From Falsiroseomonas oleicola (GTDB lineage: Bacteria; Pseudomonadota; Alphaproteobacteria; Acetobacterales; Acetobacteraceae): a stretch of 64,000 bases of DNA. Positions 1-64,000 of the stretch are shown piece after piece. The number at the start of each line of letters is the position of its first letter. Within the stretch, counting starts at the first letter, position 1. The translations under genes and the position numbers were made by a program. The stretch lies in the NCBI RefSeq assembly GCF_019029495.1, contig NZ_JAERQM010000002.1, forward strand, positions 248,001 through 312,000, written 5' to 3'. The notes under the pieces are model-generated. The model saw only the letters and a list, made by a program, of their open reading frames with translations. It was not told the origin of the DNA and made no database searches.

Positions 1-2
1 GC

Positions 3-503
3 CGCAGGCTGCGCGCCGTGCTGGCCAAGGTGCTGATGGAGCCGGACGCGCCCTTCCGCCCGGCCAGCGTGCTGTACCAGGACTTTCTGGTGCGCTGCCG
101 GATCGAGGAGGTCGGCGGCCCGGCCATCGACATCCCGGCCTTCCGCCGCCTGCTGACCACGGCCCGTGCCGGCATCGCGGCGGAGGTGGCGGAGGGCAGC
201 GAATGGGCGCAGGCCGTCAGCCGCGCCGAGTCCCTGCCCGACGACGTGCAGGGCGTCTTCCTGCTGCTGGCCCGCGCCGCTTTGGAACGCCAGCCCTGCC
301 CCTCCGACGCCACCCTGGCGCGCGCCTATGGCAGCCGCTCCATCGGCCGGGCGCGGCGGCTTTTGACCTATATGGAGGAGCAGGGGGCGCTGGTGGTGCG
401 GGCGGAGCGGGGCGGCAAGCGCAGCGTGGTGCTCGTCGGCCTCGCCTGGGAAACGGCGCCGGGCGATCCGAATGGACCGGAGGAGATGGGACCCGTGACC
501 TGA
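3..503 (+). CDS. Unrecognised protein, 5' end outside window; possible winged-helix C-terminus
   Basis: The frame is open to the left edge of the window, so the true start lies upstream. A GTG at 18 is the first possible start inside but has no ribosome-binding site in view. The 166 visible codons end in TGA at 503. I do not recognise the family. The C-terminal part has an Ala-rich helix, an Arg-rich helix (SIGRARRLLTYMEEQG) and then a basic turn and hydrophobic strand (GGKRSVVLVGLAW), which resembles the recognition helix and wing of a winged-helix domain; this is pattern reading only. It ends 28 bases before the peptidase gene and probably shares its transcript. It could be a regulator or a replication/partition-type accessory protein; no function is assigned. 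Confidence 0.6.
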   Translation, partial: RRLRAVLAKVLMEPDAPFRPASVLYQDFLVRCRIEEVGGPAIDIPAFRRLLTTARAGIAAEVAEGSEWAQAVSRAESLPDDVQGVFLLLARAALERQPCPSDATLARAYGSRSIGRARRLLTYMEEQGALVVRAERGGKRSVVLVGLAWETAPGDPNGPEEMGPVT

Positions 504-531
504 ACGGGCCGGGCACCCTACATTGGGCGCC

Positions 532-2541
532 ATGGACACCAATCCCCTGCTGAGCCCCTGGACCACGCCCTTCGGCGTGCCGCCCTTCGACCTCATCCGG
601 CCCGAACATTACGGCCCGGCCTTCGACCAGGGCATGGCCGAGCAGGTGGCGGAGATCGCCGCCATAGCCGCCGACCCCGAACCCCCAACCTTCGCCAATA
701 CGGTGGAGGCGCTGGAGCGCAGCGGCCGGACCCTGGACCGGGTGCGCAGCGTCTTCTTCAACCTCGTCTCCAGCCAGGCGACCGAGGCCCTGCAGGCGGT
801 GGAGCGGGACTATGCGCCGAAGCTCGCGCGGCACCGCGCCGCCGTGACGCTCGACCCCGGCCTGTTCGCGCGGGTCTCCACCCTGGCGGGTCAGCGCGCC
901 ACGCTGGGGCTGGACCCGGCGCGGGACCGGCTGCTGGAACGCCTCCATGCCGGGCTGGTGCGCGGCGGCGCGGCGCTGGACCAGGCCGGGCGCGACCGCA
1001 TGGCCGCGATCTCCACCCGGCTCGCCGTGCTGCACACCCAGTTCGGCCAGAACGTGCTGGCCGACGAGAATGACTGGCAGATGGTGCTGACGGAGGCGGA
1101 GCTCGACGGCCTGCCCGACTTCGCCTGCGAGGCGGCGCGGGAGGCCGCGCGGGAACGCGGCGTGGCGCAGGGCTATGTCATCACCCTGTCCCGCTCCTCC
1201 ATCGAGCCCTTCCTGACCTTTTCCACCCGCCGCGACCTGCGGGAGGTGGCCTGGCGCGCCTGGGTGGCGCGCGGCACCGGCGCGCGGGACAATTTTTCGC
1301 TGATTCGCGAAATCCTGGCCCTGCGTCGGGAACGCGCGCGTTTGCTCGGCCATGCGGATTTCGCCGCCTGGCGCCTGGCCGACAACATGGCGCGGGAACC
1401 CGCGGCGGCGGCCGAACTGCTCAACCAGGTCTGGGCGCCCGCCCGCCGCCGGGCGGAGGTGGAGCGGGCGGAGCTGGAGGCGCTGGCCGGCCATCCGATC
1501 CAGGCCTGGGACTGGCGCCATTATGCCGAACGCGCCCGCCGCGCCCGTCACGCCATCGATGAGAGCCTGACCAAGCCCTATTTCCCGCTGGACGGCATGC
1601 TGAACGCGGTTTTCGACACCGCGCGCCGCCTGTTCGGCGTCAGCTTCGTCGAGCGCCCGGACATTCCCGTCTACCACCCGGATGTCCGCGCCTTCGACAT
1701 GCAGGATGCGGAGGGTGCGCATCGCGGCGTCTTCCTGCTGGACAGCTTTGCCCGGGCGGGCAAGCGGTCCGGTGCCTGGATGAGCAGCTTCCGGGTTGGG
1801 CAGGGGCTGGATGGGGCGGTGACACCCATCGTGGTGAACAACAACAACATCGCCAAATCCGCGCCGGCCCTGCTGTCCTTCGACGAGGCGCGGACGCTGT
1901 TCCACGAATTCGGCCATGCGCTGCACGGGCTGCTCTCGGTCGCGCATCATCCGTCGCAATCCGGCACCGCCGTGCTGGCGGATTTCGTGGAGTTCCCGAG
2001 CCAGGTGCTGGAGCATTGGTTGGAAGTGCCCGAGATCCTGCGCGAACATGCGCGCCACCACGAAACCGGCGCCCCGCTGCCGGAGGCGCTGCTGCGCAAT
2101 CTGCTGGCGGCGCGGCAGGACGGCCAGGGCTTTGCCACGGTGGAGTTCGTGTCCTCCGCCCTGATCGACCTGGCGCTGCACACCCATGAAGACCCCGAAA
2201 GCCTCGATCTGGTGGCCTTCGAGGCCGAATTCCTGGCGGGGATCGGGATGCCGGAGGCGATCGGCCTGCGCCACCGCCCGGCGCATTTCCAGCATCTGTT
2301 CGCCGGCGGCGGCTACGCGGCCGGCTACTACGCCTATATGTGGGCCGAGGTGCTGGACGCCGACGCCTTCGAGGCCTTCGAGGAGGCGGGCGACCCCTTC
2401 CATCCCGAATTGTCGGCGAAGCTGAAGGCCATCTACCAGGCCGGCGATACCCGCGATCCGATGGCGCTGTATGTGGCCTTCCGTGGCCGCCCGCCCAGCG
2501 TCGCGGCGCTGCTGCGCAACCGGGGGCTCGTCGAAGCGTAA
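532..2541 (+). CDS. M3 family oligopeptidase (oligopeptidase A / Dcp type)
   Basis: Cytoplasmic zinc metallopeptidase that degrades short peptides released by proteases or from signal peptides. The zinc motif HEFGH lies at residues 458-462 in the context LFHEFGHALHGLLS, the M3 signature. A conserved GGGYAAGYYAYMWAEVLDADAF segment follows near residue 590-610 and supplies the substrate-binding Tyr/His loop typical of the family. The length of 669 residues is usual for this branch. The ATG at 532 is chosen over the in-frame TTG at 523 because family members begin close to the NPLL segment. Oligopeptidase A and peptidyl-dipeptidase Dcp cannot be separated by eye. No signal peptide is present. 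Confidence 0.92.
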   Translation: MDTNPLLSPWTTPFGVPPFDLIRPEHYGPAFDQGMAEQVAEIAAIAADPEPPTFANTVEALERSGRTLDRVRSVFFNLVSSQATEALQAVERDYAPKLARHRAAVTLDPGLFARVSTLAGQRATLGLDPARDRLLERLHAGLVRGGAALDQAGRDRMAAISTRLAVLHTQFGQNVLADENDWQMVLTEAELDGLPDFACEAAREAARERGVAQGYVITLSRSSIEPFLTFSTRRDLREVAWRAWVARGTGARDNFSLIREILALRRERARLLGHADFAAWRLADNMAREPAAAAELLNQVWAPARRRAEVERAELEALAGHPIQAWDWRHYAERARRARHAIDESLTKPYFPLDGMLNAVFDTARRLFGVSFVERPDIPVYHPDVRAFDMQDAEGAHRGVFLLDSFARAGKRSGAWMSSFRVGQGLDGAVTPIVVNNNNIAKSAPALLSFDEARTLFHEFGHALHGLLSVAHHPSQSGTAVLADFVEFPSQVLEHWLEVPEILREHARHHETGAPLPEALLRNLLAARQDGQGFATVEFVSSALIDLALHTHEDPESLDLVAFEAEFLAGIGMPEAIGLRHRPAHFQHLFAGGGYAAGYYAYMWAEVLDADAFEAFEEAGDPFHPELSAKLKAIYQAGDTRDPMALYVAFRGRPPSVAALLRNRGLVEA

Positions 2542-4242
<1,701 letters not shown>

Positions 4243-4315
4243 GCAAGGTTGTGCGGCGCAGCAACATGCTGCTACACGGCCTGCATGGCTTTCACGCCCC
4301 CCTGACGCTTCGCAC

Positions 4316-4336
4316 CACGCCCGCATCGCGGGCGTG
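4316..4336 (+). promoter_or_regulatory. Perfect 9-bp hairpin in the leader of the SulP gene
   Basis: CACGCCCGC, loop ATC, GCGGGCGTG form a perfect stem-loop within the 180-base gap between pgm and the SulP gene. No T-tract follows, so it is not a standard intrinsic terminator. A second small hairpin (GGGG, TTTTT, CCCC) lies just before the SulP start near 4395-4412. The gap may hold a structured leader or the end of the pgm transcript. I recall a proposed alphaproteobacterial leader RNA (sul1) upstream of SulP genes, but cannot verify a match here. Confidence 0.4.
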
Positions 4337-4422
4337 ACGTGCCTTCCGCGCCCCGCCTGATGGCGGTTGGTGCCCTGCGTCCTTTTTCTCCTGTGCGGGG
4401 TTTTTCCCCGGAGTCCTGATTC

Positions 4423-5904
4423 ATGTCCCTTGCCCGGCTCCAGGCCGAATGGTTCTCGAATATCCGCGCCGATATCCTGGCCGGCACCGTCGTCGCGCTG
4501 GCACTGATTCCGGAGGCGATCGCCTTTTCGATCATCGCGGGCGTCGATCCCAAGGTCGGCCTCTATGCCTCCTTCTGCATCGCCGTGGTCATCGCCTTTG
4601 CGGGTGGCCGGCCGGCGATGATCTCGGCGGCCACCGGGGCCATGGCGCTGGTGATGGTCACGCTGGTGAAGGAGCACGGCCTCAACTACCTGCTGGCGGC
4701 GACGCTGCTCTGCGGTGTGCTTCAGATCATCGCAGGCGCGCTGAAGCTTGGCGTGCTGATGCGCTACGTCTCGCGTTCCGTCATGACCGGCTTCGTCAAT
4801 GCGCTGGCCATCCTGATCTTCATGGCGCAGTTGCCGGAACTGATCGGCGTCACCTGGATCACCTATGTGCTCTGCGCCGCGGCGCTGGCCATCATCTATC
4901 TGCTGCCGCTGCTGACGAAAGCGGTGCCTTCGCCGCTGGTCGCCATCATCGTCATCACCGCCGTGGCCATCTGGTTCGGGCTGGATGTGCGCACGGTGGG
5001 TGACATGGGCGAATTGCCGGCGGAGTTCCCGGCCTTCCTGCTGCCGGATGTGCCGCTGACGCTGGAGACGCTGTGGATCATCCTGCCCTATTCGGCGACG
5101 CTGGCCGTGGTCGGCCTGCTGGAATCGCTGATGACGGCGCAGATCGTCGATGACCTGACCGACACGCCTTCCGACAAGATCCGCGAGAGCTACGGCCAGG
5201 GCCTCGCCAATATCGTCGCCGGCTTCTTTGGCGGCATGGCCGGCTGCGCGATGATCGGGCAGTCCGTCATCAACGTGAAATCCGGCGGCCGCGCGCGGCT
5301 TTCCACGCTCTGGGCCGGGTTGTTCCTGCTGTTCCTGATTCTCGTGCTGGCTGACCTGGTGCGGCAGATTCCGATGCCGGCGCTGGTCGCGGTGATGATC
5401 ATGGTCTCCATCGGCACTTTTTCGTGGAGGTCACTGGCCGACCTCCGCGTGCATCCGAAGAGCTCGTCCATCGTCATGCTGGCGACTGTCGGCGTCACGG
5501 TCGCCACGCATGACCTGGCGCAGGGCGTGCTGGTGGGCGTGCTGCTGTCCGGCATCTTCTTCGCCCGCAAGGTGGCCAATATCTTCCGCATCCGCTCGGC
5601 GCTTTCCGCGGATGGCCGGCAGCGCACCTACACCGTCACCGGCCAGATCTTCTTCGCCTCCGCCGAGAGCTTTGGGGAGGCCTTCGACCTGAAGGAAGCC
5701 ATCGAGCGCGTGGTCATCGACGTATCGGGTGCCCATATCTGGGACCTGACGGCGATCGCCGCGCTGGACCGCGTGGTGCTGAAGTTCCGCCGCGAGGGCA
5801 CGGAGGTGGAACTGCTGGGCATGAACGAAGCGAGCGCCACGCTGGTGGACAAGCTCGCCACACACGACAAGCCGGGCGCATCCGACGCACCGGCGATGCA
5901 TTGA
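4423..5904 (+). CDS. SulP family inorganic anion transporter with STAS domain
   Basis: Inner-membrane permease of the SLC26/SulP family, which carries sulfate, bicarbonate or related anions. The first 380 or so residues form the multi-helix transport core. It opens with the family signature around [19 protein letters not shown] and [16 protein letters not shown] and includes [12 protein letters not shown]. The C-terminal ~100 residues are a STAS domain ([20 protein letters not shown]). The length of 493 residues is normal. A universal stress protein follows 14 bases later, a pairing that suggests co-expression. The substrate cannot be read from the sequence; bicarbonate and sulfate are both possible. 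Confidence 0.92.
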
Positions 5905-5918
5905 GGGGGAACGGAAAG

Positions 5919-6773
5919 ATGGCGCGGATTCTCGCCTGCACGGATGGCTCGATCTATGCCGAGAGCATCCTCGACCACGCCGCCTGGGCCTCCGCCCGCA
6001 TGGGCGGCGCCGCTGTCCGCGTGCTGCATGTGCTGGACCGGGCCGCGGCCGACCTGCCGGTGGACCGCAGCGGCGCGCTCGGCGTGAATGCCTCGGAGGG
6101 ATTGCTGCGCGAATTGGCGGAGCTGGATGCGGCGCGCGGCAAGGTTTCGCTGCGCCGGGCGCGGGCGCTGCTGGAGGCCGCGGAGGCGCGGCTGAAGGCT
6201 GCCGGCGTCGCGCAGGTCAGCACCGTGCAGCGCCACGGCGCGCTGGTGGACACGGTGGTGGAGTTCGAGGCGGAGGCCGATCTTCTGGTGATCGGCAAGC
6301 GCGGGGAGGCGGCGAACTTCGCCGTGGGCCATCTCGGCGCCAACCTCGAACGGGTGCTGCGCGCCAGCACCCTGCCGGTGCTGGTGGCATCCCGAGCCTT
6401 CAGGCCGGTGACGCGCTGCGCCATCGCCTATGATGGCGGGCTTTCGGGCCAGAAGGCGGTGGCCTATGCCGCCGGCACCGCCGCCCTGGACGGGCTGGAA
6501 TGCGAGCTGGTGACGGTGGCGGCGGATGAGGCGGCCGGGCGCGCGCTGCTGGCCAGGCCGGCCCAGCAACTGGCCGATGCCGGCAGGACGGCGTCCTTGA
6601 CCGTTCTGCGGGGCGAGCCGGAGACGGCGATCGCCGGGCATGTGGCGGGTGCCGGCATCGACCTGCTGGTGATGGGCGCCTATGGCCATGGCCGCCTGCG
6701 CAACATGATCCTCGGCAGCACCACCACGGCCCTGTTGCGAAGCTGCAGGATCCCGGTGCTGGTGTTCCGTTAG
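5919..6773 (+). CDS. Tandem-domain universal stress protein (UspA family)
   Basis: Cytoplasmic stress protein of 284 residues made of two UspA folds, about residues 1-150 and 155-284. The second half ends with the nucleotide-binding pattern MGAYGHGRLRNMILGSTTTALL (G-2x-G-9x-G-S/T), so ATP binding is likely in that domain. The first half carries the related but weaker IGKRGEAANFAVGHLGANLERVL. ATG 5919 is preceded by GAGGGGGA overlapping the SulP stop, so translation is probably coupled to the transporter. It may modulate or respond to anion transport; that link is inference from the operon. Confidence 0.9.
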   Translation: MARILACTDGSIYAESILDHAAWASARMGGAAVRVLHVLDRAAADLPVDRSGALGVNASEGLLRELAELDAARGKVSLRRARALLEAAEARLKAAGVAQVSTVQRHGALVDTVVEFEAEADLLVIGKRGEAANFAVGHLGANLERVLRASTLPVLVASRAFRPVTRCAIAYDGGLSGQKAVAYAAGTAALDGLECELVTVAADEAAGRALLARPAQQLADAGRTASLTVLRGEPETAIAGHVAGAGIDLLVMGAYGHGRLRNMILGSTTTALLRSCRIPVLVFR

Positions 6774-6881
6774 GCGCCCTTGCCCGATACCGCTTGAAAC
6801 ACCATTCCGTTCCACCTAGCGTTCCGTCCCAGGTGGCGTCTGGCTGAGACCAGTTGCGCGCATAGGCCCATTCAAGGGCCA

Positions 6882-6897
6882 TGGCACGCCACTTGCA
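6882..6897 (+). promoter_or_regulatory. Sigma-54 (RpoN) -24/-12 promoter of the aap operon
   Basis: TGGCACG, four bases, then TTGCA matches the sigma-54 consensus exactly, with the GG and GC dinucleotides at correct spacing. Transcription would start near 6908, leaving a leader of about 23 bases and a GGGAGA ribosome site (6917-6922) before the aapJ ATG. This predicts control by an enhancer-binding protein, most likely NtrC under nitrogen limitation, as known for aap in Rhizobium. I could not identify a convincing NtrC palindrome upstream. Confidence 0.85.
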
Positions 6898-6930
6898 GGG
6901 CTTCAGTTCGGTATCTGGGAGAATGAAGGA

Positions 6931-7956
6931 ATGAAATTCGGTGTTTCGCTGCTCATGGCAGCGGCGACGATGTTTGGCGTGGTGGCGACCGCCTCCGCCC
7001 AGCAGACGCTGCAACAGGTGCGGCAGCGCGGCAGCCTGAACTGTCAGGTCGGGCTGCCCACCCCGGGCTTCTACGCCCTGGCGGCGAATGGCACCTGGTC
7101 GGGCATGGATGTCGATGTGTGCCGCGCCGTGGCCGCCGCGATCTTCGACGATCCCAGCAAGGTGCAGTACCAGTCGGTGACCTCCGCGGTGCGCTTCACC
7201 TCGCTCGCCAATGGCGAGAGCGACATGCTGTCGCGCACCACCACCTGGACCGCGGTGCGTGACGGCCAGCTCGGCCTGGAATTCGCCGGCGTGAATTTCT
7301 ACGACGGCCAGGGCTTCGTGGTGCCGCGCGCCTCCAACATCACCTCCGCCCGGCAGCTCGATGGCGCGACCATCTGCGTGCTGACCGGCACGACGACGGA
7401 GCTGAACCTCGCCGACTATTTCCGCGCCAACAACATGCGCTTCACCGCCGTGACGAATGAGAACGTCAACGTGCTGGTGGAGACCTATCTGGGCGGCGGC
7501 TGCGACGCCTATACCAACGACAAGTCGGGCCTGGCCGCGCGCCGTTCCGCCTTCCCGACCCCGAACGACCACATCATCCTGCCGGAGACCATCTCCAAGG
7601 AACCGCTGGGTCCCGTGGTGCGGCATGGCGACAACAACTGGGGCGATATCGTCCGCTGGGTGCTCTACGGCATGATCGAGGCCGAGGAGATGGGCGTCAC
7701 CTCCGCCAATGTCACGCAGATGCTGCAATCGCCGAATCCCGGCATCAAGCGGCTGCTGGGCGTGGAGGGCAATGTCGGCCAGGGCATGGGCCTGCCGGCC
7801 GATTTCATGGTGCGGGTGCTGCGCCATATCGGCAATTACGGCGAAACCTATGAGCGCAATGTCGGCGCCAATACGCCGATCGGCATTCCGCGGGAACGCT
7901 CGCTGAACGCGCTCTGGACCAATGGCGGCATTCTCTACGCCATGCCGTTCCGCTGA
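6931..7956 (+). CDS. aapJ: L-amino acid ABC transporter periplasmic binding protein AapJ
   Basis: Periplasmic receptor for a broad range of L-amino acids, feeding AapQM. Residues 1-23 form a Sec signal peptide (cleavage after ATASA). The mature protein starts with the family pattern TLQQVRQRGSLNCQV and continues with the domain 1 segment around GMDVDVCRAVAAAIF and the SRTTTWTAVRD loop. At 341 residues it matches AapJ rather than the shorter lysine/histidine receptors. It heads a four-gene operon in the standard J-Q-M-P order behind a sigma-54 promoter. A stable hairpin after its stop probably protects its message relative to the permease genes. Confidence 0.95.
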   Translation: MKFGVSLLMAAATMFGVVATASAQQTLQQVRQRGSLNCQVGLPTPGFYALAANGTWSGMDVDVCRAVAAAIFDDPSKVQYQSVTSAVRFTSLANGESDMLSRTTTWTAVRDGQLGLEFAGVNFYDGQGFVVPRASNITSARQLDGATICVLTGTTTELNLADYFRANNMRFTAVTNENVNVLVETYLGGGCDAYTNDKSGLAARRSAFPTPNDHIILPETISKEPLGPVVRHGDNNWGDIVRWVLYGMIEAEEMGVTSANVTQMLQSPNPGIKRLLGVEGNVGQGMGLPADFMVRVLRHIGNYGETYERNVGANTPIGIPRERSLNALWTNGGILYAMPFR

Positions 7957-8002
7957 GGCGCCTTCGCTTCCCACAGGACGTGCCGTGAGAAGCTGAGGCC
8001 GG

Positions 8003-8025
8003 GGGCCGCGCGCGATGCGCGGCCC
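8003..8025 (+). terminator. Intra-operon stem-loop between aapJ and aapQ
   Basis: GGGCCGCGC, loop GCGAT, GCGCGGCCC form a perfect 9-bp stem in the 107-base gap after aapJ. No T-run follows. Hairpins in this position in transporter operons commonly attenuate or stabilise, giving more binding protein than permease. It could stop part of the transcription, but full termination is unlikely because the downstream genes have no obvious promoter. Confidence 0.6.
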
Positions 8026-8063
8026 TTCCGGGACGGCCTCGCACGGCCCAGGCAGGGCTGACC

Positions 8064-9266
8064 ATGTCCCAATCCACCGCCATCCGCCGCCCGGCCACGC
8101 CGCCCTTGCGCCTTGGCACGCTGGCCAATGACGCGACGGTGCGCTCGGTCTTCTACCAGGCCGTCACCTTCGTCTGCGTCGTCGGGCTGATCTGGTACCT
8201 GGTGTCGAACACCATCGCCAATATGGCGACGCGCGGCATGTCCGCGGGCTTCGACTTCCTCGATGTCTCCGCCGGCTTCAACATCGCCTTCACCCTGATC
8301 CCGTATCGGGAGGGTGACAGCTATCTGCGCGTCTTCCAGGTGGGCATCGCCAATACGCTGCTGGTCGCCGCCATCGGCGTGGTCTTCGCCAGCATCCTCG
8401 GCCTGGTGGTGGGGCTTGGGCGGCTTTCGACGAACTGGCTGATCCGCACGCTGGCGCGCTGGTATGTCGAGATCCTGCGCAACACGCCGCTGCTGCTGCA
8501 GATCATCGCCTGGTATTTCGGCGTCTTCAACCTGCTGCCCTTGCCGCGCGCCAGCGTGGATCTCGGCGGCGTCATGTATCTGAACAATCGCGGCGCCTAT
8601 TTCCCCGCCCCCGTGCCGGGCGAGGGCTTCGGCCTGGTGCTGCTGGCGCTGGTCGCTGCCCTGATCGGGGCGGTGCTGCTGCATCTCTGGGCAAGGCAGC
8701 GCTTCCGTGCGACGGGGCGGCCCTTTCCCTCCGTGCTCGTGGGAATCGCCTTGGTGCTGGTGGCGCCGACGCTGGTCTATCTGCTGCTGGGCGCGCCGCT
8801 CACCTGGGACTGGCCGGTGCTGCGCGGCTTCAATTTCCAGGGCGGCTTTTCGGTGCCGCCCGCCTTCTGCGCATTGGTGGTGGCGCTGTCCATCTACACC
8901 TCCTGCTTCATCGCGGAGATCGTGCGCGCCGGCATCCAATCCGTCGGCCATGGCCAGACGGAAGCCGCGCGGGCGCTGGGCGTGAAGCCTTCCCGCACCA
9001 TGCGCTTCATCATCCTGCCGCAGGCGATGCGCGTCATCATCCCGCCGCTGATCAGCCAGTATCTGAACCTGACGAAGAATTCCTCGCTGGCGATCGCCAT
9101 CGGCTTTCCGGATCTCGTCAGCGTCTGGATGAACACCTCGCTCAACCAGTCGGGACGCGCGATTCCGATCGTCGCCATGACCATGGGCTTCTACTGCGTG
9201 GTCAGCCTGGCCGTGTCCTTCGTGCTGAATTCCTACAATCGCCGCATCCTGCTGAGGGAACGCTGA
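8064..9266 (+). CDS. aapQ: L-amino acid ABC transporter permease AapQ
   Basis: Inner-membrane permease subunit of the general L-amino acid importer. The HisM-type core with the EAA loop reads EAARALGVKPSRTMRFIILPQAMRVIIPP near residues 300-328. The N-terminal half carries a long insertion between the first helices (AapQ is 400 residues here), a hallmark of AapQ compared with ~220-residue family members. It ends one base before the aapM start (TGA G ATG), so translation is coupled. Its partner permease is AapM and its ATPase AapP. Confidence 0.94.
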   Translation: MSQSTAIRRPATPPLRLGTLANDATVRSVFYQAVTFVCVVGLIWYLVSNTIANMATRGMSAGFDFLDVSAGFNIAFTLIPYREGDSYLRVFQVGIANTLLVAAIGVVFASILGLVVGLGRLSTNWLIRTLARWYVEILRNTPLLLQIIAWYFGVFNLLPLPRASVDLGGVMYLNNRGAYFPAPVPGEGFGLVLLALVAALIGAVLLHLWARQRFRATGRPFPSVLVGIALVLVAPTLVYLLLGAPLTWDWPVLRGFNFQGGFSVPPAFCALVVALSIYTSCFIAEIVRAGIQSVGHGQTEAARALGVKPSRTMRFIILPQAMRVIIPPLISQYLNLTKNSSLAIAIGFPDLVSVWMNTSLNQSGRAIPIVAMTMGFYCVVSLAVSFVLNSYNRRILLRER

Positions 9267-9267
9267 G

Positions 9268-10599
9268 ATGTCGGACGCGCCGCTGGTCTTCGCACCCCGC
9301 CCCGCCGATCCGCCGCCGCCTTCCACCATCGGCGTGGTCGGCTGGATGCGGGCCAACCTGTTCTCCTCCGTGCCGAATGCCATCCTGACCTTCCTCGGCA
9401 TCTACATCTTCTATGTCGTGGTCAGCGCCATCGTGAACTGGGCGCTGGTGAATGCGGTGTGGGAGGCAGAGAATCGCCGGCAATGCCTCGACATGGTCGG
9501 CCGTTCCGGCGCCTGCTGGCCGGGTGTCGCCGCCTGGATTCCGAACCTGATCTACGGGCTGTATCCGAAGGACCAGGTCTGGCGGATCAATACCGGCTTC
9601 CTGATCCTGATCGCCTGGGCCGTGCCGCTCTGGCTGCCGCGGGTGCGGTCGAAGGTCGCCATCGGGCTCAGCCTGGTGCTGGCCTATCCCTTCCTCGCCT
9701 CCTATTTCTTCCATGGCGGCCAGCAGACGCTGGTCTGGACCGCGCTGATCGCGCTGGGCGCCACGGCCTTCGCCTGGACCTGGTTGACCAGCCTGGCGGA
9801 GATGCGCTTCGGCCTCGGCTTCGGGCCGCTGGTGGCGCGGCTGTTCGGCGCGGCGGATGACGAAAGGGCGCGCCGCATCGGCTGGGGCGCGCTGGCGGCG
9901 CTCTATGTGCTGACCTTCGTCATCGTCTCGCAGCTCGATTTCGTGGAGGTGCAGACGCGCTTCTGGGGCGGGCTGTTCCTGACGCTGGTGATCTCCGGCA
10001 TCGGCATCGCCTTCTCCCTGCCCGCCGGCGTGGTGCTGGCGCTGGGGCGGCGGTCGGAGATGCCGCTGATCCGGGTGTTCTGCGTGACCTTCATCGAGCT
10101 GTTCCGCTCCGTCCCCCTCATCACCATCCTGTTCATGTTCAACACCATGCTGCCGCTGTTCCTGCCGGAGGGTGTGGAGGTGAACCGGCTGCTGCGCGCC
10201 ATCGTCGCCGTCTGCCTCTTCGCCTCCGCCTATATGGCGGAGATCGTGCGCGGCGGGCTTCAGGCGATCCCGAAGGGGCAGTATGAGGCGGCCGCCGCGA
10301 TGGGGCTGGGCTTCTGGCAGTCCACCTCCCTCATCATCCTGCCGCAGGCGCTGCGCATCATGATCCCCTCCATCGTCGGCAACTTCATCGGCCTGTTCAA
10401 GGACACCACGCTGGTCTCCATCATCGGGTTGTTCGACCTGCTCAGCATGTCGCGCGCGGTGGGGGAGGATACACGCTGGCTCGGCCTGTTCATCGAGCCC
10501 TTCTTCTTCATCACGCTGATCTACTTCGTCTTCTGCTTCCTGATGTCGCAATACAGCCTGAACCTGGAACGCAGGCTGGGGGAGGGGCAGCGCCGATGA
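9268..10599 (+). CDS. aapM: L-amino acid ABC transporter permease AapM
   Basis: Second permease subunit of the importer, 443 residues. The EAA loop reads [30 protein letters not shown] near residues 338-367, and several hydrophobic segments precede it. A long extra N-terminal region ([23 protein letters not shown]) before the conserved core is characteristic of AapM. The stop overlaps the start of aapP by four bases. The sequence looks intact and shows the same base composition as its neighbours. Confidence 0.94.
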
Positions 10600-11327
10600 G
10601 TGCCGCGATCGAGCTTGTCGGCGTCAGCAAATGGTATGGCGGCTTCCAGGCACTGAAGGGGCTGGACCTGACCGTGGCGGAAGGGGAGAGGGTGGTGGTC
10701 TGCGGGCCATCGGGGTCCGGCAAATCCACCATGATCCGCTGCATCAACCAGTTGGAGCGGCACCAGAAGGGCGATATCCGCATCCATGGCCAGGCCCTGA
10801 CTGGCGAGCCGAAGCGGGATGCGCCGATCCTGCGGGAGACGGGGATGGTCTTCCAGTCCTTCAACCTGTTCCCGCATATGACGGTGCTGGAGAACTGCAC
10901 CTTCGCGCTGTCCTGGGTGAAGCAGATGCCGCTGGCGGAGGCGGAGGCCATCGCCATGTCGCATCTGGAACGGGTGCGGATTCCCGAACAGGCGAAGAAG
11001 TATCCGCTGCAGCTTTCCGGCGGCCAGCAGCAGCGGGTGGCCATCGCCCGCGCGCTGTGCATGGCGCCGCGCATCATGCTGTTCGACGAGCCGACCAGCG
11101 CGCTGGACCCGGAAATGATCAAGGAGGTGCTGGAGGTGATGGTGGAACTCGCCGGCACCGGCATGACCATGGTCGTCGTCACCCATGAGATGGGTTTTGC
11201 GCGCACCGTCGCCGACCGGGTTGTGTTCATGGACCAGGGCGAGATCGTGGAGCAGGCGGCGCCGGAGGTGTTCTTCTCGGCCCCCCGCTACGACCGGACC
11301 CGGCTGTTCCTGAGCCAGATCCTGTAG
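10596..11327 (+). CDS. aapP: L-amino acid ABC transporter ATP-binding protein AapP
   Basis: Cytoplasmic ATPase that powers AapQM. Walker A is GPSGSGKST near residue 38, the Q-loop [14 protein letters not shown] follows, the signature is [15 protein letters not shown] near 138, Walker B is [14 protein letters not shown], and the switch histidine sits in VVTHEMGFA. At 243 residues it is the standard length for amino acid ABC ATPases. It is the last gene of the aap operon; no clear terminator follows within the 79 bases before the chorismate mutase, so read-through is possible. Confidence 0.95.
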
Positions 11328-11406
11328 GGGAGCCTGGCTTCCCCTCAGGCCGGGCGGTCTGCTACGCCTTCAACCTCAGTTCCAGGCGAGAAGGCGGCAG
11401 CATCCC

Positions 11407-11718
11407 ATGCCCAACGAAACCGCGACCGAGCCGGCCGCACCGGAGGATCTCTGGCGACTGCGCAGCAGTCTCGACAATATCGACACGGCCCTGGTCGCCA
11501 TGCTGGCGGAACGTTTCCGGGTGACGCGGGAAGTCGGCCATCTCAAGGCCCGCCACCGGCTGGATGCGGTGGATGTGGCGCGGGAGGAGGCGAAGGTCGC
11601 CCGCCTGCGCGAAACCGCCGCCCGCGCCGGCCTGGATGAGGATTTCGCCGAGGAGTTCATCCGCCGGGTAATGGCGGAGGTCGTCCGCCAGCACCGGGAG
11701 ATCGCCCAGAAGGGCTGA
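11407..11718 (+). CDS. Monofunctional chorismate mutase, AroQ class
   Basis: Converts chorismate to prephenate for phenylalanine and tyrosine synthesis. The 103 residues form a single all-helical AroQ domain: RSSLDNIDTALVAMLAERFRVTREVGHLKARHRL, then DVAREEAKVARLRETAARAGLDEDFAEEFIRRVMAEVVRQH. The conserved Arg and Lys in helix 1, the Asp/Arg/Glu around DVAREE and the closing RQH are in place. No signal peptide is seen, so this is a cytoplasmic enzyme rather than a secreted *AroQ. It stands alone between the aap operon and a REP-like palindrome. Confidence 0.9.
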   Translation: MPNETATEPAAPEDLWRLRSSLDNIDTALVAMLAERFRVTREVGHLKARHRLDAVDVAREEAKVARLRETAARAGLDEDFAEEFIRRVMAEVVRQHREIAQKG

Positions 11719-11732
11719 AAAGCCCGGAAAAG

Positions 11733-11759
11733 CCCTCTCCCCCTGACAGGGGGAGAGGG
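11733..11759. repeat. REP-like palindrome / bidirectional terminator
   Basis: CCCTCTCCCCC, loop TGACA, GGGGGAGAGGG form a perfect 11-bp stem between the convergent chorismate mutase and lyase genes, followed by TTGGGTGAGGGGGG. This exact theme (C-rich/G-rich stem plus GGTTGGGTGAGG) is a familiar dispersed intergenic palindrome in GC-rich proteobacteria. It probably terminates or protects both convergent transcripts. Only one copy is present in this window. Confidence 0.7.
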
Positions 11760-11815
11760 TTGGGTGAGGGGGGAAGTGCAGGACAGCAAACGCGTTCGCG
11801 TCTCGCTACGACCGC

Positions 11816-12763
11816 TCACCCCTTCGCGGGCGTCTCGACCCGCAAATACCGATCCTCCAGCGCCCGCCAGGTGGCGTTATCAAAAAGCTCCCACAGCTTG
11901 CCATGGCTGTACATGCGGTCCGCCATGGCGTTGGAGGAGCCGGTCTCCTTCAGGGAAGCCAGCATCTCCATCCCCGCCTTGGCGATCAGCCGGGTCATGG
12001 CATTGGGGTAGATCGCCAGCCGGAAGCCGAGTTCCGTCAGCCGCTCGGCCGGCAGGATCGGGGTCTTGCCGCCTTCGACCATATTCGCCAGCAGCGGCAC
12101 GTCCGGGAAGGCGCGGCCCACCTCCTCCAGCTCCGCCTCGGATTGCGGGCTCTCGACGAAGATCACATCGGCCCCGGCCTCCCGGTACTGCCGGGCGCGG
12201 CCGATGGCGGCGGCCAGGCCTTCGCCGGCGCGGGCATCGGTGCGGGCGATCACCACGAAATCCGGGTCCCGCCGGGCTTCCACCGCGGCGCGGATGCGCA
12301 TCTGCATGTCGGTGGCGGAAACCAGCTTGCGGCCGGGCTCATGGCCGCACTTCTTCGGCCATTCCTGATCCTCGATCTGGATGGCGGAAACGCCCGCACG
12401 CTCATACTCCCGCACGGTGCGGATGACGTTCAGCGGGCCGCCATAGCCGGTGTCGCCATCGGCGATGACGGGAATGGAGACCACGTCGCAGATGCGGCGG
12501 ATGCGGTCGATGATCTCGCCGAAGGACAGCGCCGCCACATCCGGCGCGCCCAGCGCGCTCATCGAGATGCCGGCGCCCGTGATGTACAGCGCCGGGAAGC
12601 CGGAGGCATCGACCAGCCGCGCGGTGACGCAGTCGAAGGCGCCGGGGGCCAGGAACAGCTCCTTCCCCGCCAGCAATTCCCGCAGCCGGCGGTTGCGGCC
12701 CGGCGCGTCGGCGAAGCCGATGGGCAGGATGGGGCCGGTGGGGGGCTGGTTGGCGTCGGGCAT
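11816..12763 (-). CDS. Isocitrate lyase/PEP mutase superfamily C-C lyase
   Basis: TIM-barrel enzyme of 315 residues cleaving or decarboxylating a 2-hydroxy or 2-oxo dicarboxylate. The magnesium-binding ADGDTGYGG loop is at 101-109 and the lyase-type KKCGH catalytic loop at 137-141, which argues for a lyase (methylisocitrate, dimethylmalate or related) rather than a phosphonate mutase. The start at 12763 has GGAGGAAT directly upstream; a longer frame to 12832 adds basic low-complexity sequence and is rejected. It is the last gene of a minus-strand group with an enamidase-like amidohydrolase, a TctC-type receptor and an FAD oxidase. The substrate is unknown; oxaloacetate decarboxylase is an alternative. 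Confidence 0.85.
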   Translation of the reverse strand: MPDANQPPTGPILPIGFADAPGRNRRLRELLAGKELFLAPGAFDCVTARLVDASGFPALYITGAGISMSALGAPDVAALSFGEIIDRIRRICDVVSIPVIADGDTGYGGPLNVIRTVREYERAGVSAIQIEDQEWPKKCGHEPGRKLVSATDMQMRIRAAVEARRDPDFVVIARTDARAGEGLAAAIGRARQYREAGADVIFVESPQSEAELEEVGRAFPDVPLLANMVEGGKTPILPAERLTELGFRLAIYPNAMTRLIAKAGMEMLASLKETGSSNAMADRMYSHGKLWELFDNATWRALEDRYLRVETPAKG

Positions 12764-12867
12764 GGCGATTCCTCCTGGACAGGGCGCGGGGCGACGGATG
12801 CTGGACCCGCGGCGTTGCCATCCTACTGCCATGCAACGGGCGGGGGACCCAAGCCCCCCATGTGCCT

Positions 12868-14085
12868 TCAGTCGCAGCGGAACCGGCTCGGCGCCCCCGC
12901 GCCGCAGCAGGAAAAGAAGGCCGGCCTGGCCGGTGGCGGGGTCTGGCCGCTGCGGCCGGAAACCAGGTCCACCCCATCCACCAGCACATGGCTGATGCCC
13001 GGCAGGTCGCCATGCGCCACGGCATCCGCCACCGTGGTGCCGGCCGATCCGGTGATGCTGCCGCAGATCACGATATCCGCCGGCCGCCCGACCTCCAGCC
13101 GCCCCACATCCAGCCCATGCGCCGCCGCGGTATTGCCCGTGCCGACGGCGATGGCCTGGCCCGGTGTCAGCTCGCAGATGGAGGCGAGGTAGAGCAGGTT
13201 GCGCAGCATGCCGCGCGGGATCACCCCGGTGCCGCCCGGCGTATCGGTGCCCAGCGTCAGCCGGTGCAGCTCCCCCTTCTCCCGCAGCAGCCGCACCAGC
13301 AGGGCGGTGGAGCGGTAATTGCCGGAGGTGCAGACCTCCAGCGCGAAACCGGTGCGGGCGACCACCTGCTCGATATCCACGTCGCTCATCGGAATCGGCC
13401 CGCCGCTGACATGGGCGGCGACATCCGGCTGCAGCCAGGACAGCGTGTCATAGCCGCAGACGGCCGAGGCGCCGGAGCGGGAGACGCCGCCGGTATGCAC
13501 CTTCACCCTGATGCCGCGGGCATGGCATTGCGCGACATAGCGCAGCGCCTCCGTCCGATCCTCGCCGAAGGGGTAGAACAGGAATTTGGCGAAGCGCACG
13601 CCGGCCGCGGCCAGGCGGTCGAAATGCGCCTCCTCCATCCCCGGCACCAGCAGCACCGTGCCGGCGCTGAGCTTCACGCCGGACCAGCGCACGCGGCCGG
13701 TGGTGGCGCTGGTGACGATGGCGATGGAGGTGACCAGCTCCGCCGAGAGATTGCCGTAGTCGAGGCCGGGGATATGCAGCTCCCCGGCCGAGACCATGCT
13801 GGTGGTGCCGCCATGCAGGTAGTTGCCGATCCAGCCGATGGCGTCCTGGGTCGGCGTCCATTCGCCGAGCACGGGATGCACATGGCCATCCACCAGGCCG
13901 GGCAGCACCGCACCGCCGGCGGCATCGATGACGCGCTCGCAGGTCGGGCGCGCGGCCTCCACCGCCGCCGGGTCGAGGGCGGCGATGCGACCATCCTCGA
14001 TCAGCAGGCTGGTCAGGGCGGCGGTCGGCGCGGCGATGTCGCCCGTGAAGAATTCGCCGATATTCTCGATGATGAGGCGGGACAT
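12868..14085 (-). CDS. Enamidase-like metal-dependent amidohydrolase
   Basis: Amidohydrolase-superfamily enzyme of 405 residues that hydrolyses a cyclic or linear amide. The metal-binding HVH sits at residues 68-70 after LPGLVDG. A Lys likely to be carbamylated lies in VRFAKFLFYPFG, further His ligands are in KVHTGG and AAHVSGG, and the catalytic Asp is in TLGTDTPGG. The overall pattern (GEWTPTQDAIGWIGNYLHGGTTSMVSAGELHIPG) resembles the enamidase of nicotinate degradation, although the substrate here is not established. The C-terminus ends in an unusual CCGAGAPSRFRCD tail. Start 14085 is preferred over 14145, which adds a Pro/Ser-rich stretch. It lies 10 bases after the receptor gene, so the two are probably one transcript. 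Confidence 0.82.
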   Translation of the reverse strand: MSRLIIENIGEFFTGDIAAPTAALTSLLIEDGRIAALDPAAVEAARPTCERVIDAAGGAVLPGLVDGHVHPVLGEWTPTQDAIGWIGNYLHGGTTSMVSAGELHIPGLDYGNLSAELVTSIAIVTSATTGRVRWSGVKLSAGTVLLVPGMEEAHFDRLAAAGVRFAKFLFYPFGEDRTEALRYVAQCHARGIRVKVHTGGVSRSGASAVCGYDTLSWLQPDVAAHVSGGPIPMSDVDIEQVVARTGFALEVCTSGNYRSTALLVRLLREKGELHRLTLGTDTPGGTGVIPRGMLRNLLYLASICELTPGQAIAVGTGNTAAAHGLDVGRLEVGRPADIVICGSITGSAGTTVADAVAHGDLPGISHVLVDGVDLVSGRSGQTPPPARPAFFSCCGAGAPSRFRCD

Positions 14086-14095
14086 CTCCGCGCCC

Positions 14096-15070
14096 TCAAT
14101 TCGTGGGCCGCGGCTGGGCGGCGGCGATGGCGCGCCAGCGCTCATATTCCGCGCGCACGAAGGCGATGGCCTCGGGGCGGGAGGACAGCACTACGGCATT
14201 GCCGGTCTGGGCGAAGGTGGCGACGGTCGCGGGGTCACGCAGCGCCGCCTCCAGCCCCTGCCGCAAGGCCACGAGCGTTGTCTCCGGCACGCCGGTCGGG
14301 GCGAAAAGTCCGAGCCAGATATCGACGACGAAATCCGGCACGCCGCCTTCCGCCATGGTCGGCAGTTCCGCCAGCAGCGGGCTGCGTTCCGCGCCCGTGG
14401 TGGCCAGGCCGCGCAGGCGTCCATCGGCGATGAGGCCGCGGGCGCCGGCGATGCTGCTGAACACGCAGTCGACGCGGCCGGCGATGATGTCCGGGAAGGC
14501 GGCGGCGACGCCGCGATAGGGCACGGCGGTCATGCGCAGCCCCTGCTGGCGGCCGAACAGCTCCGCCGCCAGATGCGTCATGGTGCCGGCGCCGGGGGAG
14601 GCGAAGGTGACCGGCTCCGCCCGGCTGCGGGCCAGCGCCACGAACTCGGCGAGTGAGGTCACGGGCAGGTTGGGGCCGACCGCGACAACGAGTGGCGAGG
14701 CGCTGATCATGCCGACCACCTGGAGGTCCGCGGCGAAGTCATAGGGCAGGCTGGGCAGCAGGAAGGGATTCACCACGATGGCGGAATCCGAGACCAGCAA
14801 TGTGTGGCCATCCTTCGCCGCCTTGGCGACCACATCGGTGCCGACCACGCCGCCGCCGCCTGCGCGATTCTCCACCACGACCGTCTGGCCCAGAGGGCCG
14901 GCAAGGCCGGTGGCGAGGATGCGGCCGACCGAATCGACGATGCCGCCCGGCGCGATCGGCACGACCAGGCGCACCGGCCGGGTGAAGACCTGCGCCGTCG
15001 CGGGCGAAACGGTACAAGCCAGTGTCGCCGCCGCGCCGGATACGAGAAGACTGCGTCGCGAAACCAGCAT
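14096..15070 (-). CDS. Tripartite tricarboxylate transporter receptor (Bug/TctC family)
   Basis: Periplasmic solute receptor of 324 residues. The N-terminus has a Tat-like signal peptide (SRRSLLVSGAAATLA, cleavage after SPATA near residue 26). The mature part has the family segments RPVRLVVPIAPGGIVDSVGRI, VVVENRAGGGGVVGTD and PYRGVAAAFPDIIAGRVD, where a carboxylate is usually held. The start at 15070 has an AGGA site seven bases upstream. No TctA/TctB membrane genes are in the window, so this is an orphan receptor, as is common in this family. Genes around it suggest that the ligand is an organic acid processed by the neighbouring amidohydrolase, lyase and oxidase. Confidence 0.88.
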   Translation of the reverse strand: MLVSRRSLLVSGAAATLACTVSPATAQVFTRPVRLVVPIAPGGIVDSVGRILATGLAGPLGQTVVVENRAGGGGVVGTDVVAKAAKDGHTLLVSDSAIVVNPFLLPSLPYDFAADLQVVGMISASPLVVAVGPNLPVTSLAEFVALARSRAEPVTFASPGAGTMTHLAAELFGRQQGLRMTAVPYRGVAAAFPDIIAGRVDCVFSSIAGARGLIADGRLRGLATTGAERSPLLAELPTMAEGGVPDFVVDIWLGLFAPTGVPETTLVALRQGLEAALRDPATVATFAQTGNAVVLSSRPEAIAFVRAEYERWRAIAAAQPRPTN

Positions 15071-15142
15071 GGTGATGTTCCTGCCTTGAAATATCAGGCG
15101 AGAATTCACGCCACCGCTGCGTGCGTCAAGAAATAATTATCA

Positions 15143-15157
15143 GGACATTATCTGTCC
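15143..15157 (-). promoter_or_regulatory. Palindrome GGACA-N5-TGTCC upstream of the receptor gene
   Basis: A perfect 5+5 inverted repeat with spacer TTATC lies 73 bases upstream of the receptor start, inside a locally AT-rich stretch (15130-15175) of the 139-base gap to the FAD oxidase gene. This suits a repressor operator of GntR or similar type. No such regulator gene is adjacent, so the assignment is tentative. Confidence 0.35.
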
Positions 15158-15209
15158 GGGATTGAATTGTGCGCATCGCGGATTTGCCATTTCGGCAATC
15201 CTGCGGCGA

Positions 15210-16586
15210 TCATCCCGCCTTGCGGAAGCGCCAGCCATCCGTCGGCAGGGCGGAGGCCACGGCCTCCGCTTCCATCTGCCCGGGGTTCAGCAGGTGGTGC
15301 GGGTCCATCTCCCGCTTGAAGGCCAGCTCCCGCGCCCCGATGGACTTGATGCCGACGCCGCGCAGCCCGGTGGTATGGGAATTGGCGATCTGCGCGCCCT
15401 CCGCCTGCATCGCCTGCACCAGCTCCGCCATCTGTGCGGGATCCTGGAAGGGGATATAGGGCGAGCCGAGCCCGACCACCTCGCCATCCGAGAGGAAGAT
15501 CTCGCTGCGCATCGGCCCGACATGGCCCAGGCGGCGATGGATGCGGGTCAACGTCTCCAGCAGCCCATCGGCCGGGAACATGCCTTGCAGCACCGTGGTC
15601 TGCGGATGGGATTTCTGGATCTGGCGCAGCCCGTGCCCATAGGCGAATTCATAGATCGGCGCGCCATAGGGGCCCTCGCCCTCGGCATGGTCCGCCAGCA
15701 ACGTGCCGCCGAATTCGGCGATCATGTCATCCGCCGCATCGCGGGTGGAGGGGGCCAGCATGGTGAAGACCGCCGTCATCCCCGCCGGCACCAGCCCGCC
15801 CAGGGCGCGCATCATGGCGGGTGCCGGCGCTTCGTGGATGGAGATCAGCTTCTTCAGGATGCCGGCCTCCTTGCCCAGCCGCACGCCGAAGCGGGCGGCG
15901 CTGGGATAGTCGGGGAAGGCCAGGATCACCTCCCGCCACGCCCAGGCCGGGGCGAGGGGCAGCTCCACCTCCGTGATGATGCCGTTGGTGCCATAGGCGT
16001 GGTGCACCAGCTCCACGTCCCGGCCGCGCAGTTCCAGCGTGCGGGGCTTGTCCTCGATGCTCAGCATCTGCAGGGCGGTGATATTGCCGCGGTCGCGCAG
16101 CATGCCGAAGCCGCAACTGCCCATGCCGCCCGACCCGCCGGCGATGAAGCCCGCCAGCGTGCTGGCCTTGCGGGTGGAGGGATGGATCCGCACCTCCCAC
16201 CCCCGCGGCCGTAGCGCGGCATCCAGCAGGTCCATGCGGATGCCGCTGCCGCAGCGCACCCGGCCATCCCGCTGCCACAGGATGCCGTCCAGGCCGCGCA
16301 GGTCGAGCAGGATGCCGCCGGCCAGGGGCACGGACTGCCCGTAATTGGCGGTGCCGCCGCCGCGCGGCACCAGCGGGATGCGCAGCCGCACCGCCTGCTG
16401 GATCACCCGCAGCAGCTCCGCCCGGTCGCGCGGCGCGACGATCAGGTCCGCCGTCTTGCCGGCCAGGGCCTTCCGCAGCAGGGGGCTGACCGCGAAATTG
16501 TCGCGGGAGCGCAGCCGGATCTCGGCGCCATCCTCGATCACCGGCACATCGCCGATCGCGGCCATGAATTCGCCGATGGCATACAT
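15210..16586 (-). CDS. FAD-binding (PCMH-type) oxidoreductase, copy 1
   Basis: Flavoprotein of 458 residues in the GlcD/vanillyl-alcohol-oxidase superfamily, oxidising a hydroxy acid or related substrate. The FAD pyrophosphate loop is VPRGGGTANYGQSVPL near residue 78-93, with the second FAD-contacting stretch HPSTRKASTLAGFIAGGSGGMGS near 141-163. The C-terminal LAFKREMDPHHLLNPGQM closes the cap domain. Residues aligned by eye match the second copy at 20116 throughout. The start at 16586 (MYAIGEF) is chosen over 16622, which adds an Arg/Ser stretch. It is divergent from the alpha/beta hydrolase across 65 bases, so both probably share a control region. Confidence 0.86.
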   Translation of the reverse strand: MYAIGEFMAAIGDVPVIEDGAEIRLRSRDNFAVSPLLRKALAGKTADLIVAPRDRAELLRVIQQAVRLRIPLVPRGGGTANYGQSVPLAGGILLDLRGLDGILWQRDGRVRCGSGIRMDLLDAALRPRGWEVRIHPSTRKASTLAGFIAGGSGGMGSCGFGMLRDRGNITALQMLSIEDKPRTLELRGRDVELVHHAYGTNGIITEVELPLAPAWAWREVILAFPDYPSAARFGVRLGKEAGILKKLISIHEAPAPAMMRALGGLVPAGMTAVFTMLAPSTRDAADDMIAEFGGTLLADHAEGEGPYGAPIYEFAYGHGLRQIQKSHPQTTVLQGMFPADGLLETLTRIHRRLGHVGPMRSEIFLSDGEVVGLGSPYIPFQDPAQMAELVQAMQAEGAQIANSHTTGLRGVGIKSIGARELAFKREMDPHHLLNPGQMEAEAVASALPTDGWRFRKAG

Positions 16587-16651
16587 GCTGCTTGTCCTGT
16601 CGCTGCGACCGGCCAGCGGCAAGCAAGCCCCATGCCGGCGGAGAGGCGCGC

Positions 16652-17410
16652 ATGGTCATCGAGGATGTCCCCTACCACCCGGACGGGCTGCTGGCCCGGA
16701 TCTACCGCCCGGAGGGGCCAGGCCCGCATCCGGCCGTGGTCTCGGTGCATGGCGGTGCCTGGACCTTTGGCGACCGGATGATGAATGCGGCGCTGGATGG
16801 CGCATTGGCGGAGGCCGGGGTGCTGGTGATGGCGCCGGAGATGCGCAAACCGCCGGCGCATCCCTATCCGGCCTCGATCGAGGACATTCTGTGCGCCATC
16901 CGCTGGCTGAAGGCGCAGCCGGGGCTGGGGCCGGTGGGCGGGCTGGGGACATCCAGCGGCGGGCATCAGGTGATGCTGGCGGCGCTGCGGCCGGGGGGCG
17001 ATGCCGCACTGGCCTTCGTCGCGGTCTGCTGGGGGGTGCTGGACCCGCTGGCGCGCTACCGCATGGCGCAGGCGCGGCAGGCGGAAAAGCTGCTGGCGGC
17101 GCATCACGCCTGGTGGCCGGACGAGGCGGCGATGGAGGATGGCAGTCCGCAGCACATCGTGGCGCGGGGGGAGGCGGTGCCGCCGCCGACGCTGCTGATC
17201 CAGGGCACTGCCGATGCCAATCTGACGCCGGACATGGCCGAACGTTTCGCCGAAACCTGCCGCGAAGCGGGCGGTGCGGTGGAACTGCGGCTGTTTCCGG
17301 GCCGGGGCCATCTGTTCATCACGGAGGACCCGCAGGCGGCGGATTCGCGCGCGGCGATCGCCGCGATCGCCGGTTTCATCCATGCCCAGGCCGCGGTCAC
17401 TCCGGCCTGA
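16652..17410 (+). CDS. Alpha/beta hydrolase (acetyl-esterase-like)
   Basis: Cytoplasmic esterase-type hydrolase of 252 residues. The oxyanion region is VSVHGGAW near residues 31-38, the nucleophile elbow is GTSSGG with Ser101, the acid lies in IQGTADANLTPD, and the His is in PGRGHLFI. This is the hormone-sensitive-lipase/carboxylesterase arrangement with a shortened HGG. The start at 16652 follows GGCGGAGAGG. It is not obviously in the following operon, which has its own sigma-54 promoter 63 bases later. The substrate is unknown, probably an ester or lactone of the compound handled by the neighbouring catabolic genes. Confidence 0.85.
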   Translation: MVIEDVPYHPDGLLARIYRPEGPGPHPAVVSVHGGAWTFGDRMMNAALDGALAEAGVLVMAPEMRKPPAHPYPASIEDILCAIRWLKAQPGLGPVGGLGTSSGGHQVMLAALRPGGDAALAFVAVCWGVLDPLARYRMAQARQAEKLLAAHHAWWPDEAAMEDGSPQHIVARGEAVPPPTLLIQGTADANLTPDMAERFAETCREAGGAVELRLFPGRGHLFITEDPQAADSRAAIAAIAGFIHAQAAVTPA

Positions 17411-17472
17411 GGGCCGCCGCGCATTTGCGCAGCCATCGGGCCGCATGGCGGTGATGCGGGCCTGTCCTGCCG

Positions 17473-17488
17473 TGGCATGCGGCTTGCA
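17473..17488 (+). promoter_or_regulatory. Sigma-54 promoter of the NMT1-type ABC/oxygenase operon
   Basis: TGGCATG, CGGC, TTGCA is a full match to the sigma-54 -24/-12 consensus with correct spacing. It places the transcription start near 17498, with an AGGAGAG ribosome site at 17507-17513 eight bases before the receptor ATG at 17522. It is the second sigma-54 promoter in 11 kb, which supports nitrogen control of this operon as well as aap. An imperfect GCGCA/TGCGC palindrome lies upstream near 17419-17431 and may bind the activator; that part is weak. Confidence 0.8.
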
Positions 17489-17521
17489 TTTCACGCACCC
17501 GACCTCAGGAGAGTTGGGACG

Positions 17522-18553
17522 ATGCGCGACCGCCCTGCCACCGCAACCCTCGACCTTTCGCGCCGCGCCTTGATCGGCACGGCCGGCGCGGCCACCGCGC
17601 TCGCGCTCATGGCGCCGCGCATCGCCCGTTCGCAGACCGAAAAGATTGTCCTGACCATCGACTGGCTGCCGACCGGCGACAAGCAGGCCGGCTTCGGCGG
17701 CATCGCCCAGGGCTTCTTCGCCGCCGAGGGGCTGGATGTGGAGATCCGCCGCGGCAGCGGCGCCGCCGACAGTCTGACCAAGGTCGCCACCGGCGCATCC
17801 CATTTCGGCTATTCCGACATCGCCAATGTCATGGCGGCGCGGCCGCAGGGCGCGATGGTGAAGGCCATCTTCTCGCTGCATGCGAAGCCGGCGCATGCCG
17901 TCATCACGCTGAACAGCAGCGGCATCAACAGTTTTGCGGATTTGCAGGGCAAGACGCTCGGCACCGCGCCAACGGCGTCTTCAAACCTGTTCTTTCCGCT
18001 GGTGATGCGCGATGCGGGGCTCGACCCCGCGCGCGTGCGCATCGTCAACACCGACCCTGCCGCGCTGGGGCCGATGCTGCTGACCAAGCGCGTCGATGCC
18101 GCCATGCTGTGGCTGACCAATACCGTGCAGCTGGAAGGCCCGGCGCGCGAACAGGGGGCGGAGCTGGTGGTGCTGCCCTTCGCCCTCGCCGGGCTGCGCA
18201 TGTACAGCGGCGTGCTGATCGCCTCCGACGACACGCTGGCACGGCGCGGCGATCTCACGCGGCGCTTCCTGCGCGCCATGCGCCGTTCCCTGCTGTTCCA
18301 GCAGCAGGACCCGCTGGCCGTGGCGCGTGCGACCGCCGCGCTGAACCCGCAGCAGAACCCCGAGATCGAGGCCAGCCGCATCGAGATCATGAAGCGCAGC
18401 ATGCTGGAGATGGACCCGGCGCGCTTCGGCCAATTCGACCCTGCCGTGCTGCGCGAGACCTATGGCTGGCTGATCCGCGCGCAGAACCTGAACCCGGCGA
18501 CCGACCCCGAGACCTTCGTCGACCGCAGCTTCATGCCCGCCACCGGCACATGA
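17522..18553 (+). CDS. ABC transporter substrate-binding protein (NMT1/SsuA/ThiY-like)
   Basis: Periplasmic receptor of 343 residues. The N-terminus carries a Tat-type signal (SRRALIGTAGAATALALMAPRIARS, Arg pair at 14-15). The mature protein starts EKIVLTIDWLPTGDKQAGFGGIAQGFFAAEGLDVEI, the standard opening of NMT1/THI5-like receptors for sulfonates, nitrate, pyrimidine precursors or aromatic acids. The motif set does not discriminate the ligand. It is first in an operon with its ATPase (ATGA overlap) and permease, then oxidase, oxygenase and hydrolase genes, so the imported compound is probably oxidised by them. The start is supported by an AGGAGAG site and by the sigma-54 promoter. Confidence 0.88.
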   Translation: MRDRPATATLDLSRRALIGTAGAATALALMAPRIARSQTEKIVLTIDWLPTGDKQAGFGGIAQGFFAAEGLDVEIRRGSGAADSLTKVATGASHFGYSDIANVMAARPQGAMVKAIFSLHAKPAHAVITLNSSGINSFADLQGKTLGTAPTASSNLFFPLVMRDAGLDPARVRIVNTDPAALGPMLLTKRVDAAMLWLTNTVQLEGPAREQGAELVVLPFALAGLRMYSGVLIASDDTLARRGDLTRRFLRAMRRSLLFQQQDPLAVARATAALNPQQNPEIEASRIEIMKRSMLEMDPARFGQFDPAVLRETYGWLIRAQNLNPATDPETFVDRSFMPATGT

Positions 18554-19344
18554 CCCCGGCGATCCGTTTTGCGGGTGTCGGCCACGCCTATGCGGTGCGC
18601 AACGCTGCGCCGGTGCAGGCTTTGGCGGAGGTTGCGTTCGACGTCGCGCCGCATGAATTCGTGGCCGTGGTCGGCCCTTCCGGCTGTGGCAAATCGACGC
18701 TGCTGCGGATGGTGGCCGGGCTGCTGAGCCCCTCGCGCGGCAGCGTGGAGGTGCGCGGCGCGGCGCCGGCCACGCAGCAGGCGGCGATGGCGCTGGCCTT
18801 CCAGAAGCCCACGCTGCCGCCGTGGTTCGACGTGCTGGGCAATGTGCTTTTTCCTCTCAAGCATCGCGGGTTGCGCATCGGTCAGGCCGAGCGCGAGCGG
18901 GCCATGTCCCTGCTGGCGATGATGGGCCTGGCGGATTTCGCGAAGCGCCGGCCAGATGAGCTTTCGGGGGGCATGCAGCAGCGCGTGGCGCTGTGCCGCG
19001 CGCTGGTGACAGAACCGGAAATCCTGCTGCTGGACGAGCCCTTCTCCGCCCTCGATGCGCTGACGCGGGACGAGCTGGGCTTCGAGCTGCTGCGCCTCGG
19101 CGCCGCGCGGCCGCGCACCGTGATCCTCATCACCCATTCGGTGGCGGAGGCGGTGATGCTGGCCGACCGCGTGCTGGTGAGGTCGCCGCGCCCGGGCCGC
19201 ATCGCCGCCGAGTTCATCCCCGACCTGCCCCGCCCGCGCGGGCCGGAGGTCACCCGTCTGCCTGCCTTCCAGGAGGCCATCAACGATGTCCGGGACACCA
19301 TCAACCGCCTCGGCGCCCACCGGCTTCCGGGTCTCGCTGCCTAG
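18550..19344 (+). CDS. ABC transporter ATP-binding protein (SsuB/TauB type)
   Basis: Cytoplasmic ATPase of 264 residues. Walker A is GPSGCGKST near residue 40, the Q-loop MALAFQKPTLPPWFDVLGNV follows, the signature is LSGGMQQRVALCRAL near 138, Walker B is ILLLDEPFSALDALTRDE, and the switch His is in LITHSVAEAVML. The WFDVLGNV region is characteristic of nitrate/sulfonate/taurine importers. The ATG overlaps the receptor stop by four bases. Its 3' end overlaps the permease start by 59 bases, a larger overlap than is usual for this operon. Confidence 0.92.
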   Translation: MTPAIRFAGVGHAYAVRNAAPVQALAEVAFDVAPHEFVAVVGPSGCGKSTLLRMVAGLLSPSRGSVEVRGAAPATQQAAMALAFQKPTLPPWFDVLGNVLFPLKHRGLRIGQAERERAMSLLAMMGLADFAKRRPDELSGGMQQRVALCRALVTEPEILLLDEPFSALDALTRDELGFELLRLGAARPRTVILITHSVAEAVMLADRVLVRSPRPGRIAAEFIPDLPRPRGPEVTRLPAFQEAINDVRDTINRLGAHRLPGLAA

Positions 19345-20119
19345 CCTGAGGCTTGGCTGGCTGCGCCGCTTCGGCGTGGCGGTGCTGACACTGGCCACGC
19401 TGGTGCTGGTCTGGGAGGCGGGCGTGCGCATCTTCGCCGTGCCGCGCTTCATCCTGCCCGCGCCGAGCGCGGTCTGGACGGAGACCATCGCGGTCGGACC
19501 GGCGCTCTTCGTCGATCTGCGCGCGACGCTGACGACCGTGGTCGGTGGCTACATCGTCGCCATCCTGGTGGCCTTTCCGATCGCGGTCGCCATCTCATCC
19601 TCCCGCGCCGCATCCTCCGCCATCTATCCGCTGCTGCTGGTGAAGCAGTCGATTCCGGTGGTGGCGCTGGCGCCGATCCTGACGGTGGTGATGGGCACGG
19701 GCGAATCCGCGCGCATCACCATCACCGCGCTGATCGCGATCTTTCCGCTGGTGGTCGGCATGGCGACGGGACTGTCCGCGGCGCCGCGCGAATTGCTGGA
19801 GCTCAGCGCCTCGATGAAGGCGTCCTGGTTCAAGCGGCTGGTCGATATTCGCCTGCCCTGCGCCGTGCCCCACATCTTCGGCGCGCTGAAGGTGGCGATC
19901 GGGCTGGCGTTGATCGGGGCGGTGGTCGCGGAGTTCGTCGCGGCGGAAAGGGGTCTCGGCTACCTGATCTATTCCTCCACCGCCTATTTCCGCCTGCCGG
20001 TGGCCTTCGGCGCCATGCTGGTCCTCTCCTGCATGGGGATGCTGCTGTTCCAGGCGGTGGTGCTGGCGGAACGCATCTTTTTTCCCTGGGCCGTGGGTCG
20101 CGAGGAGGATCCGGCATGA
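19286..20119 (+). CDS. ABC transporter permease (SsuC/TauC type)
   Basis: Inner-membrane permease of 277 residues with about six hydrophobic segments. The EAA-type cytoplasmic loop reads ELLELSASMKASWFKRLVDIRLPCAVPHIFGALKVA near residues 172-207, and the helix FILPAPSAVW is typical of the SsuC branch. The start at 19286 is supported by AGGAGG at 19271-19276 with a nine-base spacer, even though it lies 59 bases inside the ATPase gene. Its stop overlaps the next gene by four bases. It acts with the preceding receptor and ATPase. Confidence 0.92.
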   Translation: MSGTPSTASAPTGFRVSLPSLRLGWLRRFGVAVLTLATLVLVWEAGVRIFAVPRFILPAPSAVWTETIAVGPALFVDLRATLTTVVGGYIVAILVAFPIAVAISSSRAASSAIYPLLLVKQSIPVVALAPILTVVMGTGESARITITALIAIFPLVVGMATGLSAAPRELLELSASMKASWFKRLVDIRLPCAVPHIFGALKVAIGLALIGAVVAEFVAAERGLGYLIYSSTAYFRLPVAFGAMLVLSCMGMLLFQAVVLAERIFFPWAVGREEDPA

Positions 20120-21504
20120 GCGCCGTGCTCACACGCTTCGACAAGCCGGCGATGGTCGCGGCGCTGGGGGACGTGCCCTGGTCCGACGCCCCGGCGCAGC
20201 TCAAGCTGAAATCGCGCGACTTCTACTGGTTCAGCCCGGTGCTGACGGAAAAGCTCGATGCCTGCCGCGCCGATCTCATCGCCATGCCGCGCGACGAGGC
20301 CGATGTGATCCGCATCGCCGCCGCCTGCGCCCGGCTGCGCCTGCCGCTGGTGGTGCGCGGCGCCGGCACCGGCAATTACGGCCAGGCGACGCCCCTCTTC
20401 GGCGGCGTGGTGATGGAAATGACCGGCCTGAACCGCCTGCGCTGGATCGAGTCCGGCCGCATCCGCGCCCAGGTCGGCATCCGCATCGCGGCGCTGGATG
20501 CGCTGGCGCGCAAGGAAGGGCAGGAGCTGCGCCACTACCCCTCCACCAAGCGGCTGTCGACCATCGGCGGCTTCTTCGCCGGTGGATCGGGCGGCGTCGG
20601 CGCGGTGACTCATGGCGGGCTGCGGGAGCCGGGCAATCTGCTGGGCGCGCGCGTCATCACGGTGGAGGAGACGCCCCGCATCATCGAGCTGCGCGGCCAG
20701 GACACCGGCCTGGTGAACCGCACCTTTGGCAGCACCGGCATCGTCACCGAGATCGAAATGCCGCTCGATCCCGTGCGGCCCTGGCAGGATGTGCTGGTCA
20801 GCTTTCCGGAGATCAACGCCGCGCTCCGCTTCGGCCGCGCGCTGGCGGAAGCGCCTGGCATCGCCAGGAAGCTGGTCAGCGTGCTCGGCGCGCCCACAGT
20901 CGCGCTGATGACGCCGCTGCGCGTGCTGGTGCCGGCGGGGCGGGACGTGGTGCCCTGCATGGTGGATGCGGCGCATATGGAGGCGCTGCGCGACCTGGTG
21001 GCGGCGCATGGCGGCCAGATCGACCACAGCGCCGACAGCCTGGAGGCGGAGACCGATCCGGCGCGCACCCCGGTCTTTGAATTCACCTATGGCCACACCA
21101 CGCTGCACGCGCTGAAAAGCGACAAGGCCATCACCTATCTGCAATCGCTCTACGACATCGACCGGGCGGAGGCGCAATGGGCGGCGGTGCAGGCGCGCTT
21201 CCCGGACCAGGTGCTGGCGCATTTCGAATTCTTCGTCTGGGAAGGCCGCGTCGCGCTCAGCGGCGTGCACCTGATCCGCTGGTCGACGCCCGGGCATCTG
21301 CAATCGGTGATGGATTTCCACGAATCCATCGGCGCGGCCATCGCCAATCCGCATGTCTCCACCGTGGAGGATGGCAGCCGCTACAAGCTCGCCCCCGGTG
21401 ACCAGCTTCGCTTCAAGGCCGAGGTCGATCCGCGCGGCCTGCTCAACCCCGGCAAGATGCGGAGCTTCGTGCCCCCCGCCGGGAATCAGAAGGACGTCGC
21501 ATGA
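20116..21504 (+). CDS. FAD-binding (PCMH-type) oxidoreductase, copy 2
   Basis: Flavoprotein of 462 residues, paralogous over its whole length to the one at 15210-16586. It shares the FAD loop VRGAGTGNYGQATPLFGG, the HYPSTKRLSTIGGFFAGGSGGVGAVTHGGL stretch, ARVITVEETPRIIELRGQD and the closing RFKAEVDPRGLLNPGKM. It belongs to the GlcD/VAO superfamily and probably oxidises an alpha-hydroxy acid or related ligand imported by the preceding ABC system. It overlaps the permease stop (ATGA) and is in turn overlapped by the oxygenase gene. The second half differs more between paralogs than the FAD half, which suggests distinct substrates. Confidence 0.87.
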   Translation: MSAVLTRFDKPAMVAALGDVPWSDAPAQLKLKSRDFYWFSPVLTEKLDACRADLIAMPRDEADVIRIAAACARLRLPLVVRGAGTGNYGQATPLFGGVVMEMTGLNRLRWIESGRIRAQVGIRIAALDALARKEGQELRHYPSTKRLSTIGGFFAGGSGGVGAVTHGGLREPGNLLGARVITVEETPRIIELRGQDTGLVNRTFGSTGIVTEIEMPLDPVRPWQDVLVSFPEINAALRFGRALAEAPGIARKLVSVLGAPTVALMTPLRVLVPAGRDVVPCMVDAAHMEALRDLVAAHGGQIDHSADSLEAETDPARTPVFEFTYGHTTLHALKSDKAITYLQSLYDIDRAEAQWAAVQARFPDQVLAHFEFFVWEGRVALSGVHLIRWSTPGHLQSVMDFHESIGAAIANPHVSTVEDGSRYKLAPGDQLRFKAEVDPRGLLNPGKMRSFVPPAGNQKDVA

Positions 21505-22445
21505 TCATCTACCAGCCCCCCGTCGTGGCCACCTCCATCCCGGTGATCGACATCGGCGGCCTCGCCTCTGCCGAGCCCGCGGCGCGCAAGGATGTGGCCT
21601 GGGAGATTCACAAGGCCTGCCGCGACACCGGCTTCTTCTACGCCGCCAATCACGGCATTCCGCAGACATTGCTGGACGGCCAGTTCGCCGCGGCCCGCGC
21701 CTTCTTCGCATTGCCGCTCGACGCCAAGATGGCGGTGCAGTTCCGCCCCGGCGCGCATAATCGCGGCTATGAGGCGATGCAGCGCCAGCGCCTCGACGAA
21801 GGCTCCCCGCCCGACCTGAAGGAAAGCTTCATGTTCGCGGGCGAGGTGCCGAACGGCCCGCCGAATCTCTGGCCGGAAGGGCTGCCCGACTTCCGCGCGC
21901 AGATGGAGGCCTACCACAACGCCGTGACCTCGCTGGCCGATCGGCTGATGCGCGCCTTCGCCCTGTCGCTCGGCCTGGCGGAAAGCTATTTCGGCGATGG
22001 CTTTGTCGGCGTGAAGCCCTCCGTCCGCCTGCTGCACTATCCGCCGCATCCCAAGGACGCGGCCTTCAACCAGCTGGGCGCCGGTGCGCATACCGATTGG
22101 GGCGCGCTGACGCTGCTGTTGCAGGATGATGCGGGGGGCCTCGAGGTCTGCAATGCGGAGGGGCAGTGGATCAGCGCCAGGCCGATCCCCGGCACCTTCA
22201 TCGTCAATCTTGGCGACATGGTGCGGCGCTGGACCAACGACCTGTACCAGTCGACGCCGCATCGCGTGGTGAACGCGGCGAGCGGCCGCGACCGCTATTC
22301 CTGCGCCGCCTTCTACAGCCCGCGCCGCGACTATGTGGTGCATTGCGTGCCGACCTGCCTGCCGGAAGCCGGCCCGCCGCATTACGCGCCCTGCACCACG
22401 GGCGAGCATATGGACGAGATGGTGCGGCGGACCTACGGCGGGTGA
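21501..22445 (+). CDS. 2-oxoglutarate/Fe(II)-dependent oxygenase (isopenicillin N synthase-like)
   Basis: Non-haem iron oxygenase of 314 residues. The N-terminal DIOX_N region starts IPVIDIGGLASAEP and contains DTGFFYAANHGIP. The iron ligands are His197-x-Asp199 (AHTDWGALTLLLQDD) and His254 (STPHRVVN). The Arg-Tyr-Ser triad (DRYSCAAFYSP), which binds 2-oxoglutarate, follows ten residues later. It is intact and of family length. It is fifth in the sigma-54 operon, after importer and FAD oxidase genes and before a CocE-type hydrolase. A hydroxylation or oxidative cleavage step on the imported compound is likely; the substrate is unknown. Confidence 0.9.
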   Translation: MIIYQPPVVATSIPVIDIGGLASAEPAARKDVAWEIHKACRDTGFFYAANHGIPQTLLDGQFAAARAFFALPLDAKMAVQFRPGAHNRGYEAMQRQRLDEGSPPDLKESFMFAGEVPNGPPNLWPEGLPDFRAQMEAYHNAVTSLADRLMRAFALSLGLAESYFGDGFVGVKPSVRLLHYPPHPKDAAFNQLGAGAHTDWGALTLLLQDDAGGLEVCNAEGQWISARPIPGTFIVNLGDMVRRWTNDLYQSTPHRVVNAASGRDRYSCAAFYSPRRDYVVHCVPTCLPEAGPPHYAPCTTGEHMDEMVRRTYGG

Positions 22446-24082
22446 CGCCCGAAACACTGTCCATGCGCCTGCGGGACGGCGTGCGGCTGGATGCGGATGT
22501 CTGGCGCCCGGCGACGCCCGGCCCGCATCCCGTGCTGCTGATGCGCCAGCCCTATGGCCGGCGCATCGCCTCCACCGTCGTCTTCGTCCATCCCGCCTGG
22601 TACGCGGCCCAGGGCTATATCGTGGTGATCCAGGATGTGCGCGGCAGCGGCACCTCCGAGGGCCACTTCCTGGCCTATGACCGGGAGGCGGAGGATGGCG
22701 CGGAGGCCGTGGCCTGGGCCGCCACGCTGCCCGGATGCGACGGCCAGGTGGCGATGTATGGCTTCTCCTATCAGGGCGCCACGCAATTGCTGGCGCTGTC
22801 GCGGGGGCCGGCGGCGCTGCGGGTGATGTCGCCGGCGATGGCGAGCTGGGAGCTGTATGGGGAGAAGGCGCGCGACAAGGGGGCCTTCCTGCTCGCGGGC
22901 AATGCCTATTGGGCGGCGCAGATGGGCGCGGCGCAGGCGCGGCGGGCCGGGGATGCGGCGGCCTATGCGGAACTGGCGGCGGCGGGGGCCGAGATGCTGG
23001 CCGGGCCTGTGCCGGCGGCGCCCGCCGTGCTGCAAAAGCATGCGGGGCTGCACCACTACGCCACCTGGCGCGATGCGCCGGCCGAGGACGGCTATTGGCA
23101 ACGCGCCTCCCCGGTCCAAGCCATTGGCGCGACGCGTGACGTGATACGGCCGGATGTGCCGGCGCTCTGGGTCGGGGGGTGGTTCGACTATCACCTGGAC
23201 GGGACGCTCGCGGGGTATCGGGCGCTGTCGCGGGGCGGTGCGGATCACTGGCTGATGATCGGGCCCTGGCCGCATCTGGCCTGGTCGCCCGTTGGTGCCG
23301 GCGCGGATTTCGGGCCGGCGGCGCTGTCCGATGTGGATGCGCTTCAGGTGGCATTGTTCGACCATGTGCTGAAGGGCGCGCCGCTGACCGGCTGGATGGC
23401 GGCCTCCCGCGTGCGGCTGTTCGATCTCGGCCTGCGCGCCTGGCGCGGATTCGCGGCGCTGCCGGAGCCGGAGATGCGGCCGTTGTTCCTGGCCGGCGAT
23501 GGCCGTGCGGCGGTGCGGGATGGCGGCCTGACAGCGGCGGCGCCGGAGGCCGCGCACTGGGAACACGTCACCCACGACCCCTGGCGCCCCGTGCCGGCGC
23601 TCGGCCTGCATCACGGCGGCGCCGCCTGGCGTGACCGGGCGGAGGTGGATGCGCGCTTCGACGTGCTGGCCTTCACCACCGAACCGCTGACCGCGCCGCT
23701 CGATCTGGTGGGGGAGTCGGAACTGGTCGCCGAGGTGCGGGCCAATGCGCCGAGCTTCGACCTGAACGCCACCCTGTCGCTGGTGACGGCGGAGGGGCGA
23801 AGTTACGCCCTGTCCCAGGCCCATGCCGTGCTGTCCCGCGGCATGGTGCGGCTGAAGCTGCGCGCGCTGTGCATCACCCTGGCGCCGGGCGACCGTCTGC
23901 GGATTTCCCTGGCCGGCGCGTGCTTCCCCGCCTACCCGGTCAATCCCGGCACCGGCACCGATCCGCGCCATGCGACGGGGGCGGAGGCGCTGCCGATCAC
24001 GCTTTCGGTGCGCTGTGGCGGGGCGGCGCCGGCGCGGCTGCTGCTGCCGGTACTGAGCGTGTCATCGGCAGCGCCAGGGTGA
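22442..24082 (+). CDS. CocE/NonD family hydrolase
   Basis: Serine hydrolase or X-Pro dipeptidyl-peptidase-fold acylase of 546 residues. The N-terminal alpha/beta domain has RDGVRLDADVWRP, the VIQDVRGSGTSEG stretch and nucleophile GFSYQG with Ser109. The Asp/His of the triad are likely in the WVGGWFDYHLDG and PWPHLAWS segments. The C-terminal jelly-roll is present (VGESELVAEVRANAPSFDLNATLSLV). GTG 22442 is chosen as start because GTGA overlaps the oxygenase stop, as in the rest of the operon; the ATG at 22463 is an alternative. Its last 86 bases overlap the 3' end of arsJ on the other strand. Related enzymes hydrolyse cocaine, glutaryl-cephalosporins or amino-acid esters. Confidence 0.88.
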   Translation: MTPETLSMRLRDGVRLDADVWRPATPGPHPVLLMRQPYGRRIASTVVFVHPAWYAAQGYIVVIQDVRGSGTSEGHFLAYDREAEDGAEAVAWAATLPGCDGQVAMYGFSYQGATQLLALSRGPAALRVMSPAMASWELYGEKARDKGAFLLAGNAYWAAQMGAAQARRAGDAAAYAELAAAGAEMLAGPVPAAPAVLQKHAGLHHYATWRDAPAEDGYWQRASPVQAIGATRDVIRPDVPALWVGGWFDYHLDGTLAGYRALSRGGADHWLMIGPWPHLAWSPVGAGADFGPAALSDVDALQVALFDHVLKGAPLTGWMAASRVRLFDLGLRAWRGFAALPEPEMRPLFLAGDGRAAVRDGGLTAAAPEAAHWEHVTHDPWRPVPALGLHHGGAAWRDRAEVDARFDVLAFTTEPLTAPLDLVGESELVAEVRANAPSFDLNATLSLVTAEGRSYALSQAHAVLSRGMVRLKLRALCITLAPGDRLRISLAGACFPAYPVNPGTGTDPRHATGAEALPITLSVRCGGAAPARLLLPVLSVSSAAPG

Positions 24083-25259
24083 CCAGCCAGCAGGCGATCA
24101 GCATGGCGGCGGAGCCGATCAGGCAGGCCGACAACCCGCCCCATTGATACAGCAGGCCGGAGAGCAGCGTGCCGGCGAAGCGGCCCACCGCATTGGCGGC
24201 GTAGTAGAAGCCCACATCCTCCGCCGCCTTCTCCGACCCCGCATAGGCCAGCACGAGATAGGAGTGGATCGAGGAATTCACCGCGAAGGCGAAGCCGAAG
24301 ACGCAGAGCCCAACGACCACCAGCAGATCGCCGCGCGGCAGGTCGGACCAGAGCGCGGCCAGGATCGCCAGCGGCACCAGCGCCAGCAGCAGCGACCACA
24401 GCCGTGCCGCCGGCACCTCGGTGGCCAGCCCATCCGTGCTGCGCCGGACCAGGGCGGGGGCTGCCGCCTGCACCAGGCCGTAGCCGATGGTCCAGACGGC
24501 CAGGAACCCGCCGACCATGGTGAAGGTCCAGCCGGAGGCATAGAGGAAGACCGGCAGCCCGACGACGAACCAGACATCCCGCGCGCCGAACAGCACCACC
24601 CGCGCCGCCGCCAGCAGATTCACGCCGTGGTTCTTGGCGAAGAGTTCCTTGGCGGATTTCGAGGCTTTCGCTCTGCCCATCAGCGGCGGCAGTGACAGCA
24701 GCACGCCCAGCAACACGCAGGCGAGCAGCGCCGCCATCAGCCAAAGTGCCCCGCGAAAACCCACGATCTCCAGAAGCAATCCGCCGAGGAAGAAGCCGAA
24801 TCCCTTCATCGCGTTCTTGCTGCCGGTGAACCAGGCGACCCAGCGGAACAATTGGCCAGAGGCATCACCGGCCGTGAGTTTGATCGCGGACTTGCTGGCG
24901 GTCTTCGTCAGGTCCTTCGCGACGCCACAGATACCCTGCGCCAGCACCACCCATGCAACGGAGGCCGCCATGCTCCAGCCTGGCGACAGCGCCGAGAGCA
25001 GCAGAAAGCCCGTGATCTGCGTGATAAGCCCGACGGCCAGCATCCGCGCGATGCCGAAGCGCGTGGCCAGCCAGCCACCGATCAGGTTCGCGCCGATGCC
25101 CGCCGCTTCATACAGCAGGAACAGGAAGGCCAGCGTGAAGGGCGAAAAACCGAGGCGGAAAAAATGCAGCAGCACCAGCATCCGCAAGGCGCCATCCGTC
25201 AGGGTGAAGCCCCAATAGGCGGCCGTGACGATGGTGTAGTTGCGGGTGCCGGCATTCAC
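23997..25259 (-). CDS. arsJ: Organoarsenical efflux MFS permease ArsJ
   Basis: Inner-membrane exporter of 1-arseno-3-phosphoglycerate, the unstable product made by the partner GAPDH from arsenate. Exported product breaks down outside and releases arsenate. The protein has 420 residues and about 12 hydrophobic segments. The ArsJ signature region reads [20 protein letters not shown], with the [21 protein letters not shown] segment after it. Its start overlaps the GAPDH stop by four bases. It is the last gene of arsRC-gap-arsJ. The C-terminal tail ([19 protein letters not shown]) is low complexity and overlaps the CocE gene of the opposite strand by 86 bases. Confidence 0.95.
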
Positions 25260-26296
25260 AGCCCGACGCGCTCCATATGGATGGCGAGGTCGACCATGCG
25301 GCAGGCATAGCCCATCTCATTGTCATACCAGGCGTAGATTTTTGCCATGGTGCCGTTGGTGACCATGGTGCTCAGCCCATCGACGATGCTGCTGCGCGTG
25401 TCGCGGGCATAGTCGATGGAGACCAGCGGGCGCGATTCGAAACCCAGGATGCCGGCGAGCGGGCCGGCGGCGGCGGCGGCGAAGAGTTCGTTCAACTCCT
25501 CCGCCGTCGTGGCGCGTTGCAATTCGAAGACGCAGTCGGTGAGGGAGGCATTCAGCACCGGCACGCGCACCGCATGGCCGTTCAGCTTGCCCTTCAGCTC
25601 CGGATAGATCAGGGCGATGGCGGTCGCGCTGCCCGTGGTGGTGGGGGACAGCGACAGCATGGCCGAACGCGCGCGGCGCAGATCCTTGTGCGGCGCATCG
25701 ACCACCACATTGGTGTTGGTCGGATCGTGCAGCGTGGTGATCTGGCCATGCCGGATGCCGATCGCCTCATGCACCACCTTCACCACCGGGGCGAGGCAGT
25801 TGGTGGTGCAGGAGGCGGCGGTGACGATCGGGTGCAGCGACGGATCGTAGAGATGTTCGTTCACGCCGACGACGACGTTCAGCACGCTGTCGAATTTCAC
25901 CGGCGCCGCCACGATCACCCGCTTCGCGCCGCGGTCGAGATGGCCCTGCAGCGCCTCCGGCGTCAGGAACTTGCCCGAGCAATCCAGCACCACGTCGACG
26001 CCGTGATCGCCCCAGGGGATGTCGCCGGGCTTCGCATGTTCCGAAAAGCCGATGCGCTTGCCGCCGATATGCAGGGCATCGGCCTCCGCCGCGATGTCGG
26101 CGCGCCAGCGGCCCTGCACGGAATCGAATTCCAGCAGATGGGCGCAGGCGGCGACGCCGCCCTTCACCTCGTTCACATGCGCGATGTCCAGGCGGTTGCC
26201 GGCGCGCGGATCCTCCGGCTGCCGTTCCGCCGCGCCCATGGCCGCGCGCAAGGCGAGCCGCCCGATGCGCCCCATGCCATTGATGCCGATCCTCAT
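25256..26296 (-). CDS. ArsJ-associated glyceraldehyde-3-phosphate dehydrogenase
   Basis: NAD-dependent GAPDH of 346 residues that uses arsenate in place of phosphate to form 1-arseno-3-phosphoglycerate for export by ArsJ. The Rossmann motif [15 protein letters not shown] opens the protein, and the catalytic Cys163 lies in [11 protein letters not shown]. The NAD-site Asp is in the RLDIAHVNE region. A resistance role rather than glycolysis is inferred from its place between an ArsR-ArsC fusion and arsJ, with four-base overlaps on both sides. The [23 protein letters not shown] stretch is characteristic of the ars-linked branch. Confidence 0.93.
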
Positions 26297-27138
26297 GCGC
26301 CGGCGCTCGCCTGCGGCTGCGCCAGCTCATCCAGCCGGGCCTTCAGCGCGATGCGGTCCAGGGTGGCGAAGGGCAGGGCGGTGAAGATGCCGAGGCGCCG
26401 TTGCAGCGCGGCGTAAAGCTCGTTCAGCAGCGTCGCGCGTTCCGCCGCACTGCCGCTGAACTTCGCCGGGTCCGGCAGCGGCCAGGCGGCGGTCAGCACC
26501 GTCTCGCCGAAATCCGGGCAGGCCTGGCCGGCGAGCGTGTCGCACAGCGCAATGACGAAATCCATGCGCGGCGCGTCGGGCGCGGTGAATTCATCCCAGC
26601 TCTTGGACCGCAGGGCGGAGGTGTCGTGCCCCAGCGCCTTGAGCTGCTGGAGCACCTCCGGCAGCGGACCCTCCGTCGCCGGGTCGGACCCCGCGGAGAA
26701 GGCGCGAAAACGCCCCTGGCCGATCTTGTGCAGGATCGCTTCCGCCATGACGGAGCGCGCGGAATTTCGCGTGCAGAGGAACAGCACGTTGAAGACCTGT
26801 GTCATCGGCGGTGTCTCCGGCAGCAGTCTGTGAAGGTCGCCACAGCGCTCGGGCGCGCCGTTGCAGCAGGCCTCGGTCAGGAAACCGATCAACGCGCGCA
26901 GGCGGTCGATCTGGGCGGCATAGATCAGGCTGCGGCCCTGCCGCGTGGCGGCGACGAGCCCCGCCTGTTCCAGGGCGCGCAGATGGAAGGACAGGGTGGA
27001 GCCGGGCACGGAGAGGCGTTCCGCCAGCATGCCGGCCGCCACGCCCGAAGGCCCGGCCGCCAGCAGGGCCCGCATCAGATCCAGCCTTGTGCCCTGGCCG
27101 AGCGCCATGAAGGCGGTCGCCGCGTCCTCGATCTCCAT
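26293..27138 (-). CDS. ArsR-ArsC fusion: arsenic-responsive repressor plus arsenate reductase
   Basis: Two-domain protein of 281 residues. Residues 1-105 are an ArsR winged helix ([16 protein letters not shown] recognition region) with a likely As(III)-binding set of cysteines, Cys91-Cys92 and Cys99 ([13 protein letters not shown]). Residues 112-281 are a low-molecular-weight phosphatase-type arsenate reductase with the P-loop CTRNSAR (Cys122-Arg128) and the general-acid Asp in PLPDPAKF. An internal ATG (Met112) could start a separate reductase. It is first in the operon with GAPDH and arsJ, below a palindromic operator. Fusion of sensor and enzyme is known but uncommon. The reductase branch would make As(III), although no arsenite pump is in the window. 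Confidence 0.93.
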
Positions 27139-27177
27139 GCCGCGCTTATGCCGGTGGCGGGGCGGTCGCGGCGTGAC

Positions 27178-27197
27178 AATTCGATGAAACTGGAATT
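27178..27197 (-). promoter_or_regulatory. Putative ArsR operator and promoter of the arsRC-gap-arsJ operon
   Basis: AATTC and GAATT, ten bases apart, form an inverted repeat in an AT-rich 65-base gap between arsO and the arsR-arsC start. On the minus strand a TTGAAT (27207-27202) and TCGAAT (27184-27179) separated by 17 bases give a plausible -35/-10 pair, with the palindrome covering the -10. The -35 overlaps the arsO stop codon. Repression by binding over the promoter fits ArsR behaviour. Confidence 0.55.
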
Positions 27198-27203
27198 ATG
27201 GAT

Positions 27204-28250
27204 TCAACCGATCTCGGCCACGGCAGCCCGCGCCGCCCGGGTCACGCCCGCCAGGGTGGCGGAAGCGCCGCCGGTCCAGTCGCCATAGCCGAGCAGCCAG
27301 AGGCGCGGCTCGGCCAGGGCCCGCCCGGTGGCGCTGACGCGGACGCGGCCATCGGCCTCCACCACGCCCAGCGGCGCCAGATGATCCAGCGCGGGCCGGA
27401 AGCCCGTGCACCAGATCAGGACATCGGCCGCCACGCGCGACCCATCCGCCCAGACCGCGCCCTCGGCCTCCAGCCTTGCGAAGGGCGGCAGGCTGTGCAG
27501 CACGCCGCGGGCGCGGGCTTCCATCACCGGCGGCACCATGACGATGTTGCCCAGGCCGCCGAGCGGCGGCGGCGGCGGCCTGCCTTCGCGTTCTGCCTGC
27601 CAGCGCGCGGTGGCGCGGTCGAACAGCACGCCGCCATCGACATCATCCGGCAGGAAGACGGGCGGGCGATCCGTCACCCAGGTGGCCTGCGCGGCGGTCC
27701 GGGAAACCTCGGCCAGGATCTGCGCGCCGGAATTGCCGCCGCCGACCACCAGCACGGACTTCCGGGCGAAATCCTCCGGCCGCCGGTAATGGGCCGAGTG
27801 GATCTGCGGGCCGGCGAAAACGTCCCGGCCGGGGATGTCCGGGATGAAGGGATGGCTCCAGGTGCCGGTGGCACTGATGACGGCCCTCGCCGTCCAGGCC
27901 GCGCCATCCGCCGCCTCCACCTGCAACCCCTCCGCCGCGCGGCGCACCGCCGTGACCTGCACCGGCCGCCGCACCGGCAGGGCGTAGCGGGCCTCATAGG
28001 CGGTGAGATAGGCGATGACGGCGTCGCGTGGCGGATAGCCACCGCCTGGCACCGCCGGCATCGGCCAGCCGGGCAGGGCGCTTTGCGCGGCGGGAGAGAA
28101 CAGGGTCAGCGAATCCCAGCCATGCCGCCAGGCACCGCCCGCGGCCTGCCCGGCATCGAGGATCTGGAAGCTTCGGTCCCCGCGTCGCAGGAAATAGCCC
28201 GCCGAAAGCCCGGCCTGGCCGGCGCCGATGACCAGCACATCCAGGTCCAT
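27204..28250 (-). CDS. arsO: ArsO-like flavin-dependent monooxygenase
   Basis: NAD(P)H/FAD-dependent monooxygenase of 348 residues found in arsenic operons. The FAD Rossmann motif is [15 protein letters not shown] at the N-terminus. A second dinucleotide motif, [17 protein letters not shown], lies near residue 167, with the FMO-like linker [13 protein letters not shown] between them, and a C-terminal WCTGFRP segment closes the FAD site. The start at 28250 (MDLDVLV) follows GGAG with an eight-base spacer and begins like the family; a longer form from 28286 is possible. It is upstream of and in line with the ArsR-ArsC operon. Its exact reaction on arsenic compounds is not settled. Confidence 0.88.
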
Positions 28251-28398
28251 CACGCGGTCTCCGGAAAGGGGCAGTTGGGTCTGCATTGGCTCATGAGTAT
28301 TCGCCCATCGTCGATTCACGACATGTGGGGCAGCCCTTCACCTGGTAACCCTGGGCCGGGCTATCCTCCCACGGCATGTGATGGGGCATTGAAGAAAA

Positions 28399-29091
28399 AT
28401 GGATTGGAAGACCGGCTGGCGCAGCTTCTACTACCAGGGCGCGCCGGCGGCACCGGACCCCGTGCTGGTCCCGGGCCGCGTGGCGCTGCTGGTGATCGAT
28501 GTCCAGGAAACCTATCTCGAACGCCCCGACCCGGCGTCGCTGACGGGTGAGGACCTCGCCCGGTATCACGCCTGGACGCCATTCCATGACCGCATGCACG
28601 GCACGGTGCTGCCCGCGATTCAGCGCCTGCTGGCGCGCTTCCGCGCCGATGGCCATCCGGTGTTCTTCGCCCGCATCGCCTGCCTGCGGCCGGATGGCGC
28701 GGACCGGTCGCTGAGCCAGAAGAAGCCCGGCTGGAACAACCTGCTGCTGCCGCATGATCGCGCCGATTCCGCGATCCATGCCTCCGTCGCGCCGCTGCCC
28801 GGCGAGATCGTGGTGACGAAGACCACCGATTCCGCGCTGACCGGCACGAATCTCCGCCTGATCCTGGCGAACATGGGCATCACCCATGTGGTCTGCGCCG
28901 GCATCTTCACCGACCAATGCGTCAGCTCCACCGTCCGCAGCCTGGCCGATGAAAGTTTCGACGTGATCGTGCTGGAGGATGCCTGCGCCGCCGGCAGCGA
29001 GGAGCTGCATCTGCGCGAGCTCGAAATCCTCAACCGCATCTATTGCGAGGTGATGCGCGTTGAGGATCTTCTCCGCTACTTGCCCGCCTGA
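28399..29091 (+). CDS. Isochorismatase-family cysteine hydrolase
   Basis: Cysteine hydrolase of 230 residues with the Asp34 (LLVIDVQETY), Lys141 (VVTKTTDSAL) and Cys174 (GIFTDQCVSST) catalytic triad. The GIFTDQCVSSTVRSLAD segment is the family signature. It is divergent from arsO across a 148-base region and convergent with the MFS gene, whose stop lies 16 bases inside its 3' end. The reaction could be hydrolysis of biuret, N-carbamoyl compounds or isochorismate; the triad alone does not decide, and no siderophore genes are near. A functional link with the ars genes is not evident. Confidence 0.85.
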   Translation: MDWKTGWRSFYYQGAPAAPDPVLVPGRVALLVIDVQETYLERPDPASLTGEDLARYHAWTPFHDRMHGTVLPAIQRLLARFRADGHPVFFARIACLRPDGADRSLSQKKPGWNNLLLPHDRADSAIHASVAPLPGEIVVTKTTDSALTGTNLRLILANMGITHVVCAGIFTDQCVSSTVRSLADESFDVIVLEDACAAGSEELHLRELEILNRIYCEVMRVEDLLRYLPA

Positions 29092-30278
29092 ACGGCCGCC
29101 TCCGGCGCCGCCCGCAGCACCAGCAGCGCCAGGCAGCCGGACAGGGCCAGCGCCATGGTGACGCTGAGCGCGGCCGCCACGCCGCCGCGTTCCAGCAGCA
29201 GCCCGAACAGGAAGGGCGATGCCGCCTGCAGGAACCGCGCGGGCGCCCCCAAAAGCCCCTGCCGCGCGCCATAGCCGGCGGGGCCAAACACGGCGAGCGG
29301 CAGCGTGCCCTTGGCGATGGTCATCACGCCATTGCCCATGCCGTGCAGCACCGCGAAGGCCGCCGCCGCGGGGCCACCGAAGCCGATCAGCACCAGGGCG
29401 CCCAGCGGATGCCCCAGCATCGCCAGCCGGGCCGAGACCAGCGGATGGAAGCGCCGCAGCAGCCCGAACTCCGCGACCCGCGCCGCCACCTGCGCCGGCC
29501 CGATCAGCGCCGCCGCGGCGACGGCGGTGGCGCCGCTGGCGCCCGCCGCCTGCAATAGCGCCGGCAGATGCGCCGCCATGGCACCGGCGATGAACCAGCT
29601 TCCGGCGAAGACGAAGGCCAGCAGCGGCATGGCGAGGCGGCCGGGTGCCGGCGGCGCGTCCTCCGCCATCGCCGCCTTGCGTTCCGGCGGCGGGGCCGGG
29701 GGCACCAGCAGCCGGTTCAGCGGCAGGCCGATCAGCAGATGCAGCGCCGCCCAGCCGAGGCAGGCGCCGCGCCACCCGAACGCCTCCGCCAGCAGCGCCG
29801 AGACGGGCCAGCCCACCGTGCTGGCGAAGCCGGCGATCAGCGTGATGCCGGTGATCGGTCCCCGCGCCGCCCTGCCATACAGCCCCGCCAGCGTGGCGAA
29901 GGCCGCGTCATACAGCCCCATCGCCATGCCGATGCCGAGCACGCACCAGGCCGCCGCCATGCTCCAAGGCCCCTGCGCCAGGCCGAGCGCCACCAGCCCC
30001 AGCGCCAGCACCAGGTTGGAGGCGGTGAGCATGCCGCGCCCGCCCTTGGTATCGATCACCCGCCCCACCACCGGCCCCAGCACGGCAGAGAGCATCAGCG
30101 CAGCGGAGAAAGCCCCAAAGACCCAGGCGGTCGAAATACCGAATTCCCGCGCCATCGGCGCCGCCAGGATCGCCGGCAGGTAGTAGGAGGAGGCCCAGGC
30201 CAGCGTCTGCGACGTGCCGAGGGCGATGACAACGCGTCTTGCGCCCCTGGGGGCTCCGGCGGGCGCCACCTCGCTCAT
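29076..30278 (-). CDS. MFS permease, third gene of the PadR-flavoprotein-MFS module
   Basis: Inner-membrane transporter of 400 residues with about 12 hydrophobic segments. The MFS motif between helices 2 and 3 reads GPVVGRVIDTKGGRG, and the first helices (SQTLAWASSYYLPAIL) are typical of the oxalate/formate-antiporter-like branch. It starts within the stop of the flavoprotein gene (ATGA), so it is translationally coupled to it. Its 3' end overlaps the isochorismatase-like gene by 16 bases on the other strand. By context it exports a product of the flavoprotein; candidates are a thiol-reactive metalloid species or an oxidised xenobiotic. Its upstream extension to 30395 is Arg-rich and rejected. 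Confidence 0.85.
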   Translation of the reverse strand: MSEVAPAGAPRGARRVVIALGTSQTLAWASSYYLPAILAAPMAREFGISTAWVFGAFSAALMLSAVLGPVVGRVIDTKGGRGMLTASNLVLALGLVALGLAQGPWSMAAAWCVLGIGMAMGLYDAAFATLAGLYGRAARGPITGITLIAGFASTVGWPVSALLAEAFGWRGACLGWAALHLLIGLPLNRLLVPPAPPPERKAAMAEDAPPAPGRLAMPLLAFVFAGSWFIAGAMAAHLPALLQAAGASGATAVAAAALIGPAQVAARVAEFGLLRRFHPLVSARLAMLGHPLGALVLIGFGGPAAAAFAVLHGMGNGVMTIAKGTLPLAVFGPAGYGARQGLLGAPARFLQAASPFLFGLLLERGGVAAALSVTMALALSGCLALLVLRAAPEAAVQAGK

Positions 30279-31603
30279 GCCACGCCGCAGCAGGGCGCGG
30301 TGGCGGGAAGCGCCGGCTTTGGCGTGCAGCAACCGCCCTGCGGGGTTGCCGGCGTGCCGCAGGAGGCGGCCTCCGGCGCGCGATCCAGGCTGCACACGCC
30401 GGTCTCCGGCAGCACGAGTTCGACCCGCTGCGCGGCGGCCGTGTCGCCGGCCAGGTGGGCGGCGATGCTGCGCACCTGTTCATGGCCGGTGGCCAGCAGG
30501 AAGGTGGGCGCGCGGCCGTAGCTCTTCATGCCGGCGATGTAGAAGCCCGGCTCCGGCTGGCGCAGCTCCGCCTCGCCATGCGGGCGCACCGTGCCGCAGC
30601 TATGGTGGTTCGGGTCGATCAGCGGGGCGAGGGCGGGGGTCGCCTCCACCGCCGGGTCCAGATCCAGCCGGATTTCGCGCAGGAAGCCCAGATCGGGCCG
30701 GAAGCCCGTGGCGACGATGATGCGATCCGCCTGCACCGTCAGCGCCTGGCCGTCCTGCCGGCCGGTGATGGCCAGCGCGTCCCCCTGTTCGGCGATGCGG
30801 TCGATCAGGAAGGGGGCGAGGGCGGTCACCGCGCCGCTGTCCACCAGCGCCTGCGCCCGCCCACCCAGGGCACCGCGCGCCGCCAGCCCATCATTGGCGC
30901 CACCACCGAAATTCACCGCGCCGAGCGGCCGCCGAAAGGCCCAGAGGATGCGCGTGCCCGGCGACTGCCGCGCCAGCTCCGCCAGGTCGAGAATGGCATT
31001 CATCGCCGAATGTCCCGCGCCGACGACCAGCGTCGTGCGGCCCGCATGGTCTGTCCGCGACGTGCCGAGCACATCCGGAATGCCATAGGCGATGCGGCCG
31101 CGGTTCCGCGCCTCGCCCAGTGCCGGCATGCCATGGGCGCCGGCGGGGTTGGGGCTTGACCAGGTGCCGGTGCAGTCGATCACCGCCGCGGCCTCCATGG
31201 CCTCATCCTCGGCCAGATGCAGGATGAAGGGCGCCGCCGCGCGGTCCGCGCCATCCCGCAGCCGCCCGAGGTCGCGCCGCGCCACGCCGGTGACGCGCGC
31301 ATCTGTGCGGATGTCCCCGGCCAGGGCCTCGGCCAGCGGGTCGAGATACCGTTCCACCAGTTCGGCCCCGGTCGGATAGGCCTCCGGGTCCGGCGCCACC
31401 CAGCCGCGCGCGGCCAGCAATTCCGCCGCCGCCGTGTCGATGTTGTAGCGCCAGGGGGAGAACATGCGCACATGTCCCCAGTCGCGCACCGCCTGGGCAA
31501 TGCGCGGCCCGGCTTCCAGCACCAGCGGGCGCAGCCCGCGCGCCCGAAGCTGCGCGGCGGCGGCAAGGCCGATCGGGCCGGCGCCGATGATGGCGATGGT
31601 CAT
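30275..31603 (-). CDS. FAD/NAD(P)-dependent oxidoreductase with cysteine-rich C-terminal tail
   Basis: Flavoprotein of 442 residues. The FAD motif IIGAGPIGLAAAAQL starts at residue 5, the second dinucleotide motif LVVGAGHSAMNAILDL is near 192, and the IIVATGFRPDLGFL segment is near 302. These place it in the FMO/thioredoxin-reductase-like group. The last 45 residues are unlike standard family members: they contain seven cysteines in short clusters (GVCSLD, ASCGT, GGCCTP, APCCGVA), a likely binding site for a soft metal or metalloid. It overlaps PadR and MFS genes by four bases on each side. A substrate such as As(III), Sb(III), Se/Te or an organo-metalloid is inference. Confidence 0.85.
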   Translation of the reverse strand: MTIAIIGAGPIGLAAAAQLRARGLRPLVLEAGPRIAQAVRDWGHVRMFSPWRYNIDTAAAELLAARGWVAPDPEAYPTGAELVERYLDPLAEALAGDIRTDARVTGVARRDLGRLRDGADRAAAPFILHLAEDEAMEAAAVIDCTGTWSSPNPAGAHGMPALGEARNRGRIAYGIPDVLGTSRTDHAGRTTLVVGAGHSAMNAILDLAELARQSPGTRILWAFRRPLGAVNFGGGANDGLAARGALGGRAQALVDSGAVTALAPFLIDRIAEQGDALAITGRQDGQALTVQADRIIVATGFRPDLGFLREIRLDLDPAVEATPALAPLIDPNHHSCGTVRPHGEAELRQPEPGFYIAGMKSYGRAPTFLLATGHEQVRSIAAHLAGDTAAAQRVELVLPETGVCSLDRAPEAASCGTPATPQGGCCTPKPALPATAPCCGVA

Positions 31604-32007
31604 GTGCAGTCTCCGGGGGTCTTGCAGGGTTGGGCGAAGGCGCGGCCGGTATCGGTCAGCGCCGCGGTGGCCTCCATCCAGGCGTCCAGCGCCACGCGAA
31701 AGGCGGCGCGACCGCTGTCGGTCAGGGCATAGACGCGGCGCTGCCGGCCCTGCACCACCTCCTCCGCCACGGTCACGAAGCCACCGGCCTCGAATTCCCG
31801 CAGCACGGGGTAGATGGTGCCCTCGGTGGGGGAGCAGCAGCCGCCGGTCACCCGCTCCACCGCACGGGCCACGTCATAGCCATGCAGCGGCGCGTCGTGC
31901 AGCACCCGCAGGATGAAGAACTTTGACAATCCCATCTTGATGGTGCCGGACCAGTAGTCGCGGGCGCCATAGTCGATGCGGGGTGGGACGGGGCGGAGGT
32001 TGGTCAT
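31600..32007 (-). CDS. PadR-family regulator with paired cysteines
   Basis: Transcriptional repressor of 135 residues with the PadR winged helix: ILRVLHDAPLHGYDVARAVERV, then TEGTIYPVLREFEAGGFV, then RRVYALTDSGRAAF. Unusually, Cys57-Cys58 sits at the start of the recognition helix (TGGCCSPTEG), and Cys128 and Cys134 close the C-terminus (PCKTPGDCT). Such a set is suited to binding a thiophilic metal or metalloid and distorting the DNA helix. It is first in the operon with the Cys-tailed flavoprotein and MFS genes. The ATG at 32007 has no ribosome site and lies directly after an operator-like palindrome, which suggests a leaderless transcript. An internal ATG (Met25) is the alternative start. 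Confidence 0.86.
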   Translation of the reverse strand: MTNLRPVPPRIDYGARDYWSGTIKMGLSKFFILRVLHDAPLHGYDVARAVERVTGGCCSPTEGTIYPVLREFEAGGFVTVAEEVVQGRQRRVYALTDSGRAAFRVALDAWMEATAALTDTGRAFAQPCKTPGDCT

Positions 32008-32010
32008 GCG

Positions 32011-32028
32011 CCAAGGCTAATACCTTGG
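32011..32028 (-). promoter_or_regulatory. Operator-like palindrome over the padR promoter
   Basis: CCAAGG, six bases, CCTTGG form a perfect inverted repeat ending three bases before the padR ATG. On the minus strand the spacer reads TATTAG, a good -10 element, and TTGAGG lies 15 bases upstream (32038-32033). Transcription would then start almost at the ATG. A second palindrome, TCAAG-C-CTTGA (32040-32050), and a third, ATGAA-N6-TTCAT (32054-32069), lie just upstream. Autorepression by the PadR protein is expected. Confidence 0.6.
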
Positions 32029-32073
32029 ACGTCGATGCCTCAAGCCTTGATGTATGAAAATTCCTTCATCCGG

Positions 32074-35000
32074 TCAGGCCGGCGCGGTCACCCGGGGCAG
32101 CGGCCGGCGCCGCTTCGCCGCCATGCGCTCAAACGTCAGATAGACCGCCGGCGTGGTGTAGAGCGTCAGAAGCTGGGACAGGATCAGCCCGCCGATGATT
32201 GTGATGCCCAGCGGCTGCCGCAGCTCCGCCCCCGGCCCGGTGGCGATCGCCAGCGGGATGGCGCCGAACAGCGCGGCCAGAGTCGTCATCAGGATCGGGC
32301 GGAAGCGTTCGCGGCAGGCCTCCAGGATCGCCACCATGCCGCCCTCGCCGCCCTCGCGTTCATGGGCGAGGGCGAAATCCACCATCATGATGGCGTTCTT
32401 CTTCACGATGCCCATCAGCAGGATCACGCCGATCATCGCGATCACGCTGAACGGCGTATTGGTCGCCAGCAGCGCCAGCAATGCACCAATGCCCGCCGTC
32501 GGCAGGGTTGAGAGAATGGTCAGCGGGTGGATCAGGCTTTCATACAAGACGCCCAGCACGATGTAGATGGTGACCAGCGCCGCCAGGATCAGCAGCGGCA
32601 GGCCGCTCAGGAAGCTCTGGAAGCTGCGCGCATTGCCGGCGAATTCGCCCCGCACGCTGGCCGGCATCTGGATATCCAGCGCCGCCTGCTCGACGATCCG
32701 CGTCGCCTCCCCCAACTCCACCCCCTCGGCCAGCGAGAAGCTGATGCTGGCGGCCGGGAACAGGCCCTGATGGGTGATCGAGCGCGGCGCCGTGCTGCGT
32801 TCGAGCCGCACCAGCGACCCCAGCGGCACCGGCCCGTCGCGGCCGGGCACGAAGATGCCGGTAAGCTGGCCAGGGTCCTCCGTCAGCCGCGGATCGATCT
32901 CCAGGATCACCCGGTACTGGTTGCGGGTGCGGTAGATGGTGGAGACCTGGCGCTGCGCGAAGGCATTGTTCAGCGTCCCGCCCAGCGCGGAGATGGAAAC
33001 GCCGAGCCGCGCCGCCGCATCCCGGTCGATCACCAGGCGGGAGACGAGGCCGGTGCGTTCCTGGTCGGAGGAGACATCGACCACCTGCGGGATGCTGCGA
33101 AGCTGGTTCACCAGCCGCTCGCTCCAGGTGCCGAGTTCCTCCAGATCGGGGCTCAGCAGCACATATTGGTAATTCGCATTGCCCTGGCGGCCGCCGATCA
33201 TGATGTCGCTCTGCGCCCGCAGGAAGGTCTGCGCGCCGACGATGCGGCCCAGTGGCACACGCAGCCGGGCGATGACCTGGGCGGCGTTCATCCCGTCCCG
33301 CGCCGCCAGCGGCGTCAGCCCGACCTGCAGACGGATATTGCTGGAGCCGAAGAAGCCACCACCGCCGAGCGAGGCCGAGACATTCTCCACGGCCGGATCG
33401 GCGCGGATGATCTCCACCACCTGTTCCTGATAGGCGACCATCGCCTGGAAGGAGGTGTCCGGCTGGGCGATCACGGCGCCACTCAGCAGGTTGCTGTCCT
33501 GTTCGGGAAAGAAGGCCTTGGGCACTTGCATGTAGAGCCAGACGGTCAGCCCCACCAACCCGATGGTGCCAGCCACCGTCAGCCGCCGCCAGCGCAGCAC
33601 CATCACCAGGCTGCGCATATAGCCGGCGATGATCCGGTCCATTGCCGCCTCGAACTCCCGTCCGAAGCGGCCCGGCGGGCGCGACGTCTGGCCGGCCAGC
33701 AGCACGGCCAGCATCGGCGTGACGGTCAGTGAGATGACGGCGGAGATCGCCACGGCGATGGACAGGGTCGCGGCGAATTCGAAGAACATGCGGCCGACGA
33801 TGCCGCCCATGAACAGCAGGGGGATGAAGACGGCGATCAGCGAGAGGCTCATCGAGACCACGGTGAAGCCGATCTGCCGCGCGCCTTCCAGCGCCGCCTC
33901 CCGCGGCCGCAGCCCGCGTTCGGTCATCCGGGCCATGTTCTCGATCATGATGATGGCGTCGTCGACGACGAAGCCGACCGAGATGGTCAGCGCCATCAGC
34001 GACAGGTTGTTCAGCGAATAGCCCAGCATCCACATCACGCCGAGCGTTCCCAGCAGGGACAGCGGCACGGAGATTCCGGCGGCGATGATGGCGGAGGTGC
34101 GGCGCAGGAACAGTGCCACCACCAGCACCACCAGCACGATGCTGATGAGCAGCGTGTGCTGCACTTCCGCCACGCTGGCGCGGATCGTCTCCGACCGGTC
34201 GCGCATGATGGTGATGTCGATGCCGGCGGGGATCCAGCGGCCGAGGTCGGGCAGCAGGGCGCGGATGCCGTCCACCACCTCCAGCACATTGGCATCGGCC
34301 TGTTTGTAGACCGTCAGGATGATGGCGGGGCGGCCGTTATAGGAGCCGGATTGGCGCCGGTCCCGCGACCCGATATCCACCTGCGCCAGGCCGGACAGGC
34401 GGACGATGGCGCCATCCGCCTGGGTCACCACGATGTCGCCGAATTCCTGCGCCGTCACCAGCCGGTCATTCACCGCGATGGCGGCGGATTGCAGCGGCCC
34501 GTCGATCAGCCCGGTGGGCTGGGTGACATTCGCATTGGTGATCGCGGTGCGGATCTGGTCGAGCGAGACATTGGCCGCCGTCGCCGCCGCCGGATTGACG
34601 GCGACGCGGATCGCCGGCTGCTCGGCGCCGGCGATGCCCACCGTCGCGGTGCCGTTCACCTGGGCGAGGCGCGGCACCACCACGCTGTCCGCCGCATCAT
34701 AGATCTCGCCGGCCGTCAGCGTGTCCGAGGTCATCGCCAGGATCAGCACCGGCTGATCACCCGGGTTCAATTTGCGAAAACTCGGCTGGCTGGTGAGGCC
34801 GGAGGGCAGGTCGGCCTGCGCCGCGTTGATCGCCGCCTGCACATCCCGCGCCGCCGATTCGATGGAGCGCGACAGATCGAACTGCAGGATGATCCGGGTG
34901 GAGCCGAGCGAGGAGCTGGAGGTCATCTCGCTGATGCCCGGAATCTCGCCCAGCTTGCGTTCCAGTGGCGCGGCGACGGACGACGCCATGATCGCCGGAT

Positions 35001-35163
35001 CGGCGCCGGACTGGCTGGCGGTGACCGCGATGGTCGGGAAATCCACTTTCGGGAGTGGCGCCACCGGCAGGTCGAAATAGGCAACCAGCCCGGCCAGGGC
35101 CAGGCCGATGGCCATCAGCGTGGTGCCGATGGGGCGCGCAATGAAGGGGGCGGAGATCGACAT
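32074..35163 (-). CDS. mdtC: RND efflux pump permease, MdtC-like
   Basis: Inner-membrane proton-driven pump subunit of 1029 residues, the HAE1/AcrB type. Paired Asp in TM4 (VGFVVDDAIIMIENM) carry protons, and the N-terminal MTSSSSLGSTRIILQFDLSRSIE stretch closely resembles MdtC. It is the second pump subunit of an MdtABC-type heterotrimer and acts with the MdtB-like protein, adaptor and NodT channel. It lies three bases after the mdtB stop and is the last gene of the operon. Substrates of this class include bile salts, novobiocin and flavonoid-like compounds; the local substrate is unknown. Confidence 0.92.
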   Translation of the reverse strand: MSISAPFIARPIGTTLMAIGLALAGLVAYFDLPVAPLPKVDFPTIAVTASQSGADPAIMASSVAAPLERKLGEIPGISEMTSSSSLGSTRIILQFDLSRSIESAARDVQAAINAAQADLPSGLTSQPSFRKLNPGDQPVLILAMTSDTLTAGEIYDAADSVVVPRLAQVNGTATVGIAGAEQPAIRVAVNPAAATAANVSLDQIRTAITNANVTQPTGLIDGPLQSAAIAVNDRLVTAQEFGDIVVTQADGAIVRLSGLAQVDIGSRDRRQSGSYNGRPAIILTVYKQADANVLEVVDGIRALLPDLGRWIPAGIDITIMRDRSETIRASVAEVQHTLLISIVLVVLVVALFLRRTSAIIAAGISVPLSLLGTLGVMWMLGYSLNNLSLMALTISVGFVVDDAIIMIENMARMTERGLRPREAALEGARQIGFTVVSMSLSLIAVFIPLLFMGGIVGRMFFEFAATLSIAVAISAVISLTVTPMLAVLLAGQTSRPPGRFGREFEAAMDRIIAGYMRSLVMVLRWRRLTVAGTIGLVGLTVWLYMQVPKAFFPEQDSNLLSGAVIAQPDTSFQAMVAYQEQVVEIIRADPAVENVSASLGGGGFFGSSNIRLQVGLTPLAARDGMNAAQVIARLRVPLGRIVGAQTFLRAQSDIMIGGRQGNANYQYVLLSPDLEELGTWSERLVNQLRSIPQVVDVSSDQERTGLVSRLVIDRDAAARLGVSISALGGTLNNAFAQRQVSTIYRTRNQYRVILEIDPRLTEDPGQLTGIFVPGRDGPVPLGSLVRLERSTAPRSITHQGLFPAASISFSLAEGVELGEATRIVEQAALDIQMPASVRGEFAGNARSFQSFLSGLPLLILAALVTIYIVLGVLYESLIHPLTILSTLPTAGIGALLALLATNTPFSVIAMIGVILLMGIVKKNAIMMVDFALAHEREGGEGGMVAILEACRERFRPILMTTLAALFGAIPLAIATGPGAELRQPLGITIIGGLILSQLLTLYTTPAVYLTFERMAAKRRRPLPRVTAPA

Positions 35164-35166
35164 GGG

Positions 35167-38100
35167 CTATTCGGCCGGGGCCGGCGGGGCGGCGCGATGG
35201 CCCAGCCGCTGTGCGCGGCTGCGGATCGCCTCCATCGCCAGGTAGATGACCGGCGTGGTGTAGAGCGTGATGACCTGGCTCAGCAGCAGCCCGCCGATGA
35301 CCGAAACCCCGAGCGGCAGCCGCAGCTCCGACCCCGCGCCGCTGCCCAGCACCAGCGGCAGCGCGCCCAGCAGGGCCGCCATGGTGGTCATCATGATCGG
35401 CCGGAAGCGCAGCAGGCAGGCCTCCCGGATCGCGTCGCGCGGCGTCATGCCGTGCTCGCGCTGCGCCTCCAGCGCGAAGTCGATCATCATGATGGCGTTC
35501 TTCTTGACGATGCCCATCAGCAGCACGATGCCGATCATGCCCACCACCGACAGGTCCAGCCCGAACAGCTCCAGCCCCAGCAGCGCGCCGATGCCGGCGG
35601 AGGGCAGGGTGGACAGGATGGTGATGGGGTGGATGACGCTTTCGTAAAGCACGCCCAGCACGATGTAGATGACGATGATCGCCGCCAGGATCAGCCAGCC
35701 CTGGCCGGCCAGCGACCGGGTGAATTCCGCCGCGTCGCCACCGAAACTGCCCGCCATGGAATCCGGCAGGCCGAGCCCGGCCTGCGCCGTGCGGATCGCC
35801 TCCAGCGCGCCGCCCAGGGATGCGCCGGGGGCCAGGTTGAAGCTGAGCGTCACCGCCGGGAACTGGTCCTGCCGCGTGATGGTCAGCGGCGCCCGGCCCC
35901 GGGTGATGGTGGCAATCTCCGCCAGCGGGATCTGCGGCGCGATGGTGGCGCCGGCGGCCGATCCGGTGACGCGCAGCAGGCCGATGGCGGCCGGGTCATT
36001 GGCCTGGGCCGGATCGGCTTCCAGCACCACGCGGTACTGGTTGTTCTGCGCATAGATGGTGGAGATCTGGCGCTGGCCGAAGGCGTTGTACAGCGTGTCG
36101 TCCACCGCCTGCATGGTCACGCCCAGCCGCGCCGCGCGCAGGCGGTCGACCTGGACCTGTACGCGCAGCCCATCCTCCCGCTGGTCGCTGCCGACATCGC
36201 GCAGCTCCGGCAATTGGCGCATCGCCGCCAGCATGCGCGGCGCCCATTCGGCGATCAGCGCCGCATCGCTGTCCATCAGCGTGTACTGATACTGGGTGGA
36301 GGACGGGCGGGTGCCGATCTGGATGTCCTGCACCGGCTGCATGTAGATCTCGATGCCGGGAATCTCGGCAAGGCGCGGGGACAGCCGCGCCATGATGGCG
36401 GAGACGCCGTCGCTGCGTTCCGCGCGCGGCCGCAGCACCGCGGTCAACCGCCCGGTGTTCTGCGCCGCATTCACCGTGCCGGCGCCGGCGACGGAGGTCA
36501 CGGCGATCACATCCGGATCGGCCTGCGCCACCTCCGCCACCTGCCGCTGCAATTCGGACATGCGGGCGAAGGAGACGTCCTGCGGCGCCTCGGTGGTAAT
36601 CGTAATCAGGCCGGTATCCTGAAGGGGAAGAAAGCCCTTCGGCATGACGACGTAGAGGCCCACCGTGCCGGCCACGGTCAGGGTCGCCAGCACCAGCATC
36701 AACCCCTCCCGCGCCAGGGCCATGTCCAGCGTGCGCGCATAGCCGCGGCGCATCGCCTCGAACCCCCGCTCGAACAGGTCGGAGATGCGGCCGGGCCTGT
36801 CTTCCCCATGCGGGCGCAGCAGCAGCCCGCACATCATCGGGGTGAGGGTCAGCGACACCACCATGGAAACCAGCACGGAGATGGTCAGCACCATGGCGAA
36901 TTCGCGGAACAGCCGGCCGACCACGCCCTCCATGAACAGCAGCGGGATGAAGACCGCGACCAGCGACAGGGTCAGGGAGACGATGGTGAAGCCGATCTGC
37001 TTCGCACCCTCATAGGCGGCCTGCAGGGGCTTCTTCCCCTCCTCGATCATGCGGACGATGTTCTCGATCATGACGATCGCATCATCCACCACGAAGCCCG
37101 TCGCGATGACCAGGGCCATCAGCGAGAGGTTGTCCATGGAATAGCCGAGCAGCGCCATGATGCCGAAGGTGCCGATGATGGACAGCGGCAGCGCCACGCC
37201 GGGCACGATGGTGGCCCGCAGGGTGCGCAGGAACAGGAAGATCACCGCCACCACCAGCAGGATGGACAGCACAAGGGTGAGCTGCACCTCATGCACCGAG
37301 GCGCGGATCGTCTCCGTCCGGTCGGAGACGACGGAAAGCTCCATCCCCGCCGGCAAGGCGCGTTGCAACCCATCGAGCTGGCCGCGCAGCGCTTCGACCG
37401 TGGCGACGATATTGGCGCCGGGCTGGCGCTGCACATCCAGCAGCACCGCGGGGCGGCCGTTGAACCAGGCCGCCGTCAGCGTGTTCTCCAGCCCCTCCAC
37501 CGCCACACCGACATCGCGCAGCCGCACCGGAGCTTCATCCCGCCAGGCGATGATGAGGTCCTCGAAGCCCGCGATGGTGGTGATCTGGTCGTTCGCCATG
37601 ACGGCGGAGGCCTGCAGCGGCCCGTTCACCGAACCCTTGGCGCCGGCGACATTGCCGGCGGTGACGGCGCTGCGCACCGCCTCCATCCCGATGCCATAGG
37701 CGGCCAGCCGGCGCGGATCGACCTGCAGCCGCACCGCCGGGCGCATATTGCCCTGCACCGCGACGCGGCCGACGCCGCCCACCTGCGCCAGCCGCTGCGC
37801 CAGCAGCGTGTCGACGATATCCGACATGCGGGAGACCGGCAGCGTCTCACTGGTCAGCGCCAGGGTCAGGATCGGCGGGTCGGCCGGGTTCACCTTGGCA
37901 TAGGTCGGCGGGTAGGGAAGGGTGGAGGGCAGGGTGCCGCGCGCGGCATTGATCGCCGCCTGCACATCCTGCGCCGCGTCGTCGATGTCCCGGTCCAGGT
38001 TGAACTGAAGCGTGATGCGGCTGACCGAGGGCCCGCTGACCGAGACCATCTCCGCCAGCCCGGCGATCTGCGCCAATTGCCGCTCCAGCGAGGCGGTGAC

Positions 38101-38286
38101 CAGCACCGCGATCGTCTCGGGCGAGGCCCCCGGAAGCTGCGTCGTCACCTGGATGGTGGGAAAATCCACCTCCGGCAGCGAGGACACGGGCAGGCGCATG
38201 TAGCCATAGAGGCCGGTCAGCAGCACCGCGATGGCCAGCAGCGCGGTTGCGACCGGCCGCGCGATGAAGGGGGCGGAGATGTTCAC
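35167..38286 (-). CDS. mdtB: RND efflux pump permease, MdtB-like
   Basis: RND permease of 1039 residues. The N-terminus (FIARPVATALLAIAVLLTGLYGYMRLPVSSLPEVDFPTIQV) and the KVNPADPPILTLAL stretch are those of MdtB. The TM4 pair ATGFVVDDAIVMIENI is intact. In MdtABC pumps the MdtB subunits contribute proton translocation and one MdtC subunit binds the drug. Four-base overlap with the adaptor gene shows tight coupling. It is very similar in length to its partner, so both should be functional. Confidence 0.93.
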   Translation of the reverse strand: MNISAPFIARPVATALLAIAVLLTGLYGYMRLPVSSLPEVDFPTIQVTTQLPGASPETIAVLVTASLERQLAQIAGLAEMVSVSGPSVSRITLQFNLDRDIDDAAQDVQAAINAARGTLPSTLPYPPTYAKVNPADPPILTLALTSETLPVSRMSDIVDTLLAQRLAQVGGVGRVAVQGNMRPAVRLQVDPRRLAAYGIGMEAVRSAVTAGNVAGAKGSVNGPLQASAVMANDQITTIAGFEDLIIAWRDEAPVRLRDVGVAVEGLENTLTAAWFNGRPAVLLDVQRQPGANIVATVEALRGQLDGLQRALPAGMELSVVSDRTETIRASVHEVQLTLVLSILLVVAVIFLFLRTLRATIVPGVALPLSIIGTFGIMALLGYSMDNLSLMALVIATGFVVDDAIVMIENIVRMIEEGKKPLQAAYEGAKQIGFTIVSLTLSLVAVFIPLLFMEGVVGRLFREFAMVLTISVLVSMVVSLTLTPMMCGLLLRPHGEDRPGRISDLFERGFEAMRRGYARTLDMALAREGLMLVLATLTVAGTVGLYVVMPKGFLPLQDTGLITITTEAPQDVSFARMSELQRQVAEVAQADPDVIAVTSVAGAGTVNAAQNTGRLTAVLRPRAERSDGVSAIMARLSPRLAEIPGIEIYMQPVQDIQIGTRPSSTQYQYTLMDSDAALIAEWAPRMLAAMRQLPELRDVGSDQREDGLRVQVQVDRLRAARLGVTMQAVDDTLYNAFGQRQISTIYAQNNQYRVVLEADPAQANDPAAIGLLRVTGSAAGATIAPQIPLAEIATITRGRAPLTITRQDQFPAVTLSFNLAPGASLGGALEAIRTAQAGLGLPDSMAGSFGGDAAEFTRSLAGQGWLILAAIIVIYIVLGVLYESVIHPITILSTLPSAGIGALLGLELFGLDLSVVGMIGIVLLMGIVKKNAIMMIDFALEAQREHGMTPRDAIREACLLRFRPIMMTTMAALLGALPLVLGSGAGSELRLPLGVSVIGGLLLSQVITLYTTPVIYLAMEAIRSRAQRLGHRAAPPAPAE

Positions 38287-39674
38287 GGTGCGGGCGGGGG
38301 GCCAGGGGGAGCGCCAGCAGGAGCCCCTGGCGCTCCACCGGCCGGCGGCCGGCGCCGCGCCTGCCGCGGCACCGCCACCGGCACCACCGGATCGGCCACC
38401 TGCACCGCGCTGCCCGCCACCAGGCGCAGCGCGCCGGAGGTGACGGCCCGCTCACCCGGGCGCATCCCCCGCAGCACCACGGCCTGCTGGCCGGCGATGG
38501 TGCCGAGCGTCAGCGGCCGCTGCTCCACCGTATTGTCGTCCTTCACCACGAAGGCGTAGGGCCCCTGCGGCCCGCGCTGCACCGCGACCAGCGGCAGCAC
38601 CACCACGTCGCGCAGCGTGTCCACCTGGATGCGGGTATTGACGAAGGCGCCGGGCCAGAGCCGCAGGTCGGCATTGGGGAATTCGGCCTTCAGCCGGATG
38701 GTGCCCGTGGTGGCGTCCACCTGGTTGTCCACCGTCACCAGCCGGCCGACCGGATTGGCCGGCGGCGGGCTGCCATCGGCGCGCGGCGGCGCCGATTCCG
38801 CCAGCCTCGCCTCCACCGGCACCTCGCCCCCGGCCAGCGCCTGCATCACCTGCGGCAGGGTCTGCTGCGGCAGGGTGAAGTTCACGGCGACGGGGCGAAG
38901 CTGCGTCACCACCACGATGCCGGTGGTGCTGCTGGACTGCACATAATTGCCGATATCCACCTGCCGCAGCCCGATCCGGCCATCGATGGGGGAGCGGATG
39001 GTGGTGTCGTCCAACTGCGCCTGGGCATTGGCGATGGTCGCGTCGTCGAACTGCAACTGCGCTTCAAGCTGCGCCACGGTGGCGCGCTGGGTGTCCAGCG
39101 TCTGCTGGGATGTGCCGCTGCTGCGGGCGAGCTGGGTGTAGCGCTGCAGGTCGCGCCGGGCATTGGCGAGCTGCGCCTCCCGCTGCGCCCGGGTCGCCAC
39201 CGCCTGGTCCAGCGCCGCCTGGTAGCTGCGCGAATCGATCCGCACCAGGATGTCGCCCGCCGTCACCTCCTGCCCCTCGCGGAACAGGATTTCCATGATG
39301 CGGCCGGAGACCTGCGGCACGATGGTGACGGTGTTGGAGGCCTGCACGGTGCCCAGCGCATCCAGCAGGATCGGCAGGTTCTCGACCGTCGCGGTCGCCG
39401 CCGTCACCGGAATCGCGGGCATGCCGCGCCTCGCGCCGGCGGGGCCAGCCCCGGTCGTCACCTGGGGTGTCGCGCCGAACCAGCCCTGCTGCCAGGCATA
39501 GCCACCACCTGCCGCCGCCAGCAGCGCGGCCGAAAGCAGCCAGGGCCAGGCCCGGCGCCGCGCGGCCGGCTGCGGTGCCGGCAGCGCCAGCACCTCCGGC
39601 GGCGCGGGCAGGGCCTTGGGCGTGGGGGAGGCCAAGGGCGGCTCCGGCTGCGGCGGGCGGGGCAGGTCATTCAT
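38283..39674 (-). CDS. mdtA: RND periplasmic adaptor, MdtA-like
   Basis: Membrane-fusion protein of 463 residues linking the RND pump to the outer-membrane channel. The N-terminus has a Pro-rich cytoplasmic segment (residues 1-38), then one transmembrane anchor (AWPWLLSAALLAAAGGGYAW). The lipoyl/barrel regions include QVSGRIMEILFREGQEVTAGDILVRID, a coiled-coil hairpin near residues 145-205 and the closing beta-barrel. The C-terminal 22 residues are Pro/Gly/Ala (APGAPAGAPPGPP), a low-complexity tail. It overlaps both neighbours by four bases. Confidence 0.92.
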   Translation of the reverse strand: MNDLPRPPQPEPPLASPTPKALPAPPEVLALPAPQPAARRRAWPWLLSAALLAAAGGGYAWQQGWFGATPQVTTGAGPAGARRGMPAIPVTAATATVENLPILLDALGTVQASNTVTIVPQVSGRIMEILFREGQEVTAGDILVRIDSRSYQAALDQAVATRAQREAQLANARRDLQRYTQLARSSGTSQQTLDTQRATVAQLEAQLQFDDATIANAQAQLDDTTIRSPIDGRIGLRQVDIGNYVQSSSTTGIVVVTQLRPVAVNFTLPQQTLPQVMQALAGGEVPVEARLAESAPPRADGSPPPANPVGRLVTVDNQVDATTGTIRLKAEFPNADLRLWPGAFVNTRIQVDTLRDVVVLPLVAVQRGPQGPYAFVVKDDNTVEQRPLTLGTIAGQQAVVLRGMRPGERAVTSGALRLVAGSAVQVADPVVPVAVPRQARRRPPAGGAPGAPAGAPPGPPPAP

Positions 39675-41161
39675 GGCAGGGGCCTTGTCGGGCCGCCGGC
39701 AATCGGGGCGGGCTGGGGAGATGGGGTGGAGGCGGGCGGAACATAGGTCCAGCCGCCGCCGAGCGCGGTGAACAAGGCGGCAGCGGCCTGCAACCGGTCC
39801 GTCTGCGCCTGGGCCAGGGCGTTGCGGGCGGTGAACAGGCTGGACTGAACGCTCAGCACCGTCAGCAGATCCACCGTGCCGGCCTGCAGCTGCGCCTCCG
39901 CGATCGCATAGGCCCGCCGGGCGGAGGCTTCGCGCACCCGCTGCAACTCCACCGATTCACTGGTGCGGCGCAGGGCGGAAAGGCTGGTCTCGGTGTCCTG
40001 CAGCGCGGCCAGGATGGTGCGCTGGTACTCCGCCAGCAACTCCTGCTGCCGGGCGTCGAACTGCTCCACCTGGGCGCGCAGCGACCCGGCATTGAAGATC
40101 GGCGCGGTCAGCCCGGCCGCCAGGCTGTACACGGTGGAACCCGGCCGCAGCAGCAGGTCCAGCGCCGTGCTCTGCAGGCCACCCGAGCCGGTCAGTGCGA
40201 TGGTCGGGAACAGCGCGGCGCGGGCGGCGGCGAGATTGGCATTGCCGGCGGCGAGGTTGGCCTCCGCCAGTTGCACATCCGGCCGCCGCACCAGCACCTC
40301 CGCCGGCAGGCCGGCCGTCACGGGCGGCACGCGAATCGCCTCCAGCCGCATGGCGCGGATGTCGATCTCCCCCGGCGCCACGCCGGTCAGGGTGCCGAGG
40401 GCGAAGCTGTTCTGTTCCGCCGTCTGTTGCAGCGGCGGGATGGCGGCGCGCTGCTGCGCCACGGTGGTTTCCTGCTGCGCCACATCCAGGCCGGTGGCGG
40501 TGCCCACCGCCACGCGCTGGCGCAGGATGGACAGGTTGCGGTTCGCCAGCTCCAGGTTGCCGCGCTGGATTTCCAACTGCTCCTGCGCGCCGAGCACGTT
40601 GAACAGGGCGGTGGCGACGGAGGACTGGGTGCTGAGCGCGGTGACGCCGATGGCATAGCGCGCCGCGGTGGCGGAGGAGCGGGCGCTTTCCAGGATGGCC
40701 CGGTTGCGGCCCCAGAAGTCCACCTCATAGCTGGCCGAGAGGCCCACCCCGAAGCTGTTCCCCGCGCTGCCGGCCGAGCCCGGATTGCGGTTGGTGCCGC
40801 GCGACCGGCCGGCCGAAAGGTCCCCATCCACGGTCGGCAGCAGTGCCGCGCCGGAGATCCGCACCTCCGCATCCGCCTGCCGCAGCCGGGCCGCCGCGCC
40901 GGCCAGGTCCAGGTTGCCCGCCATGGCCGCCCGCATCAGCGCATCGAGCTGCGGCGTGTCGAATTCCCGCCACCAATCGGGCTCCGGCCAGCGCATGGCG
41001 GTCGGCGCCGGCTCGGCCTGGGCCATGCGGAAGACGCTGGGCAGGCGCAGGCCGGAAGCCGCCGGGTCGATCCGCGCCGCGCAGCCAGTGGCCAGAAGCG
41101 CCAGGCCAAGCAGGCCGGAGGTGCGGAGAATGGCGGGGCGGGGGGGAAGATGGTGGCGCAT
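39671..41161 (-). CDS. NodT-family outer-membrane efflux lipoprotein
   Basis: TolC-like channel of 496 residues anchored in the outer membrane. The lipobox is LLATGC near residue 24 (signal ILRTSGLLGLALLATGC), and two OEP repeats follow with long helices (ARQQELLAEYQRTILAALQDTETSL). The start at 41161 is taken because it places the signal peptide correctly; a longer reading to 41305 has no signal peptide. It is first in the operon, ahead of the adaptor and two RND pumps, giving a complete tripartite exporter. The C-terminus is Pro-rich. Confidence 0.92.
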   Translation of the reverse strand: MRHHLPPRPAILRTSGLLGLALLATGCAARIDPAASGLRLPSVFRMAQAEPAPTAMRWPEPDWWREFDTPQLDALMRAAMAGNLDLAGAAARLRQADAEVRISGAALLPTVDGDLSAGRSRGTNRNPGSAGSAGNSFGVGLSASYEVDFWGRNRAILESARSSATAARYAIGVTALSTQSSVATALFNVLGAQEQLEIQRGNLELANRNLSILRQRVAVGTATGLDVAQQETTVAQQRAAIPPLQQTAEQNSFALGTLTGVAPGEIDIRAMRLEAIRVPPVTAGLPAEVLVRRPDVQLAEANLAAGNANLAAARAALFPTIALTGSGGLQSTALDLLLRPGSTVYSLAAGLTAPIFNAGSLRAQVEQFDARQQELLAEYQRTILAALQDTETSLSALRRTSESVELQRVREASARRAYAIAEAQLQAGTVDLLTVLSVQSSLFTARNALAQAQTDRLQAAAALFTALGGGWTYVPPASTPSPQPAPIAGGPTRPLP

Positions 41162-41485
41162 GCGCGGCAATATGAACCCTGCTTGTGGCGCCGGGGAGGC
41201 GGACGCCCTCTGCATGTCTCTCTGGCCCGGCGGGGCCGTGAGGGCCACCGACTTTTGGCTACGAAGCGTTTCGGCCGGTAAGCGGCGCCGCGCTGGTCGC
41301 AACATCGGCGGTTCCGACCGCCGGAAAAGGGCGCGGCGGCAGCAAGGTTAATATTCCTTAAGCCCAACTGACCTCCGCCTGTCACATGCCGCGGATACCA
41401 AGCCGCGCATGAAAGGCAGCCGGCGACCCGCATCCGTGAAGACGGGTCGGGTGGAACGGCGTGCCGCGATGTCCGGAGCGATGAC
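41162..41485. other. Divergent intergenic region between the efflux operon and the RTX gene
   Basis: 324 bases without a convincing gene. It must hold two outward promoters. A short AT-rich patch (GGTTAATATTCCTTAAG, 41345-41361) is the most promoter-like stretch. Small hairpins are visible: CGGCGGT-TCCG-ACCGCCG near 41305-41322 and GACCCG/CGGGTC near 41428-41452. I see no recognisable operator and no regulator gene beside it. Confidence 0.5.
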
Positions 41486-44400
41486 ATGAGCCTGAGCACG
41501 ACCGCCACCAACGCCCTGACCTTCGCGGAGACCGGCAGCCTGGCCCTGGCCGGCGCCGAGATCTCGGCCTTCGATCCCGGCAGCAATCGCCTTTTCGTGA
41601 CCTCCGGCAGCGGGCTTCAGGTGGTGGACCTGTCCAACCCCGCCGCGCCGGTGCTGGTGACGACCATCGACTTCACCGATCTCGGCTTCGTCACCACCGA
41701 CATCACCAGCGTCGCGGTGAAGAATGGCGTGGTCGCCGTGGCCCTGCCCGATGCCGACAAGGCGCTGCCCGGCCAGGTGGTGCTGCTGAACGCCGCCGAT
41801 GGCGCGCTGCTGAATGCGGTGACCGTGGGCGCGCTGCCGGACAGCCTGACCTTCACCCCCGATGGCAGCAGGATCCTCGTCGCCAATGAGGGCGAGATGA
41901 ACGAGGACGGCACCGATGGCGACGGCAGTGTCAGCATCATCGACCTGAGCAATGGTGCGGCCAACGCGACCGTCACCACCGCCACCTTCGATGCCTTCAA
42001 CGGCCAGGAAGACGCACTGCGCGCCGCCGGCGTGCGCATCTTCGAGAGCCGCAGCGTCGCCCAGGATGTCGAGCCGGAGTATGTGGCGATCTCCGCCGAC
42101 GGCCTGACCGCCATGGTGACCTTGCAGGAAGCCAATGCGGTGGCCCTGCTGGATATCGCCACCGCCACCTTCACGGCCATCGTGCCGCTCGGGCTGAAGG
42201 ATTTCTCCGGCCTGCTGGCCGACTACAGCGACCGTGACGGCCCGGGCAACGACCCGCTGCCGGGCAACCTGGTGAATGCCCCGGTCTTCGGCATGTACAT
42301 GCCGGATGCGATCGACAGCTACCAGGCCGATGGCCAGACCTTCTACGTCATCGCCAATGAGGGCGACGACCGCGACGACTTTCTCAGCGGCGGCGAGACC
42401 ATCCGCGTCGGCAACAACGGCTATGTGCTCGACCCGACCGTCTTCCCGAATGCGGCCGAGTTGAAGGACAATGACAATCTCGGCCGGCTTACCGTCTCCA
42501 ACGCGCCGGGCCTGCGCGGGGACACGGATGGCGACGGCGATATCGACCAGATCCTGATGTATGGCGCGCGGTCGTTCTCCATCCTCGACGCGCAGGGCAA
42601 TATCGTCTTCGACAGCGCCGACATCATCGAGCGCATCGTGGCCGAGCATTTCCCCGAACTGGTCGATGACAGCCGCAGCGACAACAAGGGGCCGGAGCCG
42701 GAGGGCATCGAGATCGCCCAGATCGGCGGCTCCACCTATGCCTTCGTCGCGCTGGAACGCTCCAATATCACGCTGAGCTTCGACGTGACGAACCCGGAGG
42801 CGGTGTCCTATGTCGGCGCCGCGCGGATGGAGGGTTCGGTCAGCCCCGAGGGCGTGCTGGTGATCCCGGCCGAGGATTCGCCGACCGGCAAGGCGCTGCT
42901 CGTGGTCAGCAACGAGGTGAGCAGCACGCTCTCCGTCTTCACCACCACCCAGACCCCGGCCTTCACCCTCCAGCTGCTGCATTTCGCCGATGGCGAGGCG
43001 GGCCTGCTGGCCGGCAGCACGGCGAAGAACCTGGCCGCGCTGGTCGATGCCTTCGACGGCACCTATGAGAACACGCTGATCCTGGCCGGCGGCGACAACT
43101 ACATCCCCGGTCCCTTCCTGGCCGCCGGCACCGATGCCTCCGTCGCCGCCACCCATGGCCGCGGCAACAACCCCGGCGCGGCGGATATCGAGATCCACAA
43201 CCGCATCGGCGTGGAAGCCTCGACCATCGGCAACCATGAATTCGACCTTGGCACCAATGCCTTCGCCGACGCCGTGAACGACGCGGCCTTCCCCTATCTC
43301 TCCGCCAACCTCGACTTCTCCGGCGACCCGGCGCTTGCCGGCCGCTACACGGAGACGGTCGGCACGGGTGGGCTGGAGGATGCCTCGACGCTGGCCGGCC
43401 GCATCGTGCCTTCCGCCGTGGTGGACAAGGGTGGCGAGAAGATCGGCCTGGTCGGCGTGACCACGCAGATCCTGGAGAACATCTCCTCCACCGGCGGCGT
43501 CGAGGTGAAGGGCTTTGACGGCGACGGCGCCGAGACCAACGACATGGTCCTGCTGGCCGCCCAGCTTCAGCCGGTGATCGACGACCTGATCGCCCAGGGC
43601 GTCAACAAGATCATCCTGATGTCCCACCTCCAGCAGATCCAGTTCGAGCAGCAACTGGCGACGCTGCTGAGCGGTGTCGACATCATCCTCGCCGCCGGCT
43701 CCAACACCCGCCTTGGCGACGAGAACGACCAGGCGGTGGAATTCCCCGGCCATGCCGCGGATTTCGCCGGAACCTACCCGCTGGTCACCACCGGCGCGGA
43801 TGGCGGCACCACGCTGATCGTCAACACCGACAATGAGTACACCTACCTCGGCCGCCTGGTGGTTGACTTCGATGCCGAGGGCCGCATCATCCTGGAGAAC
43901 CTCGACAGCGCGGTGAACGGCGCCTACGCCGCGACCGACCAGAATGTGGCCGATGCCTGGGGCGTGGAGGTCGAGGACCTCGACACCACCGCCTTCGCCG
44001 AGGGCACCAAGGGCGCCGAGGTGGCCGAGATCACCGATGCGGTGGCCGCGGTGATCGCCGCCAAGGACGGCAATGTCTTCGGCTATACCGATGTCTATCT
44101 GGAAGGCGAGCGTGCCCAGGTCCGCAGCCAGGAAACCAACCTCGGCAACCTGACCGCCGATGCCAACCGCGAAGCGGCGGCGGATGCGCTGGGCGACCAG
44201 CCCTTCATCTTCTCCCTGAAGAATGGCGGCGGCATCCGCGCGCAGATCGGCGCGATCGATGTCGTCAGCGGCGACAAGCTGCCGCCGATCGCCAATGACA
44301 GCGCCGGCAAGCCCGCCGGCGGGGTCTCCGAACTCGATGTCGAGAATGCGCTGCGCTTCGACAACAAGCTGATGGTGTTCGACACCACGCCGCAGGGTCT

Positions 44401-45652
44401 GCTGAACATCCTGGAATTCGCCGCCAGCATCAATCCCGGCAGCGGCGGCTTCATCCAGCTCGGCGGCGTGCGCTTCGCCTTCGACCCGGACAATGCGGTG
44501 GGTGAGAAGGTGACCAGCGTCGCCCTGACGGACCAGGCCGGCCATGTGATCGCCCGCGTGGTCGAGAATGGCGAGATCGTCGCCGGCGCCCCGGCGCTCA
44601 TCAGCGTCGTCGCGCTGAACTTCACGGCGAATGGTGGCGACGGCTATCCGGTGAAGGCCAATGGCAGCAACTTCCGCTACCTGCTGGATGACGGCACGCT
44701 GAGCGCGCCGATCGACGCGTCGCAGGACTTCACCGCGGGCGGCAATGTCCCTGCCAATGCGCTGGGCGAGCAGCAGGCGCTGGAAGCCTACATGCAGGAA
44801 TTCCACGGCACGCCGGAAACCGCCTTCAACCAGGCGGATACCCCGGCCTCCGAGGACACCCGCATCCAGAACCTGAACGCCAAGGCCGAGGACACGGTGT
44901 TCGAAGGCCTGGACATCACCGGCGGCGAGGGTGCCGACCGCATCGTCGGCACCGAGGGCGACGACACGCAGAGCGGCGGCGACGGCGATGACCGCCTGCT
45001 CGGCCGCGGTGGCGATGACCTGCTGATCGGCGGTGCCGGCAACGATCGCCTGGTCGGCGATGCGGGTGCCGACACGCTGCTCGGTGGCGACGGCAACGAC
45101 ACCATGTCCGGTGGCGCGGGCAACGACACCCTGGTCGGCGATGCCGGCAACGACCGCCTGCTGGGCGATGCCGGTGATGACCGCCTGTTCGGCATGGACG
45201 GCAACGACACCATCCTCGGCGGCACCGGCAATGACGATCTGGAGGGCGGCGACGGTGCGGACCGCATGCTGGGCGGCGCCGGCGACGACGTGCTGATGGG
45301 CGGCCTTGGCCTCGACATCCTGCTGGGTGGCGCGGGCGCCGATATCTTCCGCTTCGCCGCCTATGAGGAAAGCCTGCGCGGCAGCTCCGACCGCATCCGC
45401 GACTTCTCGGTGGCGGAGGGCGACAAGATCGACCTCTCCTTCATCGACACCGACCTGCTGATGCCGGGGGACCAGGGCTTCGTCTTCGTCGGCAGCGACG
45501 CCTTCCTCGGCGGCGGCGTGGCCTCCGTCCGGGTCCAGTACGGCCTCACCGGCACCGCGGTGCAGGTGGATGCCGGCGATGGCGGGGATGCCGAGATGCT
45601 GATCCTGCTGGTCGGTCAGCCGGCCCTGCAGGCCAGCGACTTCATCCTGTAA
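41486..45652 (+). CDS. Choice-of-anchor I / 5'-nucleotidase protein with 16 RTX repeats
   Basis: Large secreted-type protein of 1388 residues without a Sec signal. Residues ~15-490 form a choice-of-anchor I beta-propeller (GNNGYVLDPTVFPNAAELKDN, ARSFSILDAQGN). Residues ~495-1040 are a 5'-nucleotidase/metallophosphatase with GNHEFDLG at 582 and ETNLGNLTADANREA; the first metal site reads FADGEAG instead of the usual DxH. Residues 1146-1289 are 16 consecutive nonapeptides of the GGxGxD type, then a C-terminal RTX secretion domain. These repeats bind calcium after type I secretion. No type I ABC/adaptor genes are in the window. A role in extracellular phosphate or nucleotide scavenging is likely but not shown. 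Confidence 0.88.
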   Translation: MSLSTTATNALTFAETGSLALAGAEISAFDPGSNRLFVTSGSGLQVVDLSNPAAPVLVTTIDFTDLGFVTTDITSVAVKNGVVAVALPDADKALPGQVVLLNAADGALLNAVTVGALPDSLTFTPDGSRILVANEGEMNEDGTDGDGSVSIIDLSNGAANATVTTATFDAFNGQEDALRAAGVRIFESRSVAQDVEPEYVAISADGLTAMVTLQEANAVALLDIATATFTAIVPLGLKDFSGLLADYSDRDGPGNDPLPGNLVNAPVFGMYMPDAIDSYQADGQTFYVIANEGDDRDDFLSGGETIRVGNNGYVLDPTVFPNAAELKDNDNLGRLTVSNAPGLRGDTDGDGDIDQILMYGARSFSILDAQGNIVFDSADIIERIVAEHFPELVDDSRSDNKGPEPEGIEIAQIGGSTYAFVALERSNITLSFDVTNPEAVSYVGAARMEGSVSPEGVLVIPAEDSPTGKALLVVSNEVSSTLSVFTTTQTPAFTLQLLHFADGEAGLLAGSTAKNLAALVDAFDGTYENTLILAGGDNYIPGPFLAAGTDASVAATHGRGNNPGAADIEIHNRIGVEASTIGNHEFDLGTNAFADAVNDAAFPYLSANLDFSGDPALAGRYTETVGTGGLEDASTLAGRIVPSAVVDKGGEKIGLVGVTTQILENISSTGGVEVKGFDGDGAETNDMVLLAAQLQPVIDDLIAQGVNKIILMSHLQQIQFEQQLATLLSGVDIILAAGSNTRLGDENDQAVEFPGHAADFAGTYPLVTTGADGGTTLIVNTDNEYTYLGRLVVDFDAEGRIILENLDSAVNGAYAATDQNVADAWGVEVEDLDTTAFAEGTKGAEVAEITDAVAAVIAAKDGNVFGYTDVYLEGERAQVRSQETNLGNLTADANREAAADALGDQPFIFSLKNGGGIRAQIGAIDVVSGDKLPPIANDSAGKPAGGVSELDVENALRFDNKLMVFDTTPQGLLNILEFAASINPGSGGFIQLGGVRFAFDPDNAVGEKVTSVALTDQAGHVIARVVENGEIVAGAPALISVVALNFTANGGDGYPVKANGSNFRYLLDDGTLSAPIDASQDFTAGGNVPANALGEQQALEAYMQEFHGTPETAFNQADTPASEDTRIQNLNAKAEDTVFEGLDITGGEGADRIVGTEGDDTQSGGDGDDRLLGRGGDDLLIGGAGNDRLVGDAGADTLLGGDGNDTMSGGAGNDTLVGDAGNDRLLGDAGDDRLFGMDGNDTILGGTGNDDLEGGDGADRMLGGAGDDVLMGGLGLDILLGGAGADIFRFAAYEESLRGSSDRIRDFSVAEGDKIDLSFIDTDLLMPGDQGFVFVGSDAFLGGGVASVRVQYGLTGTAVQVDAGDGGDAEMLILLVGQPALQASDFIL

Positions 45653-45656
45653 GGCT

Positions 45657-45691
45657 TATACCAGCGCTCGATTGCATCGAGCGCTGGTATA
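45657..45691. terminator. Perfect 16-bp hairpin after the RTX gene
   Basis: TATACCAGCGCTCGAT, loop TGC, ATCGAGCGCTGGTATA form an uninterrupted 16-bp stem starting four bases after the RTX stop codon. No T-run follows. Standing between convergent genes, it probably stops or protects both transcripts. It abuts the multi-hairpin repeat that fills the rest of the gap. Confidence 0.75.
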
Positions 45692-45700
45692 CCTTGCCAG

Positions 45701-45805
45701 GCCCTCAGGCGCCGGGCGGAAACCTCCGGTTTCCTCGGCTGCGCGGCATAAGCCGCGGCGCCCATTCGGGCGCTCGGACCGGTCAAGAGACCGATCCGCC
45801 GGTAT
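45701..45805 (-). repeat. Multi-hairpin intergenic repeat, copy A
   Basis: Read on the minus strand, this copy starts with ATACCGGCGG directly at the TAA of the coiled-coil gene and folds into four successive stems. These are GGACCGGTC/GACCGATCC (one mismatch), GCGCCC/GGGCGC with loop ATTC (45758-45773), GCGGC/GCCGC (45743-45756) and GGAAACC/GGTTTCC (45718-45734), ending in GAGGGC. Copy B at 49558-49668 has the same order, the same linkers and different but still paired stems. Confidence 0.7.
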
Positions 45806-47844
45806 TACGCCGCGCCGGCGCGATCCATGGGGATCGTCTCGACTTCCAGTGTGGCCGCCCCCGGGCTTGCCCCGGTCGCGGCGGTCAGCGCCGCCGCCGC
45901 CTCCGCCAGCCGTTCGGCGGCCCGGTTCGGCGCTTCCGCCGCGCGCTCCAGCGCGGCGCAGGTCTCCGGCAGGCGTTCGGCCAGCGCGGCGAGCGCTTCC
46001 GCCGCCGGGCGCAGCCGGTGGCCGGCGGCGTCCATCATGCCGGTGGAACTCGCGAGGCGCTGCGCCGCGCCCTCCAGCAGCGGCTGTGCCGCCTGGACCG
46101 CGGTCAGATGGGCCTCCGCGATCGGTTCCAGCCGCTCGAGCCGATCCATCTGCTGGCGCAGCCCATCCGTCGCCGCCGCGATATCGTCCCGTGTCGCCAT
46201 GCCCTGCGACTCCACCGCCGGGGCCACCAGCCCGAGGCAGGCGGCTTCCTGGCGCAGGGCTTCCGTCGCATCGTCCAGCCGCTGCGCCATTTCGTTGATC
46301 CGGGCATCGAAGGCGGGCACGGCGCCGCCGAGGCGTGTCGCCTCGCCGCGCAAGGTGTCGGCGGCTTCCATCACCTGGGCGGCGCTGGCCGCGGCCTCCT
46401 CCGCCAGTTGCGGGGCGACGGCGCCGAGCCGTTCCGCTTCCTCCCGCAGGCGTTCTGCCGTCTCCCGCATCATGGTCGCCATGGCCTCGGCCTGGGCGGC
46501 GATCTCCGGCGCGACGCGGGTCAGCGCCTCAGCCTCCTGCCGCAATGTGGCGCCGGCCTCGGCGGCCTGGGCCACCATCGCGCTGGCCTGGGCGGCGAGC
46601 AGCGGGCCGAGCGTGCCGAGCCGCGCGGCCTCCTCCCGCATCGCCGCCAGGGTCGTGGCGGTATCCGTCTCCAGCGCGCCGAGCCGCGCGGTCTGTTCAT
46701 GCATCGCGGTTGCCGCGGCGGCGGTCTCGTCGCGCAGTCCGGCGGTGAAGGCCTGGGCCTCGGCGGTCAGGGCCTCGGGCAGGGCGGCCATGCGGCTGGT
46801 CTCGGCACGCAGCATTTCCGCTGCCCCGGCCAGCTCGGCGACGGCCTCGGCGGCCTTGCCTTCCAGGCCTGGGGCCATGGCCGCCAGCGCCGCCGCTTCC
46901 TCCCGCAGCATGGCGGTATCGGCACGCAACCGGCCCGACAGGCCGTCCATTTCCGTCCGCAACGCCGCGGCCGCCGCCTCCACCGGGCCGGGCAGCGCGG
47001 CGAGCAGGGGCGGCAGCGCGGCTTCCAGCCGCTGTTCCACATGGCTGGCGACCTGTTCCAGCCGCTGCGGCAGGGCGTCGCCGAGCGCCAGCATGGCGGT
47101 GGCGGCGCGTTCCAGGCGCTGCGCCACCTGGCCCATGCGGCCATTCTCCTCGGGATCAGGGCGCGCCCCGGGCGTCGGCTCCGGCCGGCCTTCCGGCATC
47201 CGGTCCAGCCGGGCCATCAGCCGCCCCTCCGCCGCGACCAGCGAGGCGTCGAGCGGCCCGGCGAGCTGGGCCGCGACCTCCTGCGGCAGGCTGTCGAGCC
47301 GCGCCGCCATGCCCTGCGGCAGCAGGGCGAGGGCCTGCTCGGCGCGGGCCGTCATCTGCGCCATGCGCTGCGCCTGGCTGTCCACCAGCCCGGGCAGCAA
47401 AGCCAGCGCCTGGGCGGCGCTGCCGCTGCTCTCGGCGCTTTCCTCCAGCCTCGCGGTGGCGCGGGCGGCGGCTTCGGCCATGCGCGTGGCGGCCTGGGCG
47501 GAATCCGCCTGGATGCGCGTGGCCTCCGCGCCCTCCCGCTTCAGCCGCATCATCTCCTCGGTCAGGGCGCGCAGCAGCGCGGCCATGGGTTCCGTCATAG
47601 CCTCCGGCCGTGTCGCCGGTGCGGCGGGGGCGGCGCCCCGGCGCCACAGACCGGCCAGCGCCACGCCGGCGCCCAGCAGGCCGAGGCCGGCGGCGGCCGG
47701 CATGGCCCAGGGCGTTTCCAGGCCCCCGGCCAGCGCCGCGCCCATCAGGCCCGTCCCGGCGCCCAGCGACAGCGCGGCCAGCAGGCCATCCGCACCCAAC
47801 CTGCTGAGATTCAGCCTGCGAAGATCCGGCTTCGGCGCCTGCAT
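45805..47844 (-). CDS. Long coiled-coil membrane protein of unknown function
   Basis: Unrecognised protein of about 679 residues. Two hydrophobic segments near residues 20-60 (LLAALSLGAGTGLMGAALAGG; AAAGLGLLGAGVALAGLW) anchor it; everything after is Ala/Glu/Arg/Leu-rich heptad-like helix with repeated EEAxxLxxxAP and AxxLREEAERLG units (for example LREEAAALAAMAPGLEGK, AMREEAARLGTLGPLL, LRQEAEALTRVAPEIA), resembling apolipoprotein or chemoreceptor helices. No HAMP or signalling hairpin is seen. ATG 47844 has GGAG six bases upstream; a start at 47883, overlapping the preceding stop by eight bases, is equally possible. It is last in a three-gene operon with a GvpL/F-like gene. Confidence 0.75.
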   Translation of the reverse strand: MQAPKPDLRRLNLSRLGADGLLAALSLGAGTGLMGAALAGGLETPWAMPAAAGLGLLGAGVALAGLWRRGAAPAAPATRPEAMTEPMAALLRALTEEMMRLKREGAEATRIQADSAQAATRMAEAAARATARLEESAESSGSAAQALALLPGLVDSQAQRMAQMTARAEQALALLPQGMAARLDSLPQEVAAQLAGPLDASLVAAEGRLMARLDRMPEGRPEPTPGARPDPEENGRMGQVAQRLERAATAMLALGDALPQRLEQVASHVEQRLEAALPPLLAALPGPVEAAAAALRTEMDGLSGRLRADTAMLREEAAALAAMAPGLEGKAAEAVAELAGAAEMLRAETSRMAALPEALTAEAQAFTAGLRDETAAAATAMHEQTARLGALETDTATTLAAMREEAARLGTLGPLLAAQASAMVAQAAEAGATLRQEAEALTRVAPEIAAQAEAMATMMRETAERLREEAERLGAVAPQLAEEAAASAAQVMEAADTLRGEATRLGGAVPAFDARINEMAQRLDDATEALRQEAACLGLVAPAVESQGMATRDDIAAATDGLRQQMDRLERLEPIAEAHLTAVQAAQPLLEGAAQRLASSTGMMDAAGHRLRPAAEALAALAERLPETCAALERAAEAPNRAAERLAEAAAALTAATGASPGAATLEVETIPMDRAGAA

Positions 47845-47875
47845 GGCTGTCTCCATCCTCGAAAATCCGGCCACG

Positions 47876-48613
47876 TCAGGCATCCCGCGCGGCCTCCCGC
47901 GCATAGGCATAGGGCGGGAAGGGGCCGGCGAGGGACAGCACCAGCCCCGTACCGGCCAGGTCCATGGCGGCCGTGTCCAGCGCCTTGCGCAGCCGGCGCT
48001 GCGCATCGCCGGCCAGCAGCGCGGCCCAGCCGGCCACGGCGCCCGCTTCGGGGCGGGTCGGGGCGAGGTGTCGCGCCTCGGCACCCAGCAGCCGGGCGAG
48101 GTCCTGCGCCGCCTGCCGCCGCCGCGCCTGGCGGGCGGCGAGAAGCGCCGCGCCCGGCCGTGGCGCGGTGGGCTGGCCGATCTCGTCGGACGTGGCGGGC
48201 CGGGCCAGATCAGGGTCGGCCTGCCGCAGCCAGGCGGCGTGCTGGGCCACATCCTCCTCCAGCGTCACCGACCATTCGGCGCAGCCGGAGACGGCGGCCA
48301 GGGCGCAACCGAAGCGGCGCGCGCGCTGCCGCAGCCAGAGCCGCAGGGAACCAGGATCCGGAAAGACGGCGCCGAGCGCCAGGGGCAGCGTCGGCCCCGG
48401 CACGGCGGCGACCACGCGGTGATGCGCCTCGGCGCGGGCGCCCAGCCAGTCCGGGTCCTCGGCCGCGTCGAAGAAGCCTTCGGGCACCTGGCTGGCGAGC
48501 ACGGTCAACCCGGCCTCATCCAAAGCGAGCAGGGGCAGGCCGGGCAGGATGCCGGGTGCCTGGGGCAGCGGCATGCCGCCCATGGTCACCGCATAGGCGT
48601 AGAGCGCGCTCAT
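47876..48613 (-). CDS. GvpL/GvpF-like protein (gas vesicle family), no gas vesicle genes nearby
   Basis: Protein of 245 residues with the GvpL/GvpF pattern: the opening LYAYAVT, AEAHHRVVAAV followed by PLALGAVFPDPGSL, the central GCAEWSVTLEED, and the closing LVLSLAGPFPPYAYAR that matches the LTGPWPPYSFV end of the family. In gas-vesicle producers these proteins are accessory assembly factors. No GvpA, GvpN or other vesicle gene occurs in the 64 kb, so a vesicle function is doubtful. It starts one base after the stop of the preceding gene and overlaps the coiled-coil gene, so the three form one unit. Confidence 0.75.
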   Translation of the reverse strand: MSALYAYAVTMGGMPLPQAPGILPGLPLLALDEAGLTVLASQVPEGFFDAAEDPDWLGARAEAHHRVVAAVPGPTLPLALGAVFPDPGSLRLWLRQRARRFGCALAAVSGCAEWSVTLEEDVAQHAAWLRQADPDLARPATSDEIGQPTAPRPGAALLAARQARRRQAAQDLARLLGAEARHLAPTRPEAGAVAGWAALLAGDAQRRLRKALDTAAMDLAGTGLVLSLAGPFPPYAYAREAARDA

Positions 48614-48614
48614 C

Positions 48615-49376
48615 TCAGGCGGCCTCGATGGTGGCGGCCTGGCGCAGTTGCGGCGTGCCGGGCTGGAGCGCGCTGGCCAGGCCGCGCCACAGCTCCGTCA
48701 CCTCGGCGGGCTGGCGCCGTTCCGGCAGGCCGCCCAGCGACCAGTGGCCGGTTGCCTCAGCGGGCCGCAGCAGGCGCAGCGCGCCGAGTGCCAGCGCCGG
48801 CAAGGGGCCGCGCAGTTCCACCCGCTGGTCGCGCGGCAAGGCGAGATTCAGCGCCGCCTGCAGCGCCGCCACCGCGCCGTCGCGCAGGATGATGGTGGCG
48901 CCGGACTCGTGCTCCCCCAGGTCATGGGGCTGGGCGGCGATGGCGACGACATGCGGATGCAGCGCGGCTTCCAGCGCGGCCTGGGCTGCCGTGCCATCGG
49001 GTGCGACGCCGTGCAGCACCACATCCCATTGCTGCCGGCCGCCCTGCCGCGCCAGGGTGCTGGCCAGCGCGCCTTCCTGCATGGCCAGCAGGTCGCGCAG
49101 CGCCGCCTCGGGACAGGTCGCGGAAAGCGGGTCGCAGGCCAGGAAGGCGCCGTGCCGGCAGGCCAGTTCCAGCCGCTGCCGCAGCCGGGGCCAGGCGCGC
49201 AGCAGGGCGGCGCGGTCGCGGCGCTGGAACAGGCGGCGCAGGGGCGCCTCGGCCGGTTGCACCAGGGCCACCGCCTGGCCGCAGGGAAGCAGCGCCACAT
49301 CCGGCCCCATCCGTGCCGCCAGCGCCGCCGCGCCGGCCTCCGGCGCCAGGCCGAGCAGCCGCACCATCCGGTCCAT
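48615..49376 (-). CDS. Unknown protein upstream of the GvpL/F-like gene, possibly a divergent relative
   Basis: Unrecognised Ala/Leu/Arg-rich protein of about 253 residues. It has the general shape of a GvpL/F protein: a short N-terminal strand (VALLPCGQAVALVQP), a helix-rich middle (RRDRAALLRAWPRLRQRLEL) and a strand WDVVLHGVAP before a long helical part. No decisive motif is present. The start is uncertain: 49376 (MDRMV) is chosen because the longer reading from 49478 begins with basic Gln/Pro low-complexity sequence. It is the first gene of the operon, ending one base before the GvpL/F-like gene. Confidence 0.6.
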   Translation of the reverse strand: MDRMVRLLGLAPEAGAAALAARMGPDVALLPCGQAVALVQPAEAPLRRLFQRRDRAALLRAWPRLRQRLELACRHGAFLACDPLSATCPEAALRDLLAMQEGALASTLARQGGRQQWDVVLHGVAPDGTAAQAALEAALHPHVVAIAAQPHDLGEHESGATIILRDGAVAALQAALNLALPRDQRVELRGPLPALALGALRLLRPAEATGHWSLGGLPERRQPAEVTELWRGLASALQPGTPQLRQAATIEAA

Positions 49377-49557
49377 GGAGCCGCGTTGCGGGGGCAGGTC
49401 GCGCCGCTGGGGCAAGTCACGTTGCAAGGGCCGCGTATCCTGGCCTGGCCGGGAATGCGCCCGGGCGCCGACCTCCATCCTGGATGTCTGGATGGCAGGC
49501 TAACCGCGCCCTGGTGAATCAGCCGTGAAGCCGGGGCGGAGGGGCGGTATCATGCCG

Positions 49558-49668
49558 ATACCCGCAAAGACCGACCGCGGCCGGCGACGCCGGCCGAGCG
49601 CCCGAACGGGCGCCGTGCCCAGTGGCGCGCAGCCAGGCGGCCAGAGGCCGCGCCCGGCGCCAGAGGGC
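49558..49668 (+). repeat. Multi-hairpin intergenic repeat, copy B
   Basis: This copy lies in the 305-base gap (49377-49681) between the unknown gene and ldhA, and is preceded by GGTATCAT-GCCG-ATACC. Its stems are GGCCGGC/GCCGGCC, GCGCCC/GGGCGC with loop GAAC, GTGCC/GGCGC and GCGGCC/GGCCGC. A 22-base linker-stem block (49594-49615) differs from copy A (45756-45777, minus) at one position. Copies A and B are inverted relative to each other, face outward and flank the three-gene GvpL/F-like operon. The rest of the gap holds no gene. Confidence 0.7.
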
Positions 49669-49681
49669 ACCGAAACGGCGC

Positions 49682-50692
49682 TCAGGCCAGCTTCTCGGTC
49701 GAGACCTCATGCCGCGCGCGGCCGGTGCTGGCGAAGGCGCTGATATTGTCCAGCGTGATCTCCGCGATCGCCGCCATGGCATCGGCGGTGAAGAAGGCCT
49801 GGTGCGCGGTGACCAGCACATTGGGGAAGGTCAGCAGCCGGGCGAAGATGTCGTCCTGGAGCATCTGGCCGGACAGATCCTCGAAGAACAGATCCGCCTC
49901 CTCCTCATAGACATCGAGGCCCAGCAGCCCGATGGCGCCGGATTTCAGCCCGTCGATCGCCGCCCGCGTGTCGACGATGGCGCCCCGGCTGGTATTGATC
50001 AGCATGGCGCCGCGCTTCATCCCGCCGATCGCCGCCGCGTCGATCAGATGCCGCGTCGCCGGCGTCAGCGGACAGTGCAGGGTGATGATGTCGGACCGGG
50101 CCAGCAGTTCCTCCATCGCCACATAATCCAGGCCCAGCGCGCGCCCCTCCTCCGAGGGAAATGTGTCATGCGCCAGCAGATGGCAGCCGAAGCCGCGCAG
50201 GATGCGGGCGACGGCCAGGCCGATGCGCCCGGTGCCGACGATGCCGGCGGTGCGGCCATGCATGTCGAAGCCGAGCAGCCCGTCCAGCGCGAAATTCCCC
50301 TCCCGCACGCGGGCATAGGCGCGGTGGATGCGGCGGTTCAGCGACAGCATCATCGCCACCGTGTGCTCCGCCACCGATTCCGGCGAATAGGCCGGCACCC
50401 GTGCGACGGTGATGCCGAGCCGCTGCGCCGCCACCAGGTCCACATTGTTGAAGCCGGCGCAGCGCAGCGCGACCAGCCGCACGTCGAGCCCGGCCAGCGC
50501 CTCCAGCACCCCGGCATCCGCCTGGTCGTTGACGAAGGCGCAGATGGCCCCCGCACCCTGGGCCAAAGCGACGGTCTCGGCGGAGAGCCGCGCCTCCTGG
50601 AAGACCAGGCGGTGCGGCGCCCCGGCCGCCGCATTGGCGGCCTCCAGGAACTGCCGGTCATAGGGCTTGGCGCTGAAGACGGCGACCTGCAT
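49682..50692 (-). CDS. ldhA: D-lactate dehydrogenase (fermentative)
   Basis: NAD-dependent 2-hydroxyacid dehydrogenase of 336 residues reducing pyruvate to D-lactate. It matches fermentative LdhA closely: [18 protein letters not shown] at the N-terminus, [41 protein letters not shown], dinucleotide motif GIVGTGRIG, catalytic Arg in NTSRGAIVD, Glu in [14 protein letters not shown] and His in VTAHQAFFT. It lies 10 bases after the universal stress protein gene, downstream of an FNR-type palindrome, so induction at low oxygen is expected. A lactate-permease-family gene is divergent next door. Confidence 0.92.
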
Positions 50693-50702
50693 GGGAATGA
50701 TC

Positions 50703-51587
50703 CTAGCTTGACTGGCGCACGGTCATGGTATCGCAGGGCAGGGCGGCGAGCAGCCGCTTGGCGGTGCTGCCGACCAGGAAGCCGGCGAGGCCGCTGCGCC
50801 CCTGGGTGCCGAGCACCGCCAGCCCGACGCCGCGTTCCCGCACATAGTCGCAGACCAGTCCGCTGACCTCGCCATGTTCCAGCAGGGGGGTGACCCGTTC
50901 CTGCCAGCCCGGCGCGGCCCTCACGCCGTCCAGGAAGGTCGCCTGCTCCGCCAGGGCCATCTGCCGCATCTCCTCCTGATTGGCGCCGCGGCTGATGAAG
51001 CCCTCGAAGGGCACCTGATAGCTGTGGAACAGGGTGATGCGGGCCTCGGGGAACAGCCGCAGCGCCGTCTCCAGCGCATGGCGGGAGGCGGCGGAGAAGT
51101 CCGTCGCGACAAGGATCTCGCGATAGGAACGCTGCGCGCGGCCCTTCACCACCAGCACCGGCATCGGCGCGTGGCTGACCAACCGGTCCACGATGGCGCC
51201 AAGCGAGGCGCGCCCCAGCATCTCATCCCGGGCGACACCCGTCACCAGCAGCCCGGCACCCAGCGCGCCTGCCTGGTGCAGGATGGTCTCGGCCGGGTCG
51301 CCGCGCGCCAGCAGCACCTCCGGATCGAGCCCGCTGCCTTCGAGATCGGCGCGGATCTGCGCCTCCACCATCGCGCGGCCGCCGCCGTCCTCACGCCGCC
51401 AGGAGGGCCTGTCCGCCGGTACCTCGCCGGGGATCACATGCAGGATGGACAGCTTCGCACCCCAGGCCTGGGCGAGGCGCACGGCGCGGTCCTGGGCGCG
51501 GTCGCAGCGGCTGCTGAGATCGGTGGCCAGCAGGATGCGGCGCGGGATGGCGCTGTCGGCCGACACTTGCGGTGGCGTCATGGCCAT
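50703..51587 (-). CDS. Tandem-domain universal stress protein upstream of ldhA
   Basis: Protein of 294 residues with two UspA folds, about residues 15-155 and 160-294. The C-terminal copy ends [25 protein letters not shown], the ATP-binding G-2x-G-9x-G-S pattern, so it probably binds ATP. The start at 51587 is preceded by GGAGG with a five-base spacer; the frame extends upstream over the FNR palindrome but that part is not coding. Paired with ldhA under an FNR-like site, it looks like an anaerobic stress protein. Confidence 0.9.
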
Positions 51588-51637
51588 GGGGTCCTCCTTC
51601 GATATGCGACGCGTAGATTGAGGGAATGGGAACGTCA

Positions 51638-51661
51638 CAACATTGATGAAAATCAATGTTG
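51638..51661 (-). promoter_or_regulatory. Perfect FNR/ANR-type site upstream of usp-ldhA
   Basis: CAACATTGAT and ATCAATGTTG separated by GAAA give a 24-base palindrome with the full FNR consensus TTGAT-N4-ATCAA at 51643-51656. The centre lies about 62 bases from the stress protein ATG. A class II arrangement would place transcription near 51608, with an AATCTA element at a suitable -10 position. It predicts induction of usp and ldhA at low oxygen; it may also affect the divergent permease. Confidence 0.8.
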
Positions 51662-51749
51662 TCGGACGAAAGCTGGCGCCGCTTCGCCGGGCGGGGTTCA
51701 GCCAACGGCCCCTCCGTGCGGATATGGTGCGCGGATTCTCAATCGTTTG

Positions 51750-51826
51750 ATACCGGCGGGCCGGTCCTTGACCGGTCCGAGCGGCCGCCGCCGCGGGCGT
51801 GCCTTCGGCACGGCCGCATCAGGGTG
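51750..51826 (+). repeat. Multi-hairpin intergenic repeat, copy C (partial)
   Basis: The first 34 bases (51750-51783) repeat the start of copy A almost exactly: ATACCGGCGG, a stem of CCGGTC/GACCGG and then TCCGAGCG. After that it diverges into other stems, GCGGC/GCCGC enclosing CGTGCC-TTC-GGCACG. The whole unit sits inside a longer imperfect inverted repeat (51702-51716 with 51843-51857). Confidence 0.6.
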
Positions 51827-51962
51827 GCCCGGGGCGGTCACGCGGAAGGGCCGTTGGTATGATACAGCGGTGGGCGATGCGGGCCGCGGATCTCCGCCGC
51901 GGCCTGGAACGGTGTCGCGCTGGCGCGGGGCATCGCGCTGCCACGCAGGGGGGGATGAGCGG

Positions 51963-53468
51963 ATGATGACCATCGCGGCGCTGTCGCCCATCGCGCTGAT
52001 CGTGCTGCTGATGGCCGGCGCCGGGCGCGGCGCGGTGCCGGCCGGACTGGCCGGTTTGGCCCTGGCTTTGCCGGTGGCCCTGCTCGTCTTCGGCTGGCAG
52101 GGGCCGATCGCTTCTGGCGGCGCGGCCGCGGCGCTGGGCGGCGTGGCGGCGGAGGCCGGCTTCTCCGCCCTCACCATTCTCTGGATCGTCGCCCCGGCGC
52201 TGTGCCTGCATGAGCTTCAGCAGGCCAATGGCGGCACGGAGACGCTGCGCCGCGCCCTGCTGCGGCTTTCGGCCGACCGGCGGGTGACGGCGCTGCTGGT
52301 GGCCTGGTTCTTCACCCTGTTCACCGAGGGGGCGGCGGGCTTCGGCACCCCGGTGGTGCTGGCGGCGCCGATCCTGGTCGGGCTGGGCTTTCCCCCGACC
52401 CAGGCTGTGGCCATGGCGCTGCTCGGCCATGCGGTGGGGGTGTCCTTCGGGGCGGTGGGCACGCCGGTGGTGCCGCAGGTGGCGGCGAGCGGGCTGGATC
52501 CGCGGGCGCTGTCGGGCGCCACGGCGCTGCTGCATGCGGGCTGCGGCTGGGTGATGGCGCTGGCGCTGCATCGGGTGACGGGATCGGGGCCGGGATCGGG
52601 CGGGGCGGCCCTGGCGCTGCGCGCTGCCCTGGCCTTCCTGCTGCCGTTCCTGGCCATCGCCATCTGGATCGGGCCGGAACTGCCCACATTGGGCGGCGCC
52701 CTGATCGGCGGCCTCGCCTTCATCGCAACCCTTCCGCGCCGGCCCCGCGCGGCGGCGGAGCCGGCGCCGGGGGCGGCGGCGCTGGGGCGCGCGGTGCTGC
52801 CCTATCTGCTGCTGCTGGGCCTGATCCTCGCCACCCGCCTGCTGCCGGGGGTGGGGGAGGTGCTGTCGGCCCCGGCGCTGGGCTGGTCCCTGGCGGATGG
52901 CGCCTTCCACGGCGCGATGCAGCCGCTGACCCATCCTGGCACGCTGCTGCTGGCCAGCCTTTTGCTGGCGGTGGCCCTGCGCCGGGAAGGCCTGCCCGCG
53001 CTCCGCCAGGCCGCCGCCCGGGCCCTGCCGCGCCTGCCGCCGGTGCTGCTGGCGCTGGTGCTGATGCTCGGCCTGGCGCGGCTGATGGTGCATTCCGGCA
53101 TGATCGCGGTGCTGGCGGAGGCGGCGGCGGGCCTGGCCGGCGGCGCCTGGCCGCTCTTCGCCGCGGCCACCGGCGCGCTCGGCACCTTCGTCACCGGCTC
53201 CGCCACCGCATCGAACATCCTGCTGACGGATTTCCAGCTCGCCACCGCCACGGCGCTGGCGCTGCCGGCCCTGCCGCTGCTGGCCGCCCAGGGCTTCGGC
53301 GCGGCCATCGGCAATGTCATCTGCCCGCACAATATCGTCGCCGGCGGGGCCAGCCTGGGCCTCGCGGGGCAGGAGGGCGCGGTGCTGCGCCGCACCTTGC
53401 CGGCCTGTGCCCTGGCCTTGGCCATGGGTGGGGCGCTGACACTGGCGGTGATTTGGTTCGGGACATGA
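51963..53468 (+). CDS. L-lactate permease (LctP) family transporter
   Basis: Inner-membrane symporter of 501 residues with about 12 hydrophobic segments. The LctP-type hallmark TEGAAGFGTPVVLAAPILVGLGFPP occurs near residue 122-146, and GSATASNILLTDFQ and GNVICPHNIVAGG near 417 and 455, matching the family. It is somewhat shorter than the ~550-residue E. coli protein, within family range. The start at 51963 follows a GGGGGG stretch. It is divergent from usp-ldhA, so lactate uptake or export and lactate formation are neighbours. Transport of another short hydroxy acid (glycolate) is possible. Confidence 0.88.
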   Translation: MMTIAALSPIALIVLLMAGAGRGAVPAGLAGLALALPVALLVFGWQGPIASGGAAAALGGVAAEAGFSALTILWIVAPALCLHELQQANGGTETLRRALLRLSADRRVTALLVAWFFTLFTEGAAGFGTPVVLAAPILVGLGFPPTQAVAMALLGHAVGVSFGAVGTPVVPQVAASGLDPRALSGATALLHAGCGWVMALALHRVTGSGPGSGGAALALRAALAFLLPFLAIAIWIGPELPTLGGALIGGLAFIATLPRRPRAAAEPAPGAAALGRAVLPYLLLLGLILATRLLPGVGEVLSAPALGWSLADGAFHGAMQPLTHPGTLLLASLLLAVALRREGLPALRQAAARALPRLPPVLLALVLMLGLARLMVHSGMIAVLAEAAAGLAGGAWPLFAAATGALGTFVTGSATASNILLTDFQLATATALALPALPLLAAQGFGAAIGNVICPHNIVAGGASLGLAGQEGAVLRRTLPACALALAMGGALTLAVIWFGT

Positions 53469-53513
53469 TCCCGCCCCCTCGCCTCGCGGCGTGCCCTCTG
53501 GCAGGTTTATCGT

Positions 53514-54458
53514 ATGCCAAGTGAAAAACGCATCGTCACGCTGACGGCCAATCCCTCCATCGACCTGGCCAGCGAGGCCGAGTCGGTGCGGCCCGTGCGC
53601 AAGATCCGCACCCGCAATGAGCGCTATGACCCCGGCGGCGGCGGGGTGAATGTCGCCCGCGTGGTACGGGAACTGGGCGGGCAGGCGCTGGCCGTGCTGC
53701 TGGCCGGCGGTGTCACGGGCCGGTTCCTGGAGGAACTGGTGGATGACCTCGGCCTGCCGCGCCAGATCGTGCCGATCGCCGGCCGAACGCGCATCGCCCA
53801 GATCGTGCAGGACCTGTCGAGCGGCCTGGAATACCGCTTCATTCCCGAAGGGCCGGAGGTGACGGAGGCCGAGGCCCGCGCCACGCTCGATGCCCTGGCG
53901 AAGGCGGGCGGTCGCTGGCTGGTGCTCAGCGGCAGCCTGCCGCGCGGCATGGGCGGTGATTTTTTCGCCCGTGCGGCGGTGGAGGCCCGCGCGCGCGGCC
54001 AGCGGGTGGTGGTGGACAGTTCCGGCCCGGCGCTGCGCGCGGCGATCGAGGCCGGCGGGTTGGAACTGGTGAAGCCGAGCCTCGGCGAATTCGAATCCCT
54101 GATCGGCCGCAAGCTGCCCGAGGCGGCGGAGCAGGAGGCGGCGGCGCAGGAATTGGCGCGCTCCGGCGCGGCGCGGCTGGTGGCGGTGACGCTCGGCCAT
54201 CGCGGCGCGGTGCTGGCGAGCGCGGAGCGGGTGTGGCGGCTGCCGGCGCCGGATGTGCCGGTGCGCGGCGCCTCCGGCGCCGGGGACAGCTTCGTCGCGG
54301 CGATGACCCTGGCGTTGGCGCGCGGCCTGGCGCCGGAGGAGGCCTTCGCCTGGGGCAGCGCCGCCGGTGGCGCCACGGTGGCGCAGGCGGGCACGGCCCA
54401 TGCCCAGCGGGCGGAGGTGGAGGCGCTGTACACGCTGATGCGGCGGCTTCTGCGCTGA
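53514..54458 (+). CDS. pfkB: PfkB-family 6-phosphofructokinase
   Basis: Ribokinase-fold sugar kinase of 314 residues. The opening TLTANPSIDLASEAESVRPVRKIRT and DPGGGGVNVARVVRELGG match PfkB (6-phosphofructokinase II), and the catalytic Asp258 lies in GASGAGDSF. It phosphorylates fructose 6-phosphate; tagatose 6-phosphate and fructose 1-phosphate are alternative substrates in this branch. It follows the permease gene after 45 bases, and the two may be co-transcribed. A convergent hairpin terminates it. Together with ldhA and the stress protein it suggests a glycolytic/anaerobic cluster. Confidence 0.9.
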   Translation: MPSEKRIVTLTANPSIDLASEAESVRPVRKIRTRNERYDPGGGGVNVARVVRELGGQALAVLLAGGVTGRFLEELVDDLGLPRQIVPIAGRTRIAQIVQDLSSGLEYRFIPEGPEVTEAEARATLDALAKAGGRWLVLSGSLPRGMGGDFFARAAVEARARGQRVVVDSSGPALRAAIEAGGLELVKPSLGEFESLIGRKLPEAAEQEAAAQELARSGAARLVAVTLGHRGAVLASAERVWRLPAPDVPVRGASGAGDSFVAAMTLALARGLAPEEAFAWGSAAGGATVAQAGTAHAQRAEVEALYTLMRRLLR

Positions 54459-54520
54459 AGCGTGATGATGGGAGGCGGACTCACCGAGACATCGGAGGCT
54501 CGCGATCAGGCGGAAGCAGG

Positions 54521-54556
54521 ATCATGCGGCATGCACGACGGTGCAAGCCGCATGAT
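54521..54556. terminator. Bidirectional hairpin between pfkB and the exported protein gene
   Basis: ATCATGCGGC and GCCGCATGAT form a perfect 10-bp stem around a loop that itself contains the inverted TGCA pair. It stands between the convergent stops at 54458 and 54568 and probably ends both transcripts. There is no T-run. Confidence 0.6.
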
Positions 54557-54567
54557 CTGGCGTGGGT

Positions 54568-55140
54568 TCAGCGCGGTACCGGCACCGCGGACCAGGCCAC
54601 GCGCCGGGCCAGGGGGGCGGCGCCTGGCGCGGGTTGCGGGTCGTCCTCCAGCACGTAGCGCACCTCCAGCAGCAGGGGCGGGGGACCGGGCAGATGCCAG
54701 GCCAGCCGGTGCAGGGTGAGGTCCAGCCCGCGCCGACTGTCGCTTTCACCCGTTTCCACTGCAGGAGGGCCGAGCCGGCCGATGGCCTCGGCGCGCAGTT
54801 GCGCCAACGGTGTCGGTTCGGCCAGGTCGCGGGTCCACCAGGCCGCGACCAGCGGGGCCCAGGGCGCGGCGCCGGCGCTGGCCATCCGCAGGCCGGGGCA
54901 CAGCAGCCAGGCGCCGGCGGGGCTGCAGCGGTCGGCGACAGGCAGGGCGACATGCAGCAGAAGCCCATCTGACAGGGCCTGCGGCGCCTCCGGCACCAGC
55001 CCTTGATCGCGTGCCAGCGCCAGCGCTTGGCTGATCGGCATGGGTGGCAAGGGCAGGGTGGCGCCATCCATGGCCAGGGTGGCGCCTGGAAGAAGGCCGG
55101 CGAGAAGGGAAGCCAGCCGGAATGCGGGGCGGCGTTTCAT
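54568..55140 (-). CDS. Exported protein of unknown function
   Basis: Protein of 190 residues with a Sec-type signal peptide (MKRRPAFRLASLLAGLLPGATLA, cleavage near residue 23). The mature part is Pro/Ala/Leu-rich, has two cysteines likely to form a disulfide (DRCSPAGAWLLCPG, near residues 92-101) and tryptophans, and I do not recognise the family. It stands alone, divergent from the GH8 endoglucanase gene, with an FNR-like half-perfect site in the gap. It may be a small periplasmic protein of the same regulon as the endoglucanase; that is speculation. Confidence 0.65.
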   Translation of the reverse strand: MKRRPAFRLASLLAGLLPGATLAMDGATLPLPPMPISQALALARDQGLVPEAPQALSDGLLLHVALPVADRCSPAGAWLLCPGLRMASAGAAPWAPLVAAWWTRDLAEPTPLAQLRAEAIGRLGPPAVETGESDSRRGLDLTLHRLAWHLPGPPPLLLEVRYVLEDDPQPAPGAAPLARRVAWSAVPVPR

Positions 55141-55428
55141 CCGATCAGCCTAGGCCTCACCGTCTGGCGGATCGTGATCCATATCAATTTCAGTTCGAAT
55201 TCTTGTGGGGCATGCTCTGTCCCAGCGGATGAGGGTTCCCATCGCCCCCCCTCACGGCTTGTGCCCACGGAGACACCGCAACGCAATACATGTGGTGAAA
55301 GATTTTCTGTGGAATTATTGTTCACGTAGGTGAAAGTAACACTTCACTGCATACTTGAGATATTGCGAATTAGGTCGCTGCACGTCAGAGTATATTTTCT
55401 AAAATGTATTTACTGTGGAGTGTCGATA
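55141..55428. other. AT-rich divergent region upstream of the GH8 gene
   Basis: 288 bases with a marked drop in GC from about 55300 to 55430 (TATATTTTCTAAAATG, GAAATTATTG-like runs), unlike the rest of the window. It holds an FNR-like site at 55174-55187 and a possible -10 TATATT (55391-55396) without a convincing -35. The low GC suggests a promoter/regulatory tract or imported DNA. No gene is seen. Confidence 0.5.
55174..55187. promoter_or_regulatory. FNR-like site, one mismatch
   Basis: GTGAT-CCAT-ATCAA matches the FNR consensus TTGAT-N4-ATCAA at nine of ten positions. It lies 34 bases upstream of the exported-protein start and about 242 bases upstream of the GH8 start. Only one half is perfect, so binding is plausible but not assured. 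Confidence 0.4.
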
Positions 55429-56619
55429 TTGCCCGGGTTCCCGCCCCGATGTGTCGGTGGCCGCCGCGCACTGACTTCGATGCTGATATCCTCCCTGCCG
55501 GCCCTGACCTTGCCTGCCGGGAGCCATCCTGCGCAGGCCTCCGACCCCCTGCGCGTCGCCATTGCATCCCGGCCGGAGGTGGCGCGGGATGCGGGCGATT
55601 GGGCGGGCTTCTGCCGCCGTTGGCTGCTGCCGGAGGGCCGGATCATCGATTCCGGCAACCGCAACGTCTCGCATAGCGAGGGCCAGGGCACCGGGCTGAT
55701 CTTCGCCGCCCGGCATTCCGACCGGAGCAGCTTCGAACGCATCCTGCGCTGGACGCGCGGCACGCTGCGCCGCCCGGGCGATTCGCTGCACGCCTGGCGC
55801 TACAATCCGGGCGCGGCTATCCCGGTGGATGACCCGAACAATGCCACCGATGGCGACCTGCTGATCGCCTGGGGCCTGCTGATCGCGCATGAGCGCTGGG
55901 GGGATGTGGCGCACCGGGCCGAGGCGCTGGCCATCGCCCGCGACATCCTGCGGCTCTGCGTGCTGCGACGGGGGGATGAGGCGCTGCTTCTGCCCGCCGC
56001 CTATGGCTTCCGCCACGCCGACCATGTGGTGCTCAACCTGTCCTACTGGCTGTTCGGCGCGCTGCGGGCGCTGGAGGCCGCGATGCCCGATCCGGTCTGG
56101 CGCGCGCTGCGGGAAACCGGGCTGCGCCTGACCCGGGCGGCGCGCTTCGGCCGCTGGGGGCTGCCACCCGACTGGCTGATGCTGCCCGCCAATGGCAGCA
56201 GCCCCCGTCCGGCCCCGGGCTGGCCGCCGCGCTTTTCCTGGGATGCGGTGCGCGTGCCGCTGCATCTGGTCTGGGGCGGCCATGTGGCGGAGCCGACGTT
56301 GCGGGCCTGTGCCGAGTTCTGGGGCGATCCGCGCTGGCGCCGGATTCCAGCCTGGGTCGATGTCGTCACCGGCGCCACCGCCCCCTATGCCGCCACGCCG
56401 GGAATCCTGGCGATCGCGCAGCTTGCCATGGCCGCCCAGGCGGGTTGGGGACGGCATGAGGCGCTGCCCCGCGTCGCCGATGCGACCGACTACTACGCCG
56501 CCAAGCTGGTGCTGATGTCGCACTACGCCTGGGATGAGCGCGGCCTCGACATGTCGGAGGAACCCCGGCGGCGGCTCCGGCAGTTCGAATCCGGCCCAGG
56601 GGCAAGGGCGCGGAACTGA
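55429..56619 (+). CDS. GH8 endoglucanase (BcsZ/CMCax-like), no bcs operon adjacent
   Basis: Exported beta-1,4-glucanase of about 396 residues. The GH8 general acid is Glu84 in NVSHSEGQGTGLIFA, and the catalytic-region Asp141 is in NNATDGDLLIAWGLL. Further family stretches include PVDDPNNATDG and WGGHVAEPTLRACAEFW. BcsZ-type enzymes trim cellulose during export. The start is uncertain: TTG 55429 has GGAG at 55417-55420 with an eight-base spacer and gives a Tat-like signal (GGRRALTSMLISSLPALTLPA); ATG 55480 has no ribosome site but would keep a short signal. No cellulose synthase gene is in the window, so it is an orphan. Confidence 0.85.
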   Translation: MPGFPPRCVGGRRALTSMLISSLPALTLPAGSHPAQASDPLRVAIASRPEVARDAGDWAGFCRRWLLPEGRIIDSGNRNVSHSEGQGTGLIFAARHSDRSSFERILRWTRGTLRRPGDSLHAWRYNPGAAIPVDDPNNATDGDLLIAWGLLIAHERWGDVAHRAEALAIARDILRLCVLRRGDEALLLPAAYGFRHADHVVLNLSYWLFGALRALEAAMPDPVWRALRETGLRLTRAARFGRWGLPPDWLMLPANGSSPRPAPGWPPRFSWDAVRVPLHLVWGGHVAEPTLRACAEFWGDPRWRRIPAWVDVVTGATAPYAATPGILAIAQLAMAAQAGWGRHEALPRVADATDYYAAKLVLMSHYAWDERGLDMSEEPRRRLRQFESGPGARARN

Positions 56620-56676
56620 ATCCCTGTCCGGGACAAATACTTTGTTCATCCACCGCCCGGCACTCTGGCCCGGCCG

Positions 56677-57690
56677 ATGCCCCAACCTGTCCCCCGCCCG
56701 CCGGCGCGCCCGGCGCTTTTCGCCGAGCGCGGCTGTGCCGTGCCCTTCACCGCGCCCCTGCTCGCGGGCGCCAGGCTGCGCAGGCAGTCGCCCGAACCCG
56801 CGGAATTGCTCCTGCCCGGACCGGGTGGCACGGAGGTCGTGGCATGGGACGCCTGCCTGGCGCGGCGCGCCCCCTCGCTGCATGACCGCCAGCTCTGGGC
56901 CCGGATCTCCCAGCAGGAACGACCGACCCCGGCCCTGATCCGCGCCGCGGCGCGGGAGGTGGCCTGGCTGGGCTATGCCGGCCGCCCCGCCCAGGCCGCC
57001 GCCCTGACCGCGCAGCGGCAGCAGGAGGCGGTGCGCGACGTGGTGCGGGAGGCGCTGGCCAAGGCCTTCGGCGAGGAAGCGGCCGCCGGCGCGCTGCTCG
57101 GCCCGATGGTCGCGATCCTGGCCCAGGCCGGGGTGGGCCACGACCAGCTTGCGCAAAGCCCGCCCACGGCGGCGATCCCGCAGGGTATCGTCGCCCTGCA
57201 GGCCTTCTGTGCCAGCATCGCCGCCTTCGCGCAGTCCGCCCCCGGCCAGGCCGAACGTCGCGCCGCTTCCATCGCGCTCAGCGCCGCGCGCATGACCCTG
57301 CCCAAGGCGGATGCCTGCCTCGCCGCGCTCTGGGCGGCGGTGGCCGAGCTGCCCCCCGGCCCGGCGCGGCAGGCGCCGCAGCCGGCGGAGGTGCTGCCCA
57401 AGCTGGCGGCGCTGGCCGCGCGGGCGGAATGGCTGCTGGATGGCTGGCCGATGCTGGGCGCCCTCTGGGCTTCCGCCGATCCGGCGGAGCGCGGTGTCCT
57501 GCTGGCGGAAATGCTGTCCATGCTGCCGGTGTTGCCCCGGGAGGCCGAGGGCTGGGCCGAGGATCCGCCACAGGATGCCCCCTGGGACACGCTGCTGCGC
57601 GCCCGGGACGCGGTGCTGCCCGGCCTGCCGGAGATGCCCGCCGGGATGTGGATGGCCCGCCATGAGGCGCTGCGGGCGCTGGTGCCATGA
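56677..57690 (+). CDS. Unknown protein, first of a two-gene operon
   Basis: Unrecognised protein of 337 residues, Ala/Leu/Pro-rich and predominantly helical by eye, with no signal peptide or transmembrane segment. Features visible: an N-terminal Pro-rich stretch, a basic-acidic helix (RQQEAVRDVVREALAKAFGEEAAAGALLG) and a C-terminal WDTLLRARDAVLPGLPEMPAGMW. It follows the GH8 gene by 57 bases and overlaps the next gene by four bases, so the two unknown genes are expressed together. The start lacks a clear ribosome site. Function unknown. Confidence 0.65.
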   Translation: MPQPVPRPPARPALFAERGCAVPFTAPLLAGARLRRQSPEPAELLLPGPGGTEVVAWDACLARRAPSLHDRQLWARISQQERPTPALIRAAAREVAWLGYAGRPAQAAALTAQRQQEAVRDVVREALAKAFGEEAAAGALLGPMVAILAQAGVGHDQLAQSPPTAAIPQGIVALQAFCASIAAFAQSAPGQAERRAASIALSAARMTLPKADACLAALWAAVAELPPGPARQAPQPAEVLPKLAALAARAEWLLDGWPMLGALWASADPAERGVLLAEMLSMLPVLPREAEGWAEDPPQDAPWDTLLRARDAVLPGLPEMPAGMWMARHEALRALVP

Positions 57691-58811
57691 GGTTGCTCGG
57701 CGGGCAGACGCGACGGCTGCACCAGGCGCTGCAACAGGGACAGGACCATGGGGCGGGGCGGGTGCTGGGCCTGCTGGAGGGTCTTCCGGTCGTGCCGGAA
57801 CGCCCCATGCGCCTGGCACAACTGCTGTTCCTGCCGCTGGAAGGCGCAGTGGGCGCGGCGCAGGGCCTGCCCTCCTTCCCCCGCGCCGCCATCCCCGCGA
57901 CCACCGCGCTGGTCGCGAGGCACCTGCCGGCGCTGGCGGCGGAGGTGGAGGCCGCCGCGCCCTGGCATGGTCTGGCCGACCATGCGGTGGTCGCCGGCCT
58001 CGGCGCCCGGCTCTGGCCCGCGGCCGGCCAGGCGCTGCGGGACGGCCCGCCCGACGGCTGGACGGCGCCGGGCCTGACGCCGGAGACCGTGCTGCCGGCG
58101 CTGAAACTGGCCAGTGCGCTGTGGCGCCGCGCCGTGCCGCTCTGGCAGGCCTCCCTGGCGGTGAACCCGTCGGAGGCGGTGCTGCGCACCACATTGGCGT
58201 CGCTGGCGGCCGAAGGGCCCGCACCCCTGGCGGCGGGCATGGCCTTCCTGCTGCGCAACGCCGCCCGGCCCGGCCTGGTCGCCAGCCTCGCGACCCGGCT
58301 GGCGCCGGAACTGGCCGCCATGGCCGAGGCGGCGCTGGCGGCGCGGCTGGCGGCGGAGGTGGCCTGCCTGGCCGAATGCGACCATGCCGCCGCGATGGCG
58401 GCGACCGCCGCGCGGCTGGCCGTTCTGCTGGCGGAGCCGGAGGCGGATGCGCCGGCAGCGCGGCAGGCGCTGGTGGCGCGGTTGCGGCGTGAGGCCGCCC
58501 AGGCCTGCCATGGCCATTACGCGACCGCGCTTGCCGCGCGGCTGCTCGCCCCCGCCACCCGCGCCGCCGCGGCGCCCCCGGCCGATGATGCGACGGTGGC
58601 GATGCTGGAGGCGACGGCGCGCGACCTGTGTGGGCTGGAGGCCGCTGGGCGCGAACTGGGCCAGCAGGCCGAGTTCGAACGACGGCGGGAGGAAGCGCTG
58701 CGCCGCCTCGCCCGGCTGGCCGGGAACCCGGCCGGGCTCAGCCGCATCGAGCTGGCCCGGCTGGCGGAAATCCTGGCGGGGCCGGAGGCCGGGCTGGCCC
58801 TGCTGGTATAA
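57687..58811 (+). CDS. Unknown helical protein, second of the operon
   Basis: Unrecognised protein of 374 residues, strongly Ala/Leu-rich and helical. It has several tandem-looking Ala-rich segments (AAEVEAAAPWHGLADHAVVAGLGARLWPAAGQAL; AAMAEAALAARLAAEVACLAE) reminiscent of helical-repeat folds, and no signal peptide. The ATG overlaps the preceding stop (ATGA). Its 3' end lies 15 bases from a convergent thioesterase gene. Length and operon structure make it a real gene; no function is proposed. Confidence 0.68.
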   Translation: MRLLGGQTRRLHQALQQGQDHGAGRVLGLLEGLPVVPERPMRLAQLLFLPLEGAVGAAQGLPSFPRAAIPATTALVARHLPALAAEVEAAAPWHGLADHAVVAGLGARLWPAAGQALRDGPPDGWTAPGLTPETVLPALKLASALWRRAVPLWQASLAVNPSEAVLRTTLASLAAEGPAPLAAGMAFLLRNAARPGLVASLATRLAPELAAMAEAALAARLAAEVACLAECDHAAAMAATAARLAVLLAEPEADAPAARQALVARLRREAAQACHGHYATALAARLLAPATRAAAAPPADDATVAMLEATARDLCGLEAAGRELGQQAEFERRREEALRRLARLAGNPAGLSRIELARLAEILAGPEAGLALLV

Positions 58812-58826
58812 GGCCTGTCCAGTCGC

Positions 58827-59279
58827 TCAGGCGCCGGGCTTCTGGCCCTCATGCGTCTCGCTGCCGGCCCGCCAGCGATGGGTGGAGGCGCCGAAGGCGA
58901 CCATCTGGCCGGATTCGTCGAAGACCTCCGTCCGCACGAAGAAGATGTTGCGGCCGCGCTGCGCCATGCGGCCCTCGGCGATCACCCGCCCGCCCTTCAC
59001 CTGGCCGGTGAAGCGGCAATCGAGGTCCAGCGTGACCGCCTTGCGGACATTGCCGGGCACGCTGCACCACAGACCGGCATAGCCGGCGGCCTGGTCGATC
59101 ATCGACAGGATCAGCCCGCCATGGATGATGCCGGACCGGTTGCGATGCGCATCCCCGGCCTGGCAGGCGAGGCGGGCGAAGCCGTCCTCCCAGTGGATCA
59201 GGGTCAGGCCGAGCAGCCTGTGATAGGCTGCGCCGTCGGGGTCCAGGCTGGCGGGATCGGGAGGCGGGATCTGTGTCAT
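58827..59279 (-). CDS. PaaI-type hotdog thioesterase
   Basis: Acyl-CoA thioesterase of 150 residues with a single hotdog fold. The family pattern IIHGGLILSMIDQAAGYAG (HGG plus catalytic Asp) is at residues 51-69, and the strand VTLDLDCRFTGQVKGGRVIAEG follows. It hydrolyses aryl- or medium-chain acyl-CoA esters; no paa genes are near, so the substrate is open. It starts two bases inside the frame of the opposite-strand DUF6522-like gene's upstream region and is divergent from it. Confidence 0.9.
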   Translation of the reverse strand: MTQIPPPDPASLDPDGAAYHRLLGLTLIHWEDGFARLACQAGDAHRNRSGIIHGGLILSMIDQAAGYAGLWCSVPGNVRKAVTLDLDCRFTGQVKGGRVIAEGRMAQRGRNIFFVRTEVFDESGQMVAFGASTHRWRAGSETHEGQKPGA

Positions 59280-59328
59280 GCCTCCCCGTTGCCGTTCCGC
59301 GGCGCCCTGGTCAACCAGGGAGACAGCG

Positions 59329-59580
59329 ATGACCTTGCCCGAGCGGGTGGAGATCGATGCGGCCGGCGATGTGGCGCTGACCGCGGAACAGGCGGCCGCG
59401 CTGCTGGGTGTCGCACTCCCCGACTTCCTCGCCGATCTGCGCGCCGGCCATGTCTATTCCGTGGTCGAGCGCGGCGAGGGCGCCGATGCCGGGCGGCTGC
59501 GCCTGACCCTGCACCGCCGCGCCACGCAGCGCCGCCTGCTGGTGGAGGCCGGCACGGGCCGTGTGCTCGGACCCGGCTGA
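59329..59580 (+). CDS. Small DUF6522-like protein
   Basis: Protein of 83 residues: an N-terminal acidic strand region (RVEIDAAGDVALTAEQAAALLG), LPDFLADLRAGHVYSVVERGEGADAGRLRLTLHRR and a closing strand LVEAGTGRVLG. This matches the layout of DUF6522 proteins as I recall them; the assignment is from pattern only. The ATG at 59329 follows GGGAGA six bases upstream. It is divergent from the thioesterase gene; function unknown. Confidence 0.7.
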   Translation: MTLPERVEIDAAGDVALTAEQAAALLGVALPDFLADLRAGHVYSVVERGEGADAGRLRLTLHRRATQRRLLVEAGTGRVLGPG

Positions 59581-59752
59581 ACGGCAATAAGCCTCACGAC
59601 AATGGGAAGGTTTTGGGCTCTAATTGTGTCAATGCATCAACCGATGCGGTTCAGACTGCGGCGGCGCCGCGGGCCAGACCGCGGCGGTGCCGCGCCCTGT
59701 GGCGGTGCCGCCGTGAATCGGCCAGGCGGGACCGCCCGCGATGAGGTCGCCC
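59581..59752 (+). promoter_or_regulatory. Leader of the histidine kinase gene with a GC-rich repeat
   Basis: 172 bases between two plus-strand genes. Three near-copies of GGCGG-(C/T)-GCCGC (about 59660, 59689 and 59703) make alternate pairings possible and could act as an attenuator. A less GC-rich stretch (GGTTTTGGGCTCTAATTGTG, 59609-59628) is the most promoter-like part. Confidence 0.35.
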
Positions 59753-61726
59753 ATGCAGGAAGATGCCTTGATCGATGCACTTGCCGACGCCCTGCCGGGC
59801 TGCGCCGCCATTCGCCTGGCACCCGATGGCCGCATCATCCATTGGACGGAGGCGGCGCAGCGGATCCTGGGCCATGCCGAGGCGACCGCGCTCGGCCAGC
59901 ATGTCGGCATACTCTATGCGCCGGAGCAGGCGGCGGCCGGCCAGCCCTGGCGCGACCTGGAACAGGCGCGGAGGCGGGGGCGCCTCGTCCTGGAATCCTC
60001 GATCTGCCGGCAGGACGGGTCCTGCTTCTGGGCGCAGAGCACGATCCTGCCGCAACCGGAGCCGGAGGCCGGCTTCGCCCTGCTGCTGCGTGACCTGACC
60101 GAGCAGCGGCGTGCCATCGATGCGCTGGAGGCCACCCGCCGGGAGCTGGAGGAGCGGGTGACGGAACTGACCGCGCTGCGCCGCCAGCAGCGCGGCGCCG
60201 GGGAGGCGCGCTTCCGCCAGGTGGTGGAGGCGGCGCCCAATGCCATGGTGATGATCAATGCCGCCGGGCTGATCGAGATGGTGAACGCCCAGGCCGAGCG
60301 CGTCTTCGGCTATCCGCGCGCGGAGATGCTGGGCCAGCCGGTGGAGATGCTGGTGCCCGCCCGCTACCGCCACCATCACCCGGGGCTGCGCGGCGCCTTC
60401 ATGTCCGATCCACGCTCCCGCCCCATGGGCGCGGGGCGGGATCTGCACGGGCTGCGCAAGGATGGCAGCGAGTTCCCGGTGGAGATCGGTCTCAACCCGA
60501 TCGAGACCGAGGACGGGCCAATGGTGCTCTCCGCCATCCTCGACCTGTCGGCGCGGGTGCAGCTGGAGGCGCTGCTGCGCCAGGCGCAGAAGATGGAGGC
60601 GGTGGGGCGGCTGACCGCCGGCGTGGCGCATGACTTCAACAACCTGCTCCAGGCCATGATCGGCAGCCTGGAGATGTTGAAGGACCGCGTTCAGTCGGAT
60701 CCGAAGAGCGAGGAACTGGTCGAGGCCTCGATCGACGCGGCACTGCGCGGGGCGCGGCTGACGCATCATCTTCTCGCCTTCTCCCGCAAGCAGGTGCTGC
60801 GGCCGAGCCGGATCGAGATCGCCGGCCTGCTGCGCCGCACGGTGTCGATGCTGGAACGCACGCTCGGCCCGAATATCCGCATCAGGGCGGAGGAGGAGCA
60901 GGGCGGCCTGCATGCCTTCGCCGATGCGGCGCAGCTTGAGGCCTGCATCCTGAACCTGTCGATCAATGCGCGCGATGCCATGCCGCAGGGCGGCACCCTG
61001 ACCATCCGCGCGCAAGGCTGCCATATCGGGCCGGAGGCGGCGACCGAGACCCTGCCCGCGGGCGACTATGCCCTGCTGGCGGTGGAGGATACCGGGTCCG
61101 GCATTCCGCCGGAGCTGCTCGACAAGATCTTCGAACCCTTCTTCACGACGAAGGGCGTGGGGGAGGGATCCGGTCTGGGCCTGCCGATGGTGCTCGGCTA
61201 TGCGCGGCAATCCGGCGGCGATGTGCGGGTGACCAGCCAGCCCGGCCAGGGCACGCGGGTGGAGCTGTTCCTGCCGCGCAGCGCCTCGGTGGATCTCGAC
61301 CGGGCGGCGGATCGGCAGGCCGCGCCGGTGCAGCCCGCGCAGGGCCGGGTGCTGCTGGTGGATGACGCGCCGGCCGTGCTGCAGACGCTGGGCGCCTTCC
61401 TGTCCGGCGCCGGCTACCAGGTGGTGCGGGTGGGCAGCGGCGATGAGGCGCTGCGCCTGGTCGTGGCCGGTGCCAAGCTGGATTGCGTGGTGACCGATTA
61501 TGCGATGCCGGGCATGTCCGGCGTGGACCTGCTGCGCCGGATCGAGACGCTGCGGCCGGAACTGCCCGGCCTGATCGTGACCGGCTATCCGGGCGTGGAG
61601 AATCTGAGCGACCTGCCGCCGCATATCCAGATCCTGCGCAAGCCCTTCCTGCGCGCGGAGCTGCTGCGCCGGGTGCGCGCGCTGGTCACCGAGGGGCGGC
61701 TGGCACTGCGACCGCCGGGTGGCTGA
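59753..61726 (+). CDS. Hybrid sensor histidine kinase/response regulator with two PAS domains
   Basis: Cytoplasmic signalling protein of 657 residues. Domains in order: PAS 1 (~10-120), a short coiled coil, PAS 2 (~150-265), HisKA with His293 in GVAHDFNNLLQAMIG, HATPase (N box LNLSINARDAMPQGG, G boxes EDTGSGIPPE and GEGSGLGLPMV) and a receiver with Asp582 (VVTDYAMPG). No transmembrane segment, so it senses an internal cue; the PAS domains may bind haem, flavin or a small ligand. The start at 59753 follows GAGG with a six-base spacer; 59741 is the alternative. It is convergent with motA. Confidence 0.92.
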   Translation: MQEDALIDALADALPGCAAIRLAPDGRIIHWTEAAQRILGHAEATALGQHVGILYAPEQAAAGQPWRDLEQARRRGRLVLESSICRQDGSCFWAQSTILPQPEPEAGFALLLRDLTEQRRAIDALEATRRELEERVTELTALRRQQRGAGEARFRQVVEAAPNAMVMINAAGLIEMVNAQAERVFGYPRAEMLGQPVEMLVPARYRHHHPGLRGAFMSDPRSRPMGAGRDLHGLRKDGSEFPVEIGLNPIETEDGPMVLSAILDLSARVQLEALLRQAQKMEAVGRLTAGVAHDFNNLLQAMIGSLEMLKDRVQSDPKSEELVEASIDAALRGARLTHHLLAFSRKQVLRPSRIEIAGLLRRTVSMLERTLGPNIRIRAEEEQGGLHAFADAAQLEACILNLSINARDAMPQGGTLTIRAQGCHIGPEAATETLPAGDYALLAVEDTGSGIPPELLDKIFEPFFTTKGVGEGSGLGLPMVLGYARQSGGDVRVTSQPGQGTRVELFLPRSASVDLDRAADRQAAPVQPAQGRVLLVDDAPAVLQTLGAFLSGAGYQVVRVGSGDEALRLVVAGAKLDCVVTDYAMPGMSGVDLLRRIETLRPELPGLIVTGYPGVENLSDLPPHIQILRKPFLRAELLRRVRALVTEGRLALRPPGG

Positions 61727-61741
61727 CCGCCTTCGGCCCGA

Positions 61742-62608
61742 TCAGCCGATCTGGAGGTTCTGCAACGCCTCCTCCAGCTCCGCGAAGCTCGGCATGGAAT
61801 GGGTCGGCGCGGTCTTGCGGCCGGCCTCCACCGCCACCTGCGGTGCATTGCCGTGCAGATGCGCGACCAGCACGGCGCGGATCACCTCGTAGTATTTGCA
61901 ATCCTCCAGGATCACGCCGTTCAGTCGCGTCGCCATCGGCCCCATCACGCCATAGGCCAGCAGGATGCCGAGGAAGGTGCCGACCAGCGCACCGCCGATC
62001 ATGCCGCCGAGCACGGCGGGCGGTGAATCGATGGAAGCCATGGTCTTGATGACGCCCAGCACGGCGGCGACGATGCCGAGCGCGGGCAGCGCATCGGCCG
62101 TGGTCTGGAAGGTGTGCGCGACATGCATCTCCTCCTCCCGCACCTTCTTCAGCTCCTTGGACATGATGTCCTCGATCTGGTGCGGGTCGTCGGCATTCAT
62201 GCCGACCATGCGCAGGTAGTCGCAGATCATCGCCAGCGCGATCTTGTCCGCCATGATCTTGGGGAACTTCTGGAAGGCCGGGCTTTCGGAGGGCTTCTCG
62301 ATATGCGCTTCCAGCGCCATCGCGCCCTTGGTCTGCGCCAGACGCACGAACCAGTAGAGCAGCGACAGCAGGTCGACATATTCGTGCTTGTGGAAGCGCT
62401 CGCCCTTGATGATCTTCCCGAAGCCGCCGAGCGTGTGCTTCACGCTGTGCATGCTGTTGCCCATGACGAAGGCGCCGATGGCGGCGCCGCCGATCATCAT
62501 CATCTCATAGGGCAGCGACTTCAGGATGATGCCGAACTTGCCGCCGGCGATCATGTAGCCACCGAAGACCATCGCCAGCAGGAAGACCAGGCCACCGATT
62601 GTCGTCAT
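61742..62608 (-). CDS. motA: Flagellar motor stator protein MotA
   Basis: Inner-membrane stator subunit of 288 residues with four hydrophobic segments (LVFLLAMVFGGYMIAGG, MMMIGGAAIGAFVMG, ALGIVAAVLGVIKTMA, GGMIGGALVGTFLGILLAYGVM). It forms the proton channel with MotB. The cytoplasmic loop carries the charged LYWFVRLAQTKGAMALEAHIE stretch that meets FliG. The Pro-containing ADALPALGIVAAVLG and YGVMGPMATRL segments are intact. Its start overlaps the motB stop by four bases, so the order is motB-motA, unusual compared with E. coli but seen in this group. Confidence 0.95.
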   Translation of the reverse strand: MTTIGGLVFLLAMVFGGYMIAGGKFGIILKSLPYEMMMIGGAAIGAFVMGNSMHSVKHTLGGFGKIIKGERFHKHEYVDLLSLLYWFVRLAQTKGAMALEAHIEKPSESPAFQKFPKIMADKIALAMICDYLRMVGMNADDPHQIEDIMSKELKKVREEEMHVAHTFQTTADALPALGIVAAVLGVIKTMASIDSPPAVLGGMIGGALVGTFLGILLAYGVMGPMATRLNGVILEDCKYYEVIRAVLVAHLHGNAPQVAVEAGRKTAPTHSMPSFAELEEALQNLQIG

Positions 62609-63777
62609 CGCACAAGGCTCCGTGGCGTGGAGGGGGTGGGGGCGGCGGCGCGTTGCGCCGGGGGCGTCACGCTGGCCGGGCGCGCGGGAGCAGCGGCCGG
62701 CGGTGTCGTGGCCGGAGCTGTCGCCGCGCCGGGTGGCGGGTCGCGCAGCAGGGTGATGGAGACGCGTCGATTGCCCGCCGCATTGGGCGTCTCCGGCAGC
62801 AGCAGGTCGCGCGCGGCATGGCCGGTGACGCTGCGGATGCGGCTTTCCGCCAGGCCGGCCTCGGTCAGCAGCCGGCGCGTGACATTGGCGCGTTCCGCCG
62901 AGAGGTCCCAGTTGGAGCGATCGCCGCCGCCGCGGAAGGGCGTGGCATCGGTGTGTCCGGCGATGGCGATGGAATTGGGCAGCCGCGCCACCGCCTGGGT
63001 GACGCGGGCCAGCAATTGCCGGGCGCGGTCATTCGGTGCGGCGCCGCCAAGGGCGAACATCGGCTGCTGGTCGGCGTCCAGAAGCTGGATGCGCAGCCCC
63101 TCCGGCACCTGTTCCACCCGCATCTGCTGGGCGAGTTCGGCCAGCAGCGGGTCCTCCGCCACGGCATTGCGCAACTCCTCCGCCGTGCGTTCGAATTCGG
63201 CGCGTTCGCGGCGTTCGTGCTCGGCGCGCAGCGCGGCGTCGCTCAGCGCCCGCGCCTCGGCCTCGCGCCCCTCCTCCTGAAGCTGTGCGATCCGCGCCTG
63301 TTCCACCGGGTCCATGTCGCCCGGCGGGGCGTCGGCGCGGGCCTGCTGGCTGCGGCGCTCCTCGGCCTCCTCATCCTCGCCTTCCGGCGCGTCGCGCATC
63401 GGGATGGGGCGGGCGACGGTGGGCACATCCTCCTCCACCTCCACATCCTCCAGCACCGGCAGGGGGCCGTGCTGCAGGCGGATGGCGCCGGCATTCTGGG
63501 TGAGCTGGGCGGATTCGTTCGGCGTGCGCCCGCCGAAGGGCTGGCCGGAGCCGGTGGTGCTCTGGCCCAGGACATTGGTGGGGGCGAAGTAGTCGGCGAT
63601 GCCGCGGCGCTGTTCCTCCGTGGTCGCGTTCAGCAGCCACATCAGCAGGAAGAAGGCCATCATCGCCGTGACGAAGTCGGCATAGGCGACCTTCCAGGCG
63701 CCGCCATGGTGCCCGCCGCCGCCTTCCTCGATGCGCTTGATGACGATCGTCGCGCCGTTTTTGCCGCCCTTGGCCAT
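62605..63777 (-). CDS. motB: Flagellar motor stator protein MotB
   Basis: Stator subunit of 390 residues: a cytoplasmic N-terminus, one transmembrane helix with the proton-binding Asp34 (AYADFVTAMMAFFLLMWLL), a long periplasmic linker rich in Glu/Arg (residues ~170-250) and a C-terminal OmpA-like peptidoglycan-binding domain (IAGHTDATPF, DLSAERANVTRRLL). The C-terminal tail is Pro/Ala/Thr-rich, and the linker is longer than in E. coli MotB. It is the first gene of the motBA pair; the start at 63777 gives the standard N-terminus KGGKNGATIVIKR. Confidence 0.95.
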   Translation of the reverse strand: MAKGGKNGATIVIKRIEEGGGGHHGGAWKVAYADFVTAMMAFFLLMWLLNATTEEQRRGIADYFAPTNVLGQSTTGSGQPFGGRTPNESAQLTQNAGAIRLQHGPLPVLEDVEVEEDVPTVARPIPMRDAPEGEDEEAEERRSQQARADAPPGDMDPVEQARIAQLQEEGREAEARALSDAALRAEHERRERAEFERTAEELRNAVAEDPLLAELAQQMRVEQVPEGLRIQLLDADQQPMFALGGAAPNDRARQLLARVTQAVARLPNSIAIAGHTDATPFRGGGDRSNWDLSAERANVTRRLLTEAGLAESRIRSVTGHAARDLLLPETPNAAGNRRVSITLLRDPPPGAATAPATTPPAAAPARPASVTPPAQRAAAPTPSTPRSLVR

Positions 63778-63960
63778 GGATCTCCATGAAGTCCCATCCG
63801 CGCCCCTGTTGGGCCGGTCGGGGTAGGAGATAGCGGAGGTCGGTTAAGAGGGCGCTAAGGCGGCGCGCGATGCGGTTGCGCCATCAGGCAGCGCCGGATT
63901 CATGTTGCTGGTTCACAACAAAATCCGCCAGGGTTTGCTGGCAGGATGGAGGCGCATGAC

Positions 63961-64000
63961 ATGCCCGTATGGCCGCAGGATACAGATGCCGCACTGGATG
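63961..64000 (+). CDS. Start of a further gene, cut by the right edge
   Basis: ATG 63961 is preceded by GGAGG at 63948-63952 with an eight-base spacer, and thirteen codons (MPVWPQDTDAALD) are open to the window edge. It is divergent from motB across 183 bases. Too short to identify; an overlapping ATG at 63957 reads a different frame and lacks such spacing. Confidence 0.45.
   Translation, partial: MPVWPQDTDAALD

Follow-up and report, generated by a model that had tools for sequence, protein, structure and literature searches.

Methylarsenite and other trivalent forms of arsenic and antimony are, according to papers that cite the original work, oxidized and exported by the products of arsV and arsW or arsK, which usually lie behind ArsR. 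The published operons reportedly have the gene orders arsR-arsV-arsW in Paracoccus sp. SY and arsR-arsV-arsK in Ensifer adhaerens. Typical PadR proteins bind drug or phenolic ligands. A published account states that most ars operons are under ArsR repressors with several different Cys sites, that R773 ArsR has clustered Cys in its DNA-binding domain, and that two Cys suffice in SpArsR, which senses MAs(III) and not As(III) (PMC11868830). The closest PadR precedent that we found is ChrI of Bacillus cereus SJ1, which is described as the product of a chromate-induced PadR-family gene in an operon with the efflux gene chrA (PMC2936356).

We analyzed a locus in a 64,000-nucleotide stretch of Falsiroseomonas oleicola DNA (hereafter the window). 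Its order regulator-flavoprotein-MFS is that of the Paracoccus sp. SY and Ensifer adhaerens operons; however, its regulator is a Cys-Cys PadR, whereas those operons have an ArsR with a C-terminal ECC site. The PadR resembles R773, AfArsR and CgArsR (three-Cys As(III) sites) and SpArsR (two Cys) in its winged helix, its clustered Cys and its position upstream of ars genes, but it belongs to another family (PF03551), its Cys spacing and operator differ, and its sensing role is a predicted one. With ChrI it shares the PadR family and an operon with an efflux gene (for metal oxyanions in the case of ChrI), but ChrI is proposed to use basic residues rather than Cys for the oxyanion, and the partner gene is chrA. 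Rv3488 of Mycobacterium tuberculosis (47.1 bits by profile and 28-30% identity by structure to the window PadR) and LmrR share the PadR fold; however, Rv3488 has no Cys in the aligned stretch and LmrR is a drug binder. The novelty of the locus is the PadR regulator standing in for ArsR.

Organization of the Operon

The three genes overlap by 4 bases at both junctions, padR with the flavoprotein gene and the latter with the MFS gene (table 1), and their products match the Pfam models PadR (70.5 bits, cut-off 27), Pyr_redox_3 (64.4 bits) and MFS_1 (61.7 bits). All three open reading frames and both overlaps described in a first-pass annotation of the window were verified, and the same is true of the neighboring arsJ/GAPDH/arsRC/arsO set, in which all four genes are present and ArsO, GAPDH and ArsJ score above their NCBIfam cut-offs. 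In the ArsR-ArsC fusion of this set, C91, C92 and C99 are positioned like the AfArsR-type As(III) site.

Table 1. Features of the locus and of the neighboring ars set (window coordinates)
Feature	Positions	Strand	Basis or remark
ArsJ organoarsenical efflux permease	23997..25259	-	NCBIfam cut-off passed
ArsJ-associated GAPDH	25256..26296	-	NCBIfam cut-off passed
ArsR-ArsC fusion	26293..27138	-	regulator half above HTH_metalloreg cut-off
arsO flavin monooxygenase	27204..28319	-	NCBIfam, 529.8 bits (cut-off 425)
MFS permease of ArsW/ArsK kind, 400 aa	29076..30278	-	
arsV-type NAD(P)H/FAD flavoprotein, 442 aa, Cys-rich tail	30275..31603	-	
padR, 135-aa PadR-family regulator	31600..32007	-	Pfam, Cys conservation, AlphaFold2 model
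Codons for invariant vicinal pair Cys57-Cys58 (GCCSPTEG)	31834..31839	-	computed from PadR start 32007
Conserved promoter/operator block	32015..32044	-	-35-like TTGAGG, 17-18 base spacer, weak -10
Putative operator dyad 1	32020..32040	.	3 mismatches to ATRCATYRANNNTYRATGYAT
Putative operator dyad 2	32035..32055	.	1 mismatch; overlaps dyad 1 and -35

The flavoprotein is 51% identical to the product of a gene between arsR and an NCBI-named arsK on a plasmid of Ensifer adhaerens E-60, and its family is linked to arsR and arsK/arsW-type MFS genes in ars loci. Among 398 genomes surveyed across the phylum, 17 others have a match to the flavoprotein, and in 15 of them ArsR is located directly upstream of the homolog. 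Judging from its synteny, its partners and the identity with the Ensifer gene, the flavoprotein looks like an ArsV. An ArsO identity was rejected (NF040505, 47.8 bits versus the cut-off of 425 and the score of the window's true ArsO in table 1). The closest folds include the bacillithiol disulfide reductase YpdA and thioredoxin reductases. The last 45 residues contain six Cys (404, 415, 425, 426, 438 and 439) of the eight in the whole protein, not seven as first counted. Homologs at 15 of the 17 survey loci have 5-8 Cys in their last 60 residues, and those at the other two have 3. Because homologs unlinked to PadR, ArsR-linked relatives included, possess the tail too, it is general to the flavoprotein family and is ruled out as the distinctive feature of the unit that it had been taken for.

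The pump shares 60% identity with the arsV-linked MFS of Neotabrizicola (Paracoccaceae), where the gene order is likewise regulator-flavoprotein-MFS with arsR in the lead, and 31% identity with Ensifer ArsK. It looks like an ArsW/ArsK-type permease, its likeness to ArsW coming through the Paracoccaceae protein; identity with ArsK itself was rejected (NF033733, 227.2 bits versus a cut-off of 400, Ensifer ArsK scoring 513). By sequence and gene order, the enzyme and pump appear to match the arsV and arsW/arsK pair. The pair recurs beside ArsR in Alphaproteobacteria, Betaproteobacteria and Actinobacteria and is therefore not a brand-new enzyme-pump module; the first-pass annotation had known of no named system of such make-up. 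On one plasmid, ArsR is kept and a GNAT gene replaces the MFS gene beside the flavoprotein gene.

A PadR Subfamily with a Vicinal Cys Pair

The AlphaFold2 model of the regulator matches LmrR and Rv3488, with LmrR structures, several of them drug-bound, as the top Foldseek matches, and no ArsR model is among its Pfam and NCBIfam matches at an E-value of 0.001. A count of the sequence gives Cys at 57, 58, 128 and 134, the residues named in the first-pass annotation. In the monomer model, Cys57-58 lie in a loop (residues 55-61) immediately N-terminal of the recognition helix (62-74), and the C-terminal Cys lie in an end of lower confidence (block means: residues 121-130, 76; residues 131-135, 59). 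The genome contains just one further PadR-domain match, which has no Cys at the position of the pair.

The motif GCC[ST]P-x-EG preceding the recognition helix, together with a palindrome upstream of padR, defines the subfamily to which the window PadR belongs. The subfamily is sharply bounded: among 249 genomes of the window's family, 37 places score at least 169 bits, all with the Cys-Cys pair, and the next score at most 58. It is carried by 33 of these 249 genomes and by 166 GTDB stretches, of which the best 80 were analyzed as loci. A script picked the start codons of the fetched loci, which were translated as M. The two sets partly overlap, and counting distinct sequences gave 92, in all of which the vicinal pair is invariant (92/92), the GTDB loci being biased towards the pair because their scan was seeded partly with the Cys-Cys peptide. 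The frequency of Cys outside this region and the last 30 residues is only 0.0021 in the 92 sequences; the conservation of the pair is beyond chance and is what the first-pass annotation had required of the PadR Cys. Both C-terminal Cys are present in 81 of the 92 sequences, a single one in 6 and none in 5, showing that the tail pair is mostly retained despite the variable length and sequence of the tail.

It is also evident that padR is linked to arsV, which follows it directly at 35 of the 37 places in the window's family and lies within 900 bases of the padR stop at 77 of the best 80 of the 166 GTDB loci. With a set of ten queries, another ars gene was recognized within 5 kb at 30 of these 80 loci and was not recognized at 50, some of which are cut by contig ends. 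Many padR-arsV loci have arsO, arsRC, arsJ, acr3 or arsH as neighbors. An annotated plasmid copy of the subfamily bears only the name "PadR family transcriptional regulator". A viral setting was rejected, as a scan with PadR alone found no relative among viral contigs.

Exchange of Regulators before arsV

A tree of 65 arsV rows was built, with the PadR-linked rows hand-thinned to 38 besides that of the window. For the AU test, 46 rows (29 PadR-linked and 17 ArsR-linked) and a quick tree were used, omitting L011, L012, L183, L188, L192, L193 and others. A single origin of PadR-linked arsV was rejected (p-AU = 3.95e-5). PadR-linked arsV genes are not one clade, which indicates, as far as these sequences tell, that the regulators before arsV were exchanged more than once. 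The arsV rows that match in separate pieces include L099, L136 and L151; L099 entered neither the trees nor the alignment, L136 entered the 65-row tree and the alignment and stayed outside the AU set, and L151 entered all three. L118, which has masked stretches, was excluded from both structure alignments.

A Palindrome over the padR Promoter

The promoter/operator block, which in the window stops 7 bases short of the padR start codon and has a -10 that is a poor match, is present in every one of the 88 distinct upstream regions (87/88 in a leave-one-out analysis at 10 bits; 0/1760 shuffles). The palindrome ATRCATYRA-N3-TYRATGYAT is conserved over the padR promoter and found again between padR and arsV, and only seldom at other positions. 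Among the best 80 of the 166 GTDB loci, from which the dyad pattern was itself derived, it occurs with at most 3 mismatches in 59 of 80 upstream regions and 59 of 68 padR-arsV gaps, and 6 times elsewhere in 747,621 bases, 4 of these just 3' of padR, while the reversed-pattern control gave 0. Allowing 4 mismatches raised these numbers to 76/80, 63/68 and 23 elsewhere (control 1), and allowing 5 to 80/80, 67/68 and 117 (control 27). The window's own genome has the two padR sites and just one other, at 2 mismatches to a looser form of the dyad. Covariation of the dyad base pairs was not seen beyond column composition.

Discussion

We consider it likely that the locus is an operon of the arsV-arsW type, directed at trivalent (organo)arsenicals and antimonite, in which a Cys-bearing PadR has replaced ArsR. 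The PadR would be an autorepressor, convergent with ArsR, that is released from DNA when trivalent arsenic (or antimony) binds its thiols; its paired Cys probably feel arsenic. In the resting cell, a PadR dimer would sit on one or two of the palindromes, between and over the -35 and -10, and block transcription of its own operon. Incoming MAs(III), As(III) or Sb(III) would be captured by Cys57-Cys58, which lie at the base of the recognition helix, with Cys128, Cys134 or both supplying the third ligand, and this binding would displace the helix and lift repression. The relatives that lack the tail Cys (L085, L117 and L129) would be predicted to sense MAs(III) selectively, like SpArsR. The flavoprotein, with NAD(P)H, FAD and O2, may then convert the trivalent species to the pentavalent one, which the MFS pump would expel. 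Of the earlier interpretation, the direction of sensing, redox conversion and export of a thiophilic metalloid can be kept as a proposal, the PadR Cys being conserved, whereas the unnamed enzyme-pump module and the special Cys tail cannot. Arsenic and antimony are favored as substrates by the partners and neighbors; only general thiol chemistry speaks for Se, Te and Cd.

Oxidation of vicinal Cys at a recognition helix could also act as a switch, and the PadR might then be a thiol redox or electrophile sensor whose pair closes into a disulfide or takes up an adduct when oxidants, quinones or disulfides stress the cell, with the operon answering that stress. The YpdA and thioredoxin reductase folds near the flavoprotein would fit such a role. 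We nevertheless find it unlikely: the same flavoprotein usually stands behind ArsR, a vicinal ECC pair is present in five of seven ArsR partners from named plasmids, four of them with a third Cys, other ars genes lie near the loci at the frequency given above, and a cluster of three to four Cys would be better suited to binding a metalloid than to a plain disulfide switch. The drug-bound LmrR structures among the Foldseek matches suggest instead an ordinary drug- or phenolic-responsive PadR that controls arsV by happenstance and has structural Cys; this is improbable in view of the invariant pair, the near absence of Cys elsewhere outside the tail, the retention of the tail pair although the tail varies, and the linkage to arsV.

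A role of the operon against a different soft element (Cd, Hg, Se, Te or Bi) is in our view very improbable. Rv3488, itself a PadR protein, has solved structures as complexes, reportedly one with cadmium; ChrI is described as encoded by a chromate-induced PadR gene, and the padR copy of Roseomonas mucosa adjoins chrA and nickel/cobalt efflux genes. However, the enzyme and pump families are arsenic-linked, arsenic genes are close by in many loci, and Pfam and NCBIfam models recognized no enzyme for Cd, Hg, Se or Te within the three-gene unit.

In the literature we found no report of a PadR-type arsenic sensor and no experiment tying a PadR of this subfamily to arsenic. Returning to the thiol-based arsenic sensor, we think it fairly probable that the Cys-Cys PadR proteins form a separate class of metalloid-responsive repressors, the first PadR proteins to sense trivalent arsenicals or antimonite by thiols, which would have evolved independently of ArsR by setting two adjacent Cys at the base of the recognition helix, with a mobile Cys tail giving the third ligand, and would have been swapped with ArsR before arsV more than once. 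If so, the sensor of the arsV pathway would be replaceable by a protein of a different family with its own thiol site and operator, and a new compact part would be at hand for arsenic and antimony biosensors. The proposal also gives a testable function to the PadR subfamily throughout the genomes of the window's family and the GTDB stretches that carry it.

Gene layout of the unit

The three genes overlap by four bases, as the first-pass annotation stated, and the window PadR carries the four cysteines assigned to it, Cys57, 58, 128 and 134. Of the flavoprotein's eight cysteines, six rather than the seven claimed lie within its final 45 residues. The arsenic set reported nearby is present in full beyond a convergent isochorismatase-like gene: arsO, an arsR-arsC fusion, the gene for the arsJ-linked GAPDH, and arsJ. 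A counterpart of the isochorismatase-like gene (89% protein identity) also follows the MFS gene in another Falsiroseomonas locus, L103. Upstream, the padR promoter block sits just beyond the end of the nearer of two tandem RND pump genes. Among the fetched loci, the nearest named relative is Falsiroseomonas tokyonensis (PadR 93%, flavoprotein 87%).

Features of the unit and its immediate surroundings (window positions)
Feature	Position	Strand	Remark
Isochorismatase-like hydrolase gene	28399-29091	plus	convergent with MFS gene
MFS gene, 400 aa	29076-30278	minus	four-base overlap with flavoprotein gene
Flavoprotein gene (arsV-type), 442 aa	30275-31603	minus	four-base overlaps with padR and MFS gene
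padR	31600-32007	minus	four-base overlap with flavoprotein gene
Dyad 1	32020-32040		overlaps dyad 2
Dyad 2	32035-32055		overlaps dyad 1
Two tandem AcrB-type RND pump genes	32074-38286	minus	directly upstream of padR, same strand

The enzyme and the pump

A tblastn search against plasmids found flavoprotein relatives in 133 records, and gene neighbourhoods were examined in 10 of these (eight ArsR-linked, plus Roseomonas mucosa and Cytobacillus). An ArsR gene adjoins the flavoprotein gene, and an MFS gene follows, in Bosea, Shinella, Ensifer, Nitrobacter, Neotabrizicola, Hydrogenophaga and Streptomyces; in Cellulosimicrobium ArsR adjoins it too, but a GNAT gene comes after. In Ensifer adhaerens E-60 the MFS gene is annotated arsK, and a gene nearby is annotated "arsenate reductase (azurin) large subunit", which we take to be arsenite oxidase; the arrangement is presumably that of arsV operons. 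Because the window MFS protein shares 60% identity with the Neotabrizicola partner and 31% with the Ensifer ArsK, sequence similarity makes an ArsW-type pump likelier than ArsK. A review assigns methylarsenite oxidation to ArsV and methylarsenate extrusion to ArsW.

The flavoprotein is present in 18 of 398 genomes of the phylum, the window's own included, and the gene directly upstream in the other 17 encodes ArsR in 15 and a MarR-family protein in one (L188, positions 974-1420), with no regulator recognised at that position in the last (L183). A MarR-family gene also lies upstream of arsV, with one further flavoprotein gene between, on a Cytobacillus firmus plasmid (L192, positions 2146-2595), and MarR may thus be a third regulator family for this enzyme.

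The cysteine tail is common to ArsR-linked and PadR-linked flavoproteins. An alignment of 36 sequences (the window's and 35 PadR-linked ones) shows no variation at Cys336 and Cys404 and very little at Cys415, 438 and 439. Structurally, the predicted model comes close to YpdA-type reductases as well as to the SidA and DesB flavoenzymes; model confidence is low in the tail and for most of residues 301-341.

A cysteine-bearing PadR linked to arsV

In the window's family (Acetobacteraceae, to go by its named relatives), a search of 249 genomes with the PadR protein turned up 37 places, spread over 33 genomes, that score at least 169 bits; the next match scores 58 bits. GCCSP-x-EG is kept in all 37 and in a Roseomonas mucosa plasmid copy (L009); the transposase, chrA and nickel/cobalt efflux genes beside that copy hint at a mobile multi-metal region. 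A profile search (E 1e-20) of 385 genomes across the class found 11 places in 10 genomes, all with the vicinal pair. A GTDB scan yielded 166 relatives; since it was partly seeded with the Cys-Cys peptide, the family search is the fairer evidence of invariance.

The coupling of padR to the flavoprotein gene proposed in the first-pass annotation is borne out at both scales. The flavoprotein gene directly follows padR in 35 of the 37 family places, the exceptions being L059, where an MFS gene takes its place, and L069. Among the best 80 of the 166 GTDB relatives, arsV lies at most 900 bases downstream in 77 loci and an MFS gene within 3.5 kb in 54, and 30 loci have some other recognisable ars gene no more than 5 kb away. 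Two loci, L109 and L143, have an MFS gene after padR and lack arsV, with the palindrome described below still just past padR.

Conservation of the PadR cysteines likewise holds. The pair occurs in 92 of 92 distinct sequences (all 128 loci), and the last 30 residues carry two or more cysteines in 81, one in 6 and none in 5; elsewhere, outside the pair's region and the tail, cysteine frequency is 0.0021 per residue. Although the tail differs in length and residues from one protein to another, it mostly retains CC, CxC or spaced pairs, which suggests that its cysteines are a functional ligand. The predicted model places the vicinal pair in the loop ahead of recognition helix 62-74. A few Cys-Cys PadR proteins without tail cysteines (from L085, L117, L129 and L079) might, by analogy with SpArsR, be natural methylarsenite-selective variants.

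Candidate operator and promoter

A block, CTTGATGCATCGA-N3-TCAAGGTATAGNNT, lies upstream of padR in all 88 distinct regions, 87 of which are still recovered in a leave-one-out test at 10 bits, against 0 of 1760 shuffles. In 74 regions its end falls 5-8 bases ahead of the chosen start codon. Within it, 17 bases separate a -35-like TTGAYG from a -10-like TANNNT, and between these the most conserved positions (C8/G22, T10/A20, G12/C18) mirror one another around position 15, giving the palindrome ATRCATYRA-N3-TYRATGYAT. At three mismatches or fewer, this pattern, derived from the same loci used for its counts, occurs in 59 of 80 padR upstream regions and in 59 of the 68 padR-arsV gaps. Another six sites turn up in 747,621 bases, where the reversed pattern has none; four of the six likewise follow padR closely (L149 has two of them, L109 and L143 one apiece). 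Four mismatches give 76/80, 63/68 and 23 others (control 1), and five give 80/80, 67/68 and 117 (control 27). The block matrix at 18 bits finds 79 of 80 main sites, post-padR sites in 48 loci and none elsewhere, and scores below zero upstream of six ArsR-linked arsV operons. The window leaves no gap between padR and arsV; genome-wide, a somewhat relaxed form of the pattern matches the two padR dyads and one other place, the latter at two mismatches. We infer autorepression by a PadR dimer at this putative operator; the window's weak -10 counts against that reading, as does the lack of dyad covariation in the padR upstream blocks.

Regulator exchange and proposed metalloid sensing

On the arsV tree (65 rows) the PadR label changes 6 times against a shuffled mean of 20, and the starred branches force at least two changes. 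Since a single clade of PadR-linked arsV was rejected (p-AU 3.95e-5; 46 rows, quick tree), either PadR met arsV more than once or ArsR displaced PadR more than once.

Five of the seven ArsR partners from named plasmids, all five alphaproteobacterial, carry a vicinal ECC pair at 91-92, four with a third cysteine at 97-98; the Hydrogenophaga partner lacks the pair, and the Streptomyces one has cysteines elsewhere (an N-terminal CC plus CVC). C91, C92 and C99 are present in the ArsR-ArsC fusion of the window, and PMC11868830 gives Cys95, 96 and 102 as the AfArsR site. PadR and ArsR, both preceding arsV, thus often each have a vicinal pair and a further cysteine, which is the main reason for thinking that PadR senses a metalloid. 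The PadR-family gene chrI of Bacillus cereus SJ1 is chromate-induced, and its product is proposed to bind chromate through basic residues (PMC2936356). Searching titles and abstract openings found no arsenic-responsive PadR among the top matches, weak evidence of absence, as the library searched also leaves out most subscription papers.

In our judgement the enzyme-pump pair is very probably of the arsV-arsW type, PadR probably senses trivalent As or Sb, and the exact cysteine site is put forward somewhat less confidently. The idea of a new module falls for the enzyme and pump, which recur with ArsR, and stands for PadR in the regulator's place: on comparative sequence grounds, this is a detoxification operon of the arsV-arsW type in which a cysteine-bearing PadR has been swapped in as regulator.
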